Origin: Candidatus Aenigmatarchaeota archaeon | Lineage (GTDB): Archaea; Aenigmatarchaeota; Aenigmatarchaeia; GW2011-AR5 | Assembly: GCA_016193585.1 (NCBI GenBank) | Contig: JACPRW010000003.1 | Coordinates: 1-64,000, forward strand | DNA: 64,000 nucleotides | Reading direction: 5' to 3' | Shown here: positions 1 through 64,000 of the stretch, one piece after another | How positions within the stretch are numbered: the stretch's first letter is position 1 | Layout: every line of letters begins with the position of its first letter | Notes under the pieces: model-generated | Seen by the model: the letters and a program-made list of their open reading frames with translations, nothing else | What the model was told of the DNA's origin: nothing | Database searches by the model: none | Position numbers and translations under genes: made by a program

Positions 1-141
1 AACTGCTTCAACGGTCTTGTTGCTGACCGTTGTCTGCGTGGTCCTGACCGTCGTCGAAACCCATCCCATGACAAGGGTAGCAATGGCAACGGTGACAGCA
101 ATAAGCAGCACAGCAGCGAGGAGCGGGGATATGCCTTTCAT
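1..141 (-). CDS. Type IV pilin/archaellin-like protein, partial (3' end outside window)
   Basis: Only the first 47 codons are present; the gene runs off the left edge. The product starts MKGISPLLAAVLLIAVTVAI, a class III signal peptide: a short basic n-region, a K-G cleavage site for the prepilin peptidase, then a hydrophobic helix that builds the filament core. All 141 bases are identical to the 5' end of the neighbouring pilin gene (506-646), with divergence starting at once upstream of the ATG. It lies 49 nt downstream of that gene on the same strand, so they are probably co-transcribed. The unseen C-terminal part decides whether this is a true paralogue or a copy created at a contig edge. 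Confidence 0.75.
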   Translation of the reverse strand, partial: MKGISPLLAAVLLIAVTVAIATLVMGWVSTTVRTTQTTVSNKTVEAV

Positions 142-190
142 ATGAGAGACCCATTCAATTCCATAATCACATCGTTTCGTTCATGTTGTA

Positions 191-646
191 TCAGCAGTGA
201 GGCGTCCGGTCAAACACCGCCGAGATGCCGCCACAGTCTGACGTCGTCACGATGACTTCACCAAAGTTTGTGGGGCACGAACCAACAGAAACGGTGAATG
301 CAAGCGTCGCTATCTGCCCTTTGCTCAGATCGCCGAGGCTTGTTGTTGTCGTGAAGTTGCCGCCTGTTGAGTTGTAAAACTGCGCTGATATGAGCGTCAG
401 TCCATCGATATAACCCGAATTCCTGACGATTGCCCGCGCAGGCGCGGTCGTTCCTGTCGACGCGATGTACACGTCATCGATGACAAGCCCTGCGGAAGAA
501 CAGTCAACTGCTTCAACGGTCTTGTTGCTGACCGTTGTCTGCGTGGTCCTGACCGTCGTCGAAACCCATCCCATGACAAGGGTAGCAATGGCAACGGTGA
601 CAGCAATAAGCAGCACAGCAGCGAGGAGCGGGGATATGCCTTTCAT
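191..646 (-). CDS. Type IV pilin/archaellin-like secreted protein
   Basis: A 151-residue protein with an archaeal pilin N-terminus: MKG, then a hydrophobic segment of about 20 residues ending near VMGWV, then a T/S-rich extracellular domain. The lysine-glycine before ISPLL is the expected prepilin peptidase site. The globular part has Cys at about 49, 124, 138 and 151, which could pair as disulfides outside the cell. It would assemble into or attach to a surface filament; which filament cannot be told. It shares an identical 47-codon start with the partial downstream gene, which suggests recent duplication or gene conversion of the assembly module while the exposed domain varies. An A/T-rich box (about 655-663) is close upstream. 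Confidence 0.8.
   Translation of the reverse strand: MKGISPLLAAVLLIAVTVAIATLVMGWVSTTVRTTQTTVSNKTVEAVDCSSAGLVIDDVYIASTGTTAPARAIVRNSGYIDGLTLISAQFYNSTGGNFTTTTSLGDLSKGQIATLAFTVSVGSCPTNFGEVIVTTSDCGGISAVFDRTPHC
506..646. repeat. 141-bp perfect direct repeat (other copy 1-141)
   Basis: Bases 506-646 match bases 1-141 without a difference. The repeat ends exactly at the ATG of both pilin genes and encodes the signal peptide plus the start of the extracellular stalk. Its other end is unknown because the first copy begins at the window edge. Confidence 0.95.
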
Positions 647-691
647 GGCCTGTTTATATAGTTTTTAGCTCTCGCTCTTCTGTCGGAAATG

Positions 692-978
692 GCTTTGTTT
701 AAATAATCGTTTTCTGTTTAATAAATCGGGAAAGTGTTTAAAAAATCATTTCTGTACCTCATTACATTCAGGGTATCTTACGAATTTGTAGCGGGCTTTG
801 AAGCCGCACTTTGAACATGCAACTTCATCATACTGCACAGGTTAATGAAGTTCTTTTGAAAGTCCTTTGCCATAACATCTGTGTCGTGATTCAGGAGATG
901 TATGAGCTTGGGATTGAGCCTGAATTCTGTTTAAAAAATGAGGTGAGTGTTTAAGAAATATGATTATTTAAACAAAGC
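692..978. mobile_element. Relic element bounded by a 17-bp inverted repeat
   Basis: A perfect 17-bp inverted repeat (GCTTTGTTTAAATAATC at 692-708, its complement at 962-978) encloses about 290 bp. Inside are several TGTTTAAA/AATC-type repeats and the tail of a DDE transposase (832-954). The 12-mer TGTCGGAAATGR sits in direct orientation at both ends (681-692 and 979-990), partly outside the inverted repeat. This looks like a decayed insertion element with most of the transposase deleted. No intact gene is visible in the 647-1102 gap. Confidence 0.5.
832..954 (+). pseudogene. Transposase C-terminal remnant (DDE type)
   Basis: An open stretch reads TAQVNEVLLKVLCHNICVVI followed by QEMYELGIEPEF, then a stop at 952-954. 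This is the familiar C-terminal tail of a large archaeal/bacterial DDE transposase family (cell-wall of the TAQVNEVLCKVLCHN type). Upstream the frame is broken by a stop and no catalytic core remains. A related fragment covering the preceding segment of the same family occurs at 23833-24012. Confidence 0.6.
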
Positions 979-1061
979 TGTCGGAAATGACTGATTTATA
1001 TACCTGTACTACAAATCATACGTTAACTAGAAGGAACCACAATGTCAACCCCATAAACAAG

Positions 1062-1069
1062 TATATATA
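1062..1069 (+). promoter_or_regulatory. TATA box of pilin gene 1103-1516
   Basis: TATATATA centred about 38 nt before ATG 1103. The GTG at 1070 abuts the box and would lie upstream of the expected transcription start, which argues for the ATG at 1103 as the true start. Confidence 0.5.
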
Positions 1070-1102
1070 GTGCTCTCTCGCATAGATTATAAAGTGACGC
1101 TG

Positions 1103-1516
1103 ATGAAAGGCATTACTCCGGTTATTGCAATTATCCTGCTCCTCCTCATCACCATAGCAATGGTCGGCTTCACGTTCGTCTGGTTCACGCGGATACAGAC
1201 TGACATTACCCAGAGCGTGAGCAACCAGACAAGCCAGCAGGCAAGGGCCACGGGAACGAGCGCAAAGATCGACGTGATTGACCAGGCTTCCGGAAACGTG
1301 TACATACGAAATACCGGCACGCAGGTAATACTTATGAACGAGCTCTCTGCCTACAACAACAGCGTGACGCTCGTATCCTGTGGATGGACATCAGGAGGAC
1401 CTGTAGTCCCTGGTTCAGGACTTCCTCCGAATGCTGTGGCAAACTGCAGCGCATTTGCAGATTGCAGTAGCGTAAGAATAACAACTATCGGGACAGGGGA
1501 TAGCAGGAGCTGCTAG
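1103..1516 (+). CDS. Type IV pilin/archaellin-like secreted protein
   Basis: A 137-residue protein starting MKGITPVIAIILLLLITIAM, again a class III signal peptide with cleavage after K-G and a hydrophobic helix of about 22 residues. The rest is a small secreted domain rich in S, T and N, with Cys near residues 92, 115, 122 and 137 that could form disulfides. The ATG at 1103 was preferred over a GTG 33 nt upstream because the longer form would add 11 residues before the signal peptide and begin at the TATA box. It is divergent from the two pilins to its left. Filament type is unknown. A T-rich stretch (1560-1577) after the gene may act as terminator. Confidence 0.8.
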   Translation: MKGITPVIAIILLLLITIAMVGFTFVWFTRIQTDITQSVSNQTSQQARATGTSAKIDVIDQASGNVYIRNTGTQVILMNELSAYNNSVTLVSCGWTSGGPVVPGSGLPPNAVANCSAFADCSSVRITTIGTGDSRSC

Positions 1517-1661
1517 GTATCGAAAGAAATGCTTGTCCCTTTAAAGGAGCAAGCTGCAGTTAATTTTTCTTTTCTATCTACCACAAACAAAACAATTGGC
1601 GCCTGTACCAGGACCAGCCGGAACTAGAATTTAGCTAGGTGTTAACCAACAGAACATGCTA

Positions 1662-2834
1662 TCAGAACACCCTCACGCCGTCCTCGACGATGAGCTTCTG
1701 CAGCCCCGTGATGTTTTCCAGCTCTTCCTGTACAACTGCCTCGACGCTGCTCTTGTCGTACCGCTCGGATTCAATTTCGACGCTTGCCATGAGGGGGTCG
1801 GTGATGGGCCTGCCGATTTGCGACAATAGTTTGACGTACACTTCTGACTGCGTTTCACGGTGGATTCTGTCCGCTATGCGCTGGGCGAGCACGTTGTACA
1901 GCTTGCCGACATGGCTCACCGGATTCTTGCCTGCCGCCGCCTCGAGGCTCATCTCCCTGTTCGGCGTTATGAGTCCGTTGACCCTGTTGCCGCGGCCGAC
2001 GCAGCCGTCATCGCCGGCTTCAGCGCTCGTGCCGGTGAGCGTGAGGTAGACGACCTTCTTCTCGTAGTTGTCCGCGGTATTGAGGTAGACGTCCGTTTCC
2101 CGCGTGGCGTTCTTCGCGACATAATCCTTGATGTCGCTGACAATTTCCTCCTTGACTGAAACGTAATGGCCGAAATCCGGCGTGAGCCGCGAAAGGAATG
2201 CGCCGGCTACCGTCAGGATGATGGCGTGGTTCTTCCTGAGCCCCATCACCTTGATGTCCTGGCCGAGCTCGGGATGCCGCTTCTTGTACCCGCCTGAGTT
2301 CAGCAGCTGCTCGATGCTGAGCACGAGCCGCTCGGTCTCGCTGAGCGGCGCGAAACTGACGCCGAATGAGGTGTCGTTCGCTCCCGGAATCGCGTTCTTC
2401 CGGTCGAACATCTCCCGCAGGTCGATGGAACCCATGCCGATGCGTGAATCGAACTCCGCGTCATCCTGCTCGAGGTGCGGCAGGGCATTGCGCATGTAAT
2501 CGCGGGCAGCCTTGACCGCAACCTCGTGGACGGGTATTTCCTCGCTGCCGATGCGCATGGTTGCGCGGCCCGAAAGCATGACATAGATGGGCCTGAGAAT
2601 CTCGCCCCCGCCGAACGTCGCTGTGGCTTCGCCTCCCACAATCTCGAGCTTGTCCGTATTGTGGTGAAGGATGACGCCGTAGCGCTTCAGGTACTCCTTG
2701 CAGAGCGCGCGCGACACCGCCTCGGCCATGCCGTCCGACAGGGAATCCGGATGCCCGATGCCCTTGCGCTCGACCATCTCGACTTTCTGCTGCTCGATGG
2801 GCTGGCGCGTAAGGGATTCGACGATGATGTTCAT
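1662..2834 (-). CDS. mat: S-adenosylmethionine synthetase, archaeal type
   Basis: Makes S-adenosylmethionine from methionine and ATP in the cytoplasm, releasing phosphate and pyrophosphate. The 390-residue length and the motif [12 protein letters not shown] (about 24-35) near the N-terminus are those of the archaeal AdoMet synthetase family, which is only distantly related to bacterial MetK. Further family-type segments are [14 protein letters not shown] and [20 protein letters not shown]. The start ATG lies 27 nt downstream of a TATA-like AATTAAAT (about 2858-2865), as expected for a leaderless transcript. It is transcribed divergently from the phosphoesterase-lhr pair. Highly confident identification. 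Confidence 0.95.
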
Positions 2835-2964
2835 ACTGCTGGATTGGTTGCAGGCTATTTAATTGCATGCGCTTTTCGTATGCTTCCCTGCATAAATATG
2901 GCATCGATGACCAGAACCGAAAAGTATCAGTCTGTTCTTAAAATCTTGCCTGCTACTAAGAACC

Positions 2965-3642
2965 ATGTTCGTGACGAATTATCCTGCCATGAAAATCGGC
3001 CCGCATCTGGTCATCGCCGACCTGCATCTCGGCATAACGAGAGAGTTGTACGAGCGCGGCGTGCGGTTGCCGAGCCAGGTGCAGCACCTTGCCAAAAAAC
3101 TCAACATGCTGGGGCGTGAGACAGGAACGACAACGCTCGTCGTCGCCGGCGACTTCAAGCACAAGGTGCCTGGCATAAGCATGCAGGAGATGCGGGAAAT
3201 CCCCGAATTTCTTTCGCTGCTCGAGTTCGACCGCATCGTCGTCGTGAAGGGCAACCATGACGGCGCCATTGAAAAGCTTATCAGCGACAAGAAGGTAGTA
3301 GTGCGGCAGTCGTTCGCTGCCGGCAGGTACCTGTTCACGCACGGCCACCGGAACGTGCAGACGAAGAAGAAGCGCGTTGCCATAGGCCACAACCACCCGC
3401 ACGTAAAATTCGTTGATGCTATCGGCGCATCCTACTTCCAGCCGTGCTGGGTCATCGGCAAGGCGAAGCGTCACACCGTCGTCATGATTCCGGCGTTCAA
3501 CGAGCTCTGCGGCGCCGGCGTCGTGAACGGCAGCGACGGATTTTTGGGGCCGGTAGCGAAGCACATTGACAGGAAAACAGCGCGCGTGTACATGCTTGAC
3601 GGCACGTACCTCGGCAGGATACAGGACATTATGGTGAAATGA
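2965..3642 (+). CDS. Metallophosphoesterase, SbcD-related archaeal type
   Basis: A 225-residue calcineurin-like phosphoesterase. Metal-binding motifs in order are DLHLG (D19, H21), GDFKHK, GNHD, THGH and a terminal GHNH, spaced as in the archaeal SbcD-related family. Substrate is unknown; relatives hydrolyse phosphodiesters in nucleic acids. Its stop overlaps the start of lhr (ATGA), so the two are translationally coupled and probably act together in DNA repair or RNA processing. The start ATG is about 25 nt after a TATA-like TTAAAAT (2938-2944), again leaderless. Confidence 0.88.
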   Translation: MFVTNYPAMKIGPHLVIADLHLGITRELYERGVRLPSQVQHLAKKLNMLGRETGTTTLVVAGDFKHKVPGISMQEMREIPEFLSLLEFDRIVVVKGNHDGAIEKLISDKKVVVRQSFAAGRYLFTHGHRNVQTKKKRVAIGHNHPHVKFVDAIGASYFQPCWVIGKAKRHTVVMIPAFNELCGAGVVNGSDGFLGPVAKHIDRKTARVYMLDGTYLGRIQDIMVK

Positions 3643-6419
3643 TGGCATTCGAACTCTTTTCCGAACGGATGCAGCAGCTGGTGAAGCAGAAGGGCTTTAT
3701 CGAGCCGACACTGCCGCAGAAGATGGGCATCCCGCACATATTGTCCGGGAAAAACGTGCTTATCATAGCGCCGACAGGCTCGGGAAAGACCGAAGTGAGC
3801 TGCCTGCCGCTCTTTGACCTCATTCAGAAAGAGAAGCGTGCGCCCATCAGCATGCTCTACATCAACCCCCTGCGGTCGCTGTCGCGCGACCTGCTCGATC
3901 GCCTCGTGTGGTGGGCCGACAAGCTCGACCTCGAGATAGCGGTGCGCCACGGCGACGTGCCGGCACGGGAGCGCGCAGCCCAGGCCGAGATGCCGCCGCA
4001 CATCCTCATCACTACGCCCGAGACGCTCGGCGCGATTCTCGTCGGCAGGAAAATGCGCGAGCACCTGAAGAACGTGAAATACGTTGTTGTCGACGAGATT
4101 CACGAGCTTGTCGAAAGCAAGCGCGGCATCCAGCTCTCGCTCCTGCTGGAGCGCCTGAGAGAACTGGCAGGTGATTTCCAGCGCATCGGCCTCTCCGCCA
4201 CGGTCGGCTCGCCAGAGAAGGTCGCTGCGTTCCTCGGCAAGGACGTGAAGGTCGTCCGCGCCGAGCTGGAGAAGCGCTATAACATTCGCGTTGAGAACCC
4301 GAAACCGGGAGCGAAGGACAAGTCCGTGTCCGACGATTTGCTCATCGGCCCGGAGACGACCGCCCGCCTGCGGAGGCTGCACGAGCTCATCGCCGCGCAC
4401 CGGAGCGTGCTTGCCTTCACGAACACGCGGGAAACCGCCGAGGTGCTCTCGTCGCGATTGCGCTCGCTGGACAGGGAACTGAAGCAGGCGGTGCATCACG
4501 GTTCGCTCTCGAAGGAAAAGCGCATACGGAGCGAAAAGGAATTCAAGCAGCAGACTCTGAAAAGTCTTATAGCGACAAGCAGCCTGGAACTCGGCATCGA
4601 CATCGGTAGCATCGACCTGGTCATCCAGTACCTGTCGCCGCGGCAGGTCGCCCGTCTCATCCAGCGCGTCGGCAGGAGCGGACACAGGGTCGGCGAGGTG
4701 AGCAAGGGCATCGTGCTTTCAGGCGACGAGGACCTGTTTGAATCGACGGTCGTAGCGAACCGCGCCATGCAGGGGAAACTGGAAGAAGTAAAGATACACA
4801 ACATGGCGCTTGACGTGCTCGCTATCCAGATGATCGGCGTGCTCTTCGACAAGGACGCTGCCAGCCCCGAGCAGCTGCACGGACTGTTGAGCAGGAGCTA
4901 CCCGTATGCGGCGCTCGAAAAGAAGGACGTGGATGAGATGGTGAAGTTCCTCGAAGCGCTGCGCCTCGTCTGGCTGCAGGAAACGCCGGACGGCATTGCC
5001 GTGAGGAAGCGGAGAAGGGCGTTTGAATACTATTTCGAGAACCTGTCGACCATACCGACAAAGCGGCAGTACCGCGTCATCTCGGTTGTCGAGCAGGAGC
5101 CGATAGGCTTTCTGGACGAGGAATTTGTCGCCGAGCACGGCCAGACAGGAGAGAAGTTCGTGGTGTCCGGAAGGGCGTGGCGCATCATCCAAGTGGAAAA
5201 GGACAAGGTCATTGTGGAGCCTGTTGAGGATATAGAGTCCGCGATACCCGCATGGGAGGGCGAGCTCATACCGGTTCCTTACGACATCGCCCAGGACGTC
5301 GGGAAGCTGCGGAAGGCGGTGCTCCGCATGGACGAGAAGGAGGCTGGGAACAAGTACCACACTGACGTGCATGCGGTCAGGGACATGAGGGAACTGATGG
5401 AGCGGCAGTCGCAGTTCTTCGTCCCGGATGACAGGAATATACTCATTGAAACGTACAAGGATTTCATCGTCATGCACTGCTGCTTCGGCTCCCTCGCCAA
5501 CGACACCATTGGCAGGTACCTGGGAGCGGTGCTGACCGAGGAAACAGGAACATCGGTAAACGTCAAGGTCGACCCGTACCGCATCATCCTGCAGACGACG
5601 CTGAAACCGGAAAAGCTGCAGGCGATACTGACGCGCGGAAACGAGGACGTCGAGGAGATGCTGACGCGCGCCATAGAGCGCTCGACGCTGTTCAAATCGA
5701 GATTCATCCACGTCGCCCGCCGCTTCGGCATTCTCTCGAGGCAGCTCGACCTGGAGCGCGTGAACATGGGAAAGATAATCACCCAGTACGCAGGGACGCC
5801 CTGCTACAGGGAGACGCTGCGCGAGATATTCCTCGACAAGATGGACATGGCGAGGGCGCGCGATATCTTCGCGCGGCTGGCGAAGGATGAAATCAAAATC
5901 AAGATGATGAACGGCCTCAGCCCGCTCGGCGAGCTCGGCCTCATGCACCAGTTCGGCGACGTGATGAAGCCGGCGATGCCGAAGATGGAGGTGTTCAGGG
6001 CATTCAGGCGGCGGCTTCTCGCGACGCGTGTGCGCCTTGTGTGCGTCAATTGCGGCGACTACAGCGTCGCCGTACAGGCGAAGGACGTGGAGCAGCAACC
6101 AGAATGCCCGCTCTGCGCCTCGCGCCTCATCGCCTGCGTGAGCAGGAGGCTCGTGCAGGCGCCGAACCTCGTCAAGAAGAAACTCAGGAAGAAGGAGCTT
6201 ACCGCAGAGGAAATGAAGACGTTTCTCGCCATCCGGCGAAGCGCCGACCTCGTCATGGTCTATGGCAAGAACGCCGTCGTCGCGCTCGCCGGCCACGGCG
6301 TCGGCCCGGAGACCGCAGCCCGCATCCTCGCCAAGCTCCACCCCACCAAGGAGAAGCTGCTGCAGGACATCCTCGAAGCCGAGAAGCAGTTCGCCTACAC
6401 CAAGAAGTTTTGGAAGTGA
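3639..6419 (+). CDS. lhr: Lhr-type ATP-dependent helicase (aLhr2-like)
   Basis: A 926-residue superfamily 2 helicase that translocates on nucleic acid using ATP. Motifs visible: Walker A APTGSGKT (44-51), Walker B VVDEIHE, motif III SATVG, and motif VI QRVGRSGHR. These are followed by the winged-helix and long Lhr core region. A likely zinc site (CVNC and CPLC about 30 residues apart, roughly residue 800-835) precedes the C-terminal part. Length matches archaeal Lhr. It overlaps the upstream phosphoesterase by 4 nt (ATGA). Two ATGs stand in tandem at 3639 and 3642. Family work points to DNA repair or restart and RNA remodelling; the exact role here is inferred. Confidence 0.92.
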   Translation: MMAFELFSERMQQLVKQKGFIEPTLPQKMGIPHILSGKNVLIIAPTGSGKTEVSCLPLFDLIQKEKRAPISMLYINPLRSLSRDLLDRLVWWADKLDLEIAVRHGDVPARERAAQAEMPPHILITTPETLGAILVGRKMREHLKNVKYVVVDEIHELVESKRGIQLSLLLERLRELAGDFQRIGLSATVGSPEKVAAFLGKDVKVVRAELEKRYNIRVENPKPGAKDKSVSDDLLIGPETTARLRRLHELIAAHRSVLAFTNTRETAEVLSSRLRSLDRELKQAVHHGSLSKEKRIRSEKEFKQQTLKSLIATSSLELGIDIGSIDLVIQYLSPRQVARLIQRVGRSGHRVGEVSKGIVLSGDEDLFESTVVANRAMQGKLEEVKIHNMALDVLAIQMIGVLFDKDAASPEQLHGLLSRSYPYAALEKKDVDEMVKFLEALRLVWLQETPDGIAVRKRRRAFEYYFENLSTIPTKRQYRVISVVEQEPIGFLDEEFVAEHGQTGEKFVVSGRAWRIIQVEKDKVIVEPVEDIESAIPAWEGELIPVPYDIAQDVGKLRKAVLRMDEKEAGNKYHTDVHAVRDMRELMERQSQFFVPDDRNILIETYKDFIVMHCCFGSLANDTIGRYLGAVLTEETGTSVNVKVDPYRIILQTTLKPEKLQAILTRGNEDVEEMLTRAIERSTLFKSRFIHVARRFGILSRQLDLERVNMGKIITQYAGTPCYRETLREIFLDKMDMARARDIFARLAKDEIKIKMMNGLSPLGELGLMHQFGDVMKPAMPKMEVFRAFRRRLLATRVRLVCVNCGDYSVAVQAKDVEQQPECPLCASRLIACVSRRLVQAPNLVKKKLRKKELTAEEMKTFLAIRRSADLVMVYGKNAVVALAGHGVGPETAARILAKLHPTKEKLLQDILEAEKQFAYTKKFWK

Positions 6420-6424
6420 AGGAT

Positions 6425-6864
6425 ATGCATATAGTGTGCAAGGAAGTTGAAACAATAAGCGAATGTATTGATGCGATCAGAATCCGTGTTGACGTTTTCA
6501 TCAAGGAACAGGGATTTCAGGTGGGTTGGGAACCTGACGAGGACGACAAGGAATCGCAGCACTACGTTGCACTTGTGGATAATGAAGTCGTTGCAACAGC
6601 ACGTATCAGAATTATTGACGACACAACAAAGATAGAACGCATGGCAATAAAGGAAAAAAGGAAAACTACAGACGCAAGGGTATCGGCACAAGTCTCGTTA
6701 GCTTCATCCTTGCGCAACTGGAAACGCAGAAACCGAAACGAGTTTGGTTAGAAAGCCAAGTACAAGCTAAGAAGTTTTATGAAAAATGCGGCTTTCGGGC
6801 AGTTTCAGAGCCTTTTATTCTGTGGGGCATGCCACACGTTACCATGGAGTATGCAAAGGCTTAG
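6425..6864 (+). pseudogene. GNAT-family N-acetyltransferase with a frameshift
   Basis: The first frame reads MHIVCKEVETISECIDAIRI and continues to KIERMAIKEK. After the A6 run at 6654-6659 the family sequence resumes in another frame as NYRRKGIGTSLVSFILAQLE, then WLESQVQAKKFYEKCGF, ending EYAKA-stop at 6862-6864. The second part contains the acetyl-CoA binding motif RRKGIG and the C-terminal GNAT strand, so the intact protein would be about 146 residues. A single-base indel in the homopolymer explains the break: a sequencing error, a polymorphism, recoding at a slippery A-run, or recent decay. It follows lhr by 5 nt and is probably in its operon. Substrate unknown. Confidence 0.75.
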
Positions 6865-6935
6865 TTTAGCCCTTAATCATCCCCATTATCTTCTTCGACG
6901 GGCGTGTGGTGATGAGGCATCAGAATGGGCATGCA

Positions 6936-7040
6936 TCATCCCAAGTAACCGAAAGCGAAAAGGAATGCGATAATGAATAATACGATAAAGAGCAGTATGG
7001 CGAGGATGCGGAACTTCACGCTCTCCCAGATATCGCCCAT
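6936..7040 (-). CDS. 34-residue single-pass membrane microprotein
   Basis: A short reading frame, MGDIWESVKFRI then a hydrophobic helix of about 20 residues (LAILLFIVLFIIAFLFAFG), ending YLG. It is preceded by a TATA-like ATTTAAGG (7066-7073) about 30 nt before the ATG, the same leaderless arrangement seen for other genes here. Nothing else in the 6865-7174 gap codes convincingly. Function unknown. Short single-pass proteins of this kind recur in this window (24290-24394, 32866-33036). Confidence 0.55.
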   Translation of the reverse strand: MGDIWESVKFRILAILLFIVLFIIAFLFAFGYLG

Positions 7041-7174
7041 GATAAATTATTTGTTTCCGACACCTTAAATGCTTCGCCTCTCATGGTAAGTTCAGTTGAT
7101 GATTAGACTTTACATGAACTTGCTATGAAGGAGATTTGGTAAATATAAAGTTCACTAATTTACCGAATCGGCTA

Positions 7175-8890
7175 TCATTTGAGCGCTTTAAACATCTGCT
7201 TCATCGGCCACGCGTTGATGATATCCTTTTTTTCTGCCCACCCCCTGCGCGCCTGCGCCACGCCCAGCTGGAGGTGCGCGAAGTGCGCCTGGTGGTGCGC
7301 GTCGCTGTCTATCGCGAGTTTGACGCCTTCATGGACAGCGAGCCTGATGTGCTCGTCCCTGAGGTCGAGCCGGTCAGGATAGGCGTCTATCTCAAGTACC
7401 GTACCCGTCCGCTTCGCTGCATCGATGACCGCTTCGATGTCAACGTCATACGCTTCGCGCTTCAGGATAATGCGACCGGTGGGATGGAACAGTATATCGA
7501 CGTGCTCGTTCTCCATTGCAGCGATGATGCGCTGCGTCTGCTCCGCCCGCGAAAGGTTGAAGTGGCTGTGCGCTGCTGCGCCGGTGACGTCCAGTTGTGC
7601 AAACGCCTTGTCAGCGATGTCGAGCTTCCCGTCCTTCATGATGTTGACTTCAGCGCCTTTGAGAAGAGTGATTCCATCGAGCCGCTTGTTCAGCGCATCA
7701 ATTTCTTTGCCCTGCTTCGCCAGCTTCGCTTCGTCGAGCCCGCCGGTCATCGCGAGGCTCTTGGTGTGGTCGGTGATGGCGATGTATGCAAGCCCTGCCT
7801 GCTGTGCAGCGCGCGCCATCGCTTCTATGGTATGGGCACCGTCCGTCCAGCTCGTCTGCACCTGCAGGTCGCCCTTGAGGTCGCCGTAGCCGATGAGCTT
7901 CGGCAGCGCATTCTTCCTTGCAGCCTCCAGCTCGCCGGTGTTCTCGCGCAGCTCGGGCTCGATATACCGTAATCCAAGTGTTTTGTACACGTCCTCTTCT
8001 GTTTTCCCTGCAACCTGCTTCGTGCCGCGGAACAGGCCGTACTCGCTGAGCTTCAGGCCTTGTGCGATGGCGATACGCCGCAGCGCGATGTTGTGGTCCT
8101 TGCTTCCGGTGAAGTAGTTGAGCGCCGAACCGAAGCTTCTCTCCTCAACAACGCGGATATCGACATCAATGCCGCTGCTCAGCTTGACGGTGGATTTCGT
8201 CTCCCCTTTGCCGTATATGCGCGCAACCTCTGGCATGGAAACAAAATAATTCATGACTTTTGCAGGCTCATGAGAAACGACAAGAATATCGATGTCCCCT
8301 ACTGTCTCTTTCCGTCTTCTCGTTGAGCCGGCAACAATGGCTTTTTGTACGTAGGATAGGGATTGCAGCCTTTTTTCTATGGTGTTCACAAGCGGCAGTA
8401 CATGACCGAGAACAAACCTCCCGGAGTTTTTCTTGGCAAATTCGATGCCCTTCAAAATATTTTCCTCGGTCTTCTCTCCGAAACCAGGAAGCTTCCGTAT
8501 CTTGCCTGCCCGTGCAGCCTTCTCCAGGTCGTCGATTGTTTGTACCTTGAGTTTCTTGTAGAGCACCAGTATCGTTTTCGGGCCGACACCTTCTATCCGC
8601 CGGAGCCCTTCGAGATCGACCGGTATTTTCTTTTTCAGTTTCTCGTAGTATTCGAGCTTCCCTGTCTCGAGCAGCTCCTCTATTTTCTCGGCAATGCCCG
8701 GGCCGACGCCGGGAATCGACGTGAGCGAGGCAAAACCGCCTTTCCTGTATACGTCGCCAACGTCTTCGGTCATGCCCTCTATCGACTGCGCTGCTTTTTC
8801 GTAGGCGCGTATCTTGAAGACGTTCTCTCCCTGCATTTCCAAGTATATCGCAATATCATAAAGGATGCGAGCGATGTCTGCATTCTTCAT
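7175..8890 (-). CDS. polX: DNA polymerase X family with PHP exonuclease domain
   Basis: A 571-residue gap-filling repair polymerase. The N-terminal region (from MKNADIARIL) has helix-hairpin-helix segments (SIPGVGPGIAEKI, RIEGVGPKT). The palm nucleotidyltransferase motif is GSTRRRKETVGDIDILV with catalytic Asp residues. The C-terminal third is a PHP phosphoesterase domain (AITDHTKSLAMTG, HSHFN, DSDAHH) giving 3'-5' exonuclease or related activity. The start at 8890 was chosen over an upstream ATG at 9004 because a TATA element (ATATTAAA, about 8913-8920) sits 26 nt before it and because the extra 38 residues are not family-like. A hairpin just downstream (GGTAAAT...ATTTACC near 7138-7163) may help termination. 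Confidence 0.92.
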   Translation of the reverse strand: MKNADIARILYDIAIYLEMQGENVFKIRAYEKAAQSIEGMTEDVGDVYRKGGFASLTSIPGVGPGIAEKIEELLETGKLEYYEKLKKKIPVDLEGLRRIEGVGPKTILVLYKKLKVQTIDDLEKAARAGKIRKLPGFGEKTEENILKGIEFAKKNSGRFVLGHVLPLVNTIEKRLQSLSYVQKAIVAGSTRRRKETVGDIDILVVSHEPAKVMNYFVSMPEVARIYGKGETKSTVKLSSGIDVDIRVVEERSFGSALNYFTGSKDHNIALRRIAIAQGLKLSEYGLFRGTKQVAGKTEEDVYKTLGLRYIEPELRENTGELEAARKNALPKLIGYGDLKGDLQVQTSWTDGAHTIEAMARAAQQAGLAYIAITDHTKSLAMTGGLDEAKLAKQGKEIDALNKRLDGITLLKGAEVNIMKDGKLDIADKAFAQLDVTGAAAHSHFNLSRAEQTQRIIAAMENEHVDILFHPTGRIILKREAYDVDIEAVIDAAKRTGTVLEIDAYPDRLDLRDEHIRLAVHEGVKLAIDSDAHHQAHFAHLQLGVAQARRGWAEKKDIINAWPMKQMFKALK

Positions 8891-8911
8891 GAGAATAGAA
8901 TGCCGGGGAGA

Positions 8912-8920
8912 CATATTAAA
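8912..8920 (-). promoter_or_regulatory. TATA box of polX
   Basis: On the minus strand this reads TTTAATATG with a C-rich flank, centred 26 nt upstream of ATG 8890. It would give a leaderless or near-leaderless mRNA and fixes the start of polX. Confidence 0.5.
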
Positions 8921-9036
8921 GGTGCGGTGGAACAGGCACACAAAACCTGCGTGCCGGCGGGCTGTATCAGCGGCCGAGCGTCGGCAGCGCTCTTCTTCGT
9001 TCAAGAGCCGCTTCTACTCGGGCCTCGCCCTCAGCT

Positions 9037-9660
9037 TCAAACTCCCGAACGAGCTCTTCGTTGTTCAAGAGCCGCTTCTACGCCTTCTCTGATATGGCTA
9101 AAATCCCTGTCGTATTGCCTGAACCAACTGGCGCACCGCTCTAGGATCCTTCTTCCGAGTTCGCCTGCACGCGTATAGGTGACATTCCGGTACATATTCC
9201 CGGGATGGTTGCGGAGCTCTTGTTCAACCACGGCATAGCCTTCTCGCCGCTCCTGCTCGTAGTCCGGCCATGACTCAAGAGATTCACGGGCCCTTGCCGG
9301 AAATATCATCCGCCGCTGTGCTTCGCCGTCTGCGCACAGCAGGGTTTCGGTGAAGACGAGCACCTCGTCCCTTTCTCTGATGAGCTCGGTGCTGTTCACC
9401 GCTACCGTATCGCCTTCTTCCTGCCGGAGCTGGCCGTTCCCGTCTTTGTCGTACAGGCTGATTGCAGACAGACTGCCCCTTCCTGTGGGATTCTGGATCG
9501 TTATTTGTGTGCCGTTTCCCTTCTCGTAGCCGGTGACGCGGTAGCCATTCACGACAACAGGATTGCGACTGGAAATGTACTGCTGGACATCCGGTGCCTG
9601 AGGTGGCCTGCACGCAGCCAGAAGTATAAAAGCGTATGGCAACGCATAGCGAATTTTCAT
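9037..9660 (-). CDS. Putative lipoprotein with EF-hand-like loop
   Basis: A 207-residue protein of unknown function. The N-terminus MKIRYALPYAFILLAAC is a lipoprotein signal (LAAC lipobox), so it should be membrane-anchored and extracellular. A DKDGNGQLRQEEGD segment resembles a calcium-binding EF-hand or dockerin loop. The C-terminus is strongly charged. An in-frame ATG at 9684 is the alternative start; the TATA-like box (about 9708-9718) sits 25-30 nt from that one, so the longer form is possible. The last codons (VEAALEQRRA) are echoed just past the stop by a second, out-of-frame copy, a small tandem duplication (18-bp repeat at 9000-9017 and 9064-9081) that may have cut the protein short. 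Confidence 0.65.
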   Translation of the reverse strand: MKIRYALPYAFILLAACRPPQAPDVQQYISSRNPVVVNGYRVTGYEKGNGTQITIQNPTGRGSLSAISLYDKDGNGQLRQEEGDTVAVNSTELIRERDEVLVFTETLLCADGEAQRRMIFPARARESLESWPDYEQERREGYAVVEQELRNHPGNMYRNVTYTRAGELGRRILERCASWFRQYDRDFSHIREGVEAALEQRRARSGV

Positions 9661-9811
9661 ATGAGCACCGGTACTGGCAGTCAAAACCAGCTAGCTTAGC
9701 GGGAAAAAGTATTAAAGCTTAATCGCCGCGAGGAAGCGGCATTACAGCATTGCCTTGTCGATGGCAAGGCATTTGCATGAGGCCGAGCTCACCGCGCGTC
9801 GGTGACCAGCG

Positions 9812-9952
9812 TATACTAAACTGCGAAACTTATATGACGCAGATTCGCAGTTTGTATACAGATATAGCAATACAAGGAAATAAACACGATATGACTTCCT
9901 TGTTTGCTATATGTGAAACAAGAAGTAATATGTCGGTATTATTTTCTTGTTT
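9812..9952. repeat. Palindrome cluster P1 (three hairpins)
   Basis: Three long-stem hairpins in a row: 9812-9858 (arms TATACTAAACTGCGA / TCGCAGTTTGTATA), 9862-9912 (ATATAGCAA..CAAGGAA / TTCCTTGTTTGCTATAT) and 9916-9952 (AAACAAGAA / TTCTTGTTT). Loops are 16-19 nt. The first hairpin is an exact inverted copy of 15789-15835. Smaller inverted repeats (GCCGC..GCGGC, TGCCTTG..CAAGGCA) fill 9725-9770. The cluster occupies the whole gap between pyrC and the lipoprotein gene. Confidence 0.85.
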
Positions 9953-9973
9953 TATCTATATGACCTACAGGCA

Positions 9974-11233
9974 TCACTGGTGGCCGAGCACTTTTCCGTC
10001 TTTCATGAGCACAACGCCGTTCTTTATAGTGTTTATAACGCGACCGGGGAACTCCACGCCGCCGAACGCTGACCATCCGCATTTCGTGTAGAGTTCCTTG
10101 TTGCGCACCACAGTTGTTCCCTGTGTATCGAGAATTGCAAAATCAGCCCTGAAGCTTTCTTTGATTCTGCCTCTGTCCTTCAGGTTAAGGTAGCGCGCCG
10201 CGTTGTGCGACGTCATGCGTGCCAATAGCTCTGGTTGTACGTTATGCTCCTGCATGAGCCACAGCACACAATTGCCGTAGGTGTCAAGTCCCGGCATCCC
10301 CGAAGGTCCTGTGCTCAATTTCTCCTGTAGTGTATGGGGCGCGTGGTCGGTTGCGAGCGTGCTGATGCGCCCTTTCTTAAGGGCCCTCAGAAGGGCGCGC
10401 CGCTCAGCGTCGCTGCGGAGCGGCGGATTGACTTTGAGCAGGTTGCCGAGCGTGCGCATGTCCTCTTTCCTGAAGAACAGGTGGTGCGGCGTTACTTCGC
10501 ACGTTAGACCGGATTCGCTGGCTATTTTGACTGCGTCTGCTGTTGATATGTGCGCTATATGCGCAGCCGCGTTGTATTTCTTGCATAATGCGGCAACTTT
10601 TTGTACAGAAGAAATTTCCGATTCAGGCGGCCGTTCGTCGCAGTGCTTCCATGCGTACTGTTTCCCTTTCAATGTTTCCTTTGCCTGTTCGTTTATGTGC
10701 TGGTCCTCGCAATGGAATGTTATGGGCTTCTTGAGACTGGCAATAAGTCGTGTAGATTGTTCTATTTCATTCCACGTCAAGGCGCGGCTCCAGTTGCTCT
10801 CTGTTGTGAAAATCTTGAACGCGGGAACGTGAGGGGCGAGAGCCCGTATATCCTGCAGGCTGCCCACGCCGCCAAAGTGGAGTATATCAATTGCCGCCTT
10901 CTCCGCAAGCTGCTGCTTCCTGAGCAGGCGCTCCTTGGTTGTTATCGGTTCCGGCAGGTTGGGCATGTCACCGGCAGTTGTCACGCCGCCGTGCAATGCG
11001 GCATTGGCGCCGGTCGAGAACGTTTCCTTGTATTCCATTCCCGGCTCGCGCAAGTGCACGTGAGCGTCGATGAATCCGGGGAACAGCAACTGCGAAGAAG
11101 CCAATTCGATGGAAATTTTTGCTTTTCCTTGTTCCGCTATCTTTTCTATGGTGCCTTTGCTTACGAGGACCGTTGCTTCGTATACCCCGTCCAGTGGGTC
11201 AACGACACGTCCGGAAATCGCGAGGTCATGCAT
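9974..11233 (-). CDS. pyrC: Dihydroorotase
   Basis: Closes carbamoyl-aspartate to dihydroorotate, third step of UMP synthesis. A 419-residue amidohydrolase with the metal motif HVHLREPG near residue 60, a lysine in FKIFTT that can be carboxylated to bridge the metals, HCED, HIAHIS and TDHAPH. The start is the ATG at 11233, one base after the pyrK stop (TGACATG); longer upstream extension would lie inside pyrK. Last gene of the pyrF-E-D-K-C operon. Confidence 0.94.
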   Translation of the reverse strand: MHDLAISGRVVDPLDGVYEATVLVSKGTIEKIAEQGKAKISIELASSQLLFPGFIDAHVHLREPGMEYKETFSTGANAALHGGVTTAGDMPNLPEPITTKERLLRKQQLAEKAAIDILHFGGVGSLQDIRALAPHVPAFKIFTTESNWSRALTWNEIEQSTRLIASLKKPITFHCEDQHINEQAKETLKGKQYAWKHCDERPPESEISSVQKVAALCKKYNAAAHIAHISTADAVKIASESGLTCEVTPHHLFFRKEDMRTLGNLLKVNPPLRSDAERRALLRALKKGRISTLATDHAPHTLQEKLSTGPSGMPGLDTYGNCVLWLMQEHNVQPELLARMTSHNAARYLNLKDRGRIKESFRADFAILDTQGTTVVRNKELYTKCGWSAFGGVEFPGRVINTIKNGVVLMKDGKVLGHQ

Positions 11234-11234
11234 G

Positions 11235-12041
11235 TCAGTGTGCTCCGAATTTTTCCTTCCTGCTGCTCTTGAGCCGATGATACGTCCCGAACTCGGTGAG
11301 CTGCTGCGCCGTCTGCACGCTGATGACTGGGCCTTCCACGCAGACACGGATGCCAGCAGGGTCAACGCAGCAGTGCCCGCACAACCCGAATCCGCATTTC
11401 ATGTACCGCTCGATGCTGATATCCCCTGCCACGCCTTTTTCCGCGCAGATTTCAACAACTTTCTTCAGCATCAGCTCGGGACCGCATGCAAAGACCTTGT
11501 CTATTTTTTCTTTGGCAAGCACGTCAAGCAGGACATCGGTTGTTTTTCCCTTGACTCCATGGCTCCCGTCATCGGTTGTCATGATAAGCCTGGCGCCGAG
11601 CTTGTGTAGCCTGCGTTCGTATATCATCCTGTCTTTCGTCCGCGCCCCGTTGATGAACACGACGTCGATTCCCCGTTCCTTCGCCTGCTCTGCAAGGAGC
11701 GTCAGCGACGCAACGCCATAGCCGCCTCCTGCCATGACGACCCGCTGTTCGTTCCGCAGCGTGAAGCCGTTGCCATAAGGACCCCTGAAGCCGACCCTGT
11801 CGCCGGCCTGCATGCTGCACAGTTTTGTTGAAAAAGGCCCGACAGCAGCTACCGTGACGCCGAAGCCGTCGCTGTTCAGGTACCCGACGGCGAACGGCTT
11901 CTCGTCCATACCGGGTATCCACACCATGACAAACTGGCCGGGCTTCGCGTCGATCTTCTTCCTGAGGAACAGCGTCTTTATGCCTTCCGCTTCATCGACG
12001 ACCTTTGTTATGGCAACCATTTCCGGTATTTCGTTAGCCAT
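11235..12041 (-). CDS. pyrK: Dihydroorotate dehydrogenase electron-transfer subunit
   Basis: A 268-residue FAD and [2Fe-2S] protein that passes electrons from PyrD to NAD+. The ferredoxin-reductase fold is seen in KPGQFVMVW and the FAD/NAD segments around MAGGGYGVASL and ACGPELML. The cluster ligands are the C-terminal cysteines CGFGLCGHCC and a later C about 10 residues on. It starts at ATG 12041, overlapping the end of pyrD, and ends one base before pyrC. The pairing marks PyrD as the NAD-linked class 1B type. Confidence 0.92.
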   Translation of the reverse strand: MANEIPEMVAITKVVDEAEGIKTLFLRKKIDAKPGQFVMVWIPGMDEKPFAVGYLNSDGFGVTVAAVGPFSTKLCSMQAGDRVGFRGPYGNGFTLRNEQRVVMAGGGYGVASLTLLAEQAKERGIDVVFINGARTKDRMIYERRLHKLGARLIMTTDDGSHGVKGKTTDVLLDVLAKEKIDKVFACGPELMLKKVVEICAEKGVAGDISIERYMKCGFGLCGHCCVDPAGIRVCVEGPVISVQTAQQLTEFGTYHRLKSSRKEKFGAH

Positions 12042-12948
12042 GCGCAGCACCAATGATGTCCTCCAGCTTGCTGTAGCCGTTTTCGCTCATGAAGTCGGCT
12101 ACCTCCTTCGAGACAAGCCTGAAGATTTCAATGCCCCGGTAGTGGATGCCGGTGCCTATCTGCACCGCGGATGCTCCTGCCATCATGAATTCCACTGCGT
12201 CCGTGCCGTAGGTAACGCCGCCGATGCCGATGACCGGCACATCGACGGCTTCGTAGACGTCGTACACGCACTTGAGCGCAATCGGCTTGAGCGCAGGGCC
12301 GCTCACACCGCCCTCCTTGTTGTGGAGCACCGGCCTTCGGGCATGGGAACTGATGAGCATGCCCGGCATCGTATTGATTGCGGAGACTGCGTCAGCGCCT
12401 GCGTCAACAACTGCCCGTGCGATAGGCTTGATGGAAGGAACGTTCGGCGCAAGCTTCGCGATGACCGGAATCTTCGTTTGTGACTTCACGAGCGCTATAA
12501 CTTCTCGTGCGTCCTCTTCAGAGAGCGCGAACGGCATCCCGAAATCCTGCGCAGTGTTCGGGCATGAGAGGTTCACTTCGATGAGCGCGGGCTGCGCTTC
12601 TGCTATCCGCTCGGCGACGGAGCCGAACTCCTCTTTCGTCCCGCCGAATATGCTCGCGATGACCGGCGACGGCGAATGTTTCACGGCGAACCTGATTTCG
12701 TCGATGGTGTTCTCCACGCCGGAATTCGGGAGCCCGACAGCGTTCAGAAAGCCTCCCTTGAATTCCACAAGAATAGGATTGTTGTGGCCCTCTCTTTCCC
12801 TGGGGCCTATTGACTTTGAAACCACGGCGCCCGCTCCATGCTGTGCGGCAAAAACGAGCGCAGACCCGGATATGCCGACGATGCCCGAGGCGAGCATGGT
12901 GGGGTTTTCGAGTTTCGTCCCGCAGAGTTGCACGGTTATGTCTGTCAT
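12034..12948 (-). CDS. pyrD: Dihydroorotate dehydrogenase, class 1B catalytic subunit
   Basis: Oxidises dihydroorotate to orotate using FMN. The 304-residue TIM barrel carries NLSCPNT (substrate-binding asparagines, catalytic Cys) and the FMN-phosphate segment GIGGVTYGTDAVEFMMAGA. It starts immediately after the pyrE stop (TAGATG) and overlaps pyrK by 8 nt, consistent with a stable PyrDK complex. Confidence 0.94.
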   Translation of the reverse strand: MTDITVQLCGTKLENPTMLASGIVGISGSALVFAAQHGAGAVVSKSIGPREREGHNNPILVEFKGGFLNAVGLPNSGVENTIDEIRFAVKHSPSPVIASIFGGTKEEFGSVAERIAEAQPALIEVNLSCPNTAQDFGMPFALSEEDAREVIALVKSQTKIPVIAKLAPNVPSIKPIARAVVDAGADAVSAINTMPGMLISSHARRPVLHNKEGGVSGPALKPIALKCVYDVYEAVDVPVIGIGGVTYGTDAVEFMMAGASAVQIGTGIHYRGIEIFRLVSKEVADFMSENGYSKLEDIIGAAHG

Positions 12949-13662
12949 CTAATCACGCAGCTTGACGATGCCGTACCTGTCGTAATAGTCCATCCACGCC
13001 TGCTTGATGTCGCTCTTGAGCGAATCTTTCACCATGAGGAAGATGGATTCCATGTCGAGTATTGAAAAGTTCGGGATGCCCATCGATGCCATGTTACCGG
13101 CAGCGCTTCTGGGATCGATATGCGTGTCGTCGCCCATTTTTTCCTGCCGGTCGACAGCGAGGACGAGACCGACAATCGTATGGTCGCCGAGCAGCGACAG
13201 CTTCTCGATGGACTCGAGCTTCTTGGCCCCTGTCGTGATGACGTCATCTATGATAAGTATTCTGGCGCCTTTGGTGAAATGCCCTGAGCCGACGATGAAG
13301 TCGTCCATGCCCTTGTCCCCGTAGCCCTTGCTTTCTTTCCGGTCGTACAGATAGCGCTTGTTCATGCCATACATCTCGTACAGCCCCTCGCATGCGAGGC
13401 AGGCGAGGTTTATGGCCGCGTATGCCGGGCCAAAAATGAAGTCGAAATCCCCTATCTTCCCCTCGTCGAGCAGCTGCTTGATGAACGTGGCGTATGCTTT
13501 CTTGAGCCCCGCCTGCGATTCCCCGTCGGTCATCGCCCTCAGGTTGATGAAATTCGGCGACTTCCTGCCGCTCTTGAAGACGAATAGGGAATCGGTGCTG
13601 CTCGCTATCCTAAGCGCATCCTTTTTCAGCAGCAAACGCAGGAATTCTTCTTTTAGTTCCAT
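12949..13662 (-). CDS. pyrE: Orotate phosphoribosyltransferase
   Basis: Joins orotate and PRPP to OMP. A 237-residue type I phosphoribosyltransferase with the PRPP-binding motif ILIIDDVITTGA and the catalytic loop around YDRKESKGYGDKG. Its ATG overlaps the pyrF stop by one base (TAATG). It is somewhat longer than typical PyrE (about 200 residues) owing to a C-terminal extension. Confidence 0.92.
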   Translation of the reverse strand: MELKEEFLRLLLKKDALRIASSTDSLFVFKSGRKSPNFINLRAMTDGESQAGLKKAYATFIKQLLDEGKIGDFDFIFGPAYAAINLACLACEGLYEMYGMNKRYLYDRKESKGYGDKGMDDFIVGSGHFTKGARILIIDDVITTGAKKLESIEKLSLLGDHTIVGLVLAVDRQEKMGDDTHIDPRSAAGNMASMGIPNFSILDMESIFLMVKDSLKSDIKQAWMDYYDRYGIVKLRD

Positions 13663-14366
13663 TAGTCAAACCTCAGCGCAAGCGCGCAGAACTGCCTCGC
13701 GGCTGCGCGTGCGTCAGGAGCGCCGTATAGTGCTCTCCCGATAATCGCATGGGCGTTGAACTCGCCGCATGCCCTGAACGCCTCCTCGACGCTGCCGCCC
13801 TGTTTCCCGATGCCGGGTATGCAGAAAACGGGGTCGGACGGAGCGAGGAGTTCTGCATACTTCTGTATCGCATCAGGCTTCGTGCCGGGTACAACGAAGT
13901 GCCGGACGCCGTGCTGCATCGCGAGCGTGTACATGGCCTCGGGAGCCTCATCGCGCAGGTAGCCGCCATCCTTCGCGAGGAACTGCGCGTGCGACAGCTC
14001 GCCGCCGACCATCGGGATGACGCCATGTTTCTGGAGCGCGCGGGTGAATGCTTCCTGTGTTTTCGGCCCAGCCTGCGGAAAAATGATAGCTGAATCGGCG
14101 CTGCATTCCTTCATGAGGAGCGCGAATGGCTCTCCCATGTCCGGGATGTCCGTTCCTGCCTTCTGGTGGTCGTAAATGACAGGCAGGTCGGAAATGTCTT
14201 TGATCAAGGAAACGATGTCAGGCAGCCCGTGGCGCAGGCCGGGAAGAAAGCCCAGTTTGTAGCCGACGATGCCCTCCACGTCAGTGGTGGCAAGAACAAG
14301 GCGCTTCAATTCTTCGATGGACGTGACGTCGCAGGCAACGATGATGCCATGGTTTCGTTCGAACAA
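13662..14366 (-). CDS. pyrF: Orotidine 5'-phosphate decarboxylase
   Basis: Converts OMP to UMP. A 234-residue barrel with the catalytic D-x-K-x-x-D set seen in YDHQKAGTDIPD and a phosphate-binding C-terminal part (CIPGIGKQGGS, IIGRALYGA). The start is a TTG at 14366; a TATA-like CTTAAATC (about 14397-14404) lies about 33 nt upstream, so a leaderless TTG start is likely. First gene of the pyrF-E-D-K-C operon. Confidence 0.92.
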   Translation of the reverse strand: MFERNHGIIVACDVTSIEELKRLVLATTDVEGIVGYKLGFLPGLRHGLPDIVSLIKDISDLPVIYDHQKAGTDIPDMGEPFALLMKECSADSAIIFPQAGPKTQEAFTRALQKHGVIPMVGGELSHAQFLAKDGGYLRDEAPEAMYTLAMQHGVRHFVVPGTKPDAIQKYAELLAPSDPVFCIPGIGKQGGSVEEAFRACGEFNAHAIIGRALYGAPDARAAARQFCALALRFD

Positions 14367-14454
14367 TCCAACCCTCTGTTACTTACGCCATAAAGGATTT
14401 AAGCGTTTGGTGGCTGGCGATGATGATTGAACGGACTTTTATACCTTTTACGGC

Positions 14455-14813
14455 AACTAGTAATCGCTCTAGTTATGATATGCTCCTCTATACCACCGGC
14501 TGCAGGCGGTGGTTTCCGTGGAGCATGGCATCTGCAACTGCGGAAAGTGGAAGCTTTCCGCAGTTGAGATCTTCAAAGAGCTCTGCTCTTTGAAGATCCC
14601 GAATGGCTTGTGTCGCATCTGCTGCCTGACTTGAGGTTAATCGAAGATTAACCTAAGTCGCCAAAAGACTTCACGGAAGTCTTTTGTACGAAGGCAGCAG
14701 TTTTCAAGGCATTCAAGATATGGTGAATTGCACTGGTTATGTCCTGATATTATTTGCAATTCACCTATAGAAAATTGCGCGTTAATACGACATAAGCTGC
14801 GCAATTATCTATA
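14455..14813. repeat. Palindrome cluster P2 (compound nested hairpins)
   Basis: At least eight inverted repeats in 359 bp. In order: AACTAG/CTAGTT (14455-14474); a two-tier stem ATGCTCC..ACCACCG / CGGTGGT..GGAGCAT (14480-14526); perfect hairpins 14535-14566 and 14568-14598; a stem ATGGCTTG..CTGCTGCC / GGCAGCAG..CAAGGCAT whose loop holds two more hairpins (14628-14659 and 14663-14685); GGTGAATTGC/GCAATTCACC (14722-14764); and AATTGCGC/GCGCAATT flanked by TATAG..CTATA (to 14813). 14722-14813 recurs inverted at 54663-54754. It fills the 14367-14845 gap; no gene is seen there. Confidence 0.9.
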
Positions 14814-14845
14814 ACATGGGATACGGCGCGCGGAGTGCGGGGTAT

Positions 14846-15730
14846 ATGGAAGAGGAGATTCTCGAGAAGTACAAAAAGGCGGGAAAAATCGCTTCCGAAG
14901 TCCGCGAGGCGAGCAGGAAACTCCTGAACGTCGGCGTGCCGCTGCTGGACATCGCGGAAAAAATCGAGGCGATGATACGCGAGAAGGGCGGCGAGCCTGC
15001 GTTCCCGGCAAACCTCTCCCTGAACGACATCGCGGCGCACTATACGCCGGTGAAGAAAGACGAGACACGGATACCGGAAGGCGCGATACTCAAGGTCGAT
15101 CTGGGCGTCCATATGGACGGCTACGTCGCCGACACGGCGTACACCGTAAGCTTCAGCGACGATTACGCCGGCCTCGTTGACGCGTCGAAAAGCGCGCTGG
15201 AGAATATTCTCGAATTGTGCACGCCGGGAAGAAAACTTGCGGACATTTCCGCGAAGATTCAGGAAACCATCGAGGGTGCGGGTTACAAGCCGGTGTCGAA
15301 CCTCACCGGCCACGGCCTGCAGCAGTATTTTCTGCACGCAGACCCGCACGTGCCCAACGTTCGCTTCAGTTCGGATTACACGCTGTCCGAGGGGCAGGCA
15401 ATTGCCATAGAGCCATTCGCGACCGAAGGCGAGGGCCGCATCAAGGAAACAGAGCCCGCGCTCATTTACATGATGCTCGCCGGGAAGCCGGTGCGGAACC
15501 CCGACGCACGGCTCATCATGCAATTTGCCAGCAGGTTCAACGGCCTTCCGTTCGCGGAACGCTGGATTCCCATTGAGTCGACGTTCAAAATTCGGATGGC
15601 GGTCAGGGAACTAAAGGAAAAAGGCGTCCTGTACGGGTATCCGCCGCTGAAAGAAGTCAGCAAAGGCATGGTATCGCAGGCCGAGCACACGGTCATCGTC
15701 GCCGACGAGCCGATAGTGACGACGAAGTAA
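14846..15730 (+). CDS. map: Methionine aminopeptidase, type II
   Basis: Removes the initiator methionine from nascent proteins. A 294-residue dinuclear metallopeptidase with metal ligands in VDLGVHMDGYVADTAYTV (two Asp), LTGHGLQ (His), IEPFAT (Glu) and AEHTVIV (Glu). The insertion before the last third marks the archaeal/eukaryotic type II. The ATG at 14846 was chosen over 14816 because the family starts at MEEEILEKY. The TATA of palindrome P2 (CTATAA, 14809-14814) is about 35 nt upstream and could drive it. Confidence 0.93.
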   Translation: MEEEILEKYKKAGKIASEVREASRKLLNVGVPLLDIAEKIEAMIREKGGEPAFPANLSLNDIAAHYTPVKKDETRIPEGAILKVDLGVHMDGYVADTAYTVSFSDDYAGLVDASKSALENILELCTPGRKLADISAKIQETIEGAGYKPVSNLTGHGLQQYFLHADPHVPNVRFSSDYTLSEGQAIAIEPFATEGEGRIKETEPALIYMMLAGKPVRNPDARLIMQFASRFNGLPFAERWIPIESTFKIRMAVRELKEKGVLYGYPPLKEVSKGMVSQAEHTVIVADEPIVTTK

Positions 15731-15740
15731 TCTGATGTAT

Positions 15741-15835
15741 ATATAGATAACTGCATAATTTGCATGACATATTATGAGCAGTTATCTGTATACAAACTGC
15801 GAATCTGCGTCATATAAGTTTCGCAGTTTAGTATA
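15741..15835. repeat. Palindrome cluster P3 (two hairpins)
   Basis: Hairpin 15741-15792 (ATAGATAACTGC / GCAGTTATCTGTAT, 23-nt loop) runs directly into hairpin 15789-15835 (TATACAAACTGCGA / TCGCAGTTTAGTATA). The second is the exact reverse complement of 9812-9858 over 47 bp. The right arm ends in GTATATAAAA, which also serves as a promoter box for the next gene. Confidence 0.88.
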
Positions 15836-15840
15836 TAAAA
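15830..15840 (+). promoter_or_regulatory. TATA box formed by palindrome P3, for 15870-16400
   Basis: AGTATATAAAA at the end of the palindrome arm, centred about 35 nt before ATG 15870. No other box lies between it and the gene. Confidence 0.5.
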
Positions 15841-15869
15841 AGCTTCGGGATGTAGTAAGATTGGTTGCT

Positions 15870-16400
15870 ATGCTTGTGATTGTCGATAACGGCAACGGCC
15901 AGGAGCTCGCCAGCATGGTGCGGATGCAGCATGTGGTCGCGAAGCCTGACAAAATACCGGACAAAGCATCCGCGTTCATTCTTTCCGACGGCTCATTGTC
16001 GAACCAGAAGGCAAACGAGAAAATCATCGGGAAGACCGACAAGCCGGTGCTCGGCGTCGGCGCCGGGTGCCTCTTCATAGGGACGGCGTTCGGCGCGTCG
16101 GTCAAAAGCGTGCCCAAGGTCGAGAAGCAGGAAAAAATAATGCTGAAGAAGCCGTGCCCGCTCACGGTCGACATGAAAAAAGCATTGCTGGTGTTCGAGA
16201 AGTACCAGAACGTGTTCGACGAACTGCCGGAAAATTTAGGCATCGTCGCCTCGTCGCCGAAGTACGAGTACGAAATCATCCAGGAGATGGAGAAGCCGTT
16301 CTTCGGCGTGCACTTCCTGCCGGAGAAGGGCGGCGACGGCCGCACGGTGCTCGCCAACTTCGAGCGCTTCGTCGAAATCTGGGGGAAGTATCACAGGTGA
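15870..16400 (+). CDS. Class I glutamine amidotransferase-like protein lacking nucleophile
   Basis: A 176-residue protein with the fold and order of the GMP synthase glutaminase subunit (GuaA subunit A): MLVIVDNG start, ILSDGS in place of ILSGGP, a nucleophile elbow and a C-terminal F-x-P-E. The elbow reads GVGAGC where active enzymes have G-I-C-x-G, so the catalytic Cys is Gly64. The catalytic His of FHPE is Leu150 (FLPE); only Glu152 remains. It should not release ammonia from glutamine by the usual mechanism. It could be a regulatory or scaffold homologue. A normal GATase-like protein is found at 46072-46791. The ATG at 15870 fits the TATA and the family start. Confidence 0.7.
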   Translation: MLVIVDNGNGQELASMVRMQHVVAKPDKIPDKASAFILSDGSLSNQKANEKIIGKTDKPVLGVGAGCLFIGTAFGASVKSVPKVEKQEKIMLKKPCPLTVDMKKALLVFEKYQNVFDELPENLGIVASSPKYEYEIIQEMEKPFFGVHFLPEKGGDGRTVLANFERFVEIWGKYHR

Positions 16401-16431
16401 ATTCTTAAGTTTTGAGCCTCGTAATAACCGC

Positions 16432-17301
16432 ATGGCGCTGGGCGAGATCGTCAAATTCTCAACGAAAGATGGCATCGAGCTGCAAGGGGTTCTTGCCGAT
16501 GCGAAGAGCACTGTCGGCTTGTTGCATGTTCACGGACTTGCAGGCAACTTTTATGAGAACTCGTTCCTCGATACACTTGCCGATGCCGCTGCTGGAAACA
16601 GAATCACGTTTCTTTCCATGAACACGCGCGGCCATGATTACGTCAATGACCTCGTGCGCTTCGATGGCAAAAAGCACAAGATCATCAACATCGGCGGCGC
16701 GCTCGAAAGATTCGAGGACTGCCTGCTCGATATACAGGCAGGCATCAGCGTGCTCAAGAGCCGCGGATGCACGAACATCGTGCTGCAGGGCCACAGTTCA
16801 GGTTGCCAGAAAATAGCGTACTATCACCTCGAAACAAAAGACCCCTCGGTCACCGGCATGGTGCTGCTTGCGCCTGCTGATGATATGACCATTGTCAGGA
16901 ATATGCTGGGAAATAAATTCGGCGCGGCGATGAAGAAAATGAAGAAGCTGGTGAAGTCGTGTAAAGGCGCAACGTTCATGCCGCAAGGCCTTCTCGGCCT
17001 TCCGGTGCTGTCGGCAGGGCGGCTTTACAGCCTATGCAATCCTGCGAGCATCGAAGCACGCCTCTTTAACTACGAAGGTCCAATGAAGGAAATCAGCAAG
17101 GTGTCCGTTCCCGTATTGGCGATCTTCGGGGAAAAGGACACCTATCTGACACAGCCTGCAACGGACCTTCTTCGGATAATGAAGTCAAAGGCAACAGGAA
17201 CCACATGCGACACCGCTGTCATCAAAGGAGCCCCGCATAATTTCAGGGGACATGAAGAGCAGCTTGTTGGATTGATTATCCCATGGATAAGGAAACACTA
17301 A
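16432..17301 (+). CDS. Alpha/beta hydrolase (DUF1749-like)
   Basis: A 289-residue alpha/beta-fold hydrolase. The nucleophile elbow is GHSSG (Ser about residue 124), with an oxyanion segment HVHGLAGNFYENSF near residue 35, and later Asp and His (EKDTYL, GAPHNF) that can complete the triad. Resembles the DUF1749/serine-aminopeptidase-like hydrolases. Substrate unknown. Its stop overlaps the start of the methyltransferase (TAATG), so they are translated together. Confidence 0.75.
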   Translation: MALGEIVKFSTKDGIELQGVLADAKSTVGLLHVHGLAGNFYENSFLDTLADAAAGNRITFLSMNTRGHDYVNDLVRFDGKKHKIINIGGALERFEDCLLDIQAGISVLKSRGCTNIVLQGHSSGCQKIAYYHLETKDPSVTGMVLLAPADDMTIVRNMLGNKFGAAMKKMKKLVKSCKGATFMPQGLLGLPVLSAGRLYSLCNPASIEARLFNYEGPMKEISKVSVPVLAIFGEKDTYLTQPATDLLRIMKSKATGTTCDTAVIKGAPHNFRGHEEQLVGLIIPWIRKH

Positions 17302-18095
17302 TGTCACAGGAAATCGGATGGACAGAGAAAGTAGCGAAAGAGTGGCGCAGGTACAGGCCGCCGTCCCGCCCTTCGCTTACTGAGGTACGCTGTTACGAGC
17401 ATTGGTTCAGACGATGCAAAGGCAAAAGAGTTCTCATTCTCGGCTCGACGCCAGAGCTTCGGGACCTTGCGGCGAAATACCGCATGGAAACGACCGTATG
17501 CGACTGGTCTGAAGGGGTATTCAGCGCACTGAAGATACTTATGAAGCACAAGGATGCACGCGAAACGTTCGTGAAACAGGACTGGCGGACGATGCAATTC
17601 CAGAATCAGTTTGACCTTATTGTCGGTGATTGCGCCACGACCGTCGTGCCGTTTGCCGACCTCGATGCAGTGCTCAGGAATATCGCACAGGGTCTTGACC
17701 CGGGAGGCGTAGCGGTGCAGCGCATATGGACTCGTTACAAGGACCAGCAGTACACCCCGAAAAGCATAGCGAGTGCTTTTGCAACGAAAGGCCGGGCTCA
17801 CTGGTACACACGCATGCTGTTCCCTGTTTTCCTGTACTACTACAGTGCCGAGAAAGAAAGCTTGTCAGGCCAGGAGCTGTACGAGAAACTGCGCAAGGAT
17901 CTTGAAAACGGCACGATGCCGGAGAAACTTGTAAGGCTGTTCTCTCTGGTGAAAAACCACAAGACGCAGAACAACGTGCTGCTCAGGAAAGACCTCGAAG
18001 CACTGCTGGGGAAGTACTTCATTATTCTTGAAAGAATGCACGGCAGGGATAACTTCTGGACCAATGCCCCCATCTACGTTCTGAAGAAAAAGTAA
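17301..18095 (+). CDS. SAM-dependent methyltransferase, class I
   Basis: A 264-residue Rossmann-type methyltransferase. Motif I is VLILGSTPELRDLA (a variant of the usual G-x-G), followed by TTVCDWSEG with an acidic residue for the SAM ribose, DLIVGDCATTVVPF, and GLDPGGVAVQRIW. The acceptor is unknown. ATG 17301 overlaps the hydrolase stop; an ATG at 17283 is possible but would overlap 19 nt. It ends next to palindrome P4, which may act as a bidirectional terminator with the converging gene. Confidence 0.7.
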   Translation: MSQEIGWTEKVAKEWRRYRPPSRPSLTEVRCYEHWFRRCKGKRVLILGSTPELRDLAAKYRMETTVCDWSEGVFSALKILMKHKDARETFVKQDWRTMQFQNQFDLIVGDCATTVVPFADLDAVLRNIAQGLDPGGVAVQRIWTRYKDQQYTPKSIASAFATKGRAHWYTRMLFPVFLYYYSAEKESLSGQELYEKLRKDLENGTMPEKLVRLFSLVKNHKTQNNVLLRKDLEALLGKYFIILERMHGRDNFWTNAPIYVLKKK

Positions 18096-18105
18096 GTTCT
18101 ATAGT

Positions 18106-18194
18106 GAAACAACAAAAGAATCTGATGTGTTTTTGTGGTTTCGCGTATAGCTCACAAGGAAATGCTATCCGGAATGTTTCCTTGTAGAGCTATA
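18106..18194. repeat. Palindrome cluster P4 (two hairpins)
   Basis: GAAACaACAAAA / TTTTGTgGTTTC (18106-18142) followed by TATAGCTCaCAAGGAAA / TTTCCTTGtaGAGCTATA (18146-18194). The second has TATAG..CTATA ends and overlaps the stop codon of the 75-residue gene. It lies between converging genes. Confidence 0.85.
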
Positions 18195-18417
18195 ATGTGT
18201 AGCATAGCGGATAGCCCTCTTCCTGCACCGGTTTCAGGGTGCCGTCGCGTATTCTTGCATTGACGTATCCAACAACTTCTTCTATCGGGTAACGCCTTCC
18301 CAGACTGCGGTGGATAAGGCTTTCGAGGCGGAAGTCAGTCAGAGCACCGTGTTCATTGATTGCAGAGACAAGTGCATCAAGAAAGACATCGGTTTGCCGT
18401 GTTGTGTACGGTGGCAT
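18190..18417 (-). CDS. Hypothetical small protein (75 aa)
   Basis: I do not recognise this family. The product is soluble and mostly helical by composition (DVFLDALVSAINEHGALTDF, then YPIEEVVGYVNARIRDG), compatible with a small winged-helix-like domain. A TATA-like TTTTATTA (about 18444-18452) lies about 31 nt upstream of the ATG, inside the end of the next gene, supporting a real transcript. Its stop codon falls inside palindrome P4. Confidence 0.55.
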   Translation of the reverse strand: MPPYTTRQTDVFLDALVSAINEHGALTDFRLESLIHRSLGRRYPIEEVVGYVNARIRDGTLKPVQEEGYPLCYTL

Positions 18418-18453
18418 GAAAGGGATAAACTGCGTAATGTAATAAAACTATCC

Positions 18454-18957
18454 TCACCCGACGTAATCCTGCTCCTCGACTTCTAGTACCTGTATCTCCT
18501 TCTCGAGCTGCGGGAAGCCGCCGGGGTAGGTCGTGTAGTAGAGGTACTTGTCCATGCTGCAGGCGAGTTCGGTGACCATGCTGTCGCCGAACAGCTCGCG
18601 GCATATCATGCACGTCATCCGGCGTGTCTGCACCTCGTCCAGGTAGCCCAAGCTGTGCAGGTACTCGTGCAGCAGCGTCGAGAAGACGTACGGCTTCAGG
18701 AGCTCCGGCTTCGTCTCCATGATGCGGCGTATCGGCGTCTTGTTCATGACGATGATGTTCGACCCGACAGGATAGAAGGCGAACACGCACTGCTCGGTGT
18801 TGCCCATTTCGATGAAGCCGAGGTCAAGACCTGCCCTGCTTTCGCTCATTGTGTCGCCGACCGCGTCCTTGACAAGGCCGAAAACGTCTGCTATAGTTTC
18901 TGCCGATTCCAGCTTCTCTTGGTAGCTTTGACTAGCCATAGTAATCTTTCTCGTCAT
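18454..18957 (-). CDS. Putative zinc metallopeptidase-like protein
   Basis: A 167-residue protein with an HExxH motif (HEYLHSLGY, about residue 97), the signature of zincin metallopeptidases; a third metal ligand cannot be assigned with certainty. Two nearby cysteines (CMIC) could bind metal. No signal peptide, so it should act in the cytoplasm. An alternative ATG lies at 18939. It follows CDC48 by 6 nt in the same direction and is probably in its operon, which suggests a link to protein quality control, by inference only. Confidence 0.6.
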   Translation of the reverse strand: MTRKITMASQSYQEKLESAETIADVFGLVKDAVGDTMSESRAGLDLGFIEMGNTEQCVFAFYPVGSNIIVMNKTPIRRIMETKPELLKPYVFSTLLHEYLHSLGYLDEVQTRRMTCMICRELFGDSMVTELACSMDKYLYYTTYPGGFPQLEKEIQVLEVEEQDYVG

Positions 18958-18963
18958 GCACCC

Positions 18964-21900
18964 TTATCCGGTGTACAGTATGTCCTCTTCCATCTTGCGC
19001 GCCTTGCGTTTCTTGAGCACGCTCTCGTAGAACTCGTTCATCTCCTGGCTCACCGACGGCTTCACGATTCTGAGTGCCTCGTCGAAATCGCGCCTGGTGA
19101 CTTCGTTGGAATCGATGGTTTTCCGCATGGCGTTCATGGCAGCTTCCCTGCAGAGCGCTTCGAGGTCTGCTCCTGAGTAGCTTTCGGCTTCTTTCGCGAT
19201 CCTGCCGATGTCAACGGTCTTGAGCGGCATGTTCTTCGTGTGGACCTTGAGCACCTCAAGCCGCGCCCTTTCGTCAGGCGTCGGCACGAGAATCTGCCGG
19301 TCAAGGCGTCCGGGCCTGAGGAGTGCCTGGTCCATGATGTCGGGCCGGTTCGTTGCGCCGATGACGACAATGTCGTGCATGTCCTCCAGCCCTGATATCT
19401 CGGACAGCAGCTGCGCGACCACGCGCTCCGAGACATGACTGCTGTCCTGCGAATAGCCGCGCCGCGGCACGAGCGCGTCTATTTCGTCGAAGAATATCAC
19501 TGCAGGCGCGACCTGTTTTGCGCGCCTGAACACTTCACGGACGTGGCGCTCGCTTTCGCCGACGTACATGCTCAGGAGTTCGGGGCCCTTGATTGCAATG
19601 AAGTTGGCGCCGCTCTCGTTGGCGACTGCCTTGGCGAGCAGCGTCTTGCCGCAGCCAGGAGGCCCGTAGAGCAGGACACCGGTAGGCGGCCGGATGCCCA
19701 GCCGCTTGAACGATTCCGGATGTTTGAGCGGCCATTCTATCGCCTCTTTCAGCGATGCTTTGACGCCCTCCAGACCCCCGATATCATCCCACCTGACGTT
19801 GGGCACTTCGATGAGCACTTCGCGCATTGCAGACGGCTCGACCATTTTCAGCGCGTGCTCGAAATCCTCGTTCGCAACGATGAGTTTCGTGAGCACCTCC
19901 TGCGGTATGGGCTTGTCCTCCTTGATGGCGCCGAGATCGGGCAGCACGCGGCGGAGTGCGTGCATCGCAGCCTCCTTGCACAGCGCCGAGATATCTGCGC
20001 CGACATAACCGTAGGTGATTTCAGCCGTCTTGTTGAGGTCAACATCGGGAGTGAGCGGCATGCCTCTCGTGTGTATCTGGAGAATCTCCTTCCTGCCGTC
20101 CTTGTTCGGGACACCCAGCTCGATTTCGCGGTCAAACCTGCCCGGCCGCCTGAGCGCAGGGTCGATGGCGTTCGGGATGTTGGTTGCGCCGATGACGATT
20201 ATTTTCCCCCGCGACTTGAGTCCGTCGAGGAGCGTAAGCAATTGCGACACGACACGCTTTTCAACCTCGCCGCGCACCTCCTCGCGCTTCGGCGCGATGG
20301 AATCGATTTCGTCGATGAAAATTATCGACGGCGCGTTCTTCTCGGCGAGCTCGAAGACCTTGCGGAGGTTTTCCTCCGACTCGCCGTAGAATTTTGAGTT
20401 ATGCAACAGAAGATAAGGAGCTGCGGTGAAGTTGTCCTTGTCCACGGTAAAGTCGTAAAGTTCCTGTTCTCCGAGGGGCTCAGTTTGTTCAACGGTCTCC
20501 CATGCTATGTCGCTTTTCATCAAGATATTGAATTCCCTCTGGATATCTTCTGTGACAATTCCATTCTTCTTGGCTATTGCGAAAAGCCTCTGCATGGCGT
20601 GTTTTGTCATCCTATGATTTCCATAAACGTAATAGTCATGATTCCTGAATTCCTTGTAAGGCAGCTTTTTTACGGCACGTATCAGCATATCTGGCTTCGG
20701 AATGTTTTCGTACTCCTTGATTCTTTTTACATTCTTTATCTGCTGCAGCTTCACGAGCTTGCTGCTGCCATCTCCTATTTCGGCGAATTTCTTTCTGCCC
20801 TCGTAGCCGCGCACCACAAGCTTCTGCATAAGCCCATGTGGCGTTTTATGCTCTTTCAGCTTCGTGGATATGCCAAGCTTTAGCTGCAAGAGCGCCTGCA
20901 AACCCTGCAGAAATTCCTTATTGACGCTGTAAAGTATGGGTGTTGGATAATTCATCCCGTTAATTTTCATTATACTTACGGTGCCGTCGCCTTCGAAGTA
21001 ACCTCGAATGAATGCCGCTATTTCATCTTTCGGCAGTTTATAGAAGTACCCCGGTATGGAAAGCTTGGTCCGGTGCGCAAAGCCAAGAAGTTTCAAGAAT
21101 TCTACAAGAACCTTTGAATAAGTCGCTATCCTTACTCCGGTCTCGTTCTGATATTCTTTGGTATCGGCTACGCCAAAGAGTTTTGTAAGAAGTTCTCTGT
21201 ATCTTTGGAGGAGTTTTTCATCTTTGTTTGCAAATACAATTGAATCGCCCTTCTTGCTTATGCTTCCTTCGGAGACGATGAGACCAAGGAACTCGAGAAG
21301 GTCGGGAGACGTTTTTTTCGGCAACGAGATGAAGTTGCTTCTCGAGATGTTTCTGCTTTTGATGCTGTATGTACCTGCGTGTTCAACGATGCCCTTTATG
21401 GTATCGACTTCTATATCCTTCGATTTTTCCTCCAGTACTATCCGGTTCAGCCGTGCAACAAGATCGCCTTCCTGTATCTCTTCGGCTCTCTTCCACACCA
21501 AGCCGCCGCTTTCGTAAACAAGGAACGGCTGGTTTTTCGATACGATGACTTCATTTCCGTCGCTGAGCTTGAGATTGAATGAAGGCGCCTTGAGCTTCGC
21601 AACGTGCGTTATCATAGCAGTGGTGATGTTATTGTCCTTGCCTATTGCAAAGGTCTTTATCGGCTCCTTAAGCTTCTTTATGCTTATTCTGCCTCTTTCC
21701 TCTGTCGAGCCGTTTTTGTCAAAAATGCTTGCGGCTTTGATGTGTCCTTTGGGATTGGTAAAGATTTTTGTTTCGCCGCCTACGCACATCACTTCAGGTC
21801 CGTTGATCACGTGGAATTTGGCGCCGCTCTCGTTGGCGACTGCCTTTGCAAGGAGTGTTTTTCCTGTCCCCGGCGGTCCGTGTAATAAAATCCCTTTCGG

Positions 21901-22620
21901 CGGCTCGATACCCAGCCGTTCGAAGAGTTCGGGATGCTTGAGCGGCAGCTCAATCATCTCGCGGACCTTCTGTATCTCGTCGTGCAGCCCGCCGAGGTCC
22001 TCGTAGGTTACCTCAGGTATGCGCTCTTCTTCAATCGGTGCTGCTGCCTGCGGCAGCAGCTCTACATCCGTCGCGCGCGTGATGCGGACGATGCCCTTCG
22101 GGTCCGTCCTCACGACAACAAACTTCTCCTCGCCGAAAGGCGTGAACAGGAAATCGCCGAAATCCATGCCGAAGAACTGCTCGAAGAGCGTCGACTGGTT
22201 CCGCCTGTCCTGGACTATGGGATTCGGGATTATGATATCGCCGGTAACGACCGGCCTCATGAGAAGGTTTTGTTTGAGCAGGTTGCCGCCCATGTGGATG
22301 ATGATGCCCTTTCTGGCAGGCGCGATAGTGACGCTTTTCGCTTCTTTGATGTCAGCTTTCTTGATTATAATCGGTTCGCCGATGCCGGCGCCGCAGTTGC
22401 GGCGCTCAAGACCGTCCATGCGTATGATATCCAGGCCGACATCTGCCGGGTATGCGCGCACCGCAATTGCTGCCGTCTTTCGTTTTCCCTCTATCTCGAT
22501 GACGTCACCCTCAGCTATGCCGAGGCGCTTCATGTCTTTTGCCGAGAGCCGGGTGATGCCCCTCCCGAAATCCCCCCGTTCGGTAAGTTCCCCGACCTTC
22601 AGCCGTATTTCCTCGCTCAT
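18964..22620 (-). CDS. cdc48: CDC48/VCP-type AAA+ ATPase, precursor with intein
   Basis: A protein-unfolding ATPase (VAT/p97 type) that feeds substrates to the proteasome. Order: N-terminal double-psi barrel ([17 protein letters not shown]), D1 with Walker A GPPGTGKT and Walker [10 protein letters not shown]2 with GPPGCGKT and VIFFDEID, and arginine fingers in both ([18 protein letters not shown]). An intein of 463 residues interrupts D1 after GPEVM; once removed, the host protein is 755 residues, the normal size. The ATG at 22620 has a good ribosome site (AGGTGA, 5-nt spacing); a GTG at 22629 is upstream. The metallopeptidase-like gene follows by 6 nt. Confidence 0.95.
20398..21786 (-). mobile_element. 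Intein with LAGLIDADG homing endonuclease in CDC48
   Basis: 463 codons in frame. It begins with Cys (CVGGETKIF, block A) and ends LLLHN (block G, His-Asn), with Ser as the +1 extein residue: GPEVM | intein | [10 protein letters not shown]. Both endonuclease motifs are visible ([10 protein letters not shown] and [10 protein letters not shown]), with the catalytic acidic residues. So splicing and homing both look functional. The insertion point is between the Walker A and B motifs of D1, a strongly conserved site used by inteins because it is hard to delete cleanly. Confidence 0.95.
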
Positions 22621-22647
22621 AGCAATCACCTATATAGCGTTCTCCGT

Positions 22648-22992
22648 TTAAATGGTTTTGTCATCCGCAAACTTCTTTTTTTCCATCATAACGCGCATGA
22701 CCTCGAAGTCGATCTTGCCGCTCCACCGCTCAAAGTAATCAAGTATGGAATCCATGTCCTTCATCATGACAGCAAACACCGAGTCGGCAATCTTGACGTG
22801 GGGCACCTCGTCAAGGATGCCTGTCCGCCTGTACGAATAGCGCTTTTCAGCTTTGGGAACGACCTGGTTCCATCCGTGAAGGCCGCGGAAGAACTTGATG
22901 CGCTCGTAGTCTGAATCAAACCTCTCCGACCGTGTATGGAAGGTGATTATTACCGCAGCTGCCATTCCGGCTTTCCGTATGACGATTCTCAT
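22648..22992 (-). CDS. Hypothetical protein (114 aa)
   Basis: Not recognised. A soluble, charged protein (MRIVIRKAGMAAAVIITFHT start, DFEVMRVMMEKKKFADD end) with no signal peptide or membrane segment. It lies between CDC48 and radB, 27 nt upstream of the CDC48 start on the same strand, with a TATA-like TTTTAATAG about 35 nt before its ATG. It may be co-transcribed with CDC48. Confidence 0.65.
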   Translation of the reverse strand: MRIVIRKAGMAAAVIITFHTRSERFDSDYERIKFFRGLHGWNQVVPKAEKRYSYRRTGILDEVPHVKIADSVFAVMMKDMDSILDYFERWSGKIDFEVMRVMMEKKKFADDKTI

Positions 22993-23070
22993 GCCGAACG
23001 CCTCGTTAGAGTAACTAATAACCTAAAACTATTAAAAGTAGTGTTATGGAGAACTCTAAATATGTCAATG

Positions 23071-23079
23071 CCTATAAAA
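23071..23079 (+). promoter_or_regulatory. TATA box of radB
   Basis: CCTATAAAA centred 26 nt before ATG 23102. The in-frame ATG at 23093 is only 17 nt away and would precede the predicted transcription start. Confidence 0.5.
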
Positions 23080-23101
23080 ATGTGCTGTGTGAATGCTACG
23101 C

Positions 23102-23776
23102 ATGAAAGCGGCGACGAATACCCCGCTTGACAAGCTTCTCGGCGGCGGCATTGAACGCGATGCGGTCACGAACATCTACGGACCTGCAGGAAGCGGGAAA
23201 ACGAACATAGCATTGTGCGCTGCACTGCGGTGCGCCAGGGACCGCAGGAAGGTTCTGTACATCGATACGGAGGGTTCTTTTTCCCTTGAGCGGTTCAGGC
23301 AACTTGGCGGGGACGATGACCTGCTCGGGCGCATCATCTTCATCGAGCCGCATGCATGGACCGAGCAGCATGACAAGCTGCTCGGCATCGAAGACATCGT
23401 GGATAAGGAACAAATCGACCTCATAATCGTCGATTCCCTCGTGGCACTCTACCGTCTTGAGCTCGACAAGGAAAATTTCAGCGCGATAAACAAGCAGCTT
23501 GCAACCCAGTATTCTGTGCTGTCTCGCATAACAAGAAAGCACAAGATTCCGGTCATCGTGACGAACCATGTGTATTCGCTCGGCGACGAGCGCATAGAGC
23601 TGACATCCCGTACCATAGCAAAGTACTGGAGCAAGGCGCTCATAGAGCTGCGGAAGCTCGAGAAGCCGAACCACAGGGTCGCCATCGTGCGGAAGCACCG
23701 CTCGGTTCCTGAGGGGAAAACAATCGAATTCGAGATAGCCGAGGGCAAGCTCAAGGAAGTGAGAGGATTCCTGTAG
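23102..23776 (+). CDS. radB: RadB recombinase paralogue
   Basis: A 224-residue RecA-core ATPase related to RadA but without the N-terminal DNA-binding domain. Walker A is GPAGSGKT, Walker B is LIIVDSLV, and an L2-like region follows IPVIVTNHVYS. In euryarchaea RadB modulates RadA filaments and homologous recombination. The start at 23102 (MKAATNTPL) was preferred over 23093 because of the distance to the TATA box. Divergent from the hypothetical protein and CDC48. Confidence 0.9.
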   Translation: MKAATNTPLDKLLGGGIERDAVTNIYGPAGSGKTNIALCAALRCARDRRKVLYIDTEGSFSLERFRQLGGDDDLLGRIIFIEPHAWTEQHDKLLGIEDIVDKEQIDLIIVDSLVALYRLELDKENFSAINKQLATQYSVLSRITRKHKIPVIVTNHVYSLGDERIELTSRTIAKYWSKALIELRKLEKPNHRVAIVRKHRSVPEGKTIEFEIAEGKLKEVRGFL

Positions 23777-23832
23777 GCGGAAAAGGCTTAGTCCTCGAAG
23801 CAGAACCCAGGGCTTGTCGCAGGGCTCGGCGG

Positions 23833-24012
23833 AACGACATTCCCATCCCATTCCTTCGGTGCTGCAGTTCAACATCATGGAAGAAGATGTACCGCTACTT
23901 CGCTGAGTACGAGTTCCTGAAGCACTACCGCAAGAGAAGCAGTTCCGAGGCTGTTTTTCACATGTTCAAGGTGAAATTCGGCGCTGCACGAGCTTTGGGA
24001 TTTACGTTATAG
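23833..24012 (+). pseudogene. Transposase remnant (DDE type, C-terminal segment)
   Basis: The frame reads STSWKKMYRYFAEYEFLKHY, RKRSSSEAVFHMFKVKFGA, then stops at TAG 24010-24012. The Y-F-x(5)-FL-x-HYRKRS-x-E motif carries the catalytic glutamate region of the same transposase family as the tail at 832-954. There is no start and the conserved tail is missing. The stop codon lies inside the left end (TATAG) of palindrome P5, so the gene is cut exactly at the palindrome edge. Confidence 0.65.
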
Positions 24013-24209
24013 CAATACAATGAAATAAACACGACACGAGGGGAATCGAAGATTCTCCTGTACAGGCGGATTCATGGAATCCACCTTGTAGTACTTCCTT
24101 GTGAGCTATACATGGTGAAACAACGTTTCACCTGTACAGGTAAAGCTTTGCTTTGCCATGTAGGTGACGCAAATGTATAATATCGGTATTATTTATTTGC
24201 TTCACTATA
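24008..24209. repeat. Palindrome cluster P5 (nested hairpins)
   Basis: The outer element 24008-24110 has TATAGC..GCTATA ends and matches the 9862-9912 hairpin, but its loop carries two added perfect hairpins with 3-nt loops: GGGGAATC-gaa-GATTCTCC and GGcGGATTC-atg-GAATCCaCC. Then come GGTGAAAC-aac-GTTTCACC (24114-24132) and GGTAAAGC-ttt-GCTTTGCC (24139-24157), each preceded by or joined through CCTGTACAGG-like spacers. The last hairpin (24164-24205) uses arms GTGAcGCAAAT / ATTTGCtTCAC. No gene is seen in 24013-24289. Confidence 0.88.
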
Positions 24210-24289
24210 AGATGACGTAGGCGGCTTTTAAACAAAGCCAAATCCGAAGAAAACTTTTTATACCTGCATGCAATAATGACAGTGATTGC

Positions 24290-24394
24290 ATGAGAAACAA
24301 TCCGGATGTGCTGATTATCGGAGCGTATCTGCTTCTTACCATAGGCGCAGGGCTGCTGCTTGGCCTCATCTTTAAAGCTTTCCTGAGCATATAG
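24290..24394 (+). CDS. 34-residue membrane microprotein
   Basis: MRNNPDVLIIGAYLLLTIGA followed by GLLLGLIFKAFLSI: one long hydrophobic helix with a short polar N-terminus. A TATA-like TTTTTATAC (24254-24262) is about 33 nt upstream. Its stop is 4 nt before the GTG of the next membrane gene, so the pair form an operon. Function unknown. Confidence 0.55.
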   Translation: MRNNPDVLIIGAYLLLTIGAGLLLGLIFKAFLSI

Positions 24395-24398
24395 CATC

Positions 24399-24704
24399 GT
24401 GCAGGCAGTCGAGAGATCGGCCCATTTGACCATTGTCTTCGTTCTGCTGATTGCGGTCGCTGTCCTTATTCTGCTCCTCCAGCTCATAACGAAAAATTTT
24501 TATATCGGCATCGCACTCGGAGTGCTCATAGCCTCGCTCGTGATAAATTTCCTCTTTTCGAGGGAGACAACTGGCGTCATACTGCTGGTATTCGTGCTCA
24601 CGAGCATTTTCCTGATAATCGTGCTGAAGGACATCGTCATTGGATTTTTCGTGAGCACGCTGCTGCTTGGCGCCCTTGTGCTTCTCGAGATTTTAACGCA
24701 TTGA
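24399..24704 (+). CDS. Hypothetical integral membrane protein (101 aa)
   Basis: Not recognised. Four hydrophobic segments (about residues 10-28, 32-51, 56-74 and 79-98) leave almost no soluble part. The start is a GTG 4 nt after the upstream microprotein; the first polar residues are MQAVERSAH. The two together may form a small membrane complex. A hairpin of cluster P6 starts a few bases after the stop and may serve as terminator. Confidence 0.65.
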   Translation: MQAVERSAHLTIVFVLLIAVAVLILLLQLITKNFYIGIALGVLIASLVINFLFSRETTGVILLVFVLTSIFLIIVLKDIVIGFFVSTLLLGALVLLEILTH

Positions 24705-24708
24705 TAGT

Positions 24709-25033
24709 AAAGAACATTGATTTTGGAACATTGTACAATGTTCTTTCCATATAGCAGATTGTGATATAAAGTTCCATTATTATTACAATCTACTATAAGC
24801 ACCTACTTCAGTAGGCCCATAGACCTCCACGTATAGCAAGTGACAGAACTATTCAGACAAAGTTCTGTCCTTGCTATGATATGCCCCTGTATACCACCGA
24901 CTGAGGTCGGTGGTTTCCGCGGGGCATGTCATCCCGAATGCCTTGTGTTTTATCTGCTGCCTTTAGGCAGCAGTTTTCAAGGCATTCAAGATAAGGAGAT
25001 GACATTAGGAATTGTATGAAAACTAATGTCATC
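24709..25033. repeat. Palindrome cluster P6 (seven hairpins in series)
   Basis: In order: AAAGAACATTG/CAATGTTCTTT (24709-24746); TATAGCAGATTGT/ACAATCTACTATA (24750-24797); CCTAC/GTAGG (24802-24815); TATAGCAAG..GACAGAACT / AGTTCTGTC..CTTGCTAT (24832-24877); two-tier ATGCCCC..ACCACCGAC / GTCGGTGGT..GGGGCAT (24881-24927); two-tier GAATGCCTTG..CTGCTGCC / GGCAGCAG..CAAGGCATTC (24936-24987); GATGACATTAG/CTAATGTCATC (24998-25033). The first two units recur at 49204-49292 and the fifth and sixth in P2. Confidence 0.9.
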
Positions 25034-25049
25034 GACTATAATTATTCCG

Positions 25050-25179
25050 CAAGCCAAATACAGCATCGCAATGTGCGTGTCTGCTCGTTTCGTCCGGCGA
25101 ATCAGTAGTTCACGGAACCTGTTCAGTCATCTATGAGTTCTTTCTACTGCCCAAGTCCCATGTTGAGTTCTCTCAATAA
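25050..25179 (-). pseudogene. IS5-type transposase C-terminal remnant
   Basis: On the minus strand a frame reads WAVERTHR, a stop, then LNRFRELLIRRTKRADTHIA and MLYLAC. This matches the end of IS5-family transposases (VERTHSWLNRFRRLL..). The internal stop and missing core show it is dead. It lies directly beyond palindrome cluster P6. The rest of the 25053-25217 gap shows nothing else. Confidence 0.6.
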
Positions 25180-25217
25180 CACCATTGCACAAGAATCAGT
25201 TGTTCTGGCATTTATGG

Positions 25218-26141
25218 CTAGTTGGATAGACCCTGAGAAGGGAGTTCCTTTTCATGACCGAGCATCAGGGCAAGAAGCGCCATGCGCACGACCATGCCGT
25301 ACTTCACCTGCTTGAACGGAATAACGCGGGGATCGGAATCTATCTCGGGATTGAGCTCGTTGACGCGCGGCAGCGGGTGCATTATTCTTGCAGTTGACGG
25401 CAATTTGCGCAGGACGTCGTTGTTTATCTCGTACGAAAACTTCTCGCCGGCCCACGAAACCATGCGCTCTTTTTGTATTCTCGTTGCGTAGACGATGTCA
25501 GGTCTGATGCCGTACATGTCCTCAAACAGTATCTCTTCATAGTCGCCGCCCTTCAGGTCTACGGGCAATTCCAGAGTTTCGGGGGAAATGCCGAAAAACC
25601 TGTTTCCCGGAAATTTCCGTAACGCCTTGATGAGCGAATGTACCGTCCTTCCGAATTTTAAGTCTCCGGTGAATACGATGGAGAGGTTTTCCATGCTACC
25701 TTTCTCCTTGAGCACGGTGTAAAGGTCGAGCAGTGCCTGCGTTGGATGCTCGTTGGAGCCGTCGCCGGCATTGATGATGGGCAGGGCAAGCGTTTCCGCA
25801 TACTGCTGGAGGGAATACGTCTCGGGGTCCCGAACAGCCATGATATCGCTGTACTGCTCCAGAACGCGCAGCGTGTCCAGCTTGCTTTCGCCCTTCTCCC
25901 TTGAGGACCCCGGGTCCTTGTGCATGATGACGTCGCCGCCGAGCCTGTGCATCGCTGCCTGAAAGCTCTTCTCTGTTCGCGTAGACGGCTCGAAAAACAC
26001 GTTTGCGAGTATCTCGCCCCTGCACAGCTGCAGCTTTCCCTTCGAGGCATGGGGCTCGAGAATGCCGGATGTTTCAAGAATGAGTTCTATGTCTTTTCTC
26101 GACAGTTCGTCTATGGTGAGGAGTTTTTTCTTGTCCCACAT
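25218..26141 (-). CDS. pyrB: Aspartate carbamoyltransferase catalytic subunit
   Basis: Makes carbamoyl-aspartate from carbamoyl phosphate and aspartate. 307 residues with the carbamoyl phosphate motif FFEPSTRTEKSF (about 49-60), a GDGSNEHPTQALLDL segment and HPLPRVNEL for aspartate. It is about 11 kb from the other pyr genes; no regulatory subunit gene (pyrI) is in the window. A TTTTTAAG box about 29 nt upstream of the ATG fits a leaderless start. Confidence 0.95.
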   Translation of the reverse strand: MWDKKKLLTIDELSRKDIELILETSGILEPHASKGKLQLCRGEILANVFFEPSTRTEKSFQAAMHRLGGDVIMHKDPGSSREKGESKLDTLRVLEQYSDIMAVRDPETYSLQQYAETLALPIINAGDGSNEHPTQALLDLYTVLKEKGSMENLSIVFTGDLKFGRTVHSLIKALRKFPGNRFFGISPETLELPVDLKGGDYEEILFEDMYGIRPDIVYATRIQKERMVSWAGEKFSYEINNDVLRKLPSTARIMHPLPRVNELNPEIDSDPRVIPFKQVKYGMVVRMALLALMLGHEKELPSQGLSN

Positions 26142-26213
26142 GTTGGTTTACATTTAAAGCAAAGGCTTAAAAACATATGAACATTCTGCAGTGTTTGTAA
26201 GCCGTTTGGAATT

Positions 26214-26936
26214 TCATGCATCCGGACTGAGAATCCGCACCTCGATGCCGCTGCCGGCGAGCTGCTGCTTCAGCCGTTCCGGGTCGGCGGGCACATCATC
26301 AATCCCGTACTTCTGCGAATTATAATGCATCGGAATCACGATTTTCGGCTTTATTGATTTCGCAGCCGCTGCAGCTCCGCCGGCGTCCATGGTGTACGTG
26401 CCGCCTATCGGGAGCAGGGCAATATCTATGTCCTCGGAGGCGAGGTCTGCCATTTCAGGTATGAAGTCAGTGTCGCCCGCATGGTAAATTTTTACGCCGT
26501 CTATCGTTATGATAAAGCCGATTCCCATCGTCCGCGGGTGATAGCTTGTATTGAGGTTGTAAGCGTACGCAGCCGCCACCTTGACCCCGTCCTGATACTG
26601 GAAATATTCGTGGTGGCGCAGCGTGTTCGTTTTGCCCTCAAAATTATTGATGCAGCTGAACGTGCCTATGATGACCGTGTCGTTCCGTTGCAGTTTTCTG
26701 ACATTTCCGACGTCGCAGTGGTCGAAATGGTCGTGCGTGATAAGTATGTAATCGGCAGACTGGACGTAGTCGGGGAGCACGAACGGATCGACGTAGATGC
26801 GCTGTGAGCCGGCTATCTCGAAGGATGCGTGCCCGAGCCACGTCACGGTGACATTGCCGTACGTGGTGCTGCTCGGCTGCTGGACGCAGCCGGAAAGGAG
26901 TGACACGACAAACAGGAGAATAGAGAAGCCTTTCAT
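26214..26936 (-). CDS. MBL-fold metal-dependent hydrolase, lipoprotein
   Basis: A 240-residue metallo-beta-lactamase-fold hydrolase of the UPF0173/UlaG-like group: the zinc motif HDHFDHCD, then HAGDTDF and a late MHYNS histidine. The start MKGFSILLFVVSLLSGC is a lipoprotein signal with a cysteine at 17, so the enzyme should be anchored outside the membrane, unlike most cytosolic relatives. Substrate unknown. It begins 9 nt after the topA stop and is probably in its operon. Confidence 0.8.
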   Translation of the reverse strand: MKGFSILLFVVSLLSGCVQQPSSTTYGNVTVTWLGHASFEIAGSQRIYVDPFVLPDYVQSADYILITHDHFDHCDVGNVRKLQRNDTVIIGTFSCINNFEGKTNTLRHHEYFQYQDGVKVAAAYAYNLNTSYHPRTMGIGFIITIDGVKIYHAGDTDFIPEMADLASEDIDIALLPIGGTYTMDAGGAAAAAKSIKPKIVIPMHYNSQKYGIDDVPADPERLKQQLAGSGIEVRILSPDA

Positions 26937-26945
26937 GAAGCTCCC

Positions 26946-29174
26946 TCAGCTTTTTGAGCTCGCAGCAACTGCTTTGACTGCACCTGAATGCGTTTTTGCA
27001 TGAAGGCTGAGCGCGCGCTTTGAAGCGAACGGCTTGCCGCATGAAGCGCAGACGAGCTTCTCTGCTGCCTTTTTTGCCCGCATGCTTTCCTGCTGCGCTT
27101 TTTTCAGCTTGCTCTTGTCCAGCCAGTCCTTTTTCGTTTCGCAGAGCGGGTCGAGGCACATCCTGAACGGCCGCCTGCCCTGCTGATAGACCTGGATGAT
27201 GGGCGTTTTGCACGATGCGCATTCCTTTTCCTGGGAAATGATGAGGCCCTCGCGGGGGAGCGGGTATCCTGTCCTGCAGCCCTTCTTGTAGCCGGTGCAC
27301 CCGACAAACCGCTTGCCCGTGCGCCAGAGCTTGTGCACCTTGAGCGTGCCGCCGCAGCTTTTGCAGGTGCCGAGAATGCTCTGCTTGTCCTGGGTCGCGA
27401 TGACGGCGCTTGTCAGTTCCTCGCCGATCTTCTTCTCCTTTTTCCTGAACTCGTTGCATATCTTGGTGAGCTCCTTCTTCGCCTCCTCGATGACGTCGCC
27501 GCGCTTGGTTGTGCCTTTCTCGACGCCATCGCACTCCTCCTCGAAATGCCTCGTCAGGCGTTCGGAAACGACGGGCGCGATATTCCGTTCGAGGATGTCG
27601 GCGAGTTGCATGCCGAGGTCGGTCACCTCGATGCTCTTGCCGATGATGTAGCCGCGGTTGTACAGTATCTGCAGTATCTGCGCGCGGGTCGCCTGGGTGC
27701 CGAGGCCTGCCTGTTCCATCGCCTTGAGGACGCTGCCCTGTGAGTAGCGCGCCGGCGGCTGCGTCTCTTTTTCTGTCTGGTTTACTTTGTCGATGGCAAG
27801 CGTGTCGCCCTGCTTGAGAACGGGCAGGGTGATTTCATCGCGGGCCGCGTACTTGCCGTAGAGCAATGTCCACCCGGCTTCGATCGTCTTCGTTCCCCTG
27901 AGCATGAACTGCTCGCCGTTCGCGGTGAGCACGACAGTTTGTGATTCACGTTTGGCAGGATCGCCGAAAACTGCGAGGAACCGCCGCACAACAAGGTCGT
28001 AGACGCGCTGCTGCATGCTCGTCATCTTTTTTTTCGGCGTTTCTCCGGTGGGGTAGATGGCCGGATGGGCGGCGCTGGTTGCCTTGCCCTGCATCGGCGT
28101 GAGTTCCTTCCTGCTGAGCAGGAACGCTGCGTCCTTCGCGTATGTGCCCTGCTTGCCGAGGCTCGTCAGTATTTTCTTGTAGTTGATATCTTTCGGTAAT
28201 TGTTGGCTGTTCGTGCGTGGATAGCTGATGAGGCCCGCCTGGTAGAGCGATTCGGCTATGTTGAGTCCCTGCTGCGGCGCATAGCCGAAATAACGGTAGA
28301 TATCGGTGAGGAAAGCGGTGGTATTGTAGGGCACCGGCGGCTTTTGCGTCATGAGCTTTTTCCTGATGTCGCTGACGCTTGCCGACTTCGCGCTGGCCTT
28401 CTTGAGGATGCTGTCGGCTTCCTTCTTGTCCCATAACTTGTCTTCGTGGTACACCGCCGTGAACTGCTGCTTGCCGATGCGCACGGTCATGTCGATTTCC
28501 CAGAAGGGTTTTGGCTTGAACGCCTTGATTTTTTTCTCATGTTTCCCGAGTAGGTGGAGCACAGGTCCCTGGACGCGGCCTGTGGAGAGGATGCGGAACC
28601 GCTTTTGAGCGGCCTTGATCGCGTTGGTCAGCGCGCGCGTCAGCGAAATGCCCCACATGTAGTCAAGATAGTGGCGCGTGTATCCCGATTCCACCAGATT
28701 CTTGTTGATGGTCGTCGTATGGGCATAGCTGTCGAGCAGCTCTTCTTTGGTCATCGTCGAGAATTTCATCCGCGCGGCGTCCTTCCTGCCGAGAAGGAAA
28801 CGCAGGATATTGACGCCGATGACCTCGCCTTCGTCGTCGTAGTCTGTCGCGATTATCACGTCGCCCGCGTCCTTCGCGAGCTTCTCGATGTTCAGGTAGT
28901 ATGGCTGCGAGAACAGGGCTCCCTTCGACGCCTTGAATGACGGCACCCAGTCGACGTCGAATGCCGGGTAATCCCAGCCCTTGCTCTGCTGCTTGAGCGT
29001 GAAGAGGTGTCCTACCGCCGGCGCGCACACGAAACGGCTGCCGTCCCGCTCGAATTCGAACCAGTACGCCCGCGAGCCCTCCTCCTGCATCTTCACCGGC
29101 TTGCCGTCCGCGAGCGCCTCGGCTATTGATTTTGAAGCACTAGGCTTTTCCGCTATTATTAATGTATAGGTCAT
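26946..29174 (-). CDS. topA: DNA topoisomerase I (type IA) with C-terminal zinc fingers
   Basis: Relaxes negatively supercoiled DNA by single-strand passage. A 742-residue type IA enzyme: TOPRIM domain (LIIAEKPSASKSIA, ATDYDDEGE), catalytic tyrosine in GLISYPRTNSQ, then the gate domains. The C-terminus has two four-Cys zinc modules (CKSCGGT..GC.., CASCKTP..C..C) and ends with a textbook C2H2 finger (CASCGKPF, then RALSLHAKTH; C-x2-C-x12-H-x3-H). The last is rare in prokaryotic topoisomerases. The ATG at 29174 (MTYTLIIAEK) is preferred over 29186. The upstream LAGLIDADG gene ends 8 nt before it. Confidence 0.94.
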   Translation of the reverse strand: MTYTLIIAEKPSASKSIAEALADGKPVKMQEEGSRAYWFEFERDGSRFVCAPAVGHLFTLKQQSKGWDYPAFDVDWVPSFKASKGALFSQPYYLNIEKLAKDAGDVIIATDYDDEGEVIGVNILRFLLGRKDAARMKFSTMTKEELLDSYAHTTTINKNLVESGYTRHYLDYMWGISLTRALTNAIKAAQKRFRILSTGRVQGPVLHLLGKHEKKIKAFKPKPFWEIDMTVRIGKQQFTAVYHEDKLWDKKEADSILKKASAKSASVSDIRKKLMTQKPPVPYNTTAFLTDIYRYFGYAPQQGLNIAESLYQAGLISYPRTNSQQLPKDINYKKILTSLGKQGTYAKDAAFLLSRKELTPMQGKATSAAHPAIYPTGETPKKKMTSMQQRVYDLVVRRFLAVFGDPAKRESQTVVLTANGEQFMLRGTKTIEAGWTLLYGKYAARDEITLPVLKQGDTLAIDKVNQTEKETQPPARYSQGSVLKAMEQAGLGTQATRAQILQILYNRGYIIGKSIEVTDLGMQLADILERNIAPVVSERLTRHFEEECDGVEKGTTKRGDVIEEAKKELTKICNEFRKKEKKIGEELTSAVIATQDKQSILGTCKSCGGTLKVHKLWRTGKRFVGCTGYKKGCRTGYPLPREGLIISQEKECASCKTPIIQVYQQGRRPFRMCLDPLCETKKDWLDKSKLKKAQQESMRAKKAAEKLVCASCGKPFASKRALSLHAKTHSGAVKAVAASSKS

Positions 29175-29182
29175 AAAATTCC

Positions 29183-30286
29183 TCAAAGCTTTTCTTTTAT
29201 CGCACCGCTCTTTTTTAGGAGGTGAATATGATAATCTATTGTATTCAGACTACGATTTAGTTTTATTGATATTTCCTTACGATTTTTACCTTCTTTTAGT
29301 GCATTCAACACGAGTTCTTTGCTTTCTTTCCTTCCATAGCTTATTCTTTGTTTAGAGGTCAACAATGCATTGAGCTTAAATCCCTTTGACGAGTGAGTAA
29401 AGCCTATTTTTTCTTTGAAAAGTTTCAGATTAGTATATCCACGAATGTAAAAGTAGTAGAAATCAAAGCCTCTTTGATTTTTGTGTTTGATTTCATCGCT
29501 TCTTATTTCTAGCTCATTTATCATTTCCTTAAGGCCGGATAGTAGATTTCTATTGCTGCATGAAAGTTCGATTTGCCTTACTGGAGGATTGAATAAAACC
29601 GAGCCTTCATCGTCAGCAAAAGCTCTAATGAAAGCTTTCTTTACATCCAAATCTTCACTGTTCCTTATAAATTCTGGAATTTCGCACGTTCTGCTGTTAA
29701 AGTCTTTTACAGCTATCGAAAGAATAATGCCTACAGGTGTTGGCAATGCTACAAATCCAACACCTTTGTTTTTTGATTCATAAATAGCTAAGTTTCCGAA
29801 TGTTTTCCTTGCGTTCTTTTTGAATTCGTCTAACAAATTTCTATCAGTGTTGTAGTAATGGAGATGGAAATATCCACGCTTCTCAATGCTCAGGGAACCG
29901 TCACAAAACAAATGAGCTATGATAGAAGAAAGTTCTGGAGTTAGTTTAATAGGAAATCTTGGGTATATCGACTTGCTTTTCACATTTCCCGTATTTCCTT
30001 TTCCGTAAACATGGCTCTTTAGTTCGATAACTTCCGACTGCATTTCTTCTAGATTTATATCACATAACCTACAAATTTCAGTTAGTATAGAAAGCGGATA
30101 GGTCCTTTTTCTCCTCCATGCGTATAAAGAACCAGACCATGCCGCAAGATGATTTGCAAGCTTCCTATACGAAGAATAGTTTCGGATAACAGCTTTGTCC
30201 AGCTTTTCTTCGAAATCCTCACTGACTCTAACAAAAAACCTGTCTGGTGACAAATCAGTTATTTTTATATTCACACAAGCACCCAT
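29183..30286 (-). CDS. Free-standing LAGLIDADG protein with HTH domains
   Basis: A 367-residue, AT-rich gene unlike its neighbours in composition. Two LAGLIDADG motifs are visible: LSSIIAHLFCDGSLS and KKAFIRAFADDEGSV, each with an acidic residue at the active position. An N-terminal region (about 40-85: YRKLANHLAAWSGSLYAWRR) and the C-terminal tail (RKEISIKLNRSLNTIDYHIH) look like helix-turn-helix units. It is not inside an intein or intron. It could be a solo homing endonuclease or a regulator built from one, as in bacterial WhiA. AGGTGA lies 12 nt before the ATG. It ends 8 nt before the topA start. Confidence 0.75.
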   Translation of the reverse strand: MGACVNIKITDLSPDRFFVRVSEDFEEKLDKAVIRNYSSYRKLANHLAAWSGSLYAWRRKRTYPLSILTEICRLCDINLEEMQSEVIELKSHVYGKGNTGNVKSKSIYPRFPIKLTPELSSIIAHLFCDGSLSIEKRGYFHLHYYNTDRNLLDEFKKNARKTFGNLAIYESKNKGVGFVALPTPVGIILSIAVKDFNSRTCEIPEFIRNSEDLDVKKAFIRAFADDEGSVLFNPPVRQIELSCSNRNLLSGLKEMINELEIRSDEIKHKNQRGFDFYYFYIRGYTNLKLFKEKIGFTHSSKGFKLNALLTSKQRISYGRKESKELVLNALKEGKNRKEISIKLNRSLNTIDYHIHLLKKSGAIKEKL

Positions 30287-30434
30287 GATTGCATTCGTTC
30301 ACCTAGGCAAAAATGGTGGGGATATTTGCAAGCAATGTACATAATATAAGAGAATTATTTAAATGTCTGGAAAGGGAAAGAAAAAAGCAGCTACGTTGGC
30401 GTGTAGCTCAATCCTGCAGCCTTGTCACTTCTCC

Positions 30435-32639
30435 TCACATTGCAGGCCCGTTGCAGCTGTCAACCGGTTCCCAGTCCTCCGGAACGTCGCACGGCGTCGG
30501 GAATTCCTTGCATTCGCCGGTTTCCGGATTTCGCGCAGGCTGGATTACCTGTATGCAGAAGGTGTTTTCAGGAGGGCGCGGCGCGGCAGGAGGCTGGGTG
30601 GGCTTTTCGACGCCGCCTTCAATCGGTTCTGATGGGAGCGGCGCGGGCACGGTGATTGGCTCCGGAAGCGGTTCGGGCTGCAGAAATGCCACCGCGTTCA
30701 GCTTCTCCATGGTGCCGAGGTTGTGCATCTGTATCATGCGGTCGGACACTGTGTAGAGTACGTTGTCTATGTAGAGCGACCTTCGTATGGATGGCTGCAT
30801 CCAGTAATCCGCGCTGTCGTCGGCATGCGTTATCTTCCCCTTGAGGTCGAAGCCGTTGTCAAGGCTCAGACCGAAGGCGTACGCTCCCTGCCAGAAGCTT
30901 TCTGCGCTGTACACAGACACGGGCAGGACAAGGAGGTTCTTCTCCCTGCTGAAGAGAAACGCCTTGTGGTCGTTGATTGCCTCTGAGTATCCGTCTTTCA
31001 CCTCGTAGCTCGAGAGTTCCTTGGGGTTGCTGACGTCGCTGACATCGAAGAGCGACAGCTTCAGGCCCGAGAACGTGACAAAGCCGTCATGCTCTTCTGT
31101 TGCCCTGCCGACGCCGATGAGATGGTTTTCATCGTACGGATGAAGGTAATCAGAAACTCCCGGAACCTTCAGTTCGCCAAGTAGCGCGGGTCGTGCAGGG
31201 TCATTGAGGTCGATGACAAAGAGCGGGTCTATGCGCACGAACGTGACGAGATACGCCCTGTCGCCGAGGAAGCGCACCGAAAATATGCGCTCGCCGGGAG
31301 CCATGTTTTCGAGTTTGCCCACGAGCTTCATGCTCGAATCGAGCACGTACACGTTGTTCGAAGGCTCGCTGAAGCTGTTGGTCGTGGTCGCGATGCGGAA
31401 ATAGACGTTGTGCTCGTCCATGGAAAATTGGTTGAGGACGGTGCCCGGCACCGTCCCGTAATTCCTGTATTCGATGGCGCCGTTGCTGAGTGCTATCTTA
31501 TGCACGAGTGTCTTCTCCTGCTGCTCCATCATGTTCGCGTACGTCACGTACATGTTGCCGGCTGAAACGTACATATCCTGCGAGTAGCCGGTAAGGAACG
31601 TCTTGCTGTTATGCTGCTCTGCGTCGTTCTGGGTGTTCAGCGAGAGCACCGTTACGTAGTTGTAGCTGTAATCCGGGATGTCGAAGTAATAAATCGCGTT
31701 GGCTGGTGTCTCCTCGCCGTCCACAACCGGCAGTGGCACAGATGACGGAGACGTATACGGGTACAGTGGCATGTTGACGACAGCATACACGTAATCGCCA
31801 ATCATGCGCGCGTCGAAGTAATCGCCGCTTGCCGTAATTTCCCGCGCAAGCGTCGGGTTTTCCCTGTCATGTATGTCATAGACCTTGATGTACGACTGCG
31901 GAGTGCCGTAGTCAACTATTGTAGGGCTTGCAGCGATCCTGCTGTCAGAGGCCCGTCCTTCGGCAGGTTGCAGCACCGTTTTGTCGTATATCCTATAGCC
32001 GAAGGACTGTGAGAACACAACGAGTTTGTCGTTATTGACGAATATGTCGCGGATGTATTCATTTTCTGCAGGCAATAGTTCGGAGAGAATGGACGCGTCT
32101 TCAGGCGGGTACGCCTTCGAGATGTACACCTTACCCCCGGTAACAGTATAGATATACGTCCCGTCCGTCTTCGCGATGTCAGGCTCGTCGACGCCTGCTA
32201 CCTGGACATTGGTCAGTGAGAACTCCTGACCACCACCCTCGGCAGACGCGGCTTCCATGGCAGTTTGCGTCGCTATGCCGAGCCTCTGAGTGTTTGCGTC
32301 GACTTTGTCATAGTAATAGTTTGTCCTGTCCTTGAGAAACCGCTGCAGTTCACCATACGATTTGAATTGCTTAAGCTCCCCTGGAGGAGCGTTTTTCTCC
32401 TGGTTCACCTTGAGCCAGAAATCCTCCCTTTCCTTGACCTTGTCATAATAATTCTTGAGAAGTTCTGCCCTTGCATGTTCATCGGTAACGAAAATTAGTT
32501 GCACCTTGAATACTGTGTCCTCAAACATTTCGTTGAACCGCATCAAATAAAACCTGGGCTCCTCCTGTGCGTACGTCAGCGGCGCAAACGCCATGACCAG
32601 CGACAGCGCAATGCCAATGATGCCTGTTTTCCTGTTCAT
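30435..32639 (-). CDS. Secreted beta-propeller domain protein
   Basis: A 734-residue exported protein. The signal peptide is MNRKTGIIGIALSLVMAFAP with a TYAQ cleavage region. The mature part resembles the archaeal/bacterial secreted beta-propeller family (repeating DIHDRENP, VYVLDSS, LFDVSDVSNPKEL blades). A proline-rich linker (PEPLPEPITVPAPLPSEP) leads to a short Cys-containing tail (CIQV..CKEF..CDVP..C) that may form disulfides. Likely a cell-surface or exported binding protein; ligand unknown. The ATG at 32639 starts the signal peptide; 12 extra codons upstream are not needed. A structured element precedes it (32667-32792). Confidence 0.82.
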   Translation of the reverse strand: MNRKTGIIGIALSLVMAFAPLTYAQEEPRFYLMRFNEMFEDTVFKVQLIFVTDEHARAELLKNYYDKVKEREDFWLKVNQEKNAPPGELKQFKSYGELQRFLKDRTNYYYDKVDANTQRLGIATQTAMEAASAEGGGQEFSLTNVQVAGVDEPDIAKTDGTYIYTVTGGKVYISKAYPPEDASILSELLPAENEYIRDIFVNNDKLVVFSQSFGYRIYDKTVLQPAEGRASDSRIAASPTIVDYGTPQSYIKVYDIHDRENPTLAREITASGDYFDARMIGDYVYAVVNMPLYPYTSPSSVPLPVVDGEETPANAIYYFDIPDYSYNYVTVLSLNTQNDAEQHNSKTFLTGYSQDMYVSAGNMYVTYANMMEQQEKTLVHKIALSNGAIEYRNYGTVPGTVLNQFSMDEHNVYFRIATTTNSFSEPSNNVYVLDSSMKLVGKLENMAPGERIFSVRFLGDRAYLVTFVRIDPLFVIDLNDPARPALLGELKVPGVSDYLHPYDENHLIGVGRATEEHDGFVTFSGLKLSLFDVSDVSNPKELSSYEVKDGYSEAINDHKAFLFSREKNLLVLPVSVYSAESFWQGAYAFGLSLDNGFDLKGKITHADDSADYWMQPSIRRSLYIDNVLYTVSDRMIQMHNLGTMEKLNAVAFLQPEPLPEPITVPAPLPSEPIEGGVEKPTQPPAAPRPPENTFCIQVIQPARNPETGECKEFPTPCDVPEDWEPVDSCNGPAM

Positions 32640-32666
32640 CCATGACACACCCCAATGACCATGAAA

Positions 32667-32792
32667 TTTGCCCAAAAAGCACTCGTCAGGTTCCTTGGCC
32701 GTTAGGAAGCTTCATGGACGACGCAAAGCGTGCCCACGTAACGTCCGCTGGCAAACCCTTTTGGTGAGCATTGCTCACGACCTTTGGGCAAA
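32667..32792 (-). ncRNA. Predicted structured RNA / leader of the beta-propeller gene
   Basis: A perfect 10-bp stem (TTTGCCCAAA 32667-32676 with TTTGGGCAAA 32783-32792) encloses 106 nt with further pairings: TTCCT/AGGAA (32691-32708), GGACG/CGTCC (32716-32746) around ACGC/GCGT (32721-32731), and GTGAGC/GCTCAC (32764-32778). An alternative pairing (GCAC..TCGTC with GACGA..TGC) would compete with one of them. On the minus strand a TATA-like CATATAATAAAA (32802-32813) lies upstream, so the element would be in the 5' leader of 30435-32639. It matches no riboswitch or RNA class I know. Orientation and function are inferred. Confidence 0.5.
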
Positions 32793-32865
32793 GATTCACT
32801 TTTATTATATGTAGACCGTTTCGCCAACTAAATGGCGTAGTGAAACGTTCGTGAAACAGTCTGCT

Positions 32866-33036
32866 TCAGCTCTGGAGAATCTGCCCCAAGAAGTCGTCAA
32901 TAATGTCGATGGCAATCGCGAGCAGCAGCCATAGCAACTCGAAATCAATCTTGCCGAGAAGCACCAGCGCCGCATAGAGGAACGTCGCTGTGGGGAACGA
33001 GCTGATAAAACCGAGAAGTCGTCGCGGCATGGTCAT
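32866..33036 (-). CDS. 56-residue membrane microprotein coupled to serS
   Basis: MTMPRRLLGFISSFPTATFL, then two hydrophobic segments (LYAALVLLG and ELLWLLLAIAIDII) and a polar end. Its ATG overlaps the serS stop (ATGA at 33033-33036), a typical translational-coupling arrangement, which makes it likely to be real despite its size. Function unknown. Confidence 0.6.
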   Translation of the reverse strand: MTMPRRLLGFISSFPTATFLYAALVLLGKIDFELLWLLLAIAIDIIDDFLGQILQS

Positions 33037-34313
33037 GCACCGAGTATTGGGAAACCTGTATACGGCTGCAGCGCCTTCGGTATCGCCACAGTGCCGTCTT
33101 CCTGCTGGAACTGTTCGATGACGGCAATCATCGCCCTGCTCGTCGCAAGTGCCGTGTTGTTGAGCGTGTGCACGAACCCGATGGGCGGTGAGCCCTCCTT
33201 TTCGCGGTACTTTATGCCGAGCCTGCGCGCCTGATAATCAGTGCAGTTCGAGCACGAGCCTGATTCGCGGAACGTATCATCAGCCATCCACACCTCGATG
33301 TCATACTTCTTCGCCGCAATGTTGCCGATGTCGCCGGTGCATATGCTGACCACGCGGTAATGCAGCCCGAGCTGCTGGTACAGCGCCTCGGCGTTCTGCT
33401 GCAACTCCTCGAACAATTGCCATGACGCTTCCGGCTTGCAGAAGACGAACTGTTCTATCTTGTTGAAATGGTGCACCCGGAACAGCCCCTTGGTATATTT
33501 CCCGTGGCTGCCGACCTCTTTCCTGAAGCAGGGCGAGATGCCTGCGAGCTTTAACGGCAGTTGGGCAGCGCTGAACGTTTCGCCCATGAACTGTGCGCCA
33601 AGGGGATGCTCTGCAGTGGCGATGAGGTAGAGGTCTTCATTCTCCACTTTGTAGGTGACCATTTCGAAGTCTGCCGCGTCAATCACGCCCTCGTACGCTG
33701 TGCGGTTTATCATAAGCGGTGGTTCGACGATGGTGAAGCCGCGCTGTTTCGTGAGAAAATCAATGGCGAACCGCTGCAGCGCCATGTCGAGAATGACCGC
33801 GTCGCCCTTGAGGTAGTAGAATCCTGCGCCGCTCGTCTTCGCTGCCCGCTCGAAATCTATCATGCCGAGTTGCTTCAGTATGTCAAGGTGGCTCCTCGGA
33901 CCAAAATCAAATTCTGGCTTCTTTCCGTATTTCCTTGTTTCCACATTGCCGCTTTCGTCCGTGCCCACCGGCACGCTTTCGTGGAGCATGTTGGGCAGGG
34001 ACATGAGCCCGAGCCTGCAGCGCTCGTCGAGCAGCGCAAGCTGCACATCGAGCTTTTTTATCTTGTCGGGTATCGACTTCACTTCCCTAAGCTTCGAAGC
34101 TGCAGTCTTGCCTTTAGACTTCAGAGAAGCGATTTCCCGTGTCAGGATATTGCGCTGGTGCTTGAGCTTCTCGGCCTGTTGGATGGCCTCGCGGCGCTTC
34201 TTGTCAGCCGAGATGACGTCATGGAGCAGCTTCAGTTTACCGGTATCGCCGCGCTTTTTGAGGTTCTGTTCGACGAGTTTCTGTTGTTCCCTGATGAGCT
34301 TGATGTCGAGCAT
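33033..34313 (-). CDS. serS: Seryl-tRNA synthetase
   Basis: Charges tRNA-Ser. A 426-residue class II synthetase of the common (bacterial/archaeal) SerRS type. The N-terminal coiled coil (about 30-100) binds the long variable arm. Motif 2 is CFRKEVGSHGKYTKGLFRVH, and motif 3 is around GFVHTLNNTALATSRAM. GSCSNCTDYQARRL is the serine-binding region. It ends overlapping the small membrane gene. It lies about 1.3 kb from the serine biosynthesis genes. Confidence 0.95.
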   Translation of the reverse strand: MLDIKLIREQQKLVEQNLKKRGDTGKLKLLHDVISADKKRREAIQQAEKLKHQRNILTREIASLKSKGKTAASKLREVKSIPDKIKKLDVQLALLDERCRLGLMSLPNMLHESVPVGTDESGNVETRKYGKKPEFDFGPRSHLDILKQLGMIDFERAAKTSGAGFYYLKGDAVILDMALQRFAIDFLTKQRGFTIVEPPLMINRTAYEGVIDAADFEMVTYKVENEDLYLIATAEHPLGAQFMGETFSAAQLPLKLAGISPCFRKEVGSHGKYTKGLFRVHHFNKIEQFVFCKPEASWQLFEELQQNAEALYQQLGLHYRVVSICTGDIGNIAAKKYDIEVWMADDTFRESGSCSNCTDYQARRLGIKYREKEGSPPIGFVHTLNNTALATSRAMIAVIEQFQQEDGTVAIPKALQPYTGFPILGA

Positions 34314-34333
34314 AGCTCATTATTGTACAGGTA

Positions 34334-35038
34334 TTATTTTAAACCGTACAGCTCCCTGAGGAGCTGGGGCACAACACTGAGGTCACCTCCTATGACGATA
34401 TCCCGGTCTTCTGCAAGCCCGTCTTTCGGGCACACCCATATAAATCTGTTGGCAACTCCTTTCATCTGCCGGTCGTTTGCGCCATCGCCCATGGCAACAA
34501 GCCAACCATAGGGGTGTTGCTGCATGAGCTGCTTGAGAGGGAGTGATTTATCAGTGAGGGGGTACACGTCCTGTAGCCTCCCGTTGCATTTTATTCCAGA
34601 AGCAGCAACGTAATCTACGCCAATCCCATGGGTCGAGAGGCTGTGCTCCACCAAAGGATAGATGCCTCCGCTGACAACAATAATATCATGATACTTTTCC
34701 AGCTCCATCAGTGCCTCGCGTGCGCCTGTTCTGAGCGGGATGCCTGCAACGACAGCTTTCATCTCCTCGAGATTCATGTATTTGGTTATTTCTTCAAGGC
34801 GCAGGCGCAGCGATGCATCAAACGGCAGTTCGCCCCTCATGCCCCGCTGCGTTATCGCCTCCATATACGCTTTCATGCTTACCCTGCTTCCGTCGAGTTC
34901 TGTATAAACGCCGGCTAATGCATTTCCGAGCGCTTCCATGAACTCCCCGGCGAGCAGGGTGCCTTCGTAGTCTGCTGCGAAGAGCCCATGCTTGAACTCA
35001 GGCCTTCTGTTGGTTGTTACGAAAACCGGTATATGCAT
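34334..35038 (-). CDS. HAD-superfamily hydrolase, SerB-like
   Basis: A 234-residue HAD phosphatase-like protein. The nucleophile motif is AADYEGTL: the first Asp is present but the usual second Asp (D-x-D) is Glu. The later motifs are intact (VVSGGI, K in LTDKSLPLK, MGDGANDRQM). The Asp-to-Glu change sits at the general acid/base position and may alter the chemistry. Related to phosphoserine phosphatase and similar small-molecule phosphatases. Start at ATG 35038 (MHIPVFVTT); an ATG at 35080 is less likely. Follows serS upstream by 20 nt. Confidence 0.7.
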   Translation of the reverse strand: MHIPVFVTTNRRPEFKHGLFAADYEGTLLAGEFMEALGNALAGVYTELDGSRVSMKAYMEAITQRGMRGELPFDASLRLRLEEITKYMNLEEMKAVVAGIPLRTGAREALMELEKYHDIIVVSGGIYPLVEHSLSTHGIGVDYVAASGIKCNGRLQDVYPLTDKSLPLKQLMQQHPYGWLVAMGDGANDRQMKGVANRFIWVCPKDGLAEDRDIVIGGDLSVVPQLLRELYGLK

Positions 35039-35114
35039 AGCATTCACTTCTTGCCATTGATGCAAGCTCCGCCGGGTCATCGCCGCCTTGTTATTCGCCG
35101 ATACATTTGTATGC

Positions 35115-35609
35115 CTATGGCGCAGGCTGGCCCGTGGTAGATTTTTCTATCCGCACTACTTTAATCGTAAAGACGAGCGTTTTACCTGCAAGCGGATGGT
35201 TGGCGTCGAGGATGACCGTGTCGTTCCTGACCTCGATAACCTTCACAAGCTGCCCTCCTGCAACAAGCGTGTCGCCTGCCTTCACGCCCTGAGGAGCGTT
35301 GCCGAGCGGCACAGTGACGATGTTCCGCGGATCGTAGGAACCGTACGCCTCTTCGGGCGTGAGGGTGACCGTTTTTTCTTCGTTCAGTTTCATGCCGATG
35401 ACCGCCTTGTCGAACCCTGCTATCATCTTGCCGGCGCCTGCCTCGAACTCGAGCGGTGTCCTGCCTTCTGAGCTGTCGAAAACCGTGCCGTTTTCAAGCG
35501 TGCCGGTATAATGCACGGTGACCGTATCACCTTGATTGACCTGCAGAGCACTTCCCGTGCACCCTGCAACAGCAGTGAGCAAAACGAGGCATAGGATTTT
35601 TGAATGCAC
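35115..35609 (-). CDS. FKBP-type peptidyl-prolyl isomerase, lipoprotein
   Basis: A 164-residue FKBP with the active-site pattern VHYTGTLENGTVFDSS and EEAYGSYDP, plus the insert-in-flap domain of SlyD-like proteins (about residues 75-125). A lipoprotein signal (LCLVLLTAVAGC) places it outside the membrane as a folding helper for exported proteins. The start is GTG 35609, about 23 nt after the TATA box TTTTAAAA (35629-35636), with TTG 35612 as alternative. The TATA lies inside the end of the aminotransferase gene. Confidence 0.85.
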   Translation of the reverse strand: MHSKILCLVLLTAVAGCTGSALQVNQGDTVTVHYTGTLENGTVFDSSEGRTPLEFEAGAGKMIAGFDKAVIGMKLNEEKTVTLTPEEAYGSYDPRNIVTVPLGNAPQGVKAGDTLVAGGQLVKVIEVRNDTVILDANHPLAGKTLVFTIKVVRIEKSTTGQPAP

Positions 35610-35613
35610 CAAA

Positions 35614-36693
35614 TCAATTGGCTGTTGCTTTTAAAAAGCACGTGCGGTCTGCGAGATAGGCATCTATTCTTTCCAGCAGGACTTTGGTGTCGCGTTCGCT
35701 AACTCCCATATGACCTATCCTGAACGTCTTTCCTGCAAGCTTGCCGTAGCCGTTGGCTATTTCAAATCCTTGATTCTTGAGCACCGTTATCATTTCAGAC
35801 GTGTCTAAGCCCATATTGTTTACGACCACGGTCACCGTTTTTGACATGTTGTTCTGGTCAATGAACATTTCAAATCCCCGTTCTTCAAGAAATTCTCTGG
35901 TTATCATGGCATTTCTTTCGTGCCTGCGTATCCATGCTTCAATTCCGGTATGCTTTATGTTCCTGAGCTGTGCCCTGAGGCCGTACATGAGGGGGATGTT
36001 TGGCGTGGTCAGCGTGAAGCCTTTTTCAGCGCTTCTTTTGTTCTCCATAAAGTCAAAATAATAGCCGCGGTTTTTGACCTGCAGGACTCTCTCCATCGCA
36101 GCCTTGTCGGCTATGATGACGCACAGTCCTGGAGGGAGTGCCAGGGCTTTTTGTGTCCCGAACAACAGGACATGTATGCCCTCTGGCGCTACACGTGTGC
36201 CGAAAACTGCGGTGACCCCGTCTGCCAGAAGAAGGGTTTGAGGATGCTCGTGCAAGAGCTCCTTTATTTCTTCTATGTTGTTCTCTATTCCGGTCGATGT
36301 CTCGTTGATGACGACGGTCAGGGCTTCGTAACCTTTTCCAAGCTCTTCTTTCACTAGACTGGTGTCAAATGGCTTTCCATCCCCGAAATCCAGCTCGGTT
36401 ACCTCTTTTCCGCTGAGCCGCGCTATCTCTGCCCACCGCCTTCCGAATTCGCCGTTTGAAAGGCAGAGTACTTTCCTGTTGACGGTGTTTTTTACTGCAG
36501 CTTCCATGCCGCCGGTGGCAGACGACGTAAGTATGAAAACGTCGTTTTCCGTGTTCAGGATGTATTTCAGGTCATTGACTATGTTTCTGAAAAGCTCCTG
36601 GAATTCCTTGCTCCGGTGACCTATCATCGGCCTTCCCATCTCTTCCATTATTTCCTCGCTTACAGCAACAGGGCCCGGTATGAAGAGCTTCAT
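35614..36693 (-). CDS. Class V aminotransferase, phosphoserine aminotransferase-like
   Basis: A 359-residue PLP enzyme of the class V group (alanine-glyoxylate / serine-type / archaeal SerC). The PLP lysine is in LLFGTQKALALPPG, and N-terminal FIPGPVAVSEEI and TSSATGGMEAAV are family-typical. Its start overlaps the stop of the SerB-SerA fusion (ATGA), so it most likely makes phosphoserine from 3-phosphohydroxypyruvate and glutamate, the middle step of the serine route. Specificity is inferred from that context. Confidence 0.85.
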   Translation of the reverse strand: MKLFIPGPVAVSEEIMEEMGRPMIGHRSKEFQELFRNIVNDLKYILNTENDVFILTSSATGGMEAAVKNTVNRKVLCLSNGEFGRRWAEIARLSGKEVTELDFGDGKPFDTSLVKEELGKGYEALTVVINETSTGIENNIEEIKELLHEHPQTLLLADGVTAVFGTRVAPEGIHVLLFGTQKALALPPGLCVIIADKAAMERVLQVKNRGYYFDFMENKRSAEKGFTLTTPNIPLMYGLRAQLRNIKHTGIEAWIRRHERNAMITREFLEERGFEMFIDQNNMSKTVTVVVNNMGLDTSEMITVLKNQGFEIANGYGKLAGKTFRIGHMGVSERDTKVLLERIDAYLADRTCFLKATAN

Positions 36694-38216
36694 GCGGTTC
36701 CCTCCATTTTTAGGATTTTCCCCAAAATCTCTTTGAATATTCTTTTTGCGGCCCTCTCCGTTGCCTCGGCTGTATTGCCTGCTATATGCGGCGTGACTAT
36801 GGTGTTTTCGAGTTCGTATAGCACGCTGTATTTGCCGTCGTTCTGGAACACGTCAAGGATTGCCATCCGTATTCTTCTTTCCTTCAGGGCTTGCGCAAGG
36901 CTTCTTTCATCAACAACCTCACCGCGCGACGTGTTTATCAGAACTGAGTTTCTTTGCATCTTTGAGATTGCACAAGCGTCTATCATATCTCTTGTTTCTC
37001 CCGTCAAATTAACATGGAGGGTAACGATATCGCACCCCAGTGCTTCCTCAAGCGTGTTCCTGGCTTCAGGCGCATAAGGGTCGTGGGCTTTCACCTCCAT
37101 GCCGAACGCTGCAGCCCTTTCGGCCACTTTTTTGCCTATTCTTCCGTAACCGATTATTCCAAGGCTCTTCGAGCAGAGTTCATGCCTCTCGTTGCTTTTC
37201 TTTATTTCGCTGAAGTTCTTGCCGTTCTTGAGAAGTGCGCTTGTGTAGAGTACGTCATCGGTTGCATGAAATATCATTCTGAATACGTAATCTGCAACGC
37301 TGTCAGCGTTTTCGCCTTGTGCACTGACAACTTCTATTCCTTTCTCCTGTGCATATGCCGCGTCTATATGGTTAAGCCCTGTCGTTGCCGAAGCTAGTAT
37401 TCGTAGATTTTCAGCCTTGTCCATGAACTTCTTGTCTACTTTTGTTGCTGTCCTTATGACAAGAATTTCCGCTTCTTTCATTTGACGCTCGCTCATGTTC
37501 CCTGTGTCGGTTACCTCAACTTCTCCAAGCATCCTCAGAAGCCTGCCTGCAGATTCGTGAACGCTGCTGTCAACGATTATCGTGTAGTTCCTCTTCTTGA
37601 TTATGTCTGCTACTTTCATGAGGTTTTTTTCTTCGATGACCACAAGTATAGTTTCTTTAACTGCAGGTTTTGGCATGAATGCAATGCCAATATCAGCCGC
37701 CTTGAGCATGGGGATGTCGGTGAAGCCGTCGCCCACGGCTATCGTAATCGGCGGGTTGTACGTTTTCTTCAGGCATTCTATTATTTCTCCTTTGTTGTCA
37801 GTAATCCGCAAGGCAATTTTTCCCGTGAGCATCCCGCTTTTTATTTCTACGTCGTTGGCTATGTAGAAATCACCCCCTAGTTTCTCCGAAACCTTTTTTG
37901 CAACAATGCCAAAACCGCCTGTAAGTATTCCTGTAACAAACCCTTTTTCCTTCAGGAAAGATACAAGTTCACGTGCTCCTGGCATAATAGGCATTTCTTC
38001 TGCGAGCGCCTCAAGCCTCCGGCAAGGGAGGCCCTTGAGCATTTCCACCCGTTTTTCCACGGCTACGCTGAAGTCCATCTCGCCATTCATGGCTTTCTCT
38101 GTTATGGCTTTGACCTCTTCAAACACGCCCTTTTCTTTTGCCATTTCCACCAGAGGCTCGCAGTCGATAAGTGTCCCGTCCATATCGAAACATACGAGAC
38201 CGGCAATGTGTTTCAT
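36690..38216 (-). CDS. Phosphoserine phosphatase-phosphoglycerate dehydrogenase fusion
   Basis: A 508-residue fusion. Residues 1-210 form a HAD phosphatase of SerB type (DMDGTLID 11-18, GILTGGFG, K in DNKGEI, VGDGFTDIPM). From about residue 214 a D-2-hydroxyacid dehydrogenase of SerA type follows: an Asp/Val-rich substrate domain, the NAD-binding SLGIIGYGRIGKKV, and the catalytic Arg/Glu/His set (NTSRGEVVDE, VTPHIAGNT). No ACT domain is visible. One protein thus covers the first and last steps of 3-phosphoglycerate to serine, and the coupled aminotransferase supplies the middle step. A divergent Lrp-type gene lies 119 nt away. Confidence 0.9.
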   Translation of the reverse strand: MKHIAGLVCFDMDGTLIDCEPLVEMAKEKGVFEEVKAITEKAMNGEMDFSVAVEKRVEMLKGLPCRRLEALAEEMPIMPGARELVSFLKEKGFVTGILTGGFGIVAKKVSEKLGGDFYIANDVEIKSGMLTGKIALRITDNKGEIIECLKKTYNPPITIAVGDGFTDIPMLKAADIGIAFMPKPAVKETILVVIEEKNLMKVADIIKKRNYTIIVDSSVHESAGRLLRMLGEVEVTDTGNMSERQMKEAEILVIRTATKVDKKFMDKAENLRILASATTGLNHIDAAYAQEKGIEVVSAQGENADSVADYVFRMIFHATDDVLYTSALLKNGKNFSEIKKSNERHELCSKSLGIIGYGRIGKKVAERAAAFGMEVKAHDPYAPEARNTLEEALGCDIVTLHVNLTGETRDMIDACAISKMQRNSVLINTSRGEVVDERSLAQALKERRIRMAILDVFQNDGKYSVLYELENTIVTPHIAGNTAEATERAAKRIFKEILGKILKMEGTA

Positions 38217-38279
38217 AGGAATCCGTATAATTAAAACATAGAATGTATTAGAAATTAATGAAAATTGAATTTTTTTCTT

Positions 38280-38295
38280 AAATTATCGATAATTT
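38280..38295. promoter_or_regulatory. Candidate Lrp operator
   Basis: A 16-bp perfect palindrome AAATTATCGATAATTT in the 119-bp divergent space between the serine genes and the Lrp gene, beside the TATA (CTTAAATATA, about 38300-38309) of the Lrp gene. Lrp-family regulators bind AT-rich dyads, so autoregulation and control of both directions are likely but inferred. Confidence 0.45.
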
Positions 38296-38335
38296 TACCC
38301 TTAAATATACAATTGTTCAATAAATAAAGGTAATT

Positions 38336-38803
38336 ATGTACAAAATTGATAAAAAGGACAGGCTAATTTTGGAAGAATTGCTCAAGGACTCGAGGCAGTC
38401 CACGAGGGATATGGGGAGGAAGCTGAAGATGCCATCAACGACCGTGTACCAGAGAATAAAGAGGCTTGTTGGAAAGGGTGTCATAAAGAATTTTTCCATA
38501 GTAGTTGACCAGGAAAAATTGGGGAGGCCCACAATTGCCATCGTTCTGGTGAAGAGGCGGCCACAGGGAAGCGGCAAGATTAGACCAGAGCACATAGGCC
38601 AGGAACTCGCCAAGCTGCCTGAAGTGGAGGAAGTTTTCATAGTCACCGGTGAATACGACGCCATAGCAAAGGTCAGGGGAGCTAATGAAAGAGAAGTCGG
38701 CAAGTGGGTTGTCGAGAAGCTCTGGAACATGCCCGAAGTCGATAGGACATTGACGTTCTTTGCCTTCTATACCTCCAAGGAAAGTCCAACGAGCGTGGCA
38801 TAA
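38336..38803 (+). CDS. Lrp/AsnC-family transcription regulator
   Basis: A 155-residue feast/famine regulator: an N-terminal winged helix-turn-helix (DRLILEELLKDSRQSTRDMG, then TVYQRIKRLVGKGVI) and a C-terminal RAM ligand-binding domain (EEVFIVTGEYDAIAKV). These form dimers or octamers that respond to amino acids. It is divergent from the SerB-SerA gene and probably senses serine or a related amino acid. It is directly followed by an alkyltransferase gene. Confidence 0.85.
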   Translation: MYKIDKKDRLILEELLKDSRQSTRDMGRKLKMPSTTVYQRIKRLVGKGVIKNFSIVVDQEKLGRPTIAIVLVKRRPQGSGKIRPEHIGQELAKLPEVEEVFIVTGEYDAIAKVRGANEREVGKWVVEKLWNMPEVDRTLTFFAFYTSKESPTSVA

Positions 38804-39091
38804 ATGCACAAGGCTCTTCTGCTTCTGAAAAGAATCCCGAAGGGGAAGGTCACGACCTACAAGGCGCTTGCCGACGCATGCGGCACCTCGCCGCGGGCAA
38901 TCGGCACGGTGATGAGAAGCAACAAAAATCCTGTGGAATGCCCGTGCTACAAGGTTATCCGGAGTGACGGGAGCATCGGCGGCTATTCGGGAGAGGGCGG
39001 AATAAAGGTAAAAATAAAGCTGCTCAAGAGGGATGGCGTCGCCATTATCAAAGGGCGGATAGACAGGGCATATGTTCACGCGTTCGACTGA
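38804..39091 (+). CDS. O6-alkylguanine-DNA alkyltransferase-like protein
   Basis: A 95-residue protein that is only the C-terminal DNA-binding/active-site domain of MGMT. A helix-turn-helix (TTYKALADACGTSPRAIGT) is followed by NPVECPCYKVIRSDGSIGGY. The acceptor Cys is kept, but the usual PCHRV reads PCYKV: His is Tyr, Arg is Lys. The GGYSG end is normal. It may repair alkylated guanine with altered activity or be a binding-only alkyltransferase-like protein. It starts immediately after the Lrp stop. Confidence 0.75.
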   Translation: MHKALLLLKRIPKGKVTTYKALADACGTSPRAIGTVMRSNKNPVECPCYKVIRSDGSIGGYSGEGGIKVKIKLLKRDGVAIIKGRIDRAYVHAFD

Positions 39092-39102
39092 TGCTGTGGC
39101 AC

Positions 39103-40214
39103 CTATCTCGTCACCGACTGCTTCCTGACGAAGTCGTACAGGTCTTTCGCTTTCCCCTTCTCGAAGTGTTCCCGTACCGGCTGAATCATCAAATCGAGAT
39201 TCTTGGCTACTGCATTCTTGAGGTCGAGTGGGTGCACCTCGCCCTTTTTGTACGCGGTTTCCAGTTCGTCGAAGGTAAAGAACTCAATCTCGCCGCCGAA
39301 CCGTGCCGGCCGCTCCACCTTCATGCGGCCGAACTTCCTGAAGATAAGATGCTTGCAGTACTCGAGAACCGGATTTTCGGGGTTTTTTTCCGGGCAGAAC
39401 GCGGCAAGCACCTTCTTCTTTATTTCTTCCTTGCTGTCGTGCACGAAGATCGCGGTGTGCGGCTTGCTCTTGCTCATCTTTGAGGAAATTTCCACGTCCA
39501 TCTGCTTGTTCTCCTCGAATCCCTCAGGCTTCTTGATGCCCTCCAGTCCCATGAGCATGTGGTGCGAAACGACAACGGGCTTCCACCAGCCGAGCTTCGG
39601 CCCCACCTCGCGCGCGAGCATGTTCGCGCGCCGCTGGTCTAAGCCAAGCTGGCATATGTCCGCCTCCAGAGCAAAGATGTCAGCAGTCTGCATCATGGGA
39701 TAAAAATACTGCGCCACTTCCTGCATCTCGCCCTCGGTGCGCCCCATGATGGTGAGCATGCGGTTGGCGCGGTTGACCGTCGTGTTCTTGGAAATGAGAA
39801 TTACCTTCTTCCAGTACTCGCGGTCACTCATCACGTCAGAAGCCCACACAAACTCGACGTGCTTCTGGTCGGCGCCCCCAGCCTTCCACACCTCGATGAA
39901 GTACTCGCCGACCTTCCGTATCTTCTCAAGGTCGCCGCCCATCTTGTTGTTGAGCCACCCGAACCAGTCGGCGATATAGAGTTTAAAGTGTACGCCTGCC
40001 TTGGTGAGGTCGTTCAGGAGCAAAGGACGGAAAACGCCGAACGGCAAATGAGCTATTGCGTCTGAATAACCAAGGTTAATCAGTATCCGCTGGGCTCAAA
40101 GCCGTCGTACGCCACGGGATGTGTCTTCGTTTCCAGAAGCTCCCGTAATTCCTGCTCGGTTATGATTTCCTCGCCGACGCTTTTTATCATCTGTAGTCTT
40201 GTTTCGATGTCCAT
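39103..40214 (-). pseudogene. tyrS: Tyrosyl-tRNA synthetase, frame interrupted near N-terminus
   Basis: The open part (40047-39103) is a TyrRS: KLYIADWFGWLNNKMGGDL, tyrosine-binding DQRRANMLAREV, and the signature KMSKSK. The N-terminal 45 codons are found upstream starting at ATG 40214 and ending YDGFEPSGY-TGA (stop 40080-40082). Family sequence should run EPSG-x-A-H-L-P-F-G; the A-H-L resumes 29 nt later in another frame. So a 29-nt segment splits the EPSG..HIGH motif. This is an essential enzyme, so error, an intron-like insertion, or recoding are candidates. Follows the YbaK gene by 4 nt. Confidence 0.8.
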
Positions 40215-40218
40215 GGTA

Positions 40219-40677
40219 TCACGCTGCTATGTCTACTATTTTGTAATCCGAGACTTTTAAGATATCTTTTGGGTCGATTTTCAGCCCTGCAAACTCAGAG
40301 CCGGCCGAGCCCACGACGAACTGTTGTTCCATGACCTTCTTGTCTATAAATTTCGGTATGTCAGCAGGCAGTGCTATTGGCGGCGTGCCGCCGGGAGCGG
40401 TGCCGAGAATTTCTTTAAGCTCTTCAGCCGTTGCCAGGCGCGGCTTTTTCACGCCTAACTGCTCCAGTTTCTTTATGTTCACCATGCTGCTGCCGAGGCA
40501 AACAACAACAGCTCGCGTATTTTTGCCGATAAAGAGCAATGTCTTGATAATGTGTGCTGTGTCAATTCCCAATGCTTTCGAAGCGTCACTGCTCTTCAGG
40601 CCGCTTGCTGCATGCTCGATGATTTCTGCGTGTATCGTGTGCTCTCTGATGTAATTTCTGATCGTTTCTACATCCAT
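40219..40677 (-). CDS. YbaK/ProX-type aminoacyl-tRNA deacylase
   Basis: A 152-residue editing-domain protein that removes wrongly attached amino acids from tRNA. Shows the YbaK fold segments KSSDASKALG, IIKTLLFIGK, GGTPPIAL and FVVGSAGSEF, including the catalytic lysine region. It is 4 nt upstream of the TyrRS gene and next to tyrA, so it belongs to a translation/tyrosine cluster. Confidence 0.82.
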   Translation of the reverse strand: MDVETIRNYIREHTIHAEIIEHAASGLKSSDASKALGIDTAHIIKTLLFIGKNTRAVVVCLGSSMVNIKKLEQLGVKKPRLATAEELKEILGTAPGGTPPIALPADIPKFIDKKVMEQQFVVGSAGSEFAGLKIDPKDILKVSDYKIVDIAA

Positions 40678-40681
40678 ATAA

Positions 40682-41404
40682 TCACTGCAGTGTGCTGTCT
40701 ATTTCCTGGAGCTCTTTAATAAACCGGTTCCTCATGTCCTTCGCGTACGGGTTGAAATTCTGGACGTCCCTGAAGAGCTGCTCTGAATCGTCCCTGAAAA
40801 TGTCCATCAGTTCGAGCGCTTTGTCGAGTGCCGAGATTTTTATCTGATTGTCCTGCAAGCCCGTATGCATCATGCCTTTTGCCATGAAATGCATCAGCGC
40901 ATGTGCTGTCGCCATCGCCTTGTCGTGCTCCTCGGGCGTCGCCTCCAGAATCTGCAGCCCTAGCGTGATGAAAATCGCCTTTACTTTTTCTACAGACTCG
41001 TTGCTTGCCCTCGCCGGACATACGACAATTTTCAGCCCCAATATCCCGTTTCTGCCGCTCTGCGGCCCGAAGAGCGGATGCGTGCCGATGACGTCGTTGT
41101 GGGGAAGCATCTCCTTCATGAGACTGCACGGCAGAACTTTTACCGAACAAACGTCTATGACAATAGCATCTTTCCCCAGTGCCGGTTGTATCGCTGCAAG
41201 AACCGTACGCAGCTCTGATGTAGGCACCGCGAGCAACACTATGTCTTTCGATGCTGCCTCGTGCAGGGAGACAAAGTCGATTCCTTCTTCTTTCGCCTGA
41301 ACGCTTCTGTCAGTTCTGTCAGCTGCAGCAACATGGTGCGCAGCTTTAAGGTGCCGTGCCAAGAACTGCCCCATCTGCCCGAATCCGATGATGCCTATTT
41401 CCAT
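40682..41404 (-). CDS. tyrA: Prephenate dehydrogenase
   Basis: Converts prephenate to 4-hydroxyphenylpyruvate in tyrosine synthesis, using NAD(P). A 240-residue protein with the nucleotide motif MEIGIIGFGQMGQFLARHL, DVCSVKV, and the catalytic GTHPLFGPQSG. Lies in line with a prephenate dehydratase-like gene upstream (1 nt gap), YbaK and TyrRS downstream, and tRNA-Tyr nearby. Confidence 0.88.
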   Translation of the reverse strand: MEIGIIGFGQMGQFLARHLKAAHHVAAADRTDRSVQAKEEGIDFVSLHEAASKDIVLLAVPTSELRTVLAAIQPALGKDAIVIDVCSVKVLPCSLMKEMLPHNDVIGTHPLFGPQSGRNGILGLKIVVCPARASNESVEKVKAIFITLGLQILEATPEEHDKAMATAHALMHFMAKGMMHTGLQDNQIKISALDKALELMDIFRDDSEQLFRDVQNFNPYAKDMRNRFIKELQEIDSTLQ

Positions 41405-41405
41405 G

Positions 41406-41975
41406 TTATCGCCTCCTCCTGAATACTTCCCACGTCATGGGGATTGAACCGAAATTTTCCACGACTTCCAGTCCGTGCTGCTCGGCGACATCCCGCGAAC
41501 CTATGGCTGCGTCTGCCTCGCCGTGAATCACTGCCTCTACGCAGCGCGGCTTGCTGGGGATGTAGAGCAACTCGGTACCTGGCGGCGCGAGCGGCTCTGT
41601 CGTCGGATGCAGCGCAACTTTCCGGACAGCCTTCGTTCCGGGCCTTTGTGCGAGGACCATTTCCTTCGTCGGAAGCGGGAACGCCTGCCATATGTCGAGG
41701 TCGCGGTACTGGCAATGAAGCCTGAACAGATTGTTATATGCCGCAGGAACTACGCCGAAATCAGCCCCGCCTTCACGGACCTCCTGCAGCGATTCCTCGA
41801 ATGAATCGCGCAGCACGATTTTCACGGGGCCGCTGTAGGGACCATGGAATGCCTCACGGTGCCGTACCGGACTTCCTTCATGCCTCCATAAGCGGTCGCC
41901 GAAGTACATTGCCGCCCGTTCGGAGTCGCTGCCTCCGGGTCCAAGCGTCGCTATCCTGTAGATAAAGGCGTCCAC
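41406..41975 (-). CDS. Prephenate dehydratase-like protein
   Basis: A 189-residue protein resembling the catalytic domain of prephenate dehydratase (RIATLGPGGSDSERAA start; ADFGVVPAAYNN; ADAAIGSRDVAEQHGLEV). It has no ACT domain, and the TRF motif that binds prephenate is replaced by TWEVF. It could be an atypical PheA or a prephenate decarboxylase-like (BacA-type) enzyme. The start is GTG 41975. A strong AGGAGGTG lies 14 nt upstream, a long spacing; it would fit better an out-of-frame ATG at 41982. The gene immediately precedes tyrA. Confidence 0.65.
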   Translation of the reverse strand: MDAFIYRIATLGPGGSDSERAAMYFGDRLWRHEGSPVRHREAFHGPYSGPVKIVLRDSFEESLQEVREGGADFGVVPAAYNNLFRLHCQYRDLDIWQAFPLPTKEMVLAQRPGTKAVRKVALHPTTEPLAPPGTELLYIPSKPRCVEAVIHGEADAAIGSRDVAEQHGLEVVENFGSIPMTWEVFRRRR

Positions 41976-41978
41976 CGT

Positions 41979-42284
41979 TCATTCCGAAACACCTCCTTTT
42001 CGGGTCTCAGCGCCAGGAATTGAACCTGGATCCCTCGTTTTACAGACGAGCGCCTTTGCCGTTAGGCTACGCTGAGAAATGAGAGAAATGATGCTGCTGC
42101 CGGTATCTGTCAATTTCGCTAACTGGAAATGGGAATTATTGCCGAAATCGATGAGACCTAAATTTCTGAGAATACGCGCATTGAGTTTTAACGTGGATAG
42201 GGGTATGTTTCTTTCTCTGCGCAGTCTGAAAAGAACGTGCGTGACGCTTTCTCCTTTGCTTGAAGCGATTGCTTCGAGAATCAA
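41979..42284 (-). CDS. Winged-helix protein reading into tRNA-Tyr, possibly frameshifted
   Basis: The N-terminal part (SVTHVLFRLRRERNIPLSTL, then LNARILRNLGLIDF) resembles an archaeal winged helix. The frame has no stop before or inside the tRNA-Tyr gene and ends at 41979-41981. A better upstream start (ATG 42370, about 30 nt after TATA-like ATTTATAAA) lies in a different frame, whose downstream codons (LLLRRALNKNQILILEAI) continue this protein, so a frameshift between about 42300 and 42340 is likely. As it stands the start is TTG 42284. Real gene, but the true ends are uncertain. Confidence 0.4.
   Translation of the reverse strand: MILEAIASSKGESVTHVLFRLRRERNIPLSTLKLNARILRNLGLIDFGNNSHFQLAKLTDTGSSIISLISQRSLTAKALVCKTRDPGSIPGAETRKGGVSE
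42005..42076 (-). tRNA. tRNA-Tyr (GUA anticodon)
   Basis: 72 nt on the minus strand. Acceptor CTCAGCG pairs CGCTGAG (C1-G72, as in archaeal tRNA-Tyr), discriminator A. D-arm GCC..GGC, anticodon stem CTCGT/ACGAG with loop CTGTAAA (anticodon GTA), T-arm CCAGG-TTCAATT-CCTGG. CCA is not encoded, and no intron is seen. Located beside the tyrosine genes. Confidence 0.95.
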
Positions 42285-42426
42285 TATCTGGTTTTTGTTG
42301 AGCGCGCGCCGCAGGAGCAGTCCGAGCTTCCCGCTCCCGTTGCAGGTGCATATTGGCTGCGCATCGCCATCACGTTTCTAGATTACCATAACGAGGTTTA
42401 TAAATGCATTGGGCAGGTGAACCTGT

Positions 42427-42717
42427 TTAGACCAAGTAGAGGTCTACCCAGACTCCGACTACGGCATCAGAGTATGGTAAAGAGGAAAGTCCTTCTGTAA
42501 GAAGGTATGCAAATCTTGCCCCGGCTTCATAGCCCCGCTCGGCAGCCACTTCCCCAGCCATACTCCCGGCGAAACTGGCGCCGGTCGCTCGTGAGTTCTG
42601 GTTTGGATCGAGACCTATGTACTCCCTTCTTGCAGGTTTCCAGCAACGAGGCACATAACTTAGTTCCTGTAACTCAATAATTGGTGCGTATATCATGTCA
42701 ACCCACTTCCTTCCCAC
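42427..42717 (-). CDS. Hypothetical protein (96 aa)
   Basis: Not recognised. A mostly soluble sequence with a glycine/alanine-rich middle (ATGASFAGSMAGEVAAERGY). The start is GTG 42717 or ATG 42696. A TATA-like ATATTTAAAG (42730-42739) overlaps the box used by the divergent winged-helix gene. A leaderless transcript would favour the ATG. Confidence 0.5.
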   Translation of the reverse strand: MGRKWVDMIYAPIIELQELSYVPRCWKPARREYIGLDPNQNSRATGASFAGSMAGEVAAERGYEAGARFAYLLTEGLSSLPYSDAVVGVWVDLYLV

Positions 42718-42744
42718 TTCGCGTGAATCTTTAAATATGTTAGT

Positions 42745-42761
42745 ATGCTACACAGTAGCAT
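42745..42761. promoter_or_regulatory. Dyad operator at the winged-helix gene start
   Basis: ATGCTAC-ACA-GTAGCAT, 7-bp arms with 3-nt spacer, sits between the TATA (CTTTAAATAT, 42729-42738) and the ATG at 42760. It is placed where a repressor would block initiation, so autoregulation by the adjacent gene is likely. Confidence 0.45.
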
Positions 42762-43038
42762 GGCATTGACCGCTTCGTTATTGAGGGAACTGAAGCTGCT
42801 GAAGCGTCATGCAGCGATCGTCAGGATACTGGAAAAGCATCCGATGGGCATCGTGCGCCTCTCCCAGTTTACCGGATTGCCGCCGCACCGGGTCCGCTAT
42901 TCGCTCCGCATACTCCAGCAGAACGGCCTTCTCGAACCGTCAACGAAAGGGGCTGCACTGAACGGAAAGGGCAGGAAGTTCTCTGCTGCCTTCGGGAAAG
43001 AGAAGAAAAAGCTGATGCAGGAAATTACAAGCCTTTGA
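42760..43038 (+). CDS. Winged-helix transcription regulator (92 aa)
   Basis: A small DNA-binding protein: IVRILEKHPMGIVRLSQFTG, then PPHRVRYSLRILQQNGLLEP is a typical winged helix-turn-helix. The basic C-terminus (GKGRKF..EKEKKKL) fits DNA contact. The ATG at 42760 is 25 nt from the TATA centre (leaderless). A dyad overlaps the promoter. The beta-CASP nuclease follows 30 nt on and may be its partner or target. Confidence 0.7.
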   Translation: MALTASLLRELKLLKRHAAIVRILEKHPMGIVRLSQFTGLPPHRVRYSLRILQQNGLLEPSTKGAALNGKGRKFSAAFGKEKKKLMQEITSL

Positions 43039-43068
43039 CCTTAAATAGTGGGATTGTGAAATATCTGC

Positions 43069-44310
43069 ATGCACATTGAGCTCTGCGGCAACGGCAATGA
43101 AATCGGCAGGGCTGCGTACCTTGTTTCTGACAGCAAATCGTCAGTGATGCTCGACTATGGCGTGAAGATAAACCCCGAACCGCCGCAGTACCCGCTGCCC
43201 GCGAAGCCCGACGCGGTGGTATTGAGCCACGCGCACCTCGACCATTGCGGCGGCATGCCGCTCCTGTACAGGCACGGGACGATACCGGCTTTCATGACGG
43301 ATGTGACGCTTGACCTCACGAAGCTCCTCGTCGAGGATGCGCTGAAAGTGGGAAAGAAACAGGGCTACAATACGCCGTTCGGAGTCGCTGAAATAAAGCG
43401 CATGGTGAAGAATGCAAAGCTGGTTGATTACGGCGAGCAGTTCAGAGCGGGGGCCTTCAGCGGAAAGCTGTACGATGCAGGCCACATTCCGGGCTCTGCC
43501 GGCGTGCTTCTAAAAAATGAGAAATCCGTTTTCTACACAGGTGACATCCAGACCGCAGAAAGCCATTTGCTCAGCGGCTGCACGCTGCCGAAGCGCGCCG
43601 ACGTGCTCGTCACCGAGACGACGTATTCATACAAAAATCATTCGCCGCGTATAAAGGAGGAAGAGCGCCTCGTCGAGCATGTCGAGGAGGCGCTCGCGCG
43701 GGAGGAAATTGCGCTCTTTCCGGTGTTCTCCATCGGGCGCGCTCAGGAAGTGCTCCTTATTCTCGAGAAATACGCCCACAAAATAGCGCTCGACGGCATG
43801 GCAAAGCAGGCAAGCGATATCATCGCCTCGTACGGGGCGCGGACGAAGGACAGCAGGCGCCTCAAAGCCGTGCTCCGGAAGATAAACTGGATTCACACGC
43901 GGGAGGACAGGCTCAAGGCGCTCAAGCGCCACTCAATAATCCTTGCGACAGCCGGCATGCTCGGCGGCGGGCCGGCGATACATTACCTCAGGGAGATAAA
44001 GCACCGGACGGAGAGCAAAGTTTTGTTCACGGGCTTTCTCGTTGAAGAGTCTCCGGGACGCAACCTTATCGAAACGAATATCTTCAAGAACGCGGAAGAG
44101 AAGTTCCACGTGCACTGCGAACTGGACAAGTTCGAGCTGAGCGCGCATACCGACCGCCGTGGTCTCTTCCACATCATACGGAAGACGAATCCGGCAACCG
44201 TTATTTCTGTTCACGGCGAGCGGTGCGACGACTTCGCGAAAGATATCGAGCAGGAATTCCCGGGCATACAGGCGATTGCGCCGAGGAATGGGGATACTAT
44301 CAGGATTTAG
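43069..44310 (+). CDS. Beta-CASP metallo-beta-lactamase nuclease
   Basis: A 413-residue RNA-processing nuclease of the beta-CASP/aCPSF2-like group. The MBL zinc site HAHLDHCGG is near residue 54, followed by AGHIPGS, YTGDIQ, the beta-CASP ATAGMLGGG, and the late SVHGE histidine and SAHTDR. It lacks a KH domain, so it is the shorter archaeal form, possibly involved in 5'-3' decay or 3'-end maturation. A ribosome-site-like stretch is not obvious. It follows the winged-helix gene. Confidence 0.88.
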   Translation: MHIELCGNGNEIGRAAYLVSDSKSSVMLDYGVKINPEPPQYPLPAKPDAVVLSHAHLDHCGGMPLLYRHGTIPAFMTDVTLDLTKLLVEDALKVGKKQGYNTPFGVAEIKRMVKNAKLVDYGEQFRAGAFSGKLYDAGHIPGSAGVLLKNEKSVFYTGDIQTAESHLLSGCTLPKRADVLVTETTYSYKNHSPRIKEEERLVEHVEEALAREEIALFPVFSIGRAQEVLLILEKYAHKIALDGMAKQASDIIASYGARTKDSRRLKAVLRKINWIHTREDRLKALKRHSIILATAGMLGGGPAIHYLREIKHRTESKVLFTGFLVEESPGRNLIETNIFKNAEEKFHVHCELDKFELSAHTDRRGLFHIIRKTNPATVISVHGERCDDFAKDIEQEFPGIQAIAPRNGDTIRI

Positions 44311-44713
44311 CGCGGTTATTTTCTCTCTCGTATGCGAAACCGGCAACAGCAAGGGCTGTCGCGTTGTCCTCTCCTAGTCGCCTCAGCTCGTCCACCAACT
44401 GCCGATAGTGCGGGTGTGCAACGGCTTCTTTACCGCGACCTAGATATCTGGCATCATCATCAGGGAAGATGCGGTCTATACGTTCTCTGATTTGTTCTAA
44501 GCAGTAACCTGAAACGAACTTCGTGCATACATTAAACTGCCCAACCAACCCCCACCGGTGGTCTTTCCATAGCTGTACTGCTTCTTGTGCTGAAAGCATA
44601 GTGATCATCTCTCCGTAATCTTTATAAAATTGTCGAGAAGCCGCCGGCAATGCCTGTCCATTATTTTTCGTTTTTCGCCGACTGTCTTGGTATTTCCCCT
44701 TCAACAACTTCAT
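44300..44713 (-). CDS. Hypothetical protein (137 aa)
   Basis: Not recognised. A soluble, basic-to-acidic protein with Q- and R-rich helices (YRQLVDELRRLGEDNATALA). Start at ATG 44713 (MKLLKGKYQ); an ATG at 44764 would add a phenylalanine-rich stretch (MLFFFFESHVG). It converges with the beta-CASP gene, overlapping it by 11 nt. Confidence 0.5.
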   Translation of the reverse strand: MKLLKGKYQDSRRKTKNNGQALPAASRQFYKDYGEMITMLSAQEAVQLWKDHRWGLVGQFNVCTKFVSGYCLEQIRERIDRIFPDDDARYLGRGKEAVAHPHYRQLVDELRRLGEDNATALAVAGFAYERENNRAKS

Positions 44714-44811
44714 TGTCCCGGTGAATCCATTCCCCACGTGGCTTTCGAAAAAGAAAAACAACATTGCATGCGGCGATGTCGAAGATGAGTGCCATAAAGC
44801 TGGATAGCCAT

Positions 44812-45039
44812 TCAGATGAAAAACGCGTGCAGAACCCCTACATAGCTTGCGGCGCAGGTATGTTCCACAAACCGGTAACTGGGTGCCTGATCGGGCTCCA
44901 TGATATCGACGAGCATGCGGTCTGCATATTTCCTGACAGGAGGTGGCAATGATTCGTACGTGCGAACCAGCGGTGACATGCCGTACCCTTCCCATTGGAT
45001 GCGGAATCTCCACTTGTCCAGAGGTATGGTATCGAGCAT
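44812..45039 (-). CDS. Hypothetical small protein (75 aa)
   Basis: Not recognised (MLDTIPLDKWRFRIQWEGYG start, HAFFI end). It has a strong ribosome site AGAGGTGA 5 nt before its ATG, one of the clearest in this window, so translation is very likely. It overlaps the end of the winged-helix gene in another frame. Confidence 0.6.
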   Translation of the reverse strand: MLDTIPLDKWRFRIQWEGYGMSPLVRTYESLPPPVRKYADRMLVDIMEPDQAPSYRFVEHTCAASYVGVLHAFFI

Positions 45040-45263
45040 GCGTTCACCTCTTTTTTGCTGAATGAGAAACAGGGAAAACTGAGGGAATATCTCGTCTCCC
45101 TCATGTCGGAAAAAGATTTTGACTCCTGAATAACATGGTGTGACTTGAGGATTGATAATGCAAATCTGACCGTCCTTTCGGGCAGCTTCGTTTCCTTGGC
45201 TATTGCTTTCTGGGACATCGGCTTAGAAAGAATGAGGACTATTCTTCGCGCTGACTTTGGCAA
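44838..45263 (-). CDS. Winged-helix regulator, C-terminus doubtful
   Basis: The first 60 residues are a clear winged helix: SARRIVLILSKPMSQKAIAK, then KLPERTVRFALSILKSHHVI. After YSLSFP the frame continues for about 70 residues of unlikely sequence over the next gene. One base later in the other frame the product would end VSHSAKKR-TGA, 4 nt before the next ATG with its ribosome site. I infer a likely one-base indel near 45065-45085, with the natural end at about 45044. Confidence 0.5.
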   Translation of the reverse strand: MPKSARRIVLILSKPMSQKAIAKETKLPERTVRFALSILKSHHVIQESKSFSDMRETRYSLSFPCFSFSKKEVNACSIPYLWTSGDSASNGKGTACHRWFARTNHCHLLSGNMQTACSSISWSPIRHPVTGLWNIPAPQAM

Positions 45264-45298
45264 GACAAAGTGAATCGCCCATTGATATCACTATACTA

Positions 45299-45931
45299 CT
45301 ATGCCGGAACTTTTAAGCGGGTTTCGGTACCGGCAATGCTGAAGTACCGGACAGGTGCCATGTTGTTTTCATGCATCCAGTAACGGATGCGATGCGCCCG
45401 CTCCTCTGGATTGTAGCGGAAGCTGTCGACGTGCAGGTCAGCGCAGGAGGGGTATTCAAACGGATACGTGACGCCCGGTTGCGGATAGCGGCGTGGCATG
45501 AGAAGGCTGGCGTATGCCCTGAGGTATAAAAATCTGGCTCTGTCGCCTTTCTCCCGCAGTGACCTGCGCGTTTCCCGCACCACGCAGACAGGCAAGGGTG
45601 CATGCACATGTATTATTTTGGTGCCCGTTTCGTCTCTGATCCACCGCCTGTTTTTTTCAACGCTGATGCCGGAGTCTATGACAGCGTTTGTACGGGACGT
45701 GAGCTCGTTGAAGGAGTCTATCGCCCTGCGGTAAATCATTTCTTTGACAGCACGGTCTGCCGAGAACGCGTCAACGCCGGCCGGGACAAGTTCTTTCCTG
45801 AGCCGGTCGAAGCTGATGTATGTGGTTGGAATGCCGTCAGCACACAGCTCGTTGACGAGCGACAGGGCAGTTGCTGTTTTTCCCGACCCGCTCATACCGG
45901 TAATGAGGAGGGAAAAATGTTTGTCCGGCAT
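45299..45931 (-). CDS. P-loop kinase-like NTPase
   Basis: A 210-residue P-loop protein (MPDKHFSLLITGMSGSGKTA; Walker A GMSGSGKT) related to adenylylsulfate-kinase/zeta-toxin-like small kinases. Downstream are DSGISVEKNRRWIRDE and HVHAPLPVCVVRETRRSL, probable lid and adenine parts. Substrate unknown. ATG 45931 lies 28 nt from a TATA-like TATTTAATT; an upstream extension of 38 codons was rejected. Confidence 0.7.
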   Translation of the reverse strand: MPDKHFSLLITGMSGSGKTATALSLVNELCADGIPTTYISFDRLRKELVPAGVDAFSADRAVKEMIYRRAIDSFNELTSRTNAVIDSGISVEKNRRWIRDETGTKIIHVHAPLPVCVVRETRRSLREKGDRARFLYLRAYASLLMPRRYPQPGVTYPFEYPSCADLHVDSFRYNPEERAHRIRYWMHENNMAPVRYFSIAGTETRLKVPA

Positions 45932-46009
45932 GGTTGATAGTACTATACATGGTGAAATTAAATAGGCAAAGGCATCCATGTCCCTGAGAAAGAAATGTAA
46001 AAACTCTGT

Positions 46010-46054
46010 TATAGCAGATTGTAATAATGGAACTTTTAACAACAATCTGCTATA
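46010..46054. repeat. Palindrome P7
   Basis: TATAGCAGATTGT / ACAATCTGCTATA with a 19-nt loop (AATAATGGAACTTTTAACA). Same stem as 24750-24797 and 49204-49251, with the loop conserved in P8 as well and reversed in P6. Confidence 0.88.
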
Positions 46055-46071
46055 AATATAGCGAAGCAGCG

Positions 46072-46791
46072 CTAGTGCATCGTGATTATGGAAAGAAAAT
46101 TATGGAAGAATGTTCTGCAGTGCTTCTTCATTAAATCCGCATTGTGTTGTGCATCTTCCAAAAGCCGTTCTTCATCCAGCTCGTGGTCTTGGTGGATCCA
46201 TTCCTTATCCAGTGCAATCTGCCTTTTTACCATGTCTGGTGCAAATTCAAAATGAAACAAAAGCCCGTACGCAGTGCCGCAAGCGAACGCCTGGTTCCTG
46301 CACAACGGCGATGTCGCGAGCAATGCTGCGCCTTCAGGAAGGTCGAATGCGTCGCCGTGCCACTGGAACACGGTTATAGGCGACGCAAATCCACTGAACA
46401 GCTTACTGTTCTTTCCTTCTTCTGTGAGAGTAACATCGTGATATCCTATCTCTTTTGTCCTTCTGCCGTCTATAACGTTAGGATGTACAGATGCTCCTAA
46501 CGCATGCGCAAGCAATTGGCTGCCAAGGCATATGCCCAAAACAGGGACCTTGTTTTTAAGTGCTGATTGTATAGCCTTTATTTCATCCATCTTGCTCGTA
46601 TAAACCTCATCAGCATCATAGACGCTCATCGGCCCTCCCATGACGATGAGTGCTCCGTAACCAGAGAGCGAAGGAATAGGGTGAGGCTTCCACAACTCGA
46701 CTCTATCAAATTCGATTCTTTCGGCATCAGCAAGCTCTTGGAGAAGCCCCGGATGCTCGTGCGGCACGTGCTGGAAAACGAGGAATTTCAT
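46072..46791 (-). CDS. Class I glutamine amidotransferase, GMP synthase-like
   Basis: A 239-residue stand-alone amidotransferase. The nucleophile elbow GICLGSQLLA is intact (Cys about residue 88) and a C-terminal LFHFEF provides His and Glu. Resembles GMP-synthase-type GATase proteins that act on small molecules (unknown donor target). It contrasts with the degenerate homologue at 15870-16400. It lies divergent from rtcA. Confidence 0.8.
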   Translation of the reverse strand: MKFLVFQHVPHEHPGLLQELADAERIEFDRVELWKPHPIPSLSGYGALIVMGGPMSVYDADEVYTSKMDEIKAIQSALKNKVPVLGICLGSQLLAHALGASVHPNVIDGRRTKEIGYHDVTLTEEGKNSKLFSGFASPITVFQWHGDAFDLPEGAALLATSPLCRNQAFACGTAYGLLFHFEFAPDMVKRQIALDKEWIHQDHELDEERLLEDAQHNADLMKKHCRTFFHNFLSIITMH

Positions 46792-46835
46792 TGCGGTCTT
46801 CTTTACTTAAATGTTTAAAAGTGAATGCACTTCGT

Positions 46836-47864
46836 ATGCCGGAATCTGTGGAAATAGACGGCTCCCATGGGGAGGGCGGCGGCTCCATAATTCGTTCGGC
46901 GGTCGCCTTGTCGGCAGTCACCGGCAAGCCCTGTAAGATTACCGGCATCCGCACAAAAAGGGAAAATCCCGGCCTGCAGGCGCAGCACGCAGCCGCAGTC
47001 CATGCGGTCGCGAAGCTGTGCGGGGCTGACGTGAAAGGCAATGAAATAGGCTCGACGGAAATCGAATTCATGCCGGGAGAAATCAAAGGCGGTTCGCTTT
47101 CCCTGAACATCGGCACCGCTGGCTCGGCGGCCCTCGTCCTTCAGGCTCTTATGCTCCCGGCGATGCATTGCGAAAAGCCGGTTGACATACAGATAACGGG
47201 CGGTACGATGAACAAGTGGGCGCCCTCCATCGACTACCTGCAGAACGTTACGCTCGCAACGCTGGCAAGATTCGGCTACGAAGGCGAATTGAAATTACTG
47301 AGGCATGGATTCTATCCGAAGGGCGGCGGGATGGTAGAAGCGACCATGAGAAAGGCTGAGTTGATGCCTGTCGTGCTGACGGAACGAGGGCGCTTCATGT
47401 CGCTGAAAGGAACGTCCACTGCCTCCAAAGAGCTCGAGCAAGGGCAGGTCGCCGAAAGGATGCAGCGGTACGCCCGCGAGCATTTGTACAAGGTTTTCCA
47501 TGAAACGCCCGAGGTGAACGTTGCATACGTCGATGCGCACTCTCCGGGAGGCGGCATCGACTTGTGCGCCCTCTACGAGCATGCGGTTCTCGGCAGCGGT
47601 GCCATCGCCGAACGGGCAAAGCGCGCCGAGGACGTGGCAAAAGAAGCGGTGGACGCGCTTGTGGCATCGCACCGGAGCGGCGCGCCAGTGGATAAGCACC
47701 TTGCCGACCAGCTTATTCCCTACATGGCGCTGGCGAAGGGTAGCAGCGCCATACGAGCAGAGGAAATAACCGAGCATACGCGCACCAACATCTGGGTATG
47801 CGGACACTTCGTTAAGACACCGTTCAGGATAGATGAAAAAGAAAAGCAGATTACCTGCGGCTGA
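46836..47864 (+). CDS. rtcA: RNA 3'-terminal phosphate cyclase
   Basis: Converts RNA 3'-phosphates to 2',3'-cyclic phosphates using ATP. A 342-residue RtcA with IDGSHGEGGGSIIRSAVALS at the N-terminus, TGIRTKRENPGLQAQH, and the adenylated-histidine region LADQLIPYMALAKG followed by TEHTRTNIWV. ATG 46836 is chosen over 46791, as the family starts MPESVEIDGSHGEGGG. Confidence 0.93.
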   Translation: MPESVEIDGSHGEGGGSIIRSAVALSAVTGKPCKITGIRTKRENPGLQAQHAAAVHAVAKLCGADVKGNEIGSTEIEFMPGEIKGGSLSLNIGTAGSAALVLQALMLPAMHCEKPVDIQITGGTMNKWAPSIDYLQNVTLATLARFGYEGELKLLRHGFYPKGGGMVEATMRKAELMPVVLTERGRFMSLKGTSTASKELEQGQVAERMQRYAREHLYKVFHETPEVNVAYVDAHSPGGGIDLCALYEHAVLGSGAIAERAKRAEDVAKEAVDALVASHRSGAPVDKHLADQLIPYMALAKGSSAIRAEEITEHTRTNIWVCGHFVKTPFRIDEKEKQITCG

Positions 47865-48720
47865 GTGGCTGCGATCCAATAGACATGGTATCCGGTCTCT
47901 CGACGTTCCTCCAGTCCGCACCGTTCCGTGTATAGCGCATGAACACGATACTGCAGTTGTGCTGCCGTCCTTTGCCTGCATTCGGCCTACCGGCACCAGG
48001 CTCTTTGTAGCCATGTGCGTAGCCCGCCGGTTCCGCGCCGCCGTTCAGATGGAATCGCACCGCAGGCGGATAGGAGAACGGCTGCTCGCCCTGAACCACG
48101 AGTTGTTGATATAATTCGCCGACTGGCGTTGAAAGATGAGACGGGTCAAAATTGTCATCAACCGGCGTCGTGGTGAGCGCGTAGCGTACGGTGTCTGGCA
48201 TGTTCCAGAGCACGCTGTTCCTGAGCAGCGAGCCGACGCCCCTGCCCCGCTCGCCGAACGCAGTGACCTGGAGCAGCAATGCAGTGTCGCCGCGCATGCG
48301 TCTGGCTGTTCTCCACGTGCCGTTGCCGGTGATGTGGTTGAACGAAGGGTATAGGTCAACAAGCCGCTCGTAATCGCCGTGCACGTCCGCGAGGCCTGTC
48401 TGGAGGATACCTGCTGGTTCTCCGTCGAGGCTGATGACGTGCACTTTGTCGCCGGCGTTGCCTGCCATGCCGTACATTTCCTTCATGTCGGCCGGGCCGA
48501 ACGGCCCCCATTCGTTTTCGAGCTCCTCGCGCAACCGTTCCATGACGCGGCGGTTGCCTGCAACGCCATAGAGCGGCTCGATACGATAGGGCGGCACATA
48601 TATGGATGGCTGCCGGCTGGTTGTCCGTCTATAGTGGTCAATGACTAGTTTCGTGCCGGCAACCGCGCCTGTGCCGAGCGCGCCTGCAAGGGCTGCTTTC
48701 TTGAACGTGCTTATGGTCAC
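47851..48720 (-). CDS. GNAT-like acetyltransferase, membrane-anchored
   Basis: A 289-residue protein with an N-terminal hydrophobic segment (about 9-24) and a GNAT-like core (LQVTAFGERGRGVGSLLRNS resembles motif A, G-x-G at the CoA site). Target unknown. It overlaps the Hsp20 gene start by 4 nt (ATGA) and converges with rtcA (14-nt overlap). Family assignment is moderate. Confidence 0.5.
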   Translation of the reverse strand: MTISTFKKAALAGALGTGAVAGTKLVIDHYRRTTSRQPSIYVPPYRIEPLYGVAGNRRVMERLREELENEWGPFGPADMKEMYGMAGNAGDKVHVISLDGEPAGILQTGLADVHGDYERLVDLYPSFNHITGNGTWRTARRMRGDTALLLQVTAFGERGRGVGSLLRNSVLWNMPDTVRYALTTTPVDDNFDPSHLSTPVGELYQQLVVQGEQPFSYPPAVRFHLNGGAEPAGYAHGYKEPGAGRPNAGKGRQHNCSIVFMRYTRNGADWRNVERPDTMSIGSQPLSRR

Positions 48721-49160
48721 AAAATCTCGAGCCTTTTTTTCTTTTTGTCTTTCGTTTCCTTCTTGGGCAGCGTTATGACAAGCACGGCGTTCTCGATCTT
48801 CGCCTGCGCTTTGTCGGGGTCCACCTTTGCCGGAAGCGTGAACACGCGGCGTATCGCTCCTGAAGCCCGCTCCTCGTGGTAAAACGTCTTTCCTTTGTCA
48901 ATCTTCTCCTCCTTTTTGGAGGCGACAATCTCAACGGCGTTCTCCGTCACGTTGAGGCTGATCTCGCTTCTCTTGAAGCCCGGCATCTCCACGCTGATCA
49001 CGATTTCTGCCACTTTGTCGCTGATGTTCACCGGGACGTTTCTGGCGGCGCGGACTTCGGGAAGCGCTGCCTGGAAGGCGAACGGCCTTCCTCTGTCCGC
49101 GGACTTGTCCGGCTTCTCCCAGTAGAAGATGAAATCCTTTTTTTTCCTGTTCATGGGCAT
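48717..49160 (-). CDS. Small heat-shock protein, Hsp20 family
   Basis: A 147-residue ATP-independent chaperone with an alpha-crystallin domain (about residues 46-135): VNISDKVAEIVISVEMPGFK, ENAVEIVASKK, VLVITLPK, and the conserved I-x-I tail-like end. Start at 49160 (MPMNRKKK). It is coupled to the following acetyltransferase-like gene. Confidence 0.9.
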   Translation of the reverse strand: MPMNRKKKDFIFYWEKPDKSADRGRPFAFQAALPEVRAARNVPVNISDKVAEIVISVEMPGFKRSEISLNVTENAVEIVASKKEEKIDKGKTFYHEERASGAIRRVFTLPAKVDPDKAQAKIENAVLVITLPKKETKDKKKKRLEIL

Positions 49161-49203
49161 CACCCTTCGATACTAATTGCCCTTTACGTATTAAAATTTG
49201 TCT

Positions 49204-49292
49204 TATAGCAGATTGTAATAATAATGGAACTTTTAGCTGCAATCTGCTATAGGGAAAGAACATTGTAAAATGTTCCAAAATCAATGTTCTTT
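49204..49292. repeat. Palindrome cluster P8 (two hairpins)
   Basis: TATAGCAGATTG / CAATCTGCTATA (49204-49251, 23-nt loop with AATAATGGAACTTTTA) then AAAGAACATTG / CAATGTTCTTT (49255-49292). The two are the same pair of units as in P6 but in the reverse order. Confidence 0.88.
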
Positions 49293-49300
49293 ACTATTAT

Positions 49301-49939
49301 TCAGATGTACGCTTCCTCTTTGGCGTGCGCAATCATCTGCTTGACGAGGAATTCAACGCCGCCTATCTTCACGTCCCCGTGCGAAGGGAGCAGATAGGCG
49401 ATCTTGTAACCTGACAATTTCCTGAGAGAGTCAAGCAGCACGGGCATGCTGCCTCCTGGCAGGTCAGTCCTTCCGACGCCGTTCTCGAAGAGCGTGTCGC
49501 CTGAAACAAGCACATGCTTTGCCTTGTCGTAGAGGCAGATGGAACCGGGGGAATGTCCCGGCGTGTGGACGACCTCGAAGGTGAAGTTGATGGTCCTGAT
49601 GACGCTGCCTTCTTTCAGTGTCCTGTCGACCGTGACCATTTTCGGCGTGCTGCCGGGCACGGCGAGGCTGCCGCCGCCCTCTATTGCTTCCTTGTCGTCC
49701 TTGTGGCATGCTAGTTCGGCCTTGAGCCAGTCACGGAATTTCTTGTTGGCGCCGCAATGGCTGAAATGGCCGTGCGTGTTCACGATGGTTTTGACGTCAA
49801 GAAGCTGCTGCTCAAGCTCCTGTTTCGCCTCCTGAAAAAAAAGCCCCGAGCCCGTGTCGATGAGAAGCTCGTTGTCGATGAGGTAAATTGCCGGGTCGCT
49901 TCCGAAAGCGAGCTGCTCGATGCCCTTGAGGATGCGCAT
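49301..49939 (-). CDS. MBL-fold hydrolase with altered metal motif
   Basis: A 212-residue glyoxalase II-like protein. The first zinc motif reads THGHFSHCG, i.e. H-x-H-x-S-H: the Asp that binds the second metal is Ser. Later ligands (HTPGHSPGS, SGDTLFENGVG, PSHGDVKI) are present. It may be a one-metal enzyme or have changed function. ATG at 49939; a TATA-like box is not clear. Confidence 0.75.
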   Translation of the reverse strand: MRILKGIEQLAFGSDPAIYLIDNELLIDTGSGLFFQEAKQELEQQLLDVKTIVNTHGHFSHCGANKKFRDWLKAELACHKDDKEAIEGGGSLAVPGSTPKMVTVDRTLKEGSVIRTINFTFEVVHTPGHSPGSICLYDKAKHVLVSGDTLFENGVGRTDLPGGSMPVLLDSLRKLSGYKIAYLLPSHGDVKIGGVEFLVKQMIAHAKEEAYI

Positions 49940-49991
49940 ACCGTTAGCATAGGGGGCACATTCTTAAATTGGTTCTGCACGCTTTGCGTAT

Positions 49992-50801
49992 TTAAAAGCC
50001 GTTGGTGAGGAACGTGATGCTCCTGCCTATCATGTCGTGGGCATTGAGCGTCAGAAACCCTTCTGCTGTCCTGAACACGACGAGGTTTCCTTTTGCCGCA
50101 ACGACAGACCCTGCTATTGCCGCATGTTCCTTGATCTGCAGGTATGTTGGCTGCTTGACGACGGTATGGAGGCGGTAATAATCCCTGAGGTCATATATCT
50201 CGGGCTTGATGAGCCACGGGAAGTTCTGGTCCCTGAGCACGGCAATCGCCGTGCGCAGGCTCGGCGCTGCCTTGTTGGGGCTCCCGAAGAGCAGCGAGTG
50301 CTTCTGGTCGCCGCGCATCCTGTCCGTTACCTTGAGCAGTTCCTTGACGCGCTGCTCAGCTTCGCGCACGTCCTTGCCGTCCTGAAGGTAGCCGATTTTT
50401 GCGCCCATGTCGGCACCCTGTTCGACAAGCCGCTTGAGGAGCCTGCTTTCATGCGAGATGCCGACCTTGAGGACGCCGTCAAAGGCGGCAAGATACATGT
50501 AGTAGTGCTCGGTTTTGCAGTCCTCTCTCCGCTTGGGGTTTATGCACACGTCGCCGGTGCATGCCATGCATAGGGAAAACCAGTCCTCGCTCCTGCAGGC
50601 AGCGCAGTTCGAGCCGTAGTCTATCTTCCTTTGGTCAGGGCACGGGTAGTGCCTGCTGTCCCGCACAAAGCCGGTGCAGAACTTCTCGCCGAGCGCTATG
50701 TTGAAATGCTGCCCGAGCAGCTTCAGCTTGAACTGTGCATCGCCTTCCCGGGCTATGAAGAAAGGCTCCCAGTCTATCCAGTTGTATTTTATGAGTTGCA
50801 C
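49992..50801 (-). CDS. DUF2797 family protein
   Basis: A 269-residue archaeal/bacterial DUF2797 protein. Several Cys pairs (CAACRS, CMACTGDVC) suggest zinc binding, and a GIY-YIG-like core (YYMYLAAFDGVLKVGISHES) is followed by RLLKRLVEQGAD. The known GIY-YIG resemblance suggests a nuclease-like or RNA-linked role, which is unproven. It overlaps the next upstream gene by 13 nt. Confidence 0.75.
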   Translation of the reverse strand: MQLIKYNWIDWEPFFIAREGDAQFKLKLLGQHFNIALGEKFCTGFVRDSRHYPCPDQRKIDYGSNCAACRSEDWFSLCMACTGDVCINPKRREDCKTEHYYMYLAAFDGVLKVGISHESRLLKRLVEQGADMGAKIGYLQDGKDVREAEQRVKELLKVTDRMRGDQKHSLLFGSPNKAAPSLRTAIAVLRDQNFPWLIKPEIYDLRDYYRLHTVVKQPTYLQIKEHAAIAGSVVAAKGNLVVFRTAEGFLTLNAHDMIGRSITFLTNGF

Positions 50802-51397
50802 GACACCACCCGTTCGTATGCGCTGGTAGCGGCGGCAACCTCCCTCAGGGAAAGTCTGCCGGAGAGGAGAACGAACAGCTCCTTTGCCTGTGCCTCGTAG
50901 GAAACTGGATAGGAAAACCGCGAGACCATGTTCATGAGGAATTCGGCATCATAATCGTCAATTCCGTAGAAGCTGAGCCATGGTATGTTGATGCCGATGA
51001 ATGCTTCCATGGTCGCTATTTTTGGCTGGTGGTACAGGAGCGACAGGTACCAGTAATAGAAGAGGTCCTGCTGGTGCGTCTTGGCGATTTTCCTGCTGAC
51101 AAAGACGTCTTCCACAGGAGCGGGTGCCTGCATGACCTTCCTGAGCTCGGCCTTGAGGAGGCTGCTGATAAGTACTATGCTGATCGCCCGTTCGTCCTTC
51201 TCGAGTATCTCTCTCCTGTAGTAGTTGACATGGATTTTCGCGGCATCATCCGACAGCTCTATCGCGTCCTTCTCGCAGAGCGAGATGGAAATGCCGTTGA
51301 AGTTGAGGTAGGTGAACGACGGGATTACCGTGTCAACAATCCTGGAGAATACGCGGGCGCGCTCGTCGTGCAGGTGGAAAGACTTCCGCAACTTCAT
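50789..51397 (-). CDS. Hypothetical protein, DUF2797 operon partner (202 aa)
   Basis: Not recognised. A soluble helical protein (SIVLISSLLKAELRKVMQAP..; YWYLSLLYHQPKIATM). Start ATG 51397 is 27 nt from the TATA-like GGTTAAATC. It overlaps the DUF2797 gene by 13 nt, so they are expressed together. Confidence 0.6.
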   Translation of the reverse strand: MKLRKSFHLHDERARVFSRIVDTVIPSFTYLNFNGISISLCEKDAIELSDDAAKIHVNYYRREILEKDERAISIVLISSLLKAELRKVMQAPAPVEDVFVSRKIAKTHQQDLFYYWYLSLLYHQPKIATMEAFIGINIPWLSFYGIDDYDAEFLMNMVSRFSYPVSYEAQAKELFVLLSGRLSLREVAAATSAYERVVSCNS

Positions 51398-51509
51398 GCT
51401 TGTACATTTGCTTGTGCTTCGATTTAACCTTTCGGTTAGACTTTGAAATAGATGTGTATTTAATTTTCTCTTTAAAATATGCATCTTTATGCAGGGAAGG
51501 ATAGAAACC

Positions 51510-52064
51510 ATGGGAAAAGGTGCTACGTTCTTTTCATTAGATTGGAATAAACTTGTAAAAGTGCCTGCAGAAAAGGGTTATTATATAGAAGCTTTTGGTT
51601 CTGCAGATGCACTTATTGATAGTGAATTGGAAATGCTATTAAAATCCATTTATTCTAGTAGCGAGTCTCAAGACCTAATAGACGAAATAGGTTATTTACG
51701 TGGAACCAACGGTTTTGATGGGTTACTTATCGCACAAATTTTAGAATCAAAAACTTTGATAAAATCCGATTTAGTTGAAAAAGTAAGAAAATGGAAAAAA
51801 GCCAGAAATATAGTATTGCATGATACGTACGCTGAATATGGATTGGTTATTCTGAATCCAGATTTTTCTTACAACAACCAAAAGGAACTCGATGATTTGG
51901 TGCAAAAAGAAGCTGATAAATGGCTTAAGTTGGCAGACGATATTTCCCTAGAATTGTCACTGTCTATACCTAAGACAGATGAAAAAAGACGTTGGTATTT
52001 TTCTACAGAATTCTATGAAAAGTATCCAAGAGTAAAACAAATAAAAAAGCGTTTTCCTAAATAG
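51510..52064 (+). CDS. HEPN-like protein in AT-rich island
   Basis: A 184-residue product from a markedly AT-rich gene between GC-rich neighbours. Near residue 100 it contains KARNIVLHDTYAEYG; RNIVLH fits the R-x4-H motif of HEPN nucleases. The family often acts as an RNA-cleaving toxin in defence or toxin-antitoxin systems; no antitoxin gene is next to it. ATG 51510 was preferred over 51489 because a TATA-like TTTAAAATA lies about 35 nt away. Likely horizontally acquired. Moderate confidence in the motif. Confidence 0.55.
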   Translation: MGKGATFFSLDWNKLVKVPAEKGYYIEAFGSADALIDSELEMLLKSIYSSSESQDLIDEIGYLRGTNGFDGLLIAQILESKTLIKSDLVEKVRKWKKARNIVLHDTYAEYGLVILNPDFSYNNQKELDDLVQKEADKWLKLADDISLELSLSIPKTDEKRRWYFSTEFYEKYPRVKQIKKRFPK

Positions 52065-52199
52065 TTTTAGTTAGTTCTCGTACTAGATGACTAAAGCTCT
52101 ACAACTCCTTTTCTATATTCCTTCCACCCGCGGTTTGAGTAAAGTCTCCTTCGTTGAGAACGCTTTTAAGCTTTGTAAGTATGAATAAGTATGAAATTT

Positions 52200-52637
52200 A
52201 TGAAGGTAGCCATTGGTTCCGACCATGCAGGACTTGAGCTCAAGGAGAAGATAAAGAAATTCCTGGACAGTAAGGGAATCGCGTACGAGGATTGCGGCGC
52301 ACACAGCATGGAAAGCTGCGACTACCCCGATTACGTCGCCAAAGTCGCCGGCGCAGTGGCGTCAGGCAGGTGTGAGCGGGGCATTTTCGTCTGCAAGACA
52401 GGAGCAGGAACCAGCATGGCAGCGAACAAGGTGAAAGGCATCAGGGCCTGCCAGGTGTTCAGTGTGGAAGCGGCGCGCCTGAGCAGGGAGCACAACGACG
52501 CGAACTTCCTTGCGCTGGGCGACATGCAGCCCCATGACACGGTCATGAGCATAGTCGACGCATGGCTTGCAACCAAGTTCAGTAATGAGGAGCGGCACCG
52601 CAGGCGAATCAAGAAATTGCACGATCTTGAAAGATGA
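52200..52637 (+). CDS. rpiB: Ribose-5-phosphate isomerase B
   Basis: Interconverts ribulose 5-phosphate and ribose 5-phosphate. A 145-residue RpiB starting MKVAIGSDHAGLELKEKI with the catalytic Cys in FVCKTGAGTSMAANKVKGIR. ATG 52200 lies 29 nt after TATA-like CTTTTAAG and is the family start; the ATG at 52191 is too close to the box. First gene of rpiB-rpe-tal. Confidence 0.9.
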   Translation: MKVAIGSDHAGLELKEKIKKFLDSKGIAYEDCGAHSMESCDYPDYVAKVAGAVASGRCERGIFVCKTGAGTSMAANKVKGIRACQVFSVEAARLSREHNDANFLALGDMQPHDTVMSIVDAWLATKFSNEERHRRRIKKLHDLER

Positions 52638-52641
52638 GCAT

Positions 52642-53289
52642 ATGACAGCTATCAAGGTGGGAGCCTCGCTCCTGTCCGCAAACTATGGCCGGCTGGAGGA
52701 GGAAATAGAGAAACTGGAAAAGGCAGGAGTTGATTTCCTGTCGTTCGACGTGATGGACGGCCATTTCGTCGACAACATCTCGTTCGGTCCTGCCATCGTC
52801 GGCTCGCTGCGCGGTGTCACGAAGCTGCCGTTTGAGGCGCACCTTATGGTCGAGCATCCGGAGAAGTTCGTGCCTGCGTTTGTTGACGCAGGCTGCGATA
52901 TGCTCACCGTGCATGTGGAAGCGGCGCGCCACCCGGAGGACCTCATTGCATCTATTCGGAAGGATGCGCGTGCCGGCCTTGCAATCAGCCCTGAAACGCC
53001 TGCTGAACGGATACTGCCGTTCACGGGCGTGATAGACATGGCGCTTATCATGACCGTCAAGCCTGGTTTCGGAGGGCAGCGGTTCATCGACCAGAGCGGG
53101 AAGATACGACAGGTGAGGGCTGCCGTTGGCAAAGAGGGCGCAGCAGCCGACATCGGGGTCGATGGTGGGGTAAACGACCGTACGGCAAAAGTTGCGGTGG
53201 CCGCAGGAGCCAACGTCCTTGTTGCGGGCTCGTTCATCACGGGCCAGCCGGATTATCGTGACGCGGTGCGGAAGCTGAGGGGATTATGA
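52642..53289 (+). CDS. rpe: Ribulose-phosphate 3-epimerase
   Basis: Interconverts ribulose and xylulose 5-phosphates. A 215-residue barrel with ASLLSANYG, FDVMDGHFVDN (metal site), LMVEHP, VKPGFGGQ and IGVDGGVN. It starts 4 nt after the rpiB stop (TGAGCATATG region) and overlaps tal by 4 nt. Confidence 0.94.
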   Translation: MTAIKVGASLLSANYGRLEEEIEKLEKAGVDFLSFDVMDGHFVDNISFGPAIVGSLRGVTKLPFEAHLMVEHPEKFVPAFVDAGCDMLTVHVEAARHPEDLIASIRKDARAGLAISPETPAERILPFTGVIDMALIMTVKPGFGGQRFIDQSGKIRQVRAAVGKEGAAADIGVDGGVNDRTAKVAVAAGANVLVAGSFITGQPDYRDAVRKLRGL

Positions 53290-54653
53290 CGGCAGAACAT
53301 CCTTTTTTCGCCGCGCTCGCGGGCAATGGCCACGTACTGTCAAGGGATTTCACGACCGTCCGCGACATGACGTCGGGATGGCTCGAGCAGCTGGTGAAGC
53401 GCGGCATCGTGTACGCCATAACGACGAACCCCACGTCAAACGATATGGTGTACGCGAGCGAGCCAGGCCTCAGGGAGAAGATGCGCACGCTGGTGGCAGG
53501 AGGCATGAGGGATGCAACCCGGATATACGACGAGCTTTTCATAAACTCTATCATCGTTCCTGCGACCGCGATACTCGAGCCGGTGAACCGGCGCATGATG
53601 GGAATAGCGTACGAGAGAAAATCGAGGCGCGTGGTGCTCCAGAAGGAAACAAGATTTCTTCACGGCTATGCAAGCTACGAGTTCAGGCATGTTTTCACCA
53701 AGGACCCGGTAGTGAAAAGAGAGGAAGATGTCATTGCCGCGATTGCAGAAATCATGAGGCTTTCGCATCTCATCATGGAAAAAACTGGCAGGAAGAATTT
53801 TTTCATAAAGGTGCCTGCAACGCCTGCAGGCATCGAGGCAGGCGCGAGGGCGATAAGCATGGGCTACAACATAAACTTCACGCTGGTCGCATCGAGGAAG
53901 CAGTATGAAGCGACCGTGGAAGCGGCGGTGCGCGGCAAGCGCGATTATGCTGCCGGAAGAGGCGCCGGCGTGCTCGGGCAGCTGCGCGCCGTAAATGACG
54001 CGAAGGTCCGCGCCGCGGTTGCACGGCATGAGGCGCTGGTTGGAGTGCTTCCCGAGGTCCCCGACCCGGGGAGTGAAATAGGCGCGGAAAGTGTTTCCTC
54101 AGATTTTGTATCAAGGACAGACAGGGTACTTGACCCGTTGCTGCTGAAAGCAGGCAGGAACGACCTTGTGGGAAAGGCTGGCATAGCATACGTCAAGGCG
54201 GCAATCTATCCCGTGTTCGAAGCCTATTTCATGGAAGACGCGGCAAAGCACCTGCTCGGCGAAACGTGGCAGCAGTTTGCGCAGCGGACCGGCTCGCGCA
54301 TACAGCAGATATACTGGGGCTCGACCGGCGTAAAAGACGCCAATGGTGCGTATACGACAGACCCCAAATATACGGGTCAGCTGAAAGCGCCCGGAACGAC
54401 CAACACAGCGCCTCCGGAGGTTATCGACGCCTTGAGCAGCATGCCTGTCGAGCAGATGCCGTTCGATGCGTCGCTCACCATATGGGACAATCGTGATGTG
54501 GCTGCACGGGTACTGGAAGAGATTGCCGGGCTCGGCATCGATATTGAGGCGCGGCTGCATCAGGTCTACCTTGACGGCCTGGCGTCCTTTGCAAAGTCAG
54601 ACGCTGCGACCTTCCAGAAAATCGAGGCTGATATAGTAAACTGCGTTACTTAG
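53286..54653 (+). CDS. tal: Transaldolase, long type
   Basis: Transfers dihydroxyacetone between fructose 6-phosphate and erythrose 4-phosphate to give sedoheptulose 7-phosphate. 455 residues, matching the long transaldolase type with catalytic lysine in NFFIKVPATPAGIEAG and WGSTGVKD. It overlaps rpe (ATGA). No transketolase is in the window. Together with rpiB and rpe it can provide the C7 sugar needed by the downstream heptose genes. Confidence 0.93.
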   Translation: MTAEHPFFAALAGNGHVLSRDFTTVRDMTSGWLEQLVKRGIVYAITTNPTSNDMVYASEPGLREKMRTLVAGGMRDATRIYDELFINSIIVPATAILEPVNRRMMGIAYERKSRRVVLQKETRFLHGYASYEFRHVFTKDPVVKREEDVIAAIAEIMRLSHLIMEKTGRKNFFIKVPATPAGIEAGARAISMGYNINFTLVASRKQYEATVEAAVRGKRDYAAGRGAGVLGQLRAVNDAKVRAAVARHEALVGVLPEVPDPGSEIGAESVSSDFVSRTDRVLDPLLLKAGRNDLVGKAGIAYVKAAIYPVFEAYFMEDAAKHLLGETWQQFAQRTGSRIQQIYWGSTGVKDANGAYTTDPKYTGQLKAPGTTNTAPPEVIDALSSMPVEQMPFDASLTIWDNRDVAARVLEEIAGLGIDIEARLHQVYLDGLASFAKSDAATFQKIEADIVNCVT

Positions 54654-54662
54654 GTTACATGA

Positions 54663-54814
54663 TATAGATAATTGCGCAGCTTATGTCGTATTAACGCGCA
54701 ATTTTCTATAGGTGAATTGCAAATAATATCAGGACATAACCAGTGCAATTCACCATACAACGCAGTTTGCAACTGCTAATAATACGTCACATAAACTACG
54801 CAGTTATCTATATC
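54663..54814. repeat. Palindrome cluster P9 (three hairpins)
   Basis: 54663-54754 is an exact inverted copy (92 bp) of 14722-14813: TATAG..AATTGCGC/GCGCAATT and GGTGAATTGC/GCAATTCACC. A third unit (AACTGC/GCAGTT, 54771-54805) ends ATCTATAT. It occupies the gap between tal and the heptose genes. Confidence 0.9.
54806..54813 (+). promoter_or_regulatory. TATA box in palindrome P9, for the adenylyltransferase
   Basis: The right arm ends ATCTATAT, centred about 26 nt before ATG 54837, the leaderless distance seen elsewhere. So the palindrome provides the promoter of the heptose operon. Confidence 0.5.
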
Positions 54815-54836
54815 AGCGCTATGGCAGGCGGTACGC

Positions 54837-55316
54837 ATGGCTAAGGAAAATATCAAAACGCTCGAAGAACTGAAGGCGATTGTCGCGGATGCGAAGAACA
54901 GCGGCCTCACGGTCGTGACGACGAATGGTGTGTTCGACGTGCTGCACATAGGCCATACGCGGTACCTCGACAGGGCGAAGGAGCATGGTGACATGCTTGT
55001 TGTCGGTGTCAACAGCGACGCCTCGGTGAGGAGACTGAAAGGCCCGGCAAGGCCGCTCGTGCCCTGTACCGAACGAATGGAAATCATTGCCGCGCTCGAA
55101 TCCGTTGATTATGTATTCCCCTTTGACGAGGACACGCCGGTGGCGTGGATAGGGCAACTGAAGCCCGATGTGCACGTAAAAGGCGGCGATTACAAGGACC
55201 TACCCGAACGAGGTGCTGTCGAGCGTGGCGGCGGCAGGGTCGTTATCGTTGAAAAGACCGGGGAAAAATCAACGACTAACCTCATCAAAAAAATAATCTC
55301 TGTGTGCAAAGGGTGA
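54837..55316 (+). CDS. Heptose 1-phosphate adenylyltransferase (RfaE2/HldE C-terminal type)
   Basis: Adds AMP to heptose 1-phosphate to make ADP-heptose. A 159-residue cytidylyltransferase-fold enzyme with the motif GVFDVLHIGHTRYLDRAK (H-x-G-H) and KGGDYKD, like the adenylyltransferase half of bacterial HldE, here a separate protein. Its stop is followed 4 nt later by the kinase-isomerase gene with ribosome site GGTGA. Confidence 0.9.
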   Translation: MAKENIKTLEELKAIVADAKNSGLTVVTTNGVFDVLHIGHTRYLDRAKEHGDMLVVGVNSDASVRRLKGPARPLVPCTERMEIIAALESVDYVFPFDEDTPVAWIGQLKPDVHVKGGDYKDLPERGAVERGGGRVVIVEKTGEKSTTNLIKKIISVCKG

Positions 55317-55320
55317 TGTG

Positions 55321-56847
55321 ATGTTCAGGCTTGCAGAACACGTGTCCAAATTAAATGGTAGGAAGGTGCTTGTCGTAGGGGACATCATGCTCGACAAATA
55401 TATTGCCGGCGATGTCACGCGGGTTTCCCCCGAGGCGCCGGTCCCTGTGGTGAGCATCTCAAGCGAAAACTACACGCCGGGCGGCGCGGGGAACACGGCG
55501 AAGAACGTGACGTCCCTGGGAGGCGAAGCATACCTCGTGGGTGTCGTGGGGGCGGATGCCTCGAAAGATATCCTGCTGAAGCAGCTCCATCACGAGGGCG
55601 TGCGCACCGAGCACATAGCCATCGACGCGTCAAGGCCGACGACCGAGAAGATTCGCATACTCGGCAACAACCAGCAGCTCCTGCGAATGGATTCGGAAAA
55701 GGTGCACGAAATCCGCCACGAAGTCGAGGACCTGATTGTCGCCTCGATCGAGACGCTGGTGGGAAAGGTTGATGTCATCGTCGTTTCTGACTACAACAAA
55801 GGCGTCATAAGCGGCCGCGTGATGGACAAGCTTAAGGAATGTGCGGAACGGTACCAGAAGCGTATCGTTGTCGACCCGAAGCCGGCGCATAAGGAATTGT
55901 ACAAAGGGTTGTATGTCATAACGCCGAACATCCACGAGGCGCATGAGATGAGCGGCATGCATGGCATGGCGGATAGTGACATCGAGCGCATCGGAGCGGC
56001 GCTGAGGAACAGCCTTGCGGCGAATGTGCTCATCACCAGGGGCGACAGGGGGATGACGCTCTGCACAGAGAGCGGATGCCTGCATGTGCTGACCGAAGCA
56101 CGGGAAGTTTATGATGTTTCCGGGGCGGGCGACACTGTTGCCGCAACGCTTGGGCTCGGGATAGCAGCAGGGCTGTCGCTGCATGAGGCGGCGACGCTGG
56201 CCAACTATGCCGCAGGCGTGAAGGTGGGAAAGCGCGGCACGGCAACGGTAACGCCCGACGAGCTGAAGTCGGTGCTGCGCTGGGAAATTTCCGCGTACCT
56301 TGAGGAAAGCATCGACGTCAAGCGCGCAGTGATAGAAAAGCAGCTTGACAAGATAGAGGCGATAACCAAGCTCATTATCGAAACGTACAAGAACGGCAAT
56401 AAAATACTCGTTTTCGGGAACGGCGGGTCTGCAAGCGACGCCCAGCATTTCGTCGGCGAACTTGTCGGCCGCTTCAAGGTCGACAGGGCAGGGCTTCCTG
56501 CGCTGTCGCTGAACTCGGACACGACAATCCTGACCGCGGTGAGCAACGATTTCGGCTACGAAACCGTGTTCGAGCGCCAGGTCGGCGCCCTGGCGAACAA
56601 AGGCGACCTGGTCATCGGCATAACGACGAGCGGCAACTCGGAAAATGTCGTCAGGGCCATCGAGAAAGGGAAAGCGATGGGCCTGAAGACGGTGAGCCTG
56701 ACAGGCAAGGACGGCGGCAGGGTGGCGAAGCTGGCGGACATCTCGGTTATCGTCCCTTCCGACAATACGCCGCGGATACAGGAAGCGCACATAGCTATAA
56801 TCCACATCATCTGTGAACTGCTCGAGAGAAATCTTTTTCTCAAATAG
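55321..56847 (+). CDS. Heptose kinase (RfaE1/PfkB) fused to phosphoheptose isomerase (GmhA)
   Basis: A 508-residue fusion of two heptose enzymes. Residues 1-315 form a PfkB kinase like the HldE N-terminal domain (GGAGNTAKNV, DPKPAH, TRGDRGM, DVSGAGDTVAA). Residues about 335-508 are a SIS isomerase of GmhA type (FGNGGSASDAQHFVGELVG). One protein would isomerise sedoheptulose 7-phosphate to heptose 7-phosphate and phosphorylate it. ATG 55321 follows the adenylyltransferase by 4 nt with GGTGA; the GTG at 55318 is less likely. A GmhB phosphatase is not seen. Confidence 0.92.
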   Translation: MFRLAEHVSKLNGRKVLVVGDIMLDKYIAGDVTRVSPEAPVPVVSISSENYTPGGAGNTAKNVTSLGGEAYLVGVVGADASKDILLKQLHHEGVRTEHIAIDASRPTTEKIRILGNNQQLLRMDSEKVHEIRHEVEDLIVASIETLVGKVDVIVVSDYNKGVISGRVMDKLKECAERYQKRIVVDPKPAHKELYKGLYVITPNIHEAHEMSGMHGMADSDIERIGAALRNSLAANVLITRGDRGMTLCTESGCLHVLTEAREVYDVSGAGDTVAATLGLGIAAGLSLHEAATLANYAAGVKVGKRGTATVTPDELKSVLRWEISAYLEESIDVKRAVIEKQLDKIEAITKLIIETYKNGNKILVFGNGGSASDAQHFVGELVGRFKVDRAGLPALSLNSDTTILTAVSNDFGYETVFERQVGALANKGDLVIGITTSGNSENVVRAIEKGKAMGLKTVSLTGKDGGRVAKLADISVIVPSDNTPRIQEAHIAIIHIICELLERNLFLK

Positions 56848-56915
56848 GTTTCTGTGGGTGCTTTTGCCTGTGGTATAAACAGCCTCTTAAAAACCTTTGC
56901 AAAAATGGGATTAGC

Positions 56916-58187
56916 ATGAAACTGGCTATGATAGGGTCGGGATACGTAGGCCTGTGCACGGGCATAGGATTTGCGGCGAAGGGTCATGATGTCACCTGCG
57001 TCGACACGGATGCGCCCAAAGTCAGCATGATTAACAGGGGGGAAGTCCCCTTCTATGAGAAGGGCCTTCAGGAGAATCTCAGGAAATTCCTCAGGAAGAA
57101 GACATTCAGGGCAAAAGTGGGTATGCGTGACGTTCCGGCAGTTGATGCGGTGTTCGTCTGCGTGGGGACTCCTGCTGACAAGAAGGGACGGATAGACCTG
57201 TCGTATGTTGCAGCAGCCGCGCAGGAAACTGGGAATTATCTGGCCTCGATACCGTCCTATTGCGTCGTTGTAGTGAAGAGCACGGTGGTTCCCGGAACCA
57301 CGGAAAGCGTCGTCGTTCCAGCACTCGAAAAGCATTCTGGCAAGAAAATAGGGCAGTTTGGCGTATGCAGCAGCCCCGAGTTTCTTAAGGAGGGGAAGGC
57401 GCTCGACGATTTCATGCACCCGAACTACGTCGTCATCGGCGAATCCGACAAAAAGTCCGGGAATGTGCTCAAGAAGCTGTATGCCGGTTTCAGGGCTCCT
57501 GTCATACGCACCAACATCAGGACTGCCGAGATGATAAAGTATGCGGCGAATGCATTTCTGGCGACAAAAATATCGTTCATCAATGAAATCGGTAATATGT
57601 GCAGGCAGCGCGGCATTGATGCGTATACTGTTGCAGACGCTATCGGGAATGACAAGAGGATAGGGCGGCTCTTCCTCGATGCGGGGTGCGGTTTTGGCGG
57701 GAGCTGCTTCACCAAGGACCTTTCCGCGCTTATCAGCAGCGCAGACGCGTACGACCCGCGGCTGCTCGAGGAAGTGCTGCAACTGAACATCCGCCAGCGG
57801 AAGCGGATTGTCGACATGCTCAAAGGAAAGATGCAGCTCAAGAACAAGCGCATCGCGGTTCTCGGGCTTTCGTTCAAGCCCGACACCGATGACATTCGCG
57901 ATGCAGCTGCCGTTGATGTCATCCAATACTTGAGGGATGAGGGCGCCCAGGTCGTTGCCTACGACCCGAAGGCGATGGAGAACACGAGGAAGGTGCACCC
58001 GGACATAACGTACGCTGACAGCGCCCGCGAGGCGCTCGCCGGCGCCGATGCGTGCCTTATCCTGACCGAATGGGACGAGTTCAAAAAGCTGGGGGAAAAG
58101 GATTTCGCCTCGATGAAGAACAGAATAATCGTTGAGGGAAGGCGCGTCCTGAGCGGCGTCGCGGGAAGCGAAGGAATCTGCTGGTAG
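56916..58187 (+). CDS. UDP-glucose/nucleotide-sugar 6-dehydrogenase
   Basis: Oxidises a nucleotide sugar at C6 to the uronic acid (UDP-glucose or GDP-mannose type). 423 residues with NAD motif MIGSGYVGLCTGIGFA, NMAEM-like RTAEMIKYAANAFLATKISF, catalytic Cys in GCGFGGSCFTKDL, and LGLSFKPDTDDIRDA. Likely UDP-glucose dehydrogenase; specificity is not certain. In line with the surface-glycan genes. Confidence 0.9.
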   Translation: MKLAMIGSGYVGLCTGIGFAAKGHDVTCVDTDAPKVSMINRGEVPFYEKGLQENLRKFLRKKTFRAKVGMRDVPAVDAVFVCVGTPADKKGRIDLSYVAAAAQETGNYLASIPSYCVVVVKSTVVPGTTESVVVPALEKHSGKKIGQFGVCSSPEFLKEGKALDDFMHPNYVVIGESDKKSGNVLKKLYAGFRAPVIRTNIRTAEMIKYAANAFLATKISFINEIGNMCRQRGIDAYTVADAIGNDKRIGRLFLDAGCGFGGSCFTKDLSALISSADAYDPRLLEEVLQLNIRQRKRIVDMLKGKMQLKNKRIAVLGLSFKPDTDDIRDAAAVDVIQYLRDEGAQVVAYDPKAMENTRKVHPDITYADSAREALAGADACLILTEWDEFKKLGEKDFASMKNRIIVEGRRVLSGVAGSEGICW

Positions 58188-58270
58188 GACGGTATAGACA
58201 TGCGTAATGGGGGATAGCTGCAGAGAGCAGAGCTCTTTGAGCACGACGCGTGAAACGCGGGGTATGGGTA

Positions 58271-59092
58271 ATGGTGAAAGCGATAATTCTTGCGGCAGGA
58301 ATGGGGACGCGGCTGCGTCCGCTGACGTATGGCATACCCAAGCCACTGCTGCCGGTCAAGGGACGACCGATAATCGACTGGGTGATACGGAACGTCCTCA
58401 CGTGCAAGGAAGTCGACGAGATAGTTATAGCGATACCAGGCACAACAGGTGAGAATTTCCACGACAGGGTCCTGTCCCATACGCACGGCATTTGCGTCGA
58501 CAGCTACGTACGAAACCTGAACTACGGCTGCAGGATACGGACCATTCCGACCCCGCAGAAGGAAACCGCAGGAGACCTGCGGCATGTGATAGACGAGATG
58601 GGCATCAGCAGTGGCAGCATCATTGTCGCATACGGCGACAACCTGACCGGCATAAATCTTGGCGAGATGGCGGACTACCACCAGAGAGCGGCAGATGAAC
58701 TGGGTATTGCAGCGACCGTCCTCCTCTTCAGTGTTCCTGAGAAGGATGTCGGCAGGTTTGGTATCGCAAAGGTCAGGAAGCAGGGCAGCTTCGATCTCAT
58801 AGAACGTTTCGTGGAGAAGCCGGAAACGGGAAATGCCCCTTCAAACCTCGCCAACGCCGGGTATTACATTCTCGACGTCGGGCAGATAGGCAATTACCTG
58901 AAAAAAGAGAAAGTGAAGGTCGAGGAATCGCTCTTTCCTTATCTGGCCGGACAGGAAAAGCTCGCGGGATTTGTTGCCAACCTGCCGTTCTGGATAGACA
59001 TAGGGACGCTTGAGGCTTACGAGGAAGCGAACAAGCTGGTGCACGACCGGCTTATCATCCCGCCGCCGGTTCCCGAGAACAATGCTGACTAG
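58271..59092 (+). CDS. Sugar-phosphate nucleotidyltransferase
   Basis: Makes an NDP-sugar from a sugar 1-phosphate. 273 residues with the pyrophosphorylase signature AIILAAGMGTRLRPLTYGIP and KPLLPVKGRPII, then ERFVEKPE and NAGYYIL. Related to glucose-1-phosphate/mannose-1-phosphate nucleotidyltransferases. ATG 58271 was chosen over 58250. No left-handed helix repeat domain is seen. Confidence 0.88.
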   Translation: MVKAIILAAGMGTRLRPLTYGIPKPLLPVKGRPIIDWVIRNVLTCKEVDEIVIAIPGTTGENFHDRVLSHTHGICVDSYVRNLNYGCRIRTIPTPQKETAGDLRHVIDEMGISSGSIIVAYGDNLTGINLGEMADYHQRAADELGIAATVLLFSVPEKDVGRFGIAKVRKQGSFDLIERFVEKPETGNAPSNLANAGYYILDVGQIGNYLKKEKVKVEESLFPYLAGQEKLAGFVANLPFWIDIGTLEAYEEANKLVHDRLIIPPPVPENNAD

Positions 59093-59131
59093 AGCGTTGG
59101 CGGCGGCGCAGTTGTGTGTTCGGTGCGTGTC

Positions 59132-60259
59132 ATGAACAGCAGAGCATTGCGGTTGGTCGACAGGTACGCCGGGACGCTGCTGTATATCCTGTTGTTTCTC
59201 GCGAGCAAGCTGTACAAGCCCAGAACGTTCGCAAACAAGCGCATCCTTGCGATAAAGCTCTGGGCAGTGGGCGAAACCGTGCTTGTCCTCCCTGCGCTCA
59301 GGGAGTTGAAAGAGAAGGGCTACACGATTTCATTTTTGTCGACGCCGAACAACAGGGACATAGCTGCTGCTTCTGGCTTGTTCGATGAAGTCATCTGCTT
59401 CGACCCGAAGGAGCCTGCGGGCATGGTGAAGACGATACGCTCATTGCGCGAAAGGAGGTACGGCATTGCCATGGATTTCGAGCCGTACGCCAGGTTCTCC
59501 GCCATCCTCTCGTACATTTCCGGGGCAGGGCGACGCATCGGGTTTGCGAATCGTCCCCTGCTGTATACGGACGCTGTTTTTCCTGACGAGCGCATGCACG
59601 CAGTGGCGAATTTTGCGCGCCTCGCGAACGTTCTGGAGGAAATACGAATGCCGGAAAGCCTGGTACCGCTGCGCCCGAGCAATGCCGCCCGCCGGTGGGT
59701 TGATGCCTTTCTGAAAAAGAGGGGCATCAGGAACGGGGATGTGGTTGTCGGCATCCATGCAGGCTCAGGCGCGAGTTCGGTGGCGCGGAGGTGGCGGGAA
59801 GAGAAGTTCGGGTCGCTGTGCAGGAATCTCGCGGAGAAGTACAATGCCAAGGTCGTCCTTGTTGGCAACGAGACTGGCGTGAACAGGGTGATACATTCCA
59901 TGGCGCCGGGAACGATAGACGCGAGCAGGAAGATGAGAATAGAGGAAATCGCCGCGTTCATGGAGCAGTGCGCGCTTTGTATCGCAAATGATTCCGGCAT
60001 CATGCACATCGCAGCAGCGATGGGCACGCCGACCATCGGATTGTTCGGGCCGAACACGCCGGATTGCTACGGGCCGTATGGGAAAAGGTGTGTCGGTTTA
60101 TACAAAGGTCCCGGCACGCCCCTGATAAGGCCCTTCCGGGCGCAGTTCCCTGAAACATTTGAAATAAACTATATGGATAAAATAACGGTCGATGACGTCA
60201 TGGCCGCGGCGAAAAAGCTGCTTGCTAGCCGCCCAGGTGCGCGTATTCGCCGGACGTGA
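59132..60259 (+). CDS. GT9 heptosyltransferase-like glycosyltransferase
   Basis: A 375-residue glycosyltransferase family 9 member, the group that transfers heptose from ADP-heptose in bacterial LPS core synthesis. Features: an N-terminal membrane-associated stretch (LLYILLFLASKLYK), VGIHAGSGASSVARRWREEK, and CIANDSGIMHIAAAMGTPTIGLFGP. Given the heptose genes around it, ADP-heptose is the likely donor. ATG 59132 was preferred over GTG 59114. It converges on the RHH gene, overlapping 35 nt. Confidence 0.88.
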   Translation: MNSRALRLVDRYAGTLLYILLFLASKLYKPRTFANKRILAIKLWAVGETVLVLPALRELKEKGYTISFLSTPNNRDIAAASGLFDEVICFDPKEPAGMVKTIRSLRERRYGIAMDFEPYARFSAILSYISGAGRRIGFANRPLLYTDAVFPDERMHAVANFARLANVLEEIRMPESLVPLRPSNAARRWVDAFLKKRGIRNGDVVVGIHAGSGASSVARRWREEKFGSLCRNLAEKYNAKVVLVGNETGVNRVIHSMAPGTIDASRKMRIEEIAAFMEQCALCIANDSGIMHIAAAMGTPTIGLFGPNTPDCYGPYGKRCVGLYKGPGTPLIRPFRAQFPETFEINYMDKITVDDVMAAAKKLLASRPGARIRRT

Positions 60260-60974
60260 CGTAGCCTATGAGTTGCCTCATTCTCGACAGCTTGGGGAAC
60301 AGGTCTTTCTCGAGTGATTTCACCCCGTGCATCACGTCGAAGATTTCAGGCTTGAATAGGTATATCCCTGCGTTGATGAGATGGGAACTGGCAGCTTTCG
60401 GTTTCTCCTGAAAGTCGGTGATGAAATCGCCGTCCAGCGTCACCGACCCGTATTTGGTCGGCCTGCGGTGCGTTATGAGCCCCATGGTGGCAAGCTTGTC
60501 CTTGTGCATGTGTTTCTCCACCATACTCCTGAGGTTGAACTGGTTGTAGATGTCACCGCTCATCACAATGAAGTCTCTGCAGAAGCTGTCGCGGATGGAA
60601 AATAGTGCCTCGCCGTTGAACCGCTTGTCCGTCCTGCGAACCTGCGCCTCGATGCCGGTTTTCGCGAGTTCGCTTTCGATGTTCTCATCGCCACCATCCT
60701 GCGCCAGTATGATGATGGTTGACACCATATTTCCCCGGAAAAAGTCTGCCTGCTGCTTCAGGAGAAAGGAAGTCTTGAACTGCTCGAACGCGATTTTCTG
60801 GTGTGCCTTGCTGAGCAGTATCACCGCGGTGTCCGCAGTCTGGCTATCGAGCCCCCGCCTGACAAGGACTTCTATCGACTGGCTCCTGCTCCGTATCCTC
60901 GAGCCGTCCACTTTTGCATCGACCATTTTCAGTATGTCTTTGTTGAGTGATATGGCAATTTTCTTCTTCTCCAT
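60225..60974 (-). CDS. Ribbon-helix-helix protein fused to nucleotidyltransferase-like domain
   Basis: A 249-residue fusion. Residues 1-45 (KKKIAISLNKDILKMVDAKV..RSRSQSIEVLVRRGL) are a ribbon-helix-helix DNA-binding domain. The rest resembles a sugar nucleotidyltransferase (VMSGDIYNQF, GLITHRRPTKYGSVTLDGDF, EKPKAASSHLINAGIYLFKP), but the start lacks the GxGTRLRPLT catalytic loop. So it is probably a regulator that binds a sugar nucleotide or phosphate rather than an enzyme. ATG 60974 lies about 28 nt from TATA TATTTAAG; a dyad overlaps the promoter. It sits inside the heptose cluster. Confidence 0.75.
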   Translation of the reverse strand: MEKKKIAISLNKDILKMVDAKVDGSRIRSRSQSIEVLVRRGLDSQTADTAVILLSKAHQKIAFEQFKTSFLLKQQADFFRGNMVSTIIILAQDGGDENIESELAKTGIEAQVRRTDKRFNGEALFSIRDSFCRDFIVMSGDIYNQFNLRSMVEKHMHKDKLATMGLITHRRPTKYGSVTLDGDFITDFQEKPKAASSHLINAGIYLFKPEIFDVMHGVKSLEKDLFPKLSRMRQLIGYVTSGEYAHLGG

Positions 60975-60980
60975 ATGATA

Positions 60981-60997
60981 GTATGAAATATTCATAC
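60981..60997. promoter_or_regulatory. Operator of the RHH-nucleotidyltransferase gene
   Basis: GTATGAA-ATA-TTCATAC, 7-bp arms and 3-nt spacer, lies between the TATA box (60996-61003) and the start codon of the RHH gene. Position and symmetry fit binding by an RHH dimer and autorepression. Confidence 0.5.
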
Positions 60998-61195
60998 TTA
61001 AATAGCTCTGCAGAAACCCGAAGCATCCGCCGGACGCAGAAGCAGGCATTGCAGCCGTGGTATACTACTACCCGGTTTTCTGCGGGCGTTGCTGCAGAGC
61101 CACGTATAGTGGAACAAGAAAACAATCAGGGCATCATTCTTGTTTTGCTGTGAGGAGTCCGAAGAAATCGTATGCCGGTTATTTCTTTGGACGGC

Positions 61196-61204
61196 TATAA
61201 ATTA
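61196..61204 (+). promoter_or_regulatory. TATA box of hldD-like gene
   Basis: TATAAATTA centred about 28 nt before ATG 61228, supporting that start over TTG 61222. Confidence 0.45.
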
Positions 61205-61227
61205 TTTTCTGTCGCAATCACTTGCAT

Positions 61228-62139
61228 ATGAACGTCCTTGTAACAGGTGGCGCGGGCTTCATCGGGTCTAATCTGGCGCTGGCGCTGCAGGACGAGCACG
61301 AGGTAACGGTGATCGACAATTTCTCGAGCGGCGCAAGGAGGAATCTTGAGGGGTTCGAGGGAATCCTGCTGCGCGCTGACATGGCATCGCTTGATTTCAA
61401 TTGCCTTGACGCAGACGTTGTGCTTCATCACGCGGCAATCACCGACACGACGCTCAACGACAGGGAAAAGGTCATGAGCGTCAACTGCACGGCATTCGGC
61501 AAGCTGCTCGCGTGGTGCGTCGAGAAAAATATCGACCTCGTGTACGCTTCCTCGGCAAGCGTCTACGGGAACGGCCCGGCACCGATGAAGGAAGGCCAGA
61601 AACCGGACCCGCAGAACGTCTATGCGCAGTCGAAGCTGCTGATGGAGGAAATGGCACGCAAGGCCGAAGGCATAAAGGTTATCGGTTTCCGCTATTTCAA
61701 CGTATACGGCCCGAGGGAGCAGTACAAGGGCGCGGCGGCGAGCATGATCTTCCAGCTGTACAGCCAGCTGCTGGCGGGCAAGAAGCCACGCCTTTTCAAG
61801 TACGGTGAGCAGCAAAGGGACTTCGTGTACGTCAATGATGTCGTCCGCGCCAACATACTCGCGATGAAGTCAAAAGTGGGCGGCGTCTTCAATATCGGGA
61901 GTGGCGCGGCGGCGAGCTTCAACGAGATCGTGCATATCCTCGAGGAAGCGCTCGGCGTCGAGCGTGAAATCGACTACTTTGACAATCCCTACGGCTTCTA
62001 CCAGAACAATACGCTGGCAGACCTTGCACATACAAAAAGCGTTCTGGATTATGAGCCGTCTTTCAGTTCAAGGAACGGCATTGCGAAGTACGTTGAATGG
62101 CTTGAGGAACAAAGGAGCGTGTCGGAGGTGGTCTTATGA
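61228..62139 (+). CDS. hldD: HldD-like nucleotide-sugar epimerase
   Basis: A 303-residue short-chain dehydrogenase with MNVLVTGGAGFIGSNLALAL, the catalytic S and Y in YASSASVYG and NVYAQSKLL, and FRYFNVYGPREQYKG. The core (VLHHAAITDTT, GFRYFNVYGPRE, RDFVYVNDVVRANI, FYQNNTLADL) is closer to bacterial HldD, which epimerises ADP-heptose at C6, than to GalE. That fits its place after the heptose genes. Its stop overlaps the GT4 gene start (ATGA). Confidence 0.8.
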   Translation: MNVLVTGGAGFIGSNLALALQDEHEVTVIDNFSSGARRNLEGFEGILLRADMASLDFNCLDADVVLHHAAITDTTLNDREKVMSVNCTAFGKLLAWCVEKNIDLVYASSASVYGNGPAPMKEGQKPDPQNVYAQSKLLMEEMARKAEGIKVIGFRYFNVYGPREQYKGAAASMIFQLYSQLLAGKKPRLFKYGEQQRDFVYVNDVVRANILAMKSKVGGVFNIGSGAAASFNEIVHILEEALGVEREIDYFDNPYGFYQNNTLADLAHTKSVLDYEPSFSSRNGIAKYVEWLEEQRSVSEVVL

Positions 62140-63225
62140 AGGTGGCAATCCTTCATGATTACTTTCGATAAGCGGGGCGGTGGCGAGAAGGTGGCACTGG
62201 CGCTGGCTAAAGCCTTCGATGCGGACATTTACACAGGTTTCGTCAATTACGAAAGCACGTATGAAGAAGTGAGAGATGCGTCGGTTGTCGAGATAGCCAC
62301 GGATATGCGCATACGCGGACTGAGGACGCTGGTGCTGTTGCATAAGTTCGGAAAACTGGTTCTCAGGGAGTACGATGCTTATATTTTCTCAGGAACGAAC
62401 TGCATCACGGCGAATGAAAAGAACAGGCCGTGTGTCTGGTACTGCCACACGCCTGCACGGCACCTCTACGACCTGCATGACTGGTTCATGTCCCGCGCCG
62501 GATTGACGGGCAGGGTCCTTCTGAAAGCTCTCTGCAGGTACCAGAAGCCCACCGACCAGCGGCATGCCTCCCGCTTCGACGCAATTGCCGCGAATTCGCG
62601 CAACGTGAAGCGAAGAATCAGCGAATACTACGGCACAGAAGCCGGGAAGAAAACGTCTGTCGTGTACCCGCCGGTGGACACCGGGAACTTCAGGTGGGCA
62701 GGGCAGGGCGATTTCTACGTGTCGATGGGCAGGCTGGACAAGCTGAAACGGGTCGACCTCATCGTGGAAGCGTTCAGGAACATGCCGGAAAAGGAGTTGA
62801 AAATAGTGTCGTCAGGTCCTGAACTGAACGCCATCAGGAAGCTTGCGCAGGGCTGCGAAAACATAGAGGTCGTCGGCTACGTGGACGAGCACACGCTTCG
62901 GTACCTGCTTGGACGATGCATCGCCTCGATTTACGTTCCCGTGCACGAGGACTTCGGGCTTTCGGCAGCCGAATCGCTCGCGGCAGGGAAGCCCTGCATC
63001 GCCGCCGGCGAGGGCGGACTGCAGGAAATTGTCGATAATGGGAAAACGGGTCTGCTCATTGACGCAACTCCAGAATCTATCAAGGACGCCGTCACTGCCC
63101 TCGGCAGGAAGCGCGCCGGGCGGATGAGGAAGGCGTGCGAAACAAAAGCGAAGCTCTTTTCGGAAAAGCGGTTCGTGAAGGGCATGAAGGGAATTGTGGA
63201 AAGGGTGTGTGACAGGGGAACGTAG
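62136..63225 (+). pseudogene. GT4 glycosyltransferase, N-terminal frameshift
   Basis: The coupled ATG 62136 (overlapping the hldD stop) gives MKVAILHDYFR then a stop; one base later the family sequence runs on as DKRGGGEKVALALAKAFDAD through the whole enzyme (open frame 62155-63225). A one-base insertion in TTTCGATAAG near 62164-62169 joins them. The protein has the GT-B features PVHEDFGLSAAESLAAGKPC and MGRLDKLKRVDLIVEAF. Either an assembly error or +1 recoding. It should transfer a sugar in surface-glycan synthesis. Confidence 0.85.
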
Positions 63226-63231
63226 ATTGAA

Positions 63232-64000
63232 TTATTTCTGCTTCTGCTGTTTCTTGAACGCCTCGACGGTGTTCTTCAGGAGCATGGCAACGGTCATCGG
63301 CCCGACGCCGCCGGGGACCGGCGTGAGGTATGCTGCCTTTTCCTTCACCGAATGTTGTTCAACGTCACCGGAAACAGAGCCGCCGGAAACGTGTATACCG
63401 ACGTCGATGACTGCAGCGCCCTTTTTCACCATCGAGCCGGTTATCAGGCCGGGCGAACCTGCGGCAGCAACAAGGATATCGGCCTGCCGCGTGTAATAGG
63501 CCAGGTCCTCGGTTTTCGTGTGGCAGACGGTGACCGTCGCGTGCCTGTTGAGCAGCATGTAGGCGAGCGGCCTGCCGACAAGCTTGCTCCTGCCGACGAT
63601 GACCGCATGCCTGCCAGCGATGGGTATTTGTTCCTGTTCCAGCATGTAGACTATTCCCTTCGGTGTGCAGGGCACCGCCTCCTCGTTCCCTGCGGCGAGG
63701 CGGCCGAAACTCGACGGGTGCAGCCCGTCAACGTCCTTGTGATGCGCTATCGCGTCAAGCACGGCTTGCGCGTCGATTGAAGGCGGCAGCGGCAGCTGGA
63801 CGATGATGCCATTGACGCTCTCGTCGCCATTGAGCTCGCGCAGCAATGCCACGACCCCCTCGGTCGTTGCGGTTTCTTTGTGCACCTCTATGGCGCGGAT
63901 GCCAACGGCGGCGCATGCCCTGACTTTATTCCTGATGTAGACGCGCGACGGCGCGTCGTCGCCGACAGAAAGAATGCACAAGCCCGGCGTCGTGCCGGTC
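63232..64000 (-). CDS. folD: FolD methylenetetrahydrofolate dehydrogenase/cyclohydrolase, partial
   Basis: The 5' end lies beyond the window; the frame is open to the right edge (TGTTPGLCILSVG). Converts 5,10-methylene-THF to 10-formyl-THF. Motifs: SRVYIRNK (catalytic K/Y region), NGIIVQLPLPP, KDVDGLHP, and the NAD(P) motif VIVGRSKLVGRPLA, then TPVPGGVGPMT. It converges with the GT4 gene, 6 nt apart. Confidence 0.9.
   Translation of the reverse strand, partial: TGTTPGLCILSVGDDAPSRVYIRNKVRACAAVGIRAIEVHKETATTEGVVALLRELNGDESVNGIIVQLPLPPSIDAQAVLDAIAHHKDVDGLHPSSFGRLAAGNEEAVPCTPKGIVYMLEQEQIPIAGRHAVIVGRSKLVGRPLAYMLLNRHATVTVCHTKTEDLAYYTRQADILVAAAGSPGLITGSMVKKGAAVIDVGIHVSGGSVSGDVEQHSVKEKAAYLTPVPGGVGPMTVAMLLKNTVEAFKKQQKQK

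Follow-up and report, generated by a model that had tools for sequence, protein, structure and literature searches.

Is a protein that joins a DNA-binding domain to a sugar nucleotidyltransferase fold without its catalytic loop an enzyme, a regulator or both, and which genes does it control? The question is raised by a minus-strand gene coding for 249 residues (60974→60225; ATG at 60974, stop at 60225-60227) in the 64,000-nucleotide stretch of Aenigmatarchaeota DNA analysed here, which we call the window. Alignment with homologues backs the start at 60974. A longer start at 61049 was rejected: it would cross the putative operator and the TATA box described below, and the homologues begin at 60974. 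The 3' end of the gene overlaps a convergent gene for a GT9 heptosyltransferase (59114..60259, plus strand). The gene for HldD, the ADP-glyceromanno-heptose 6-epimerase, is divergent from it (61228..62139, plus strand; TIGR02197, 305.8 for a cut-off of 274.6). All the genomes used for comparison are assemblies from uncultured organisms.

Domains and catalytic residues of the protein

A sequence-only reading of this DNA had proposed an N-terminal ribbon-helix-helix (RHH) domain, followed by a domain that keeps the nucleotidyltransferase (NTase) core but not its GxGTRLRPLT loop. For the single window protein, the RHH domain (residues 1-46; 60837..60974, minus strand) falls below the Pfam cut-off (RHH_1, 15.3 vs 20.5 bits). 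It was confirmed with a profile of the family, which matches Escherichia coli NikR (1q5v), the nearest solved RHH protein, with an E value of 8e-7, and through which the strand-helix-helix profile criterion of the RHH (MetJ/Arc) superfamily is met. The DNA-contacting strand reads KKIAIS in the window protein and ERVTIT (RVTIT) in its relatives, while the half-site of the putative operators is unchanged.

The second domain (residues 48-249; 60228..60833, minus strand) matches the Pfam NTP_transferase family (PF00483) with 65.7 bits (cut-off 21.2, E 6e-18). As only profile positions 94-194 are covered, the N-terminal half that bears the loop is missing from the match. An AlphaFold2 model of the 249-residue protein, computed from an alignment of 69 family members, reached a mean pLDDT of 89.5 and a pTM of 0.82. 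Its best Foldseek match in the PDB is the GMPPA/GMPPB complex (7d74_G; E 1.2e-16, TMq 0.72), and plant GDP-mannose pyrophosphorylase and HddC were also returned. The model thus has a sugar-NTase fold, in keeping with the proposed core, and as far as a prediction can show, residues 50-249 do not adopt an unrelated fold.

The loss of the loop was likewise borne out. In an alignment with 82 relatives, the GxGTR NTP-binding loop is absent from the window protein, and the region at residues ~54-67 (60774..60815, minus strand) reads LSKAHQKIAFEQFK where loop-intact relatives have GGKGTRxRPITYEIPK (GxGTRLRPxT...PK). The first metal Asp (Asp1, D141) is invariant in 83/83 aligned members, and the position of the second (Asp2) is occupied by H246, so that the protein does not have the two metal-binding Asp residues that define sugar-1-phosphate nucleotidyltransferases. 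The motifs on the sugar side are kept, namely G140-D141, Y175-G176, E190-K191-P192 and N201-A202-G203. Judged from sequence alone, which establishes the fold and the loss of catalytic residues in the absence of activity data, the C-terminal domain is an NTase that no longer catalyses. The retention of Asp1, EKP and NAG could be taken to mean that the window protein remains an enzyme whose loop is unusual, but as neither the second metal ligand nor the GxGTR loop is present, this is hardly tenable.

With the catalytic loop erased and Asp2 lost, ligand binding could be lost too, and many RHH repressors work without a ligand. The NTase-like domain would then be no more than an oligomerization scaffold, and an unliganded autorepressor would fix the level of the heptose genes. 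We consider this unlikely, however, because Asp1 is invariant in all aligned members and because the sugar-side pocket is conserved among relatives at 48% identity. In the subgroup of the window protein, the pocket residues, which were defined beforehand (GD, YG, EKP, NAG and the EK of SLEKDLFP), are invariant in 12/12 cases vs 62/202 across the domain (p 3e-7). This subgroup comprises only four sequences, two of them nearly identical. From the retained sugar-side pocket and the precedent of GMPPA, we infer by analogy that the domain probably senses a sugar phosphate or a nucleotide sugar.

Putative operators at the regulator gene and at the heptose operon

Between the start codon of the gene and its TATA-like box (CTATTTAAG; 60997..61005, minus strand, ~27 nt from the ATG, assigned by sequence) lies the palindrome AGTATGAA-ATA-TTCATACT (60980..60998, no strand assigned), which we call putative operator O1. 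Its half-sites, GTATGA/TCATAC, are 11 bp apart, with a gap of 5 bp. A 7+3+7 dyad over the gene's own promoter had been put forward as a site for the RHH domain. This dyad is real: it is perfect at 60981-60997, extends to 8+3+8 at 60980-60998 and occurs once in the window, where 0.15 occurrences are expected even if 3 mismatches are allowed. It is also unique in the 1.17 Mb genome, in which the next-best sites carry 3 mismatches, and it has counterparts upstream of homologues at only 48% protein identity (AGTATGAAATATGCATACT in the related genome G005 and AGTATGATAGTTTCATACT in G004).

Upstream of many other family members, TTCATACT is repeated in tandem every 10 bp. In a count that covered all 6-mers, with no preset motif, GTATGA was the commonest paired 6-mer in 77 upstream regions. 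It was found in 19 of them (mean 0.01 and maximum 1 in shuffles), and 19/22 GTATGA pairs have a 10 bp spacing. A reversed-pattern control overlaps the same sites and so cannot serve as an independent check on the tandem pattern, which was judged by shuffles and placement. GTATGA sites are also present at some genes of CPR bacteria (loci L177, L196 and L202). The conserved pairing agrees with RHH dimers sitting on repeated short half-sites, in the absence of binding data.

In the window's family, all 16 genomes with an RHH-NTase gene have an exact site, and two of the three genomes without such a gene have none. Outside this family, the co-occurrence of site and gene is weak (5/13 vs 5/27, p 0.25), in part because of half-site variation (GTATTAC). 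Upstream of the genes at L160 and L192, the variant half-site GTATTAC/GTAATAC retains the 11-bp palindromic geometry, which suggests co-evolution of the RHH domain and its operator. Separately, a GTATGA-N5-TCATAC palindrome adjoins a GalU-like gene in G020 (L214 5242-5258), where an RHH-NTase was not found at E<=1e-10.

The only exact tandem site of the window's genome, putative operator O2 (TTCATACT-TA-TTCATACT, 10 bp repeat; 52178..52195, minus strand), is located in the promoter of a heptose operon, between a TATA-like box (CTTTTAAG; 52163..52170, plus strand, assigned by sequence) and the start of rpiB. This first gene, coding for ribose-5-phosphate isomerase B (52200..52637; TIGR01120, 150.6 bits, cut-off 138.65), opens a run of genes on the plus strand. 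They code for the ribulose-phosphate 3-epimerase Rpe (52642..53289; TIGR01163, 234.5, cut-off 212.6), a transaldolase-like protein (53286..54653; below cut-off), HldE domain II, which is the heptose-1-phosphate adenylyltransferase (54837..55316; TIGR02199, 178.4 bits, just under the cut-off of 181.5), a fusion of the heptose-7-phosphate kinase (HldE domain I) with the GmhA isomerase (55318..56847; TIGR02198, 356.7, cut-off 345; TIGR00441, 217.3, cut-off 209.45), a UDP-glucose dehydrogenase, an active-looking NTase (58274-59092) and the GT9 enzyme. Together with HldD, the operon products cover the steps that lead from pentose phosphate to ADP-L-glycero-D-manno-heptose, except for GmhB, which was outside the search. 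The kinase-GmhA fusion is a single 509-residue ORF with both parts above the NCBIfam cut-offs, and it is also found in G005 and G011.

Two genes on the minus strand (49992-50801 and 50789-51511) have no NCBIfam match in the window; their homologues are found near an RHH-NTase gene or operator in G001, G003, G004, G014 and G021. At 62137-62170, the frame of a GT4 glycosyltransferase gene seems broken near its start, with MKVAILHDYFR followed by a stop and the remainder in another frame, which could be an assembly error.

The HldE kinase is present in only five of the 59 related genomes (G000, G002, G004, G005 and G011). All five have a GTATGA pair at the operon promoter, in tandem in four of them and palindromic in G002, where the site also faces a GT9 gene. 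By a rough estimate, the chance of such a site at one promoter is 5e-5. Window-type loop-less proteins are encoded in four genomes, all of which have the HldE kinase, and in all four (the relatives being G004, G005 and G011) the regulator gene is convergent with the GT9 gene. In G005 and G011, the operon site precedes the TATA box, unlike in the window. The sequence-only reading had also supposed that the protein controls the glycan genes; the second matching operator at the heptose promoter and the recurrence of this arrangement in relatives support it. Although no binding data are available, this conservation of the operator and the identity of the two promoters make O1 and O2 strongly supported as predicted DNA targets of the regulator.

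As the operon itself codes for an active-looking NTase, the protein might mainly tune an active NTase such as this one, with DNA binding being secondary or coupling both activities. The best fold match provides a model for this, since non-catalytic GMPPA binds GDP-mannose and regulates GMPPB (PMC11228364). Nevertheless, no match to the operon NTase was found near the regulator gene in G005 and G011, yet the operator and the RHH domain are conserved, and we give little credence to such a role. It is also conceivable that the GTATGA sites belong to a different RHH protein, for which the gene of the fusion protein is merely one target among others, as the genome contains six other small RHH ORFs and NikR uses the same half-site. 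However, none of the six is recognisably NikR-like by eye, the sites precede RHH-NTase genes in two domains of life, and the RHH domain of the RHH-NTase proteins is the closest to NikR, all of which makes another binder very improbable.

Spread of the family and state of the loop

No RHH-NTase regulator was found described in a literature search, which is weak evidence of absence as most subscription papers were outside it. To that extent, the earlier remark that no such regulator is described stands. The protein is not a single case, however: it belongs to a large family found in DPANN archaea and CPR bacteria. Of the 59 related genomes, 36 encode homologues (E<=1e-10), many of them full length. 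When GTDB species genomes were scanned with the N-terminal 68 residues, 355 relatives were obtained, the best 80 of which belong to Aenigmatarchaeota, Woesearchaeota, Altiarchaeota, Nanoarchaeota, Diapherotrites and many CPR phyla. Translation of these 80 showed that nearly all are RHH-NTase fusions.

Many members of the family still look catalytic. Of the 83 aligned members, 41 retain the Thr-Arg pair of the loop; on a quick tree the state of the loop changes at least five times, and the members that lost it do not form one clade. The gene that directly follows that of a loop-intact member, in the same orientation, tends to code for a phosphomannomutase/phosphoglucomutase: the loop is intact at 25/27 loci with this neighbour vs 20/53 other loci (p 2.5e-6). 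Thr-Arg is lost in eight of the nine members adjacent to HddA. No correction for relatedness was applied to these counts. Among the best 80 of the 355 relatives, the RHH-NTase gene is preceded by an exact tandem site at all nine HddA-adjacent loci. In other Aenigmatarchaeota, this gene is divergent from that of an HddA-like kinase, the tandem site lying in the interval that separates them, and at L085 the kinase gene is followed by genes for GmhA, a HAD-NTase fusion and an epimerase. The simplest history would be that of an autoregulated nucleotidyltransferase that was recruited to heptose operons and in which the enzyme domain then degenerated to a sensor.

In some relatives the sites are at gluconeogenic genes, and thus the regulon there appears wider than heptose synthesis. 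The genes concerned are a DUF2090 aldolase-like gene near a fructose-bisphosphatase-like gene in G005, G011 and G016 (the phosphatase by inspection only), FBP aldolase/phosphatase in G003 and PGK in G010; G005 and G011 also have a site between the PEP synthase and phosphomevalonate kinase genes. Tandem operators near gluconeogenic or carbon genes are located at L068 6928-6943, L207 4950-4965, L215 3748-3763, L076 6869-6884 and L075 6843-6858. The genes of this wider regulon may have in common that they direct carbon into sugar nucleotides.

On the whole, we lean towards a family of RHH-NTase regulators that spans DPANN and CPR organisms with one ancestral GTATGA operator. Its loop-intact members would be autoregulated enzymes encoded beside phosphomannomutase, and several lineages would have decayed to pure metabolite-sensing transcription factors, for heptose genes here and for gluconeogenic genes as well in some relatives. 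Within this one family, the sequences form a graded series from putative autoregulated enzyme to putative dedicated transcription factor.

Proposed mechanism and known systems

We consider it likely that the window protein is a one-component transcription factor for heptose (surface glycan) synthesis and for its own gene, acting as a DNA-bound repressor that senses a pathway metabolite. RHH dimers would bind GTATGA half-sites one helical turn apart, in a palindrome at O1 and in tandem at O2, and the bound protein would block TBP/TFB or RNA polymerase. Repression is the most likely outcome since both O1 and O2 lie between TATA box and start codon, although activation is not excluded, given the position of the operon site in G005 and G011. 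The C-terminal domain would bind a pathway metabolite, with heptose-1-phosphate or ADP-heptose as first candidates; as the NTP loop is lost and the sugar side retained, ADP-heptose is no more likely to be the ligand than a heptose phosphate. The ligand would shift the affinity for DNA and so provide product feedback on the transcription of the heptose genes. That the RHH domain of the window protein itself binds the sites, that the protein represses and which ligand it recognizes are inferences, with no wet data.

Few regulators are understood in DPANN archaea and CPR bacteria, whose genomes are reduced. For such cells, the protein represents a candidate widespread sugar-sensing regulator with defined operator and targets. 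Two short pieces of DNA and a single soluble protein would suffice for a direct test of how ADP-heptose synthesis is regulated in an archaeon.

NadR, a helix-turn-helix domain fused to an NMN adenylyltransferase-like domain, is likewise a DNA-binding domain joined to a nucleotidyltransferase, and it exerts feedback control on its own pathway; it differs from the window protein by its unrelated HTH and its different nucleotidyltransferase family. NikR, the closest solved RHH protein by sequence, has the same half-site, its operator being GTATGA-N16-TCATAC (PMC7055735). The half-sites are N16 apart for NikR and 11 or 10 bp apart in the window, and the spacing differs as the sensor differs: NikR has a C-terminal nickel-binding domain, whereas the C-terminus of the window protein has the NTase fold. 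Membership in the NikR group was rejected, as the nickel domain is absent and the half-site spacing is wrong.

PutA is an RHH domain fused to proline dehydrogenase and an autogenous repressor of its own pathway (PMC5293562), an arrangement that the loop-intact relatives match. The enzyme fold is different, and the window protein is devoid of catalytic residues and thus not an active-enzyme fusion, whereas its relatives look intact. It does have an autogenous operator and control of its own pathway in the manner of PutA, but only on the sequence evidence of O1 and O2.

GMPPA acts on a partner enzyme and is not known to have a DNA-binding domain, unlike the window protein. It has the same fold as the window domain and, as a non-catalytic paralogue of GDP-mannose pyrophosphorylase, serves as a nucleotide-sugar sensor (PMC11228364). 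HddC and archaeal GlmU/RmlA-type NTases share the fold and the sugar-side motifs of the window domain; they retain GxGTRLxPLT and the second Asp and have no RHH domain, the window protein being the opposite in these respects. We therefore class the protein with the enzyme-derived one-component regulators, and not with the NikR, PutA or sugar nucleotidyltransferase groups.
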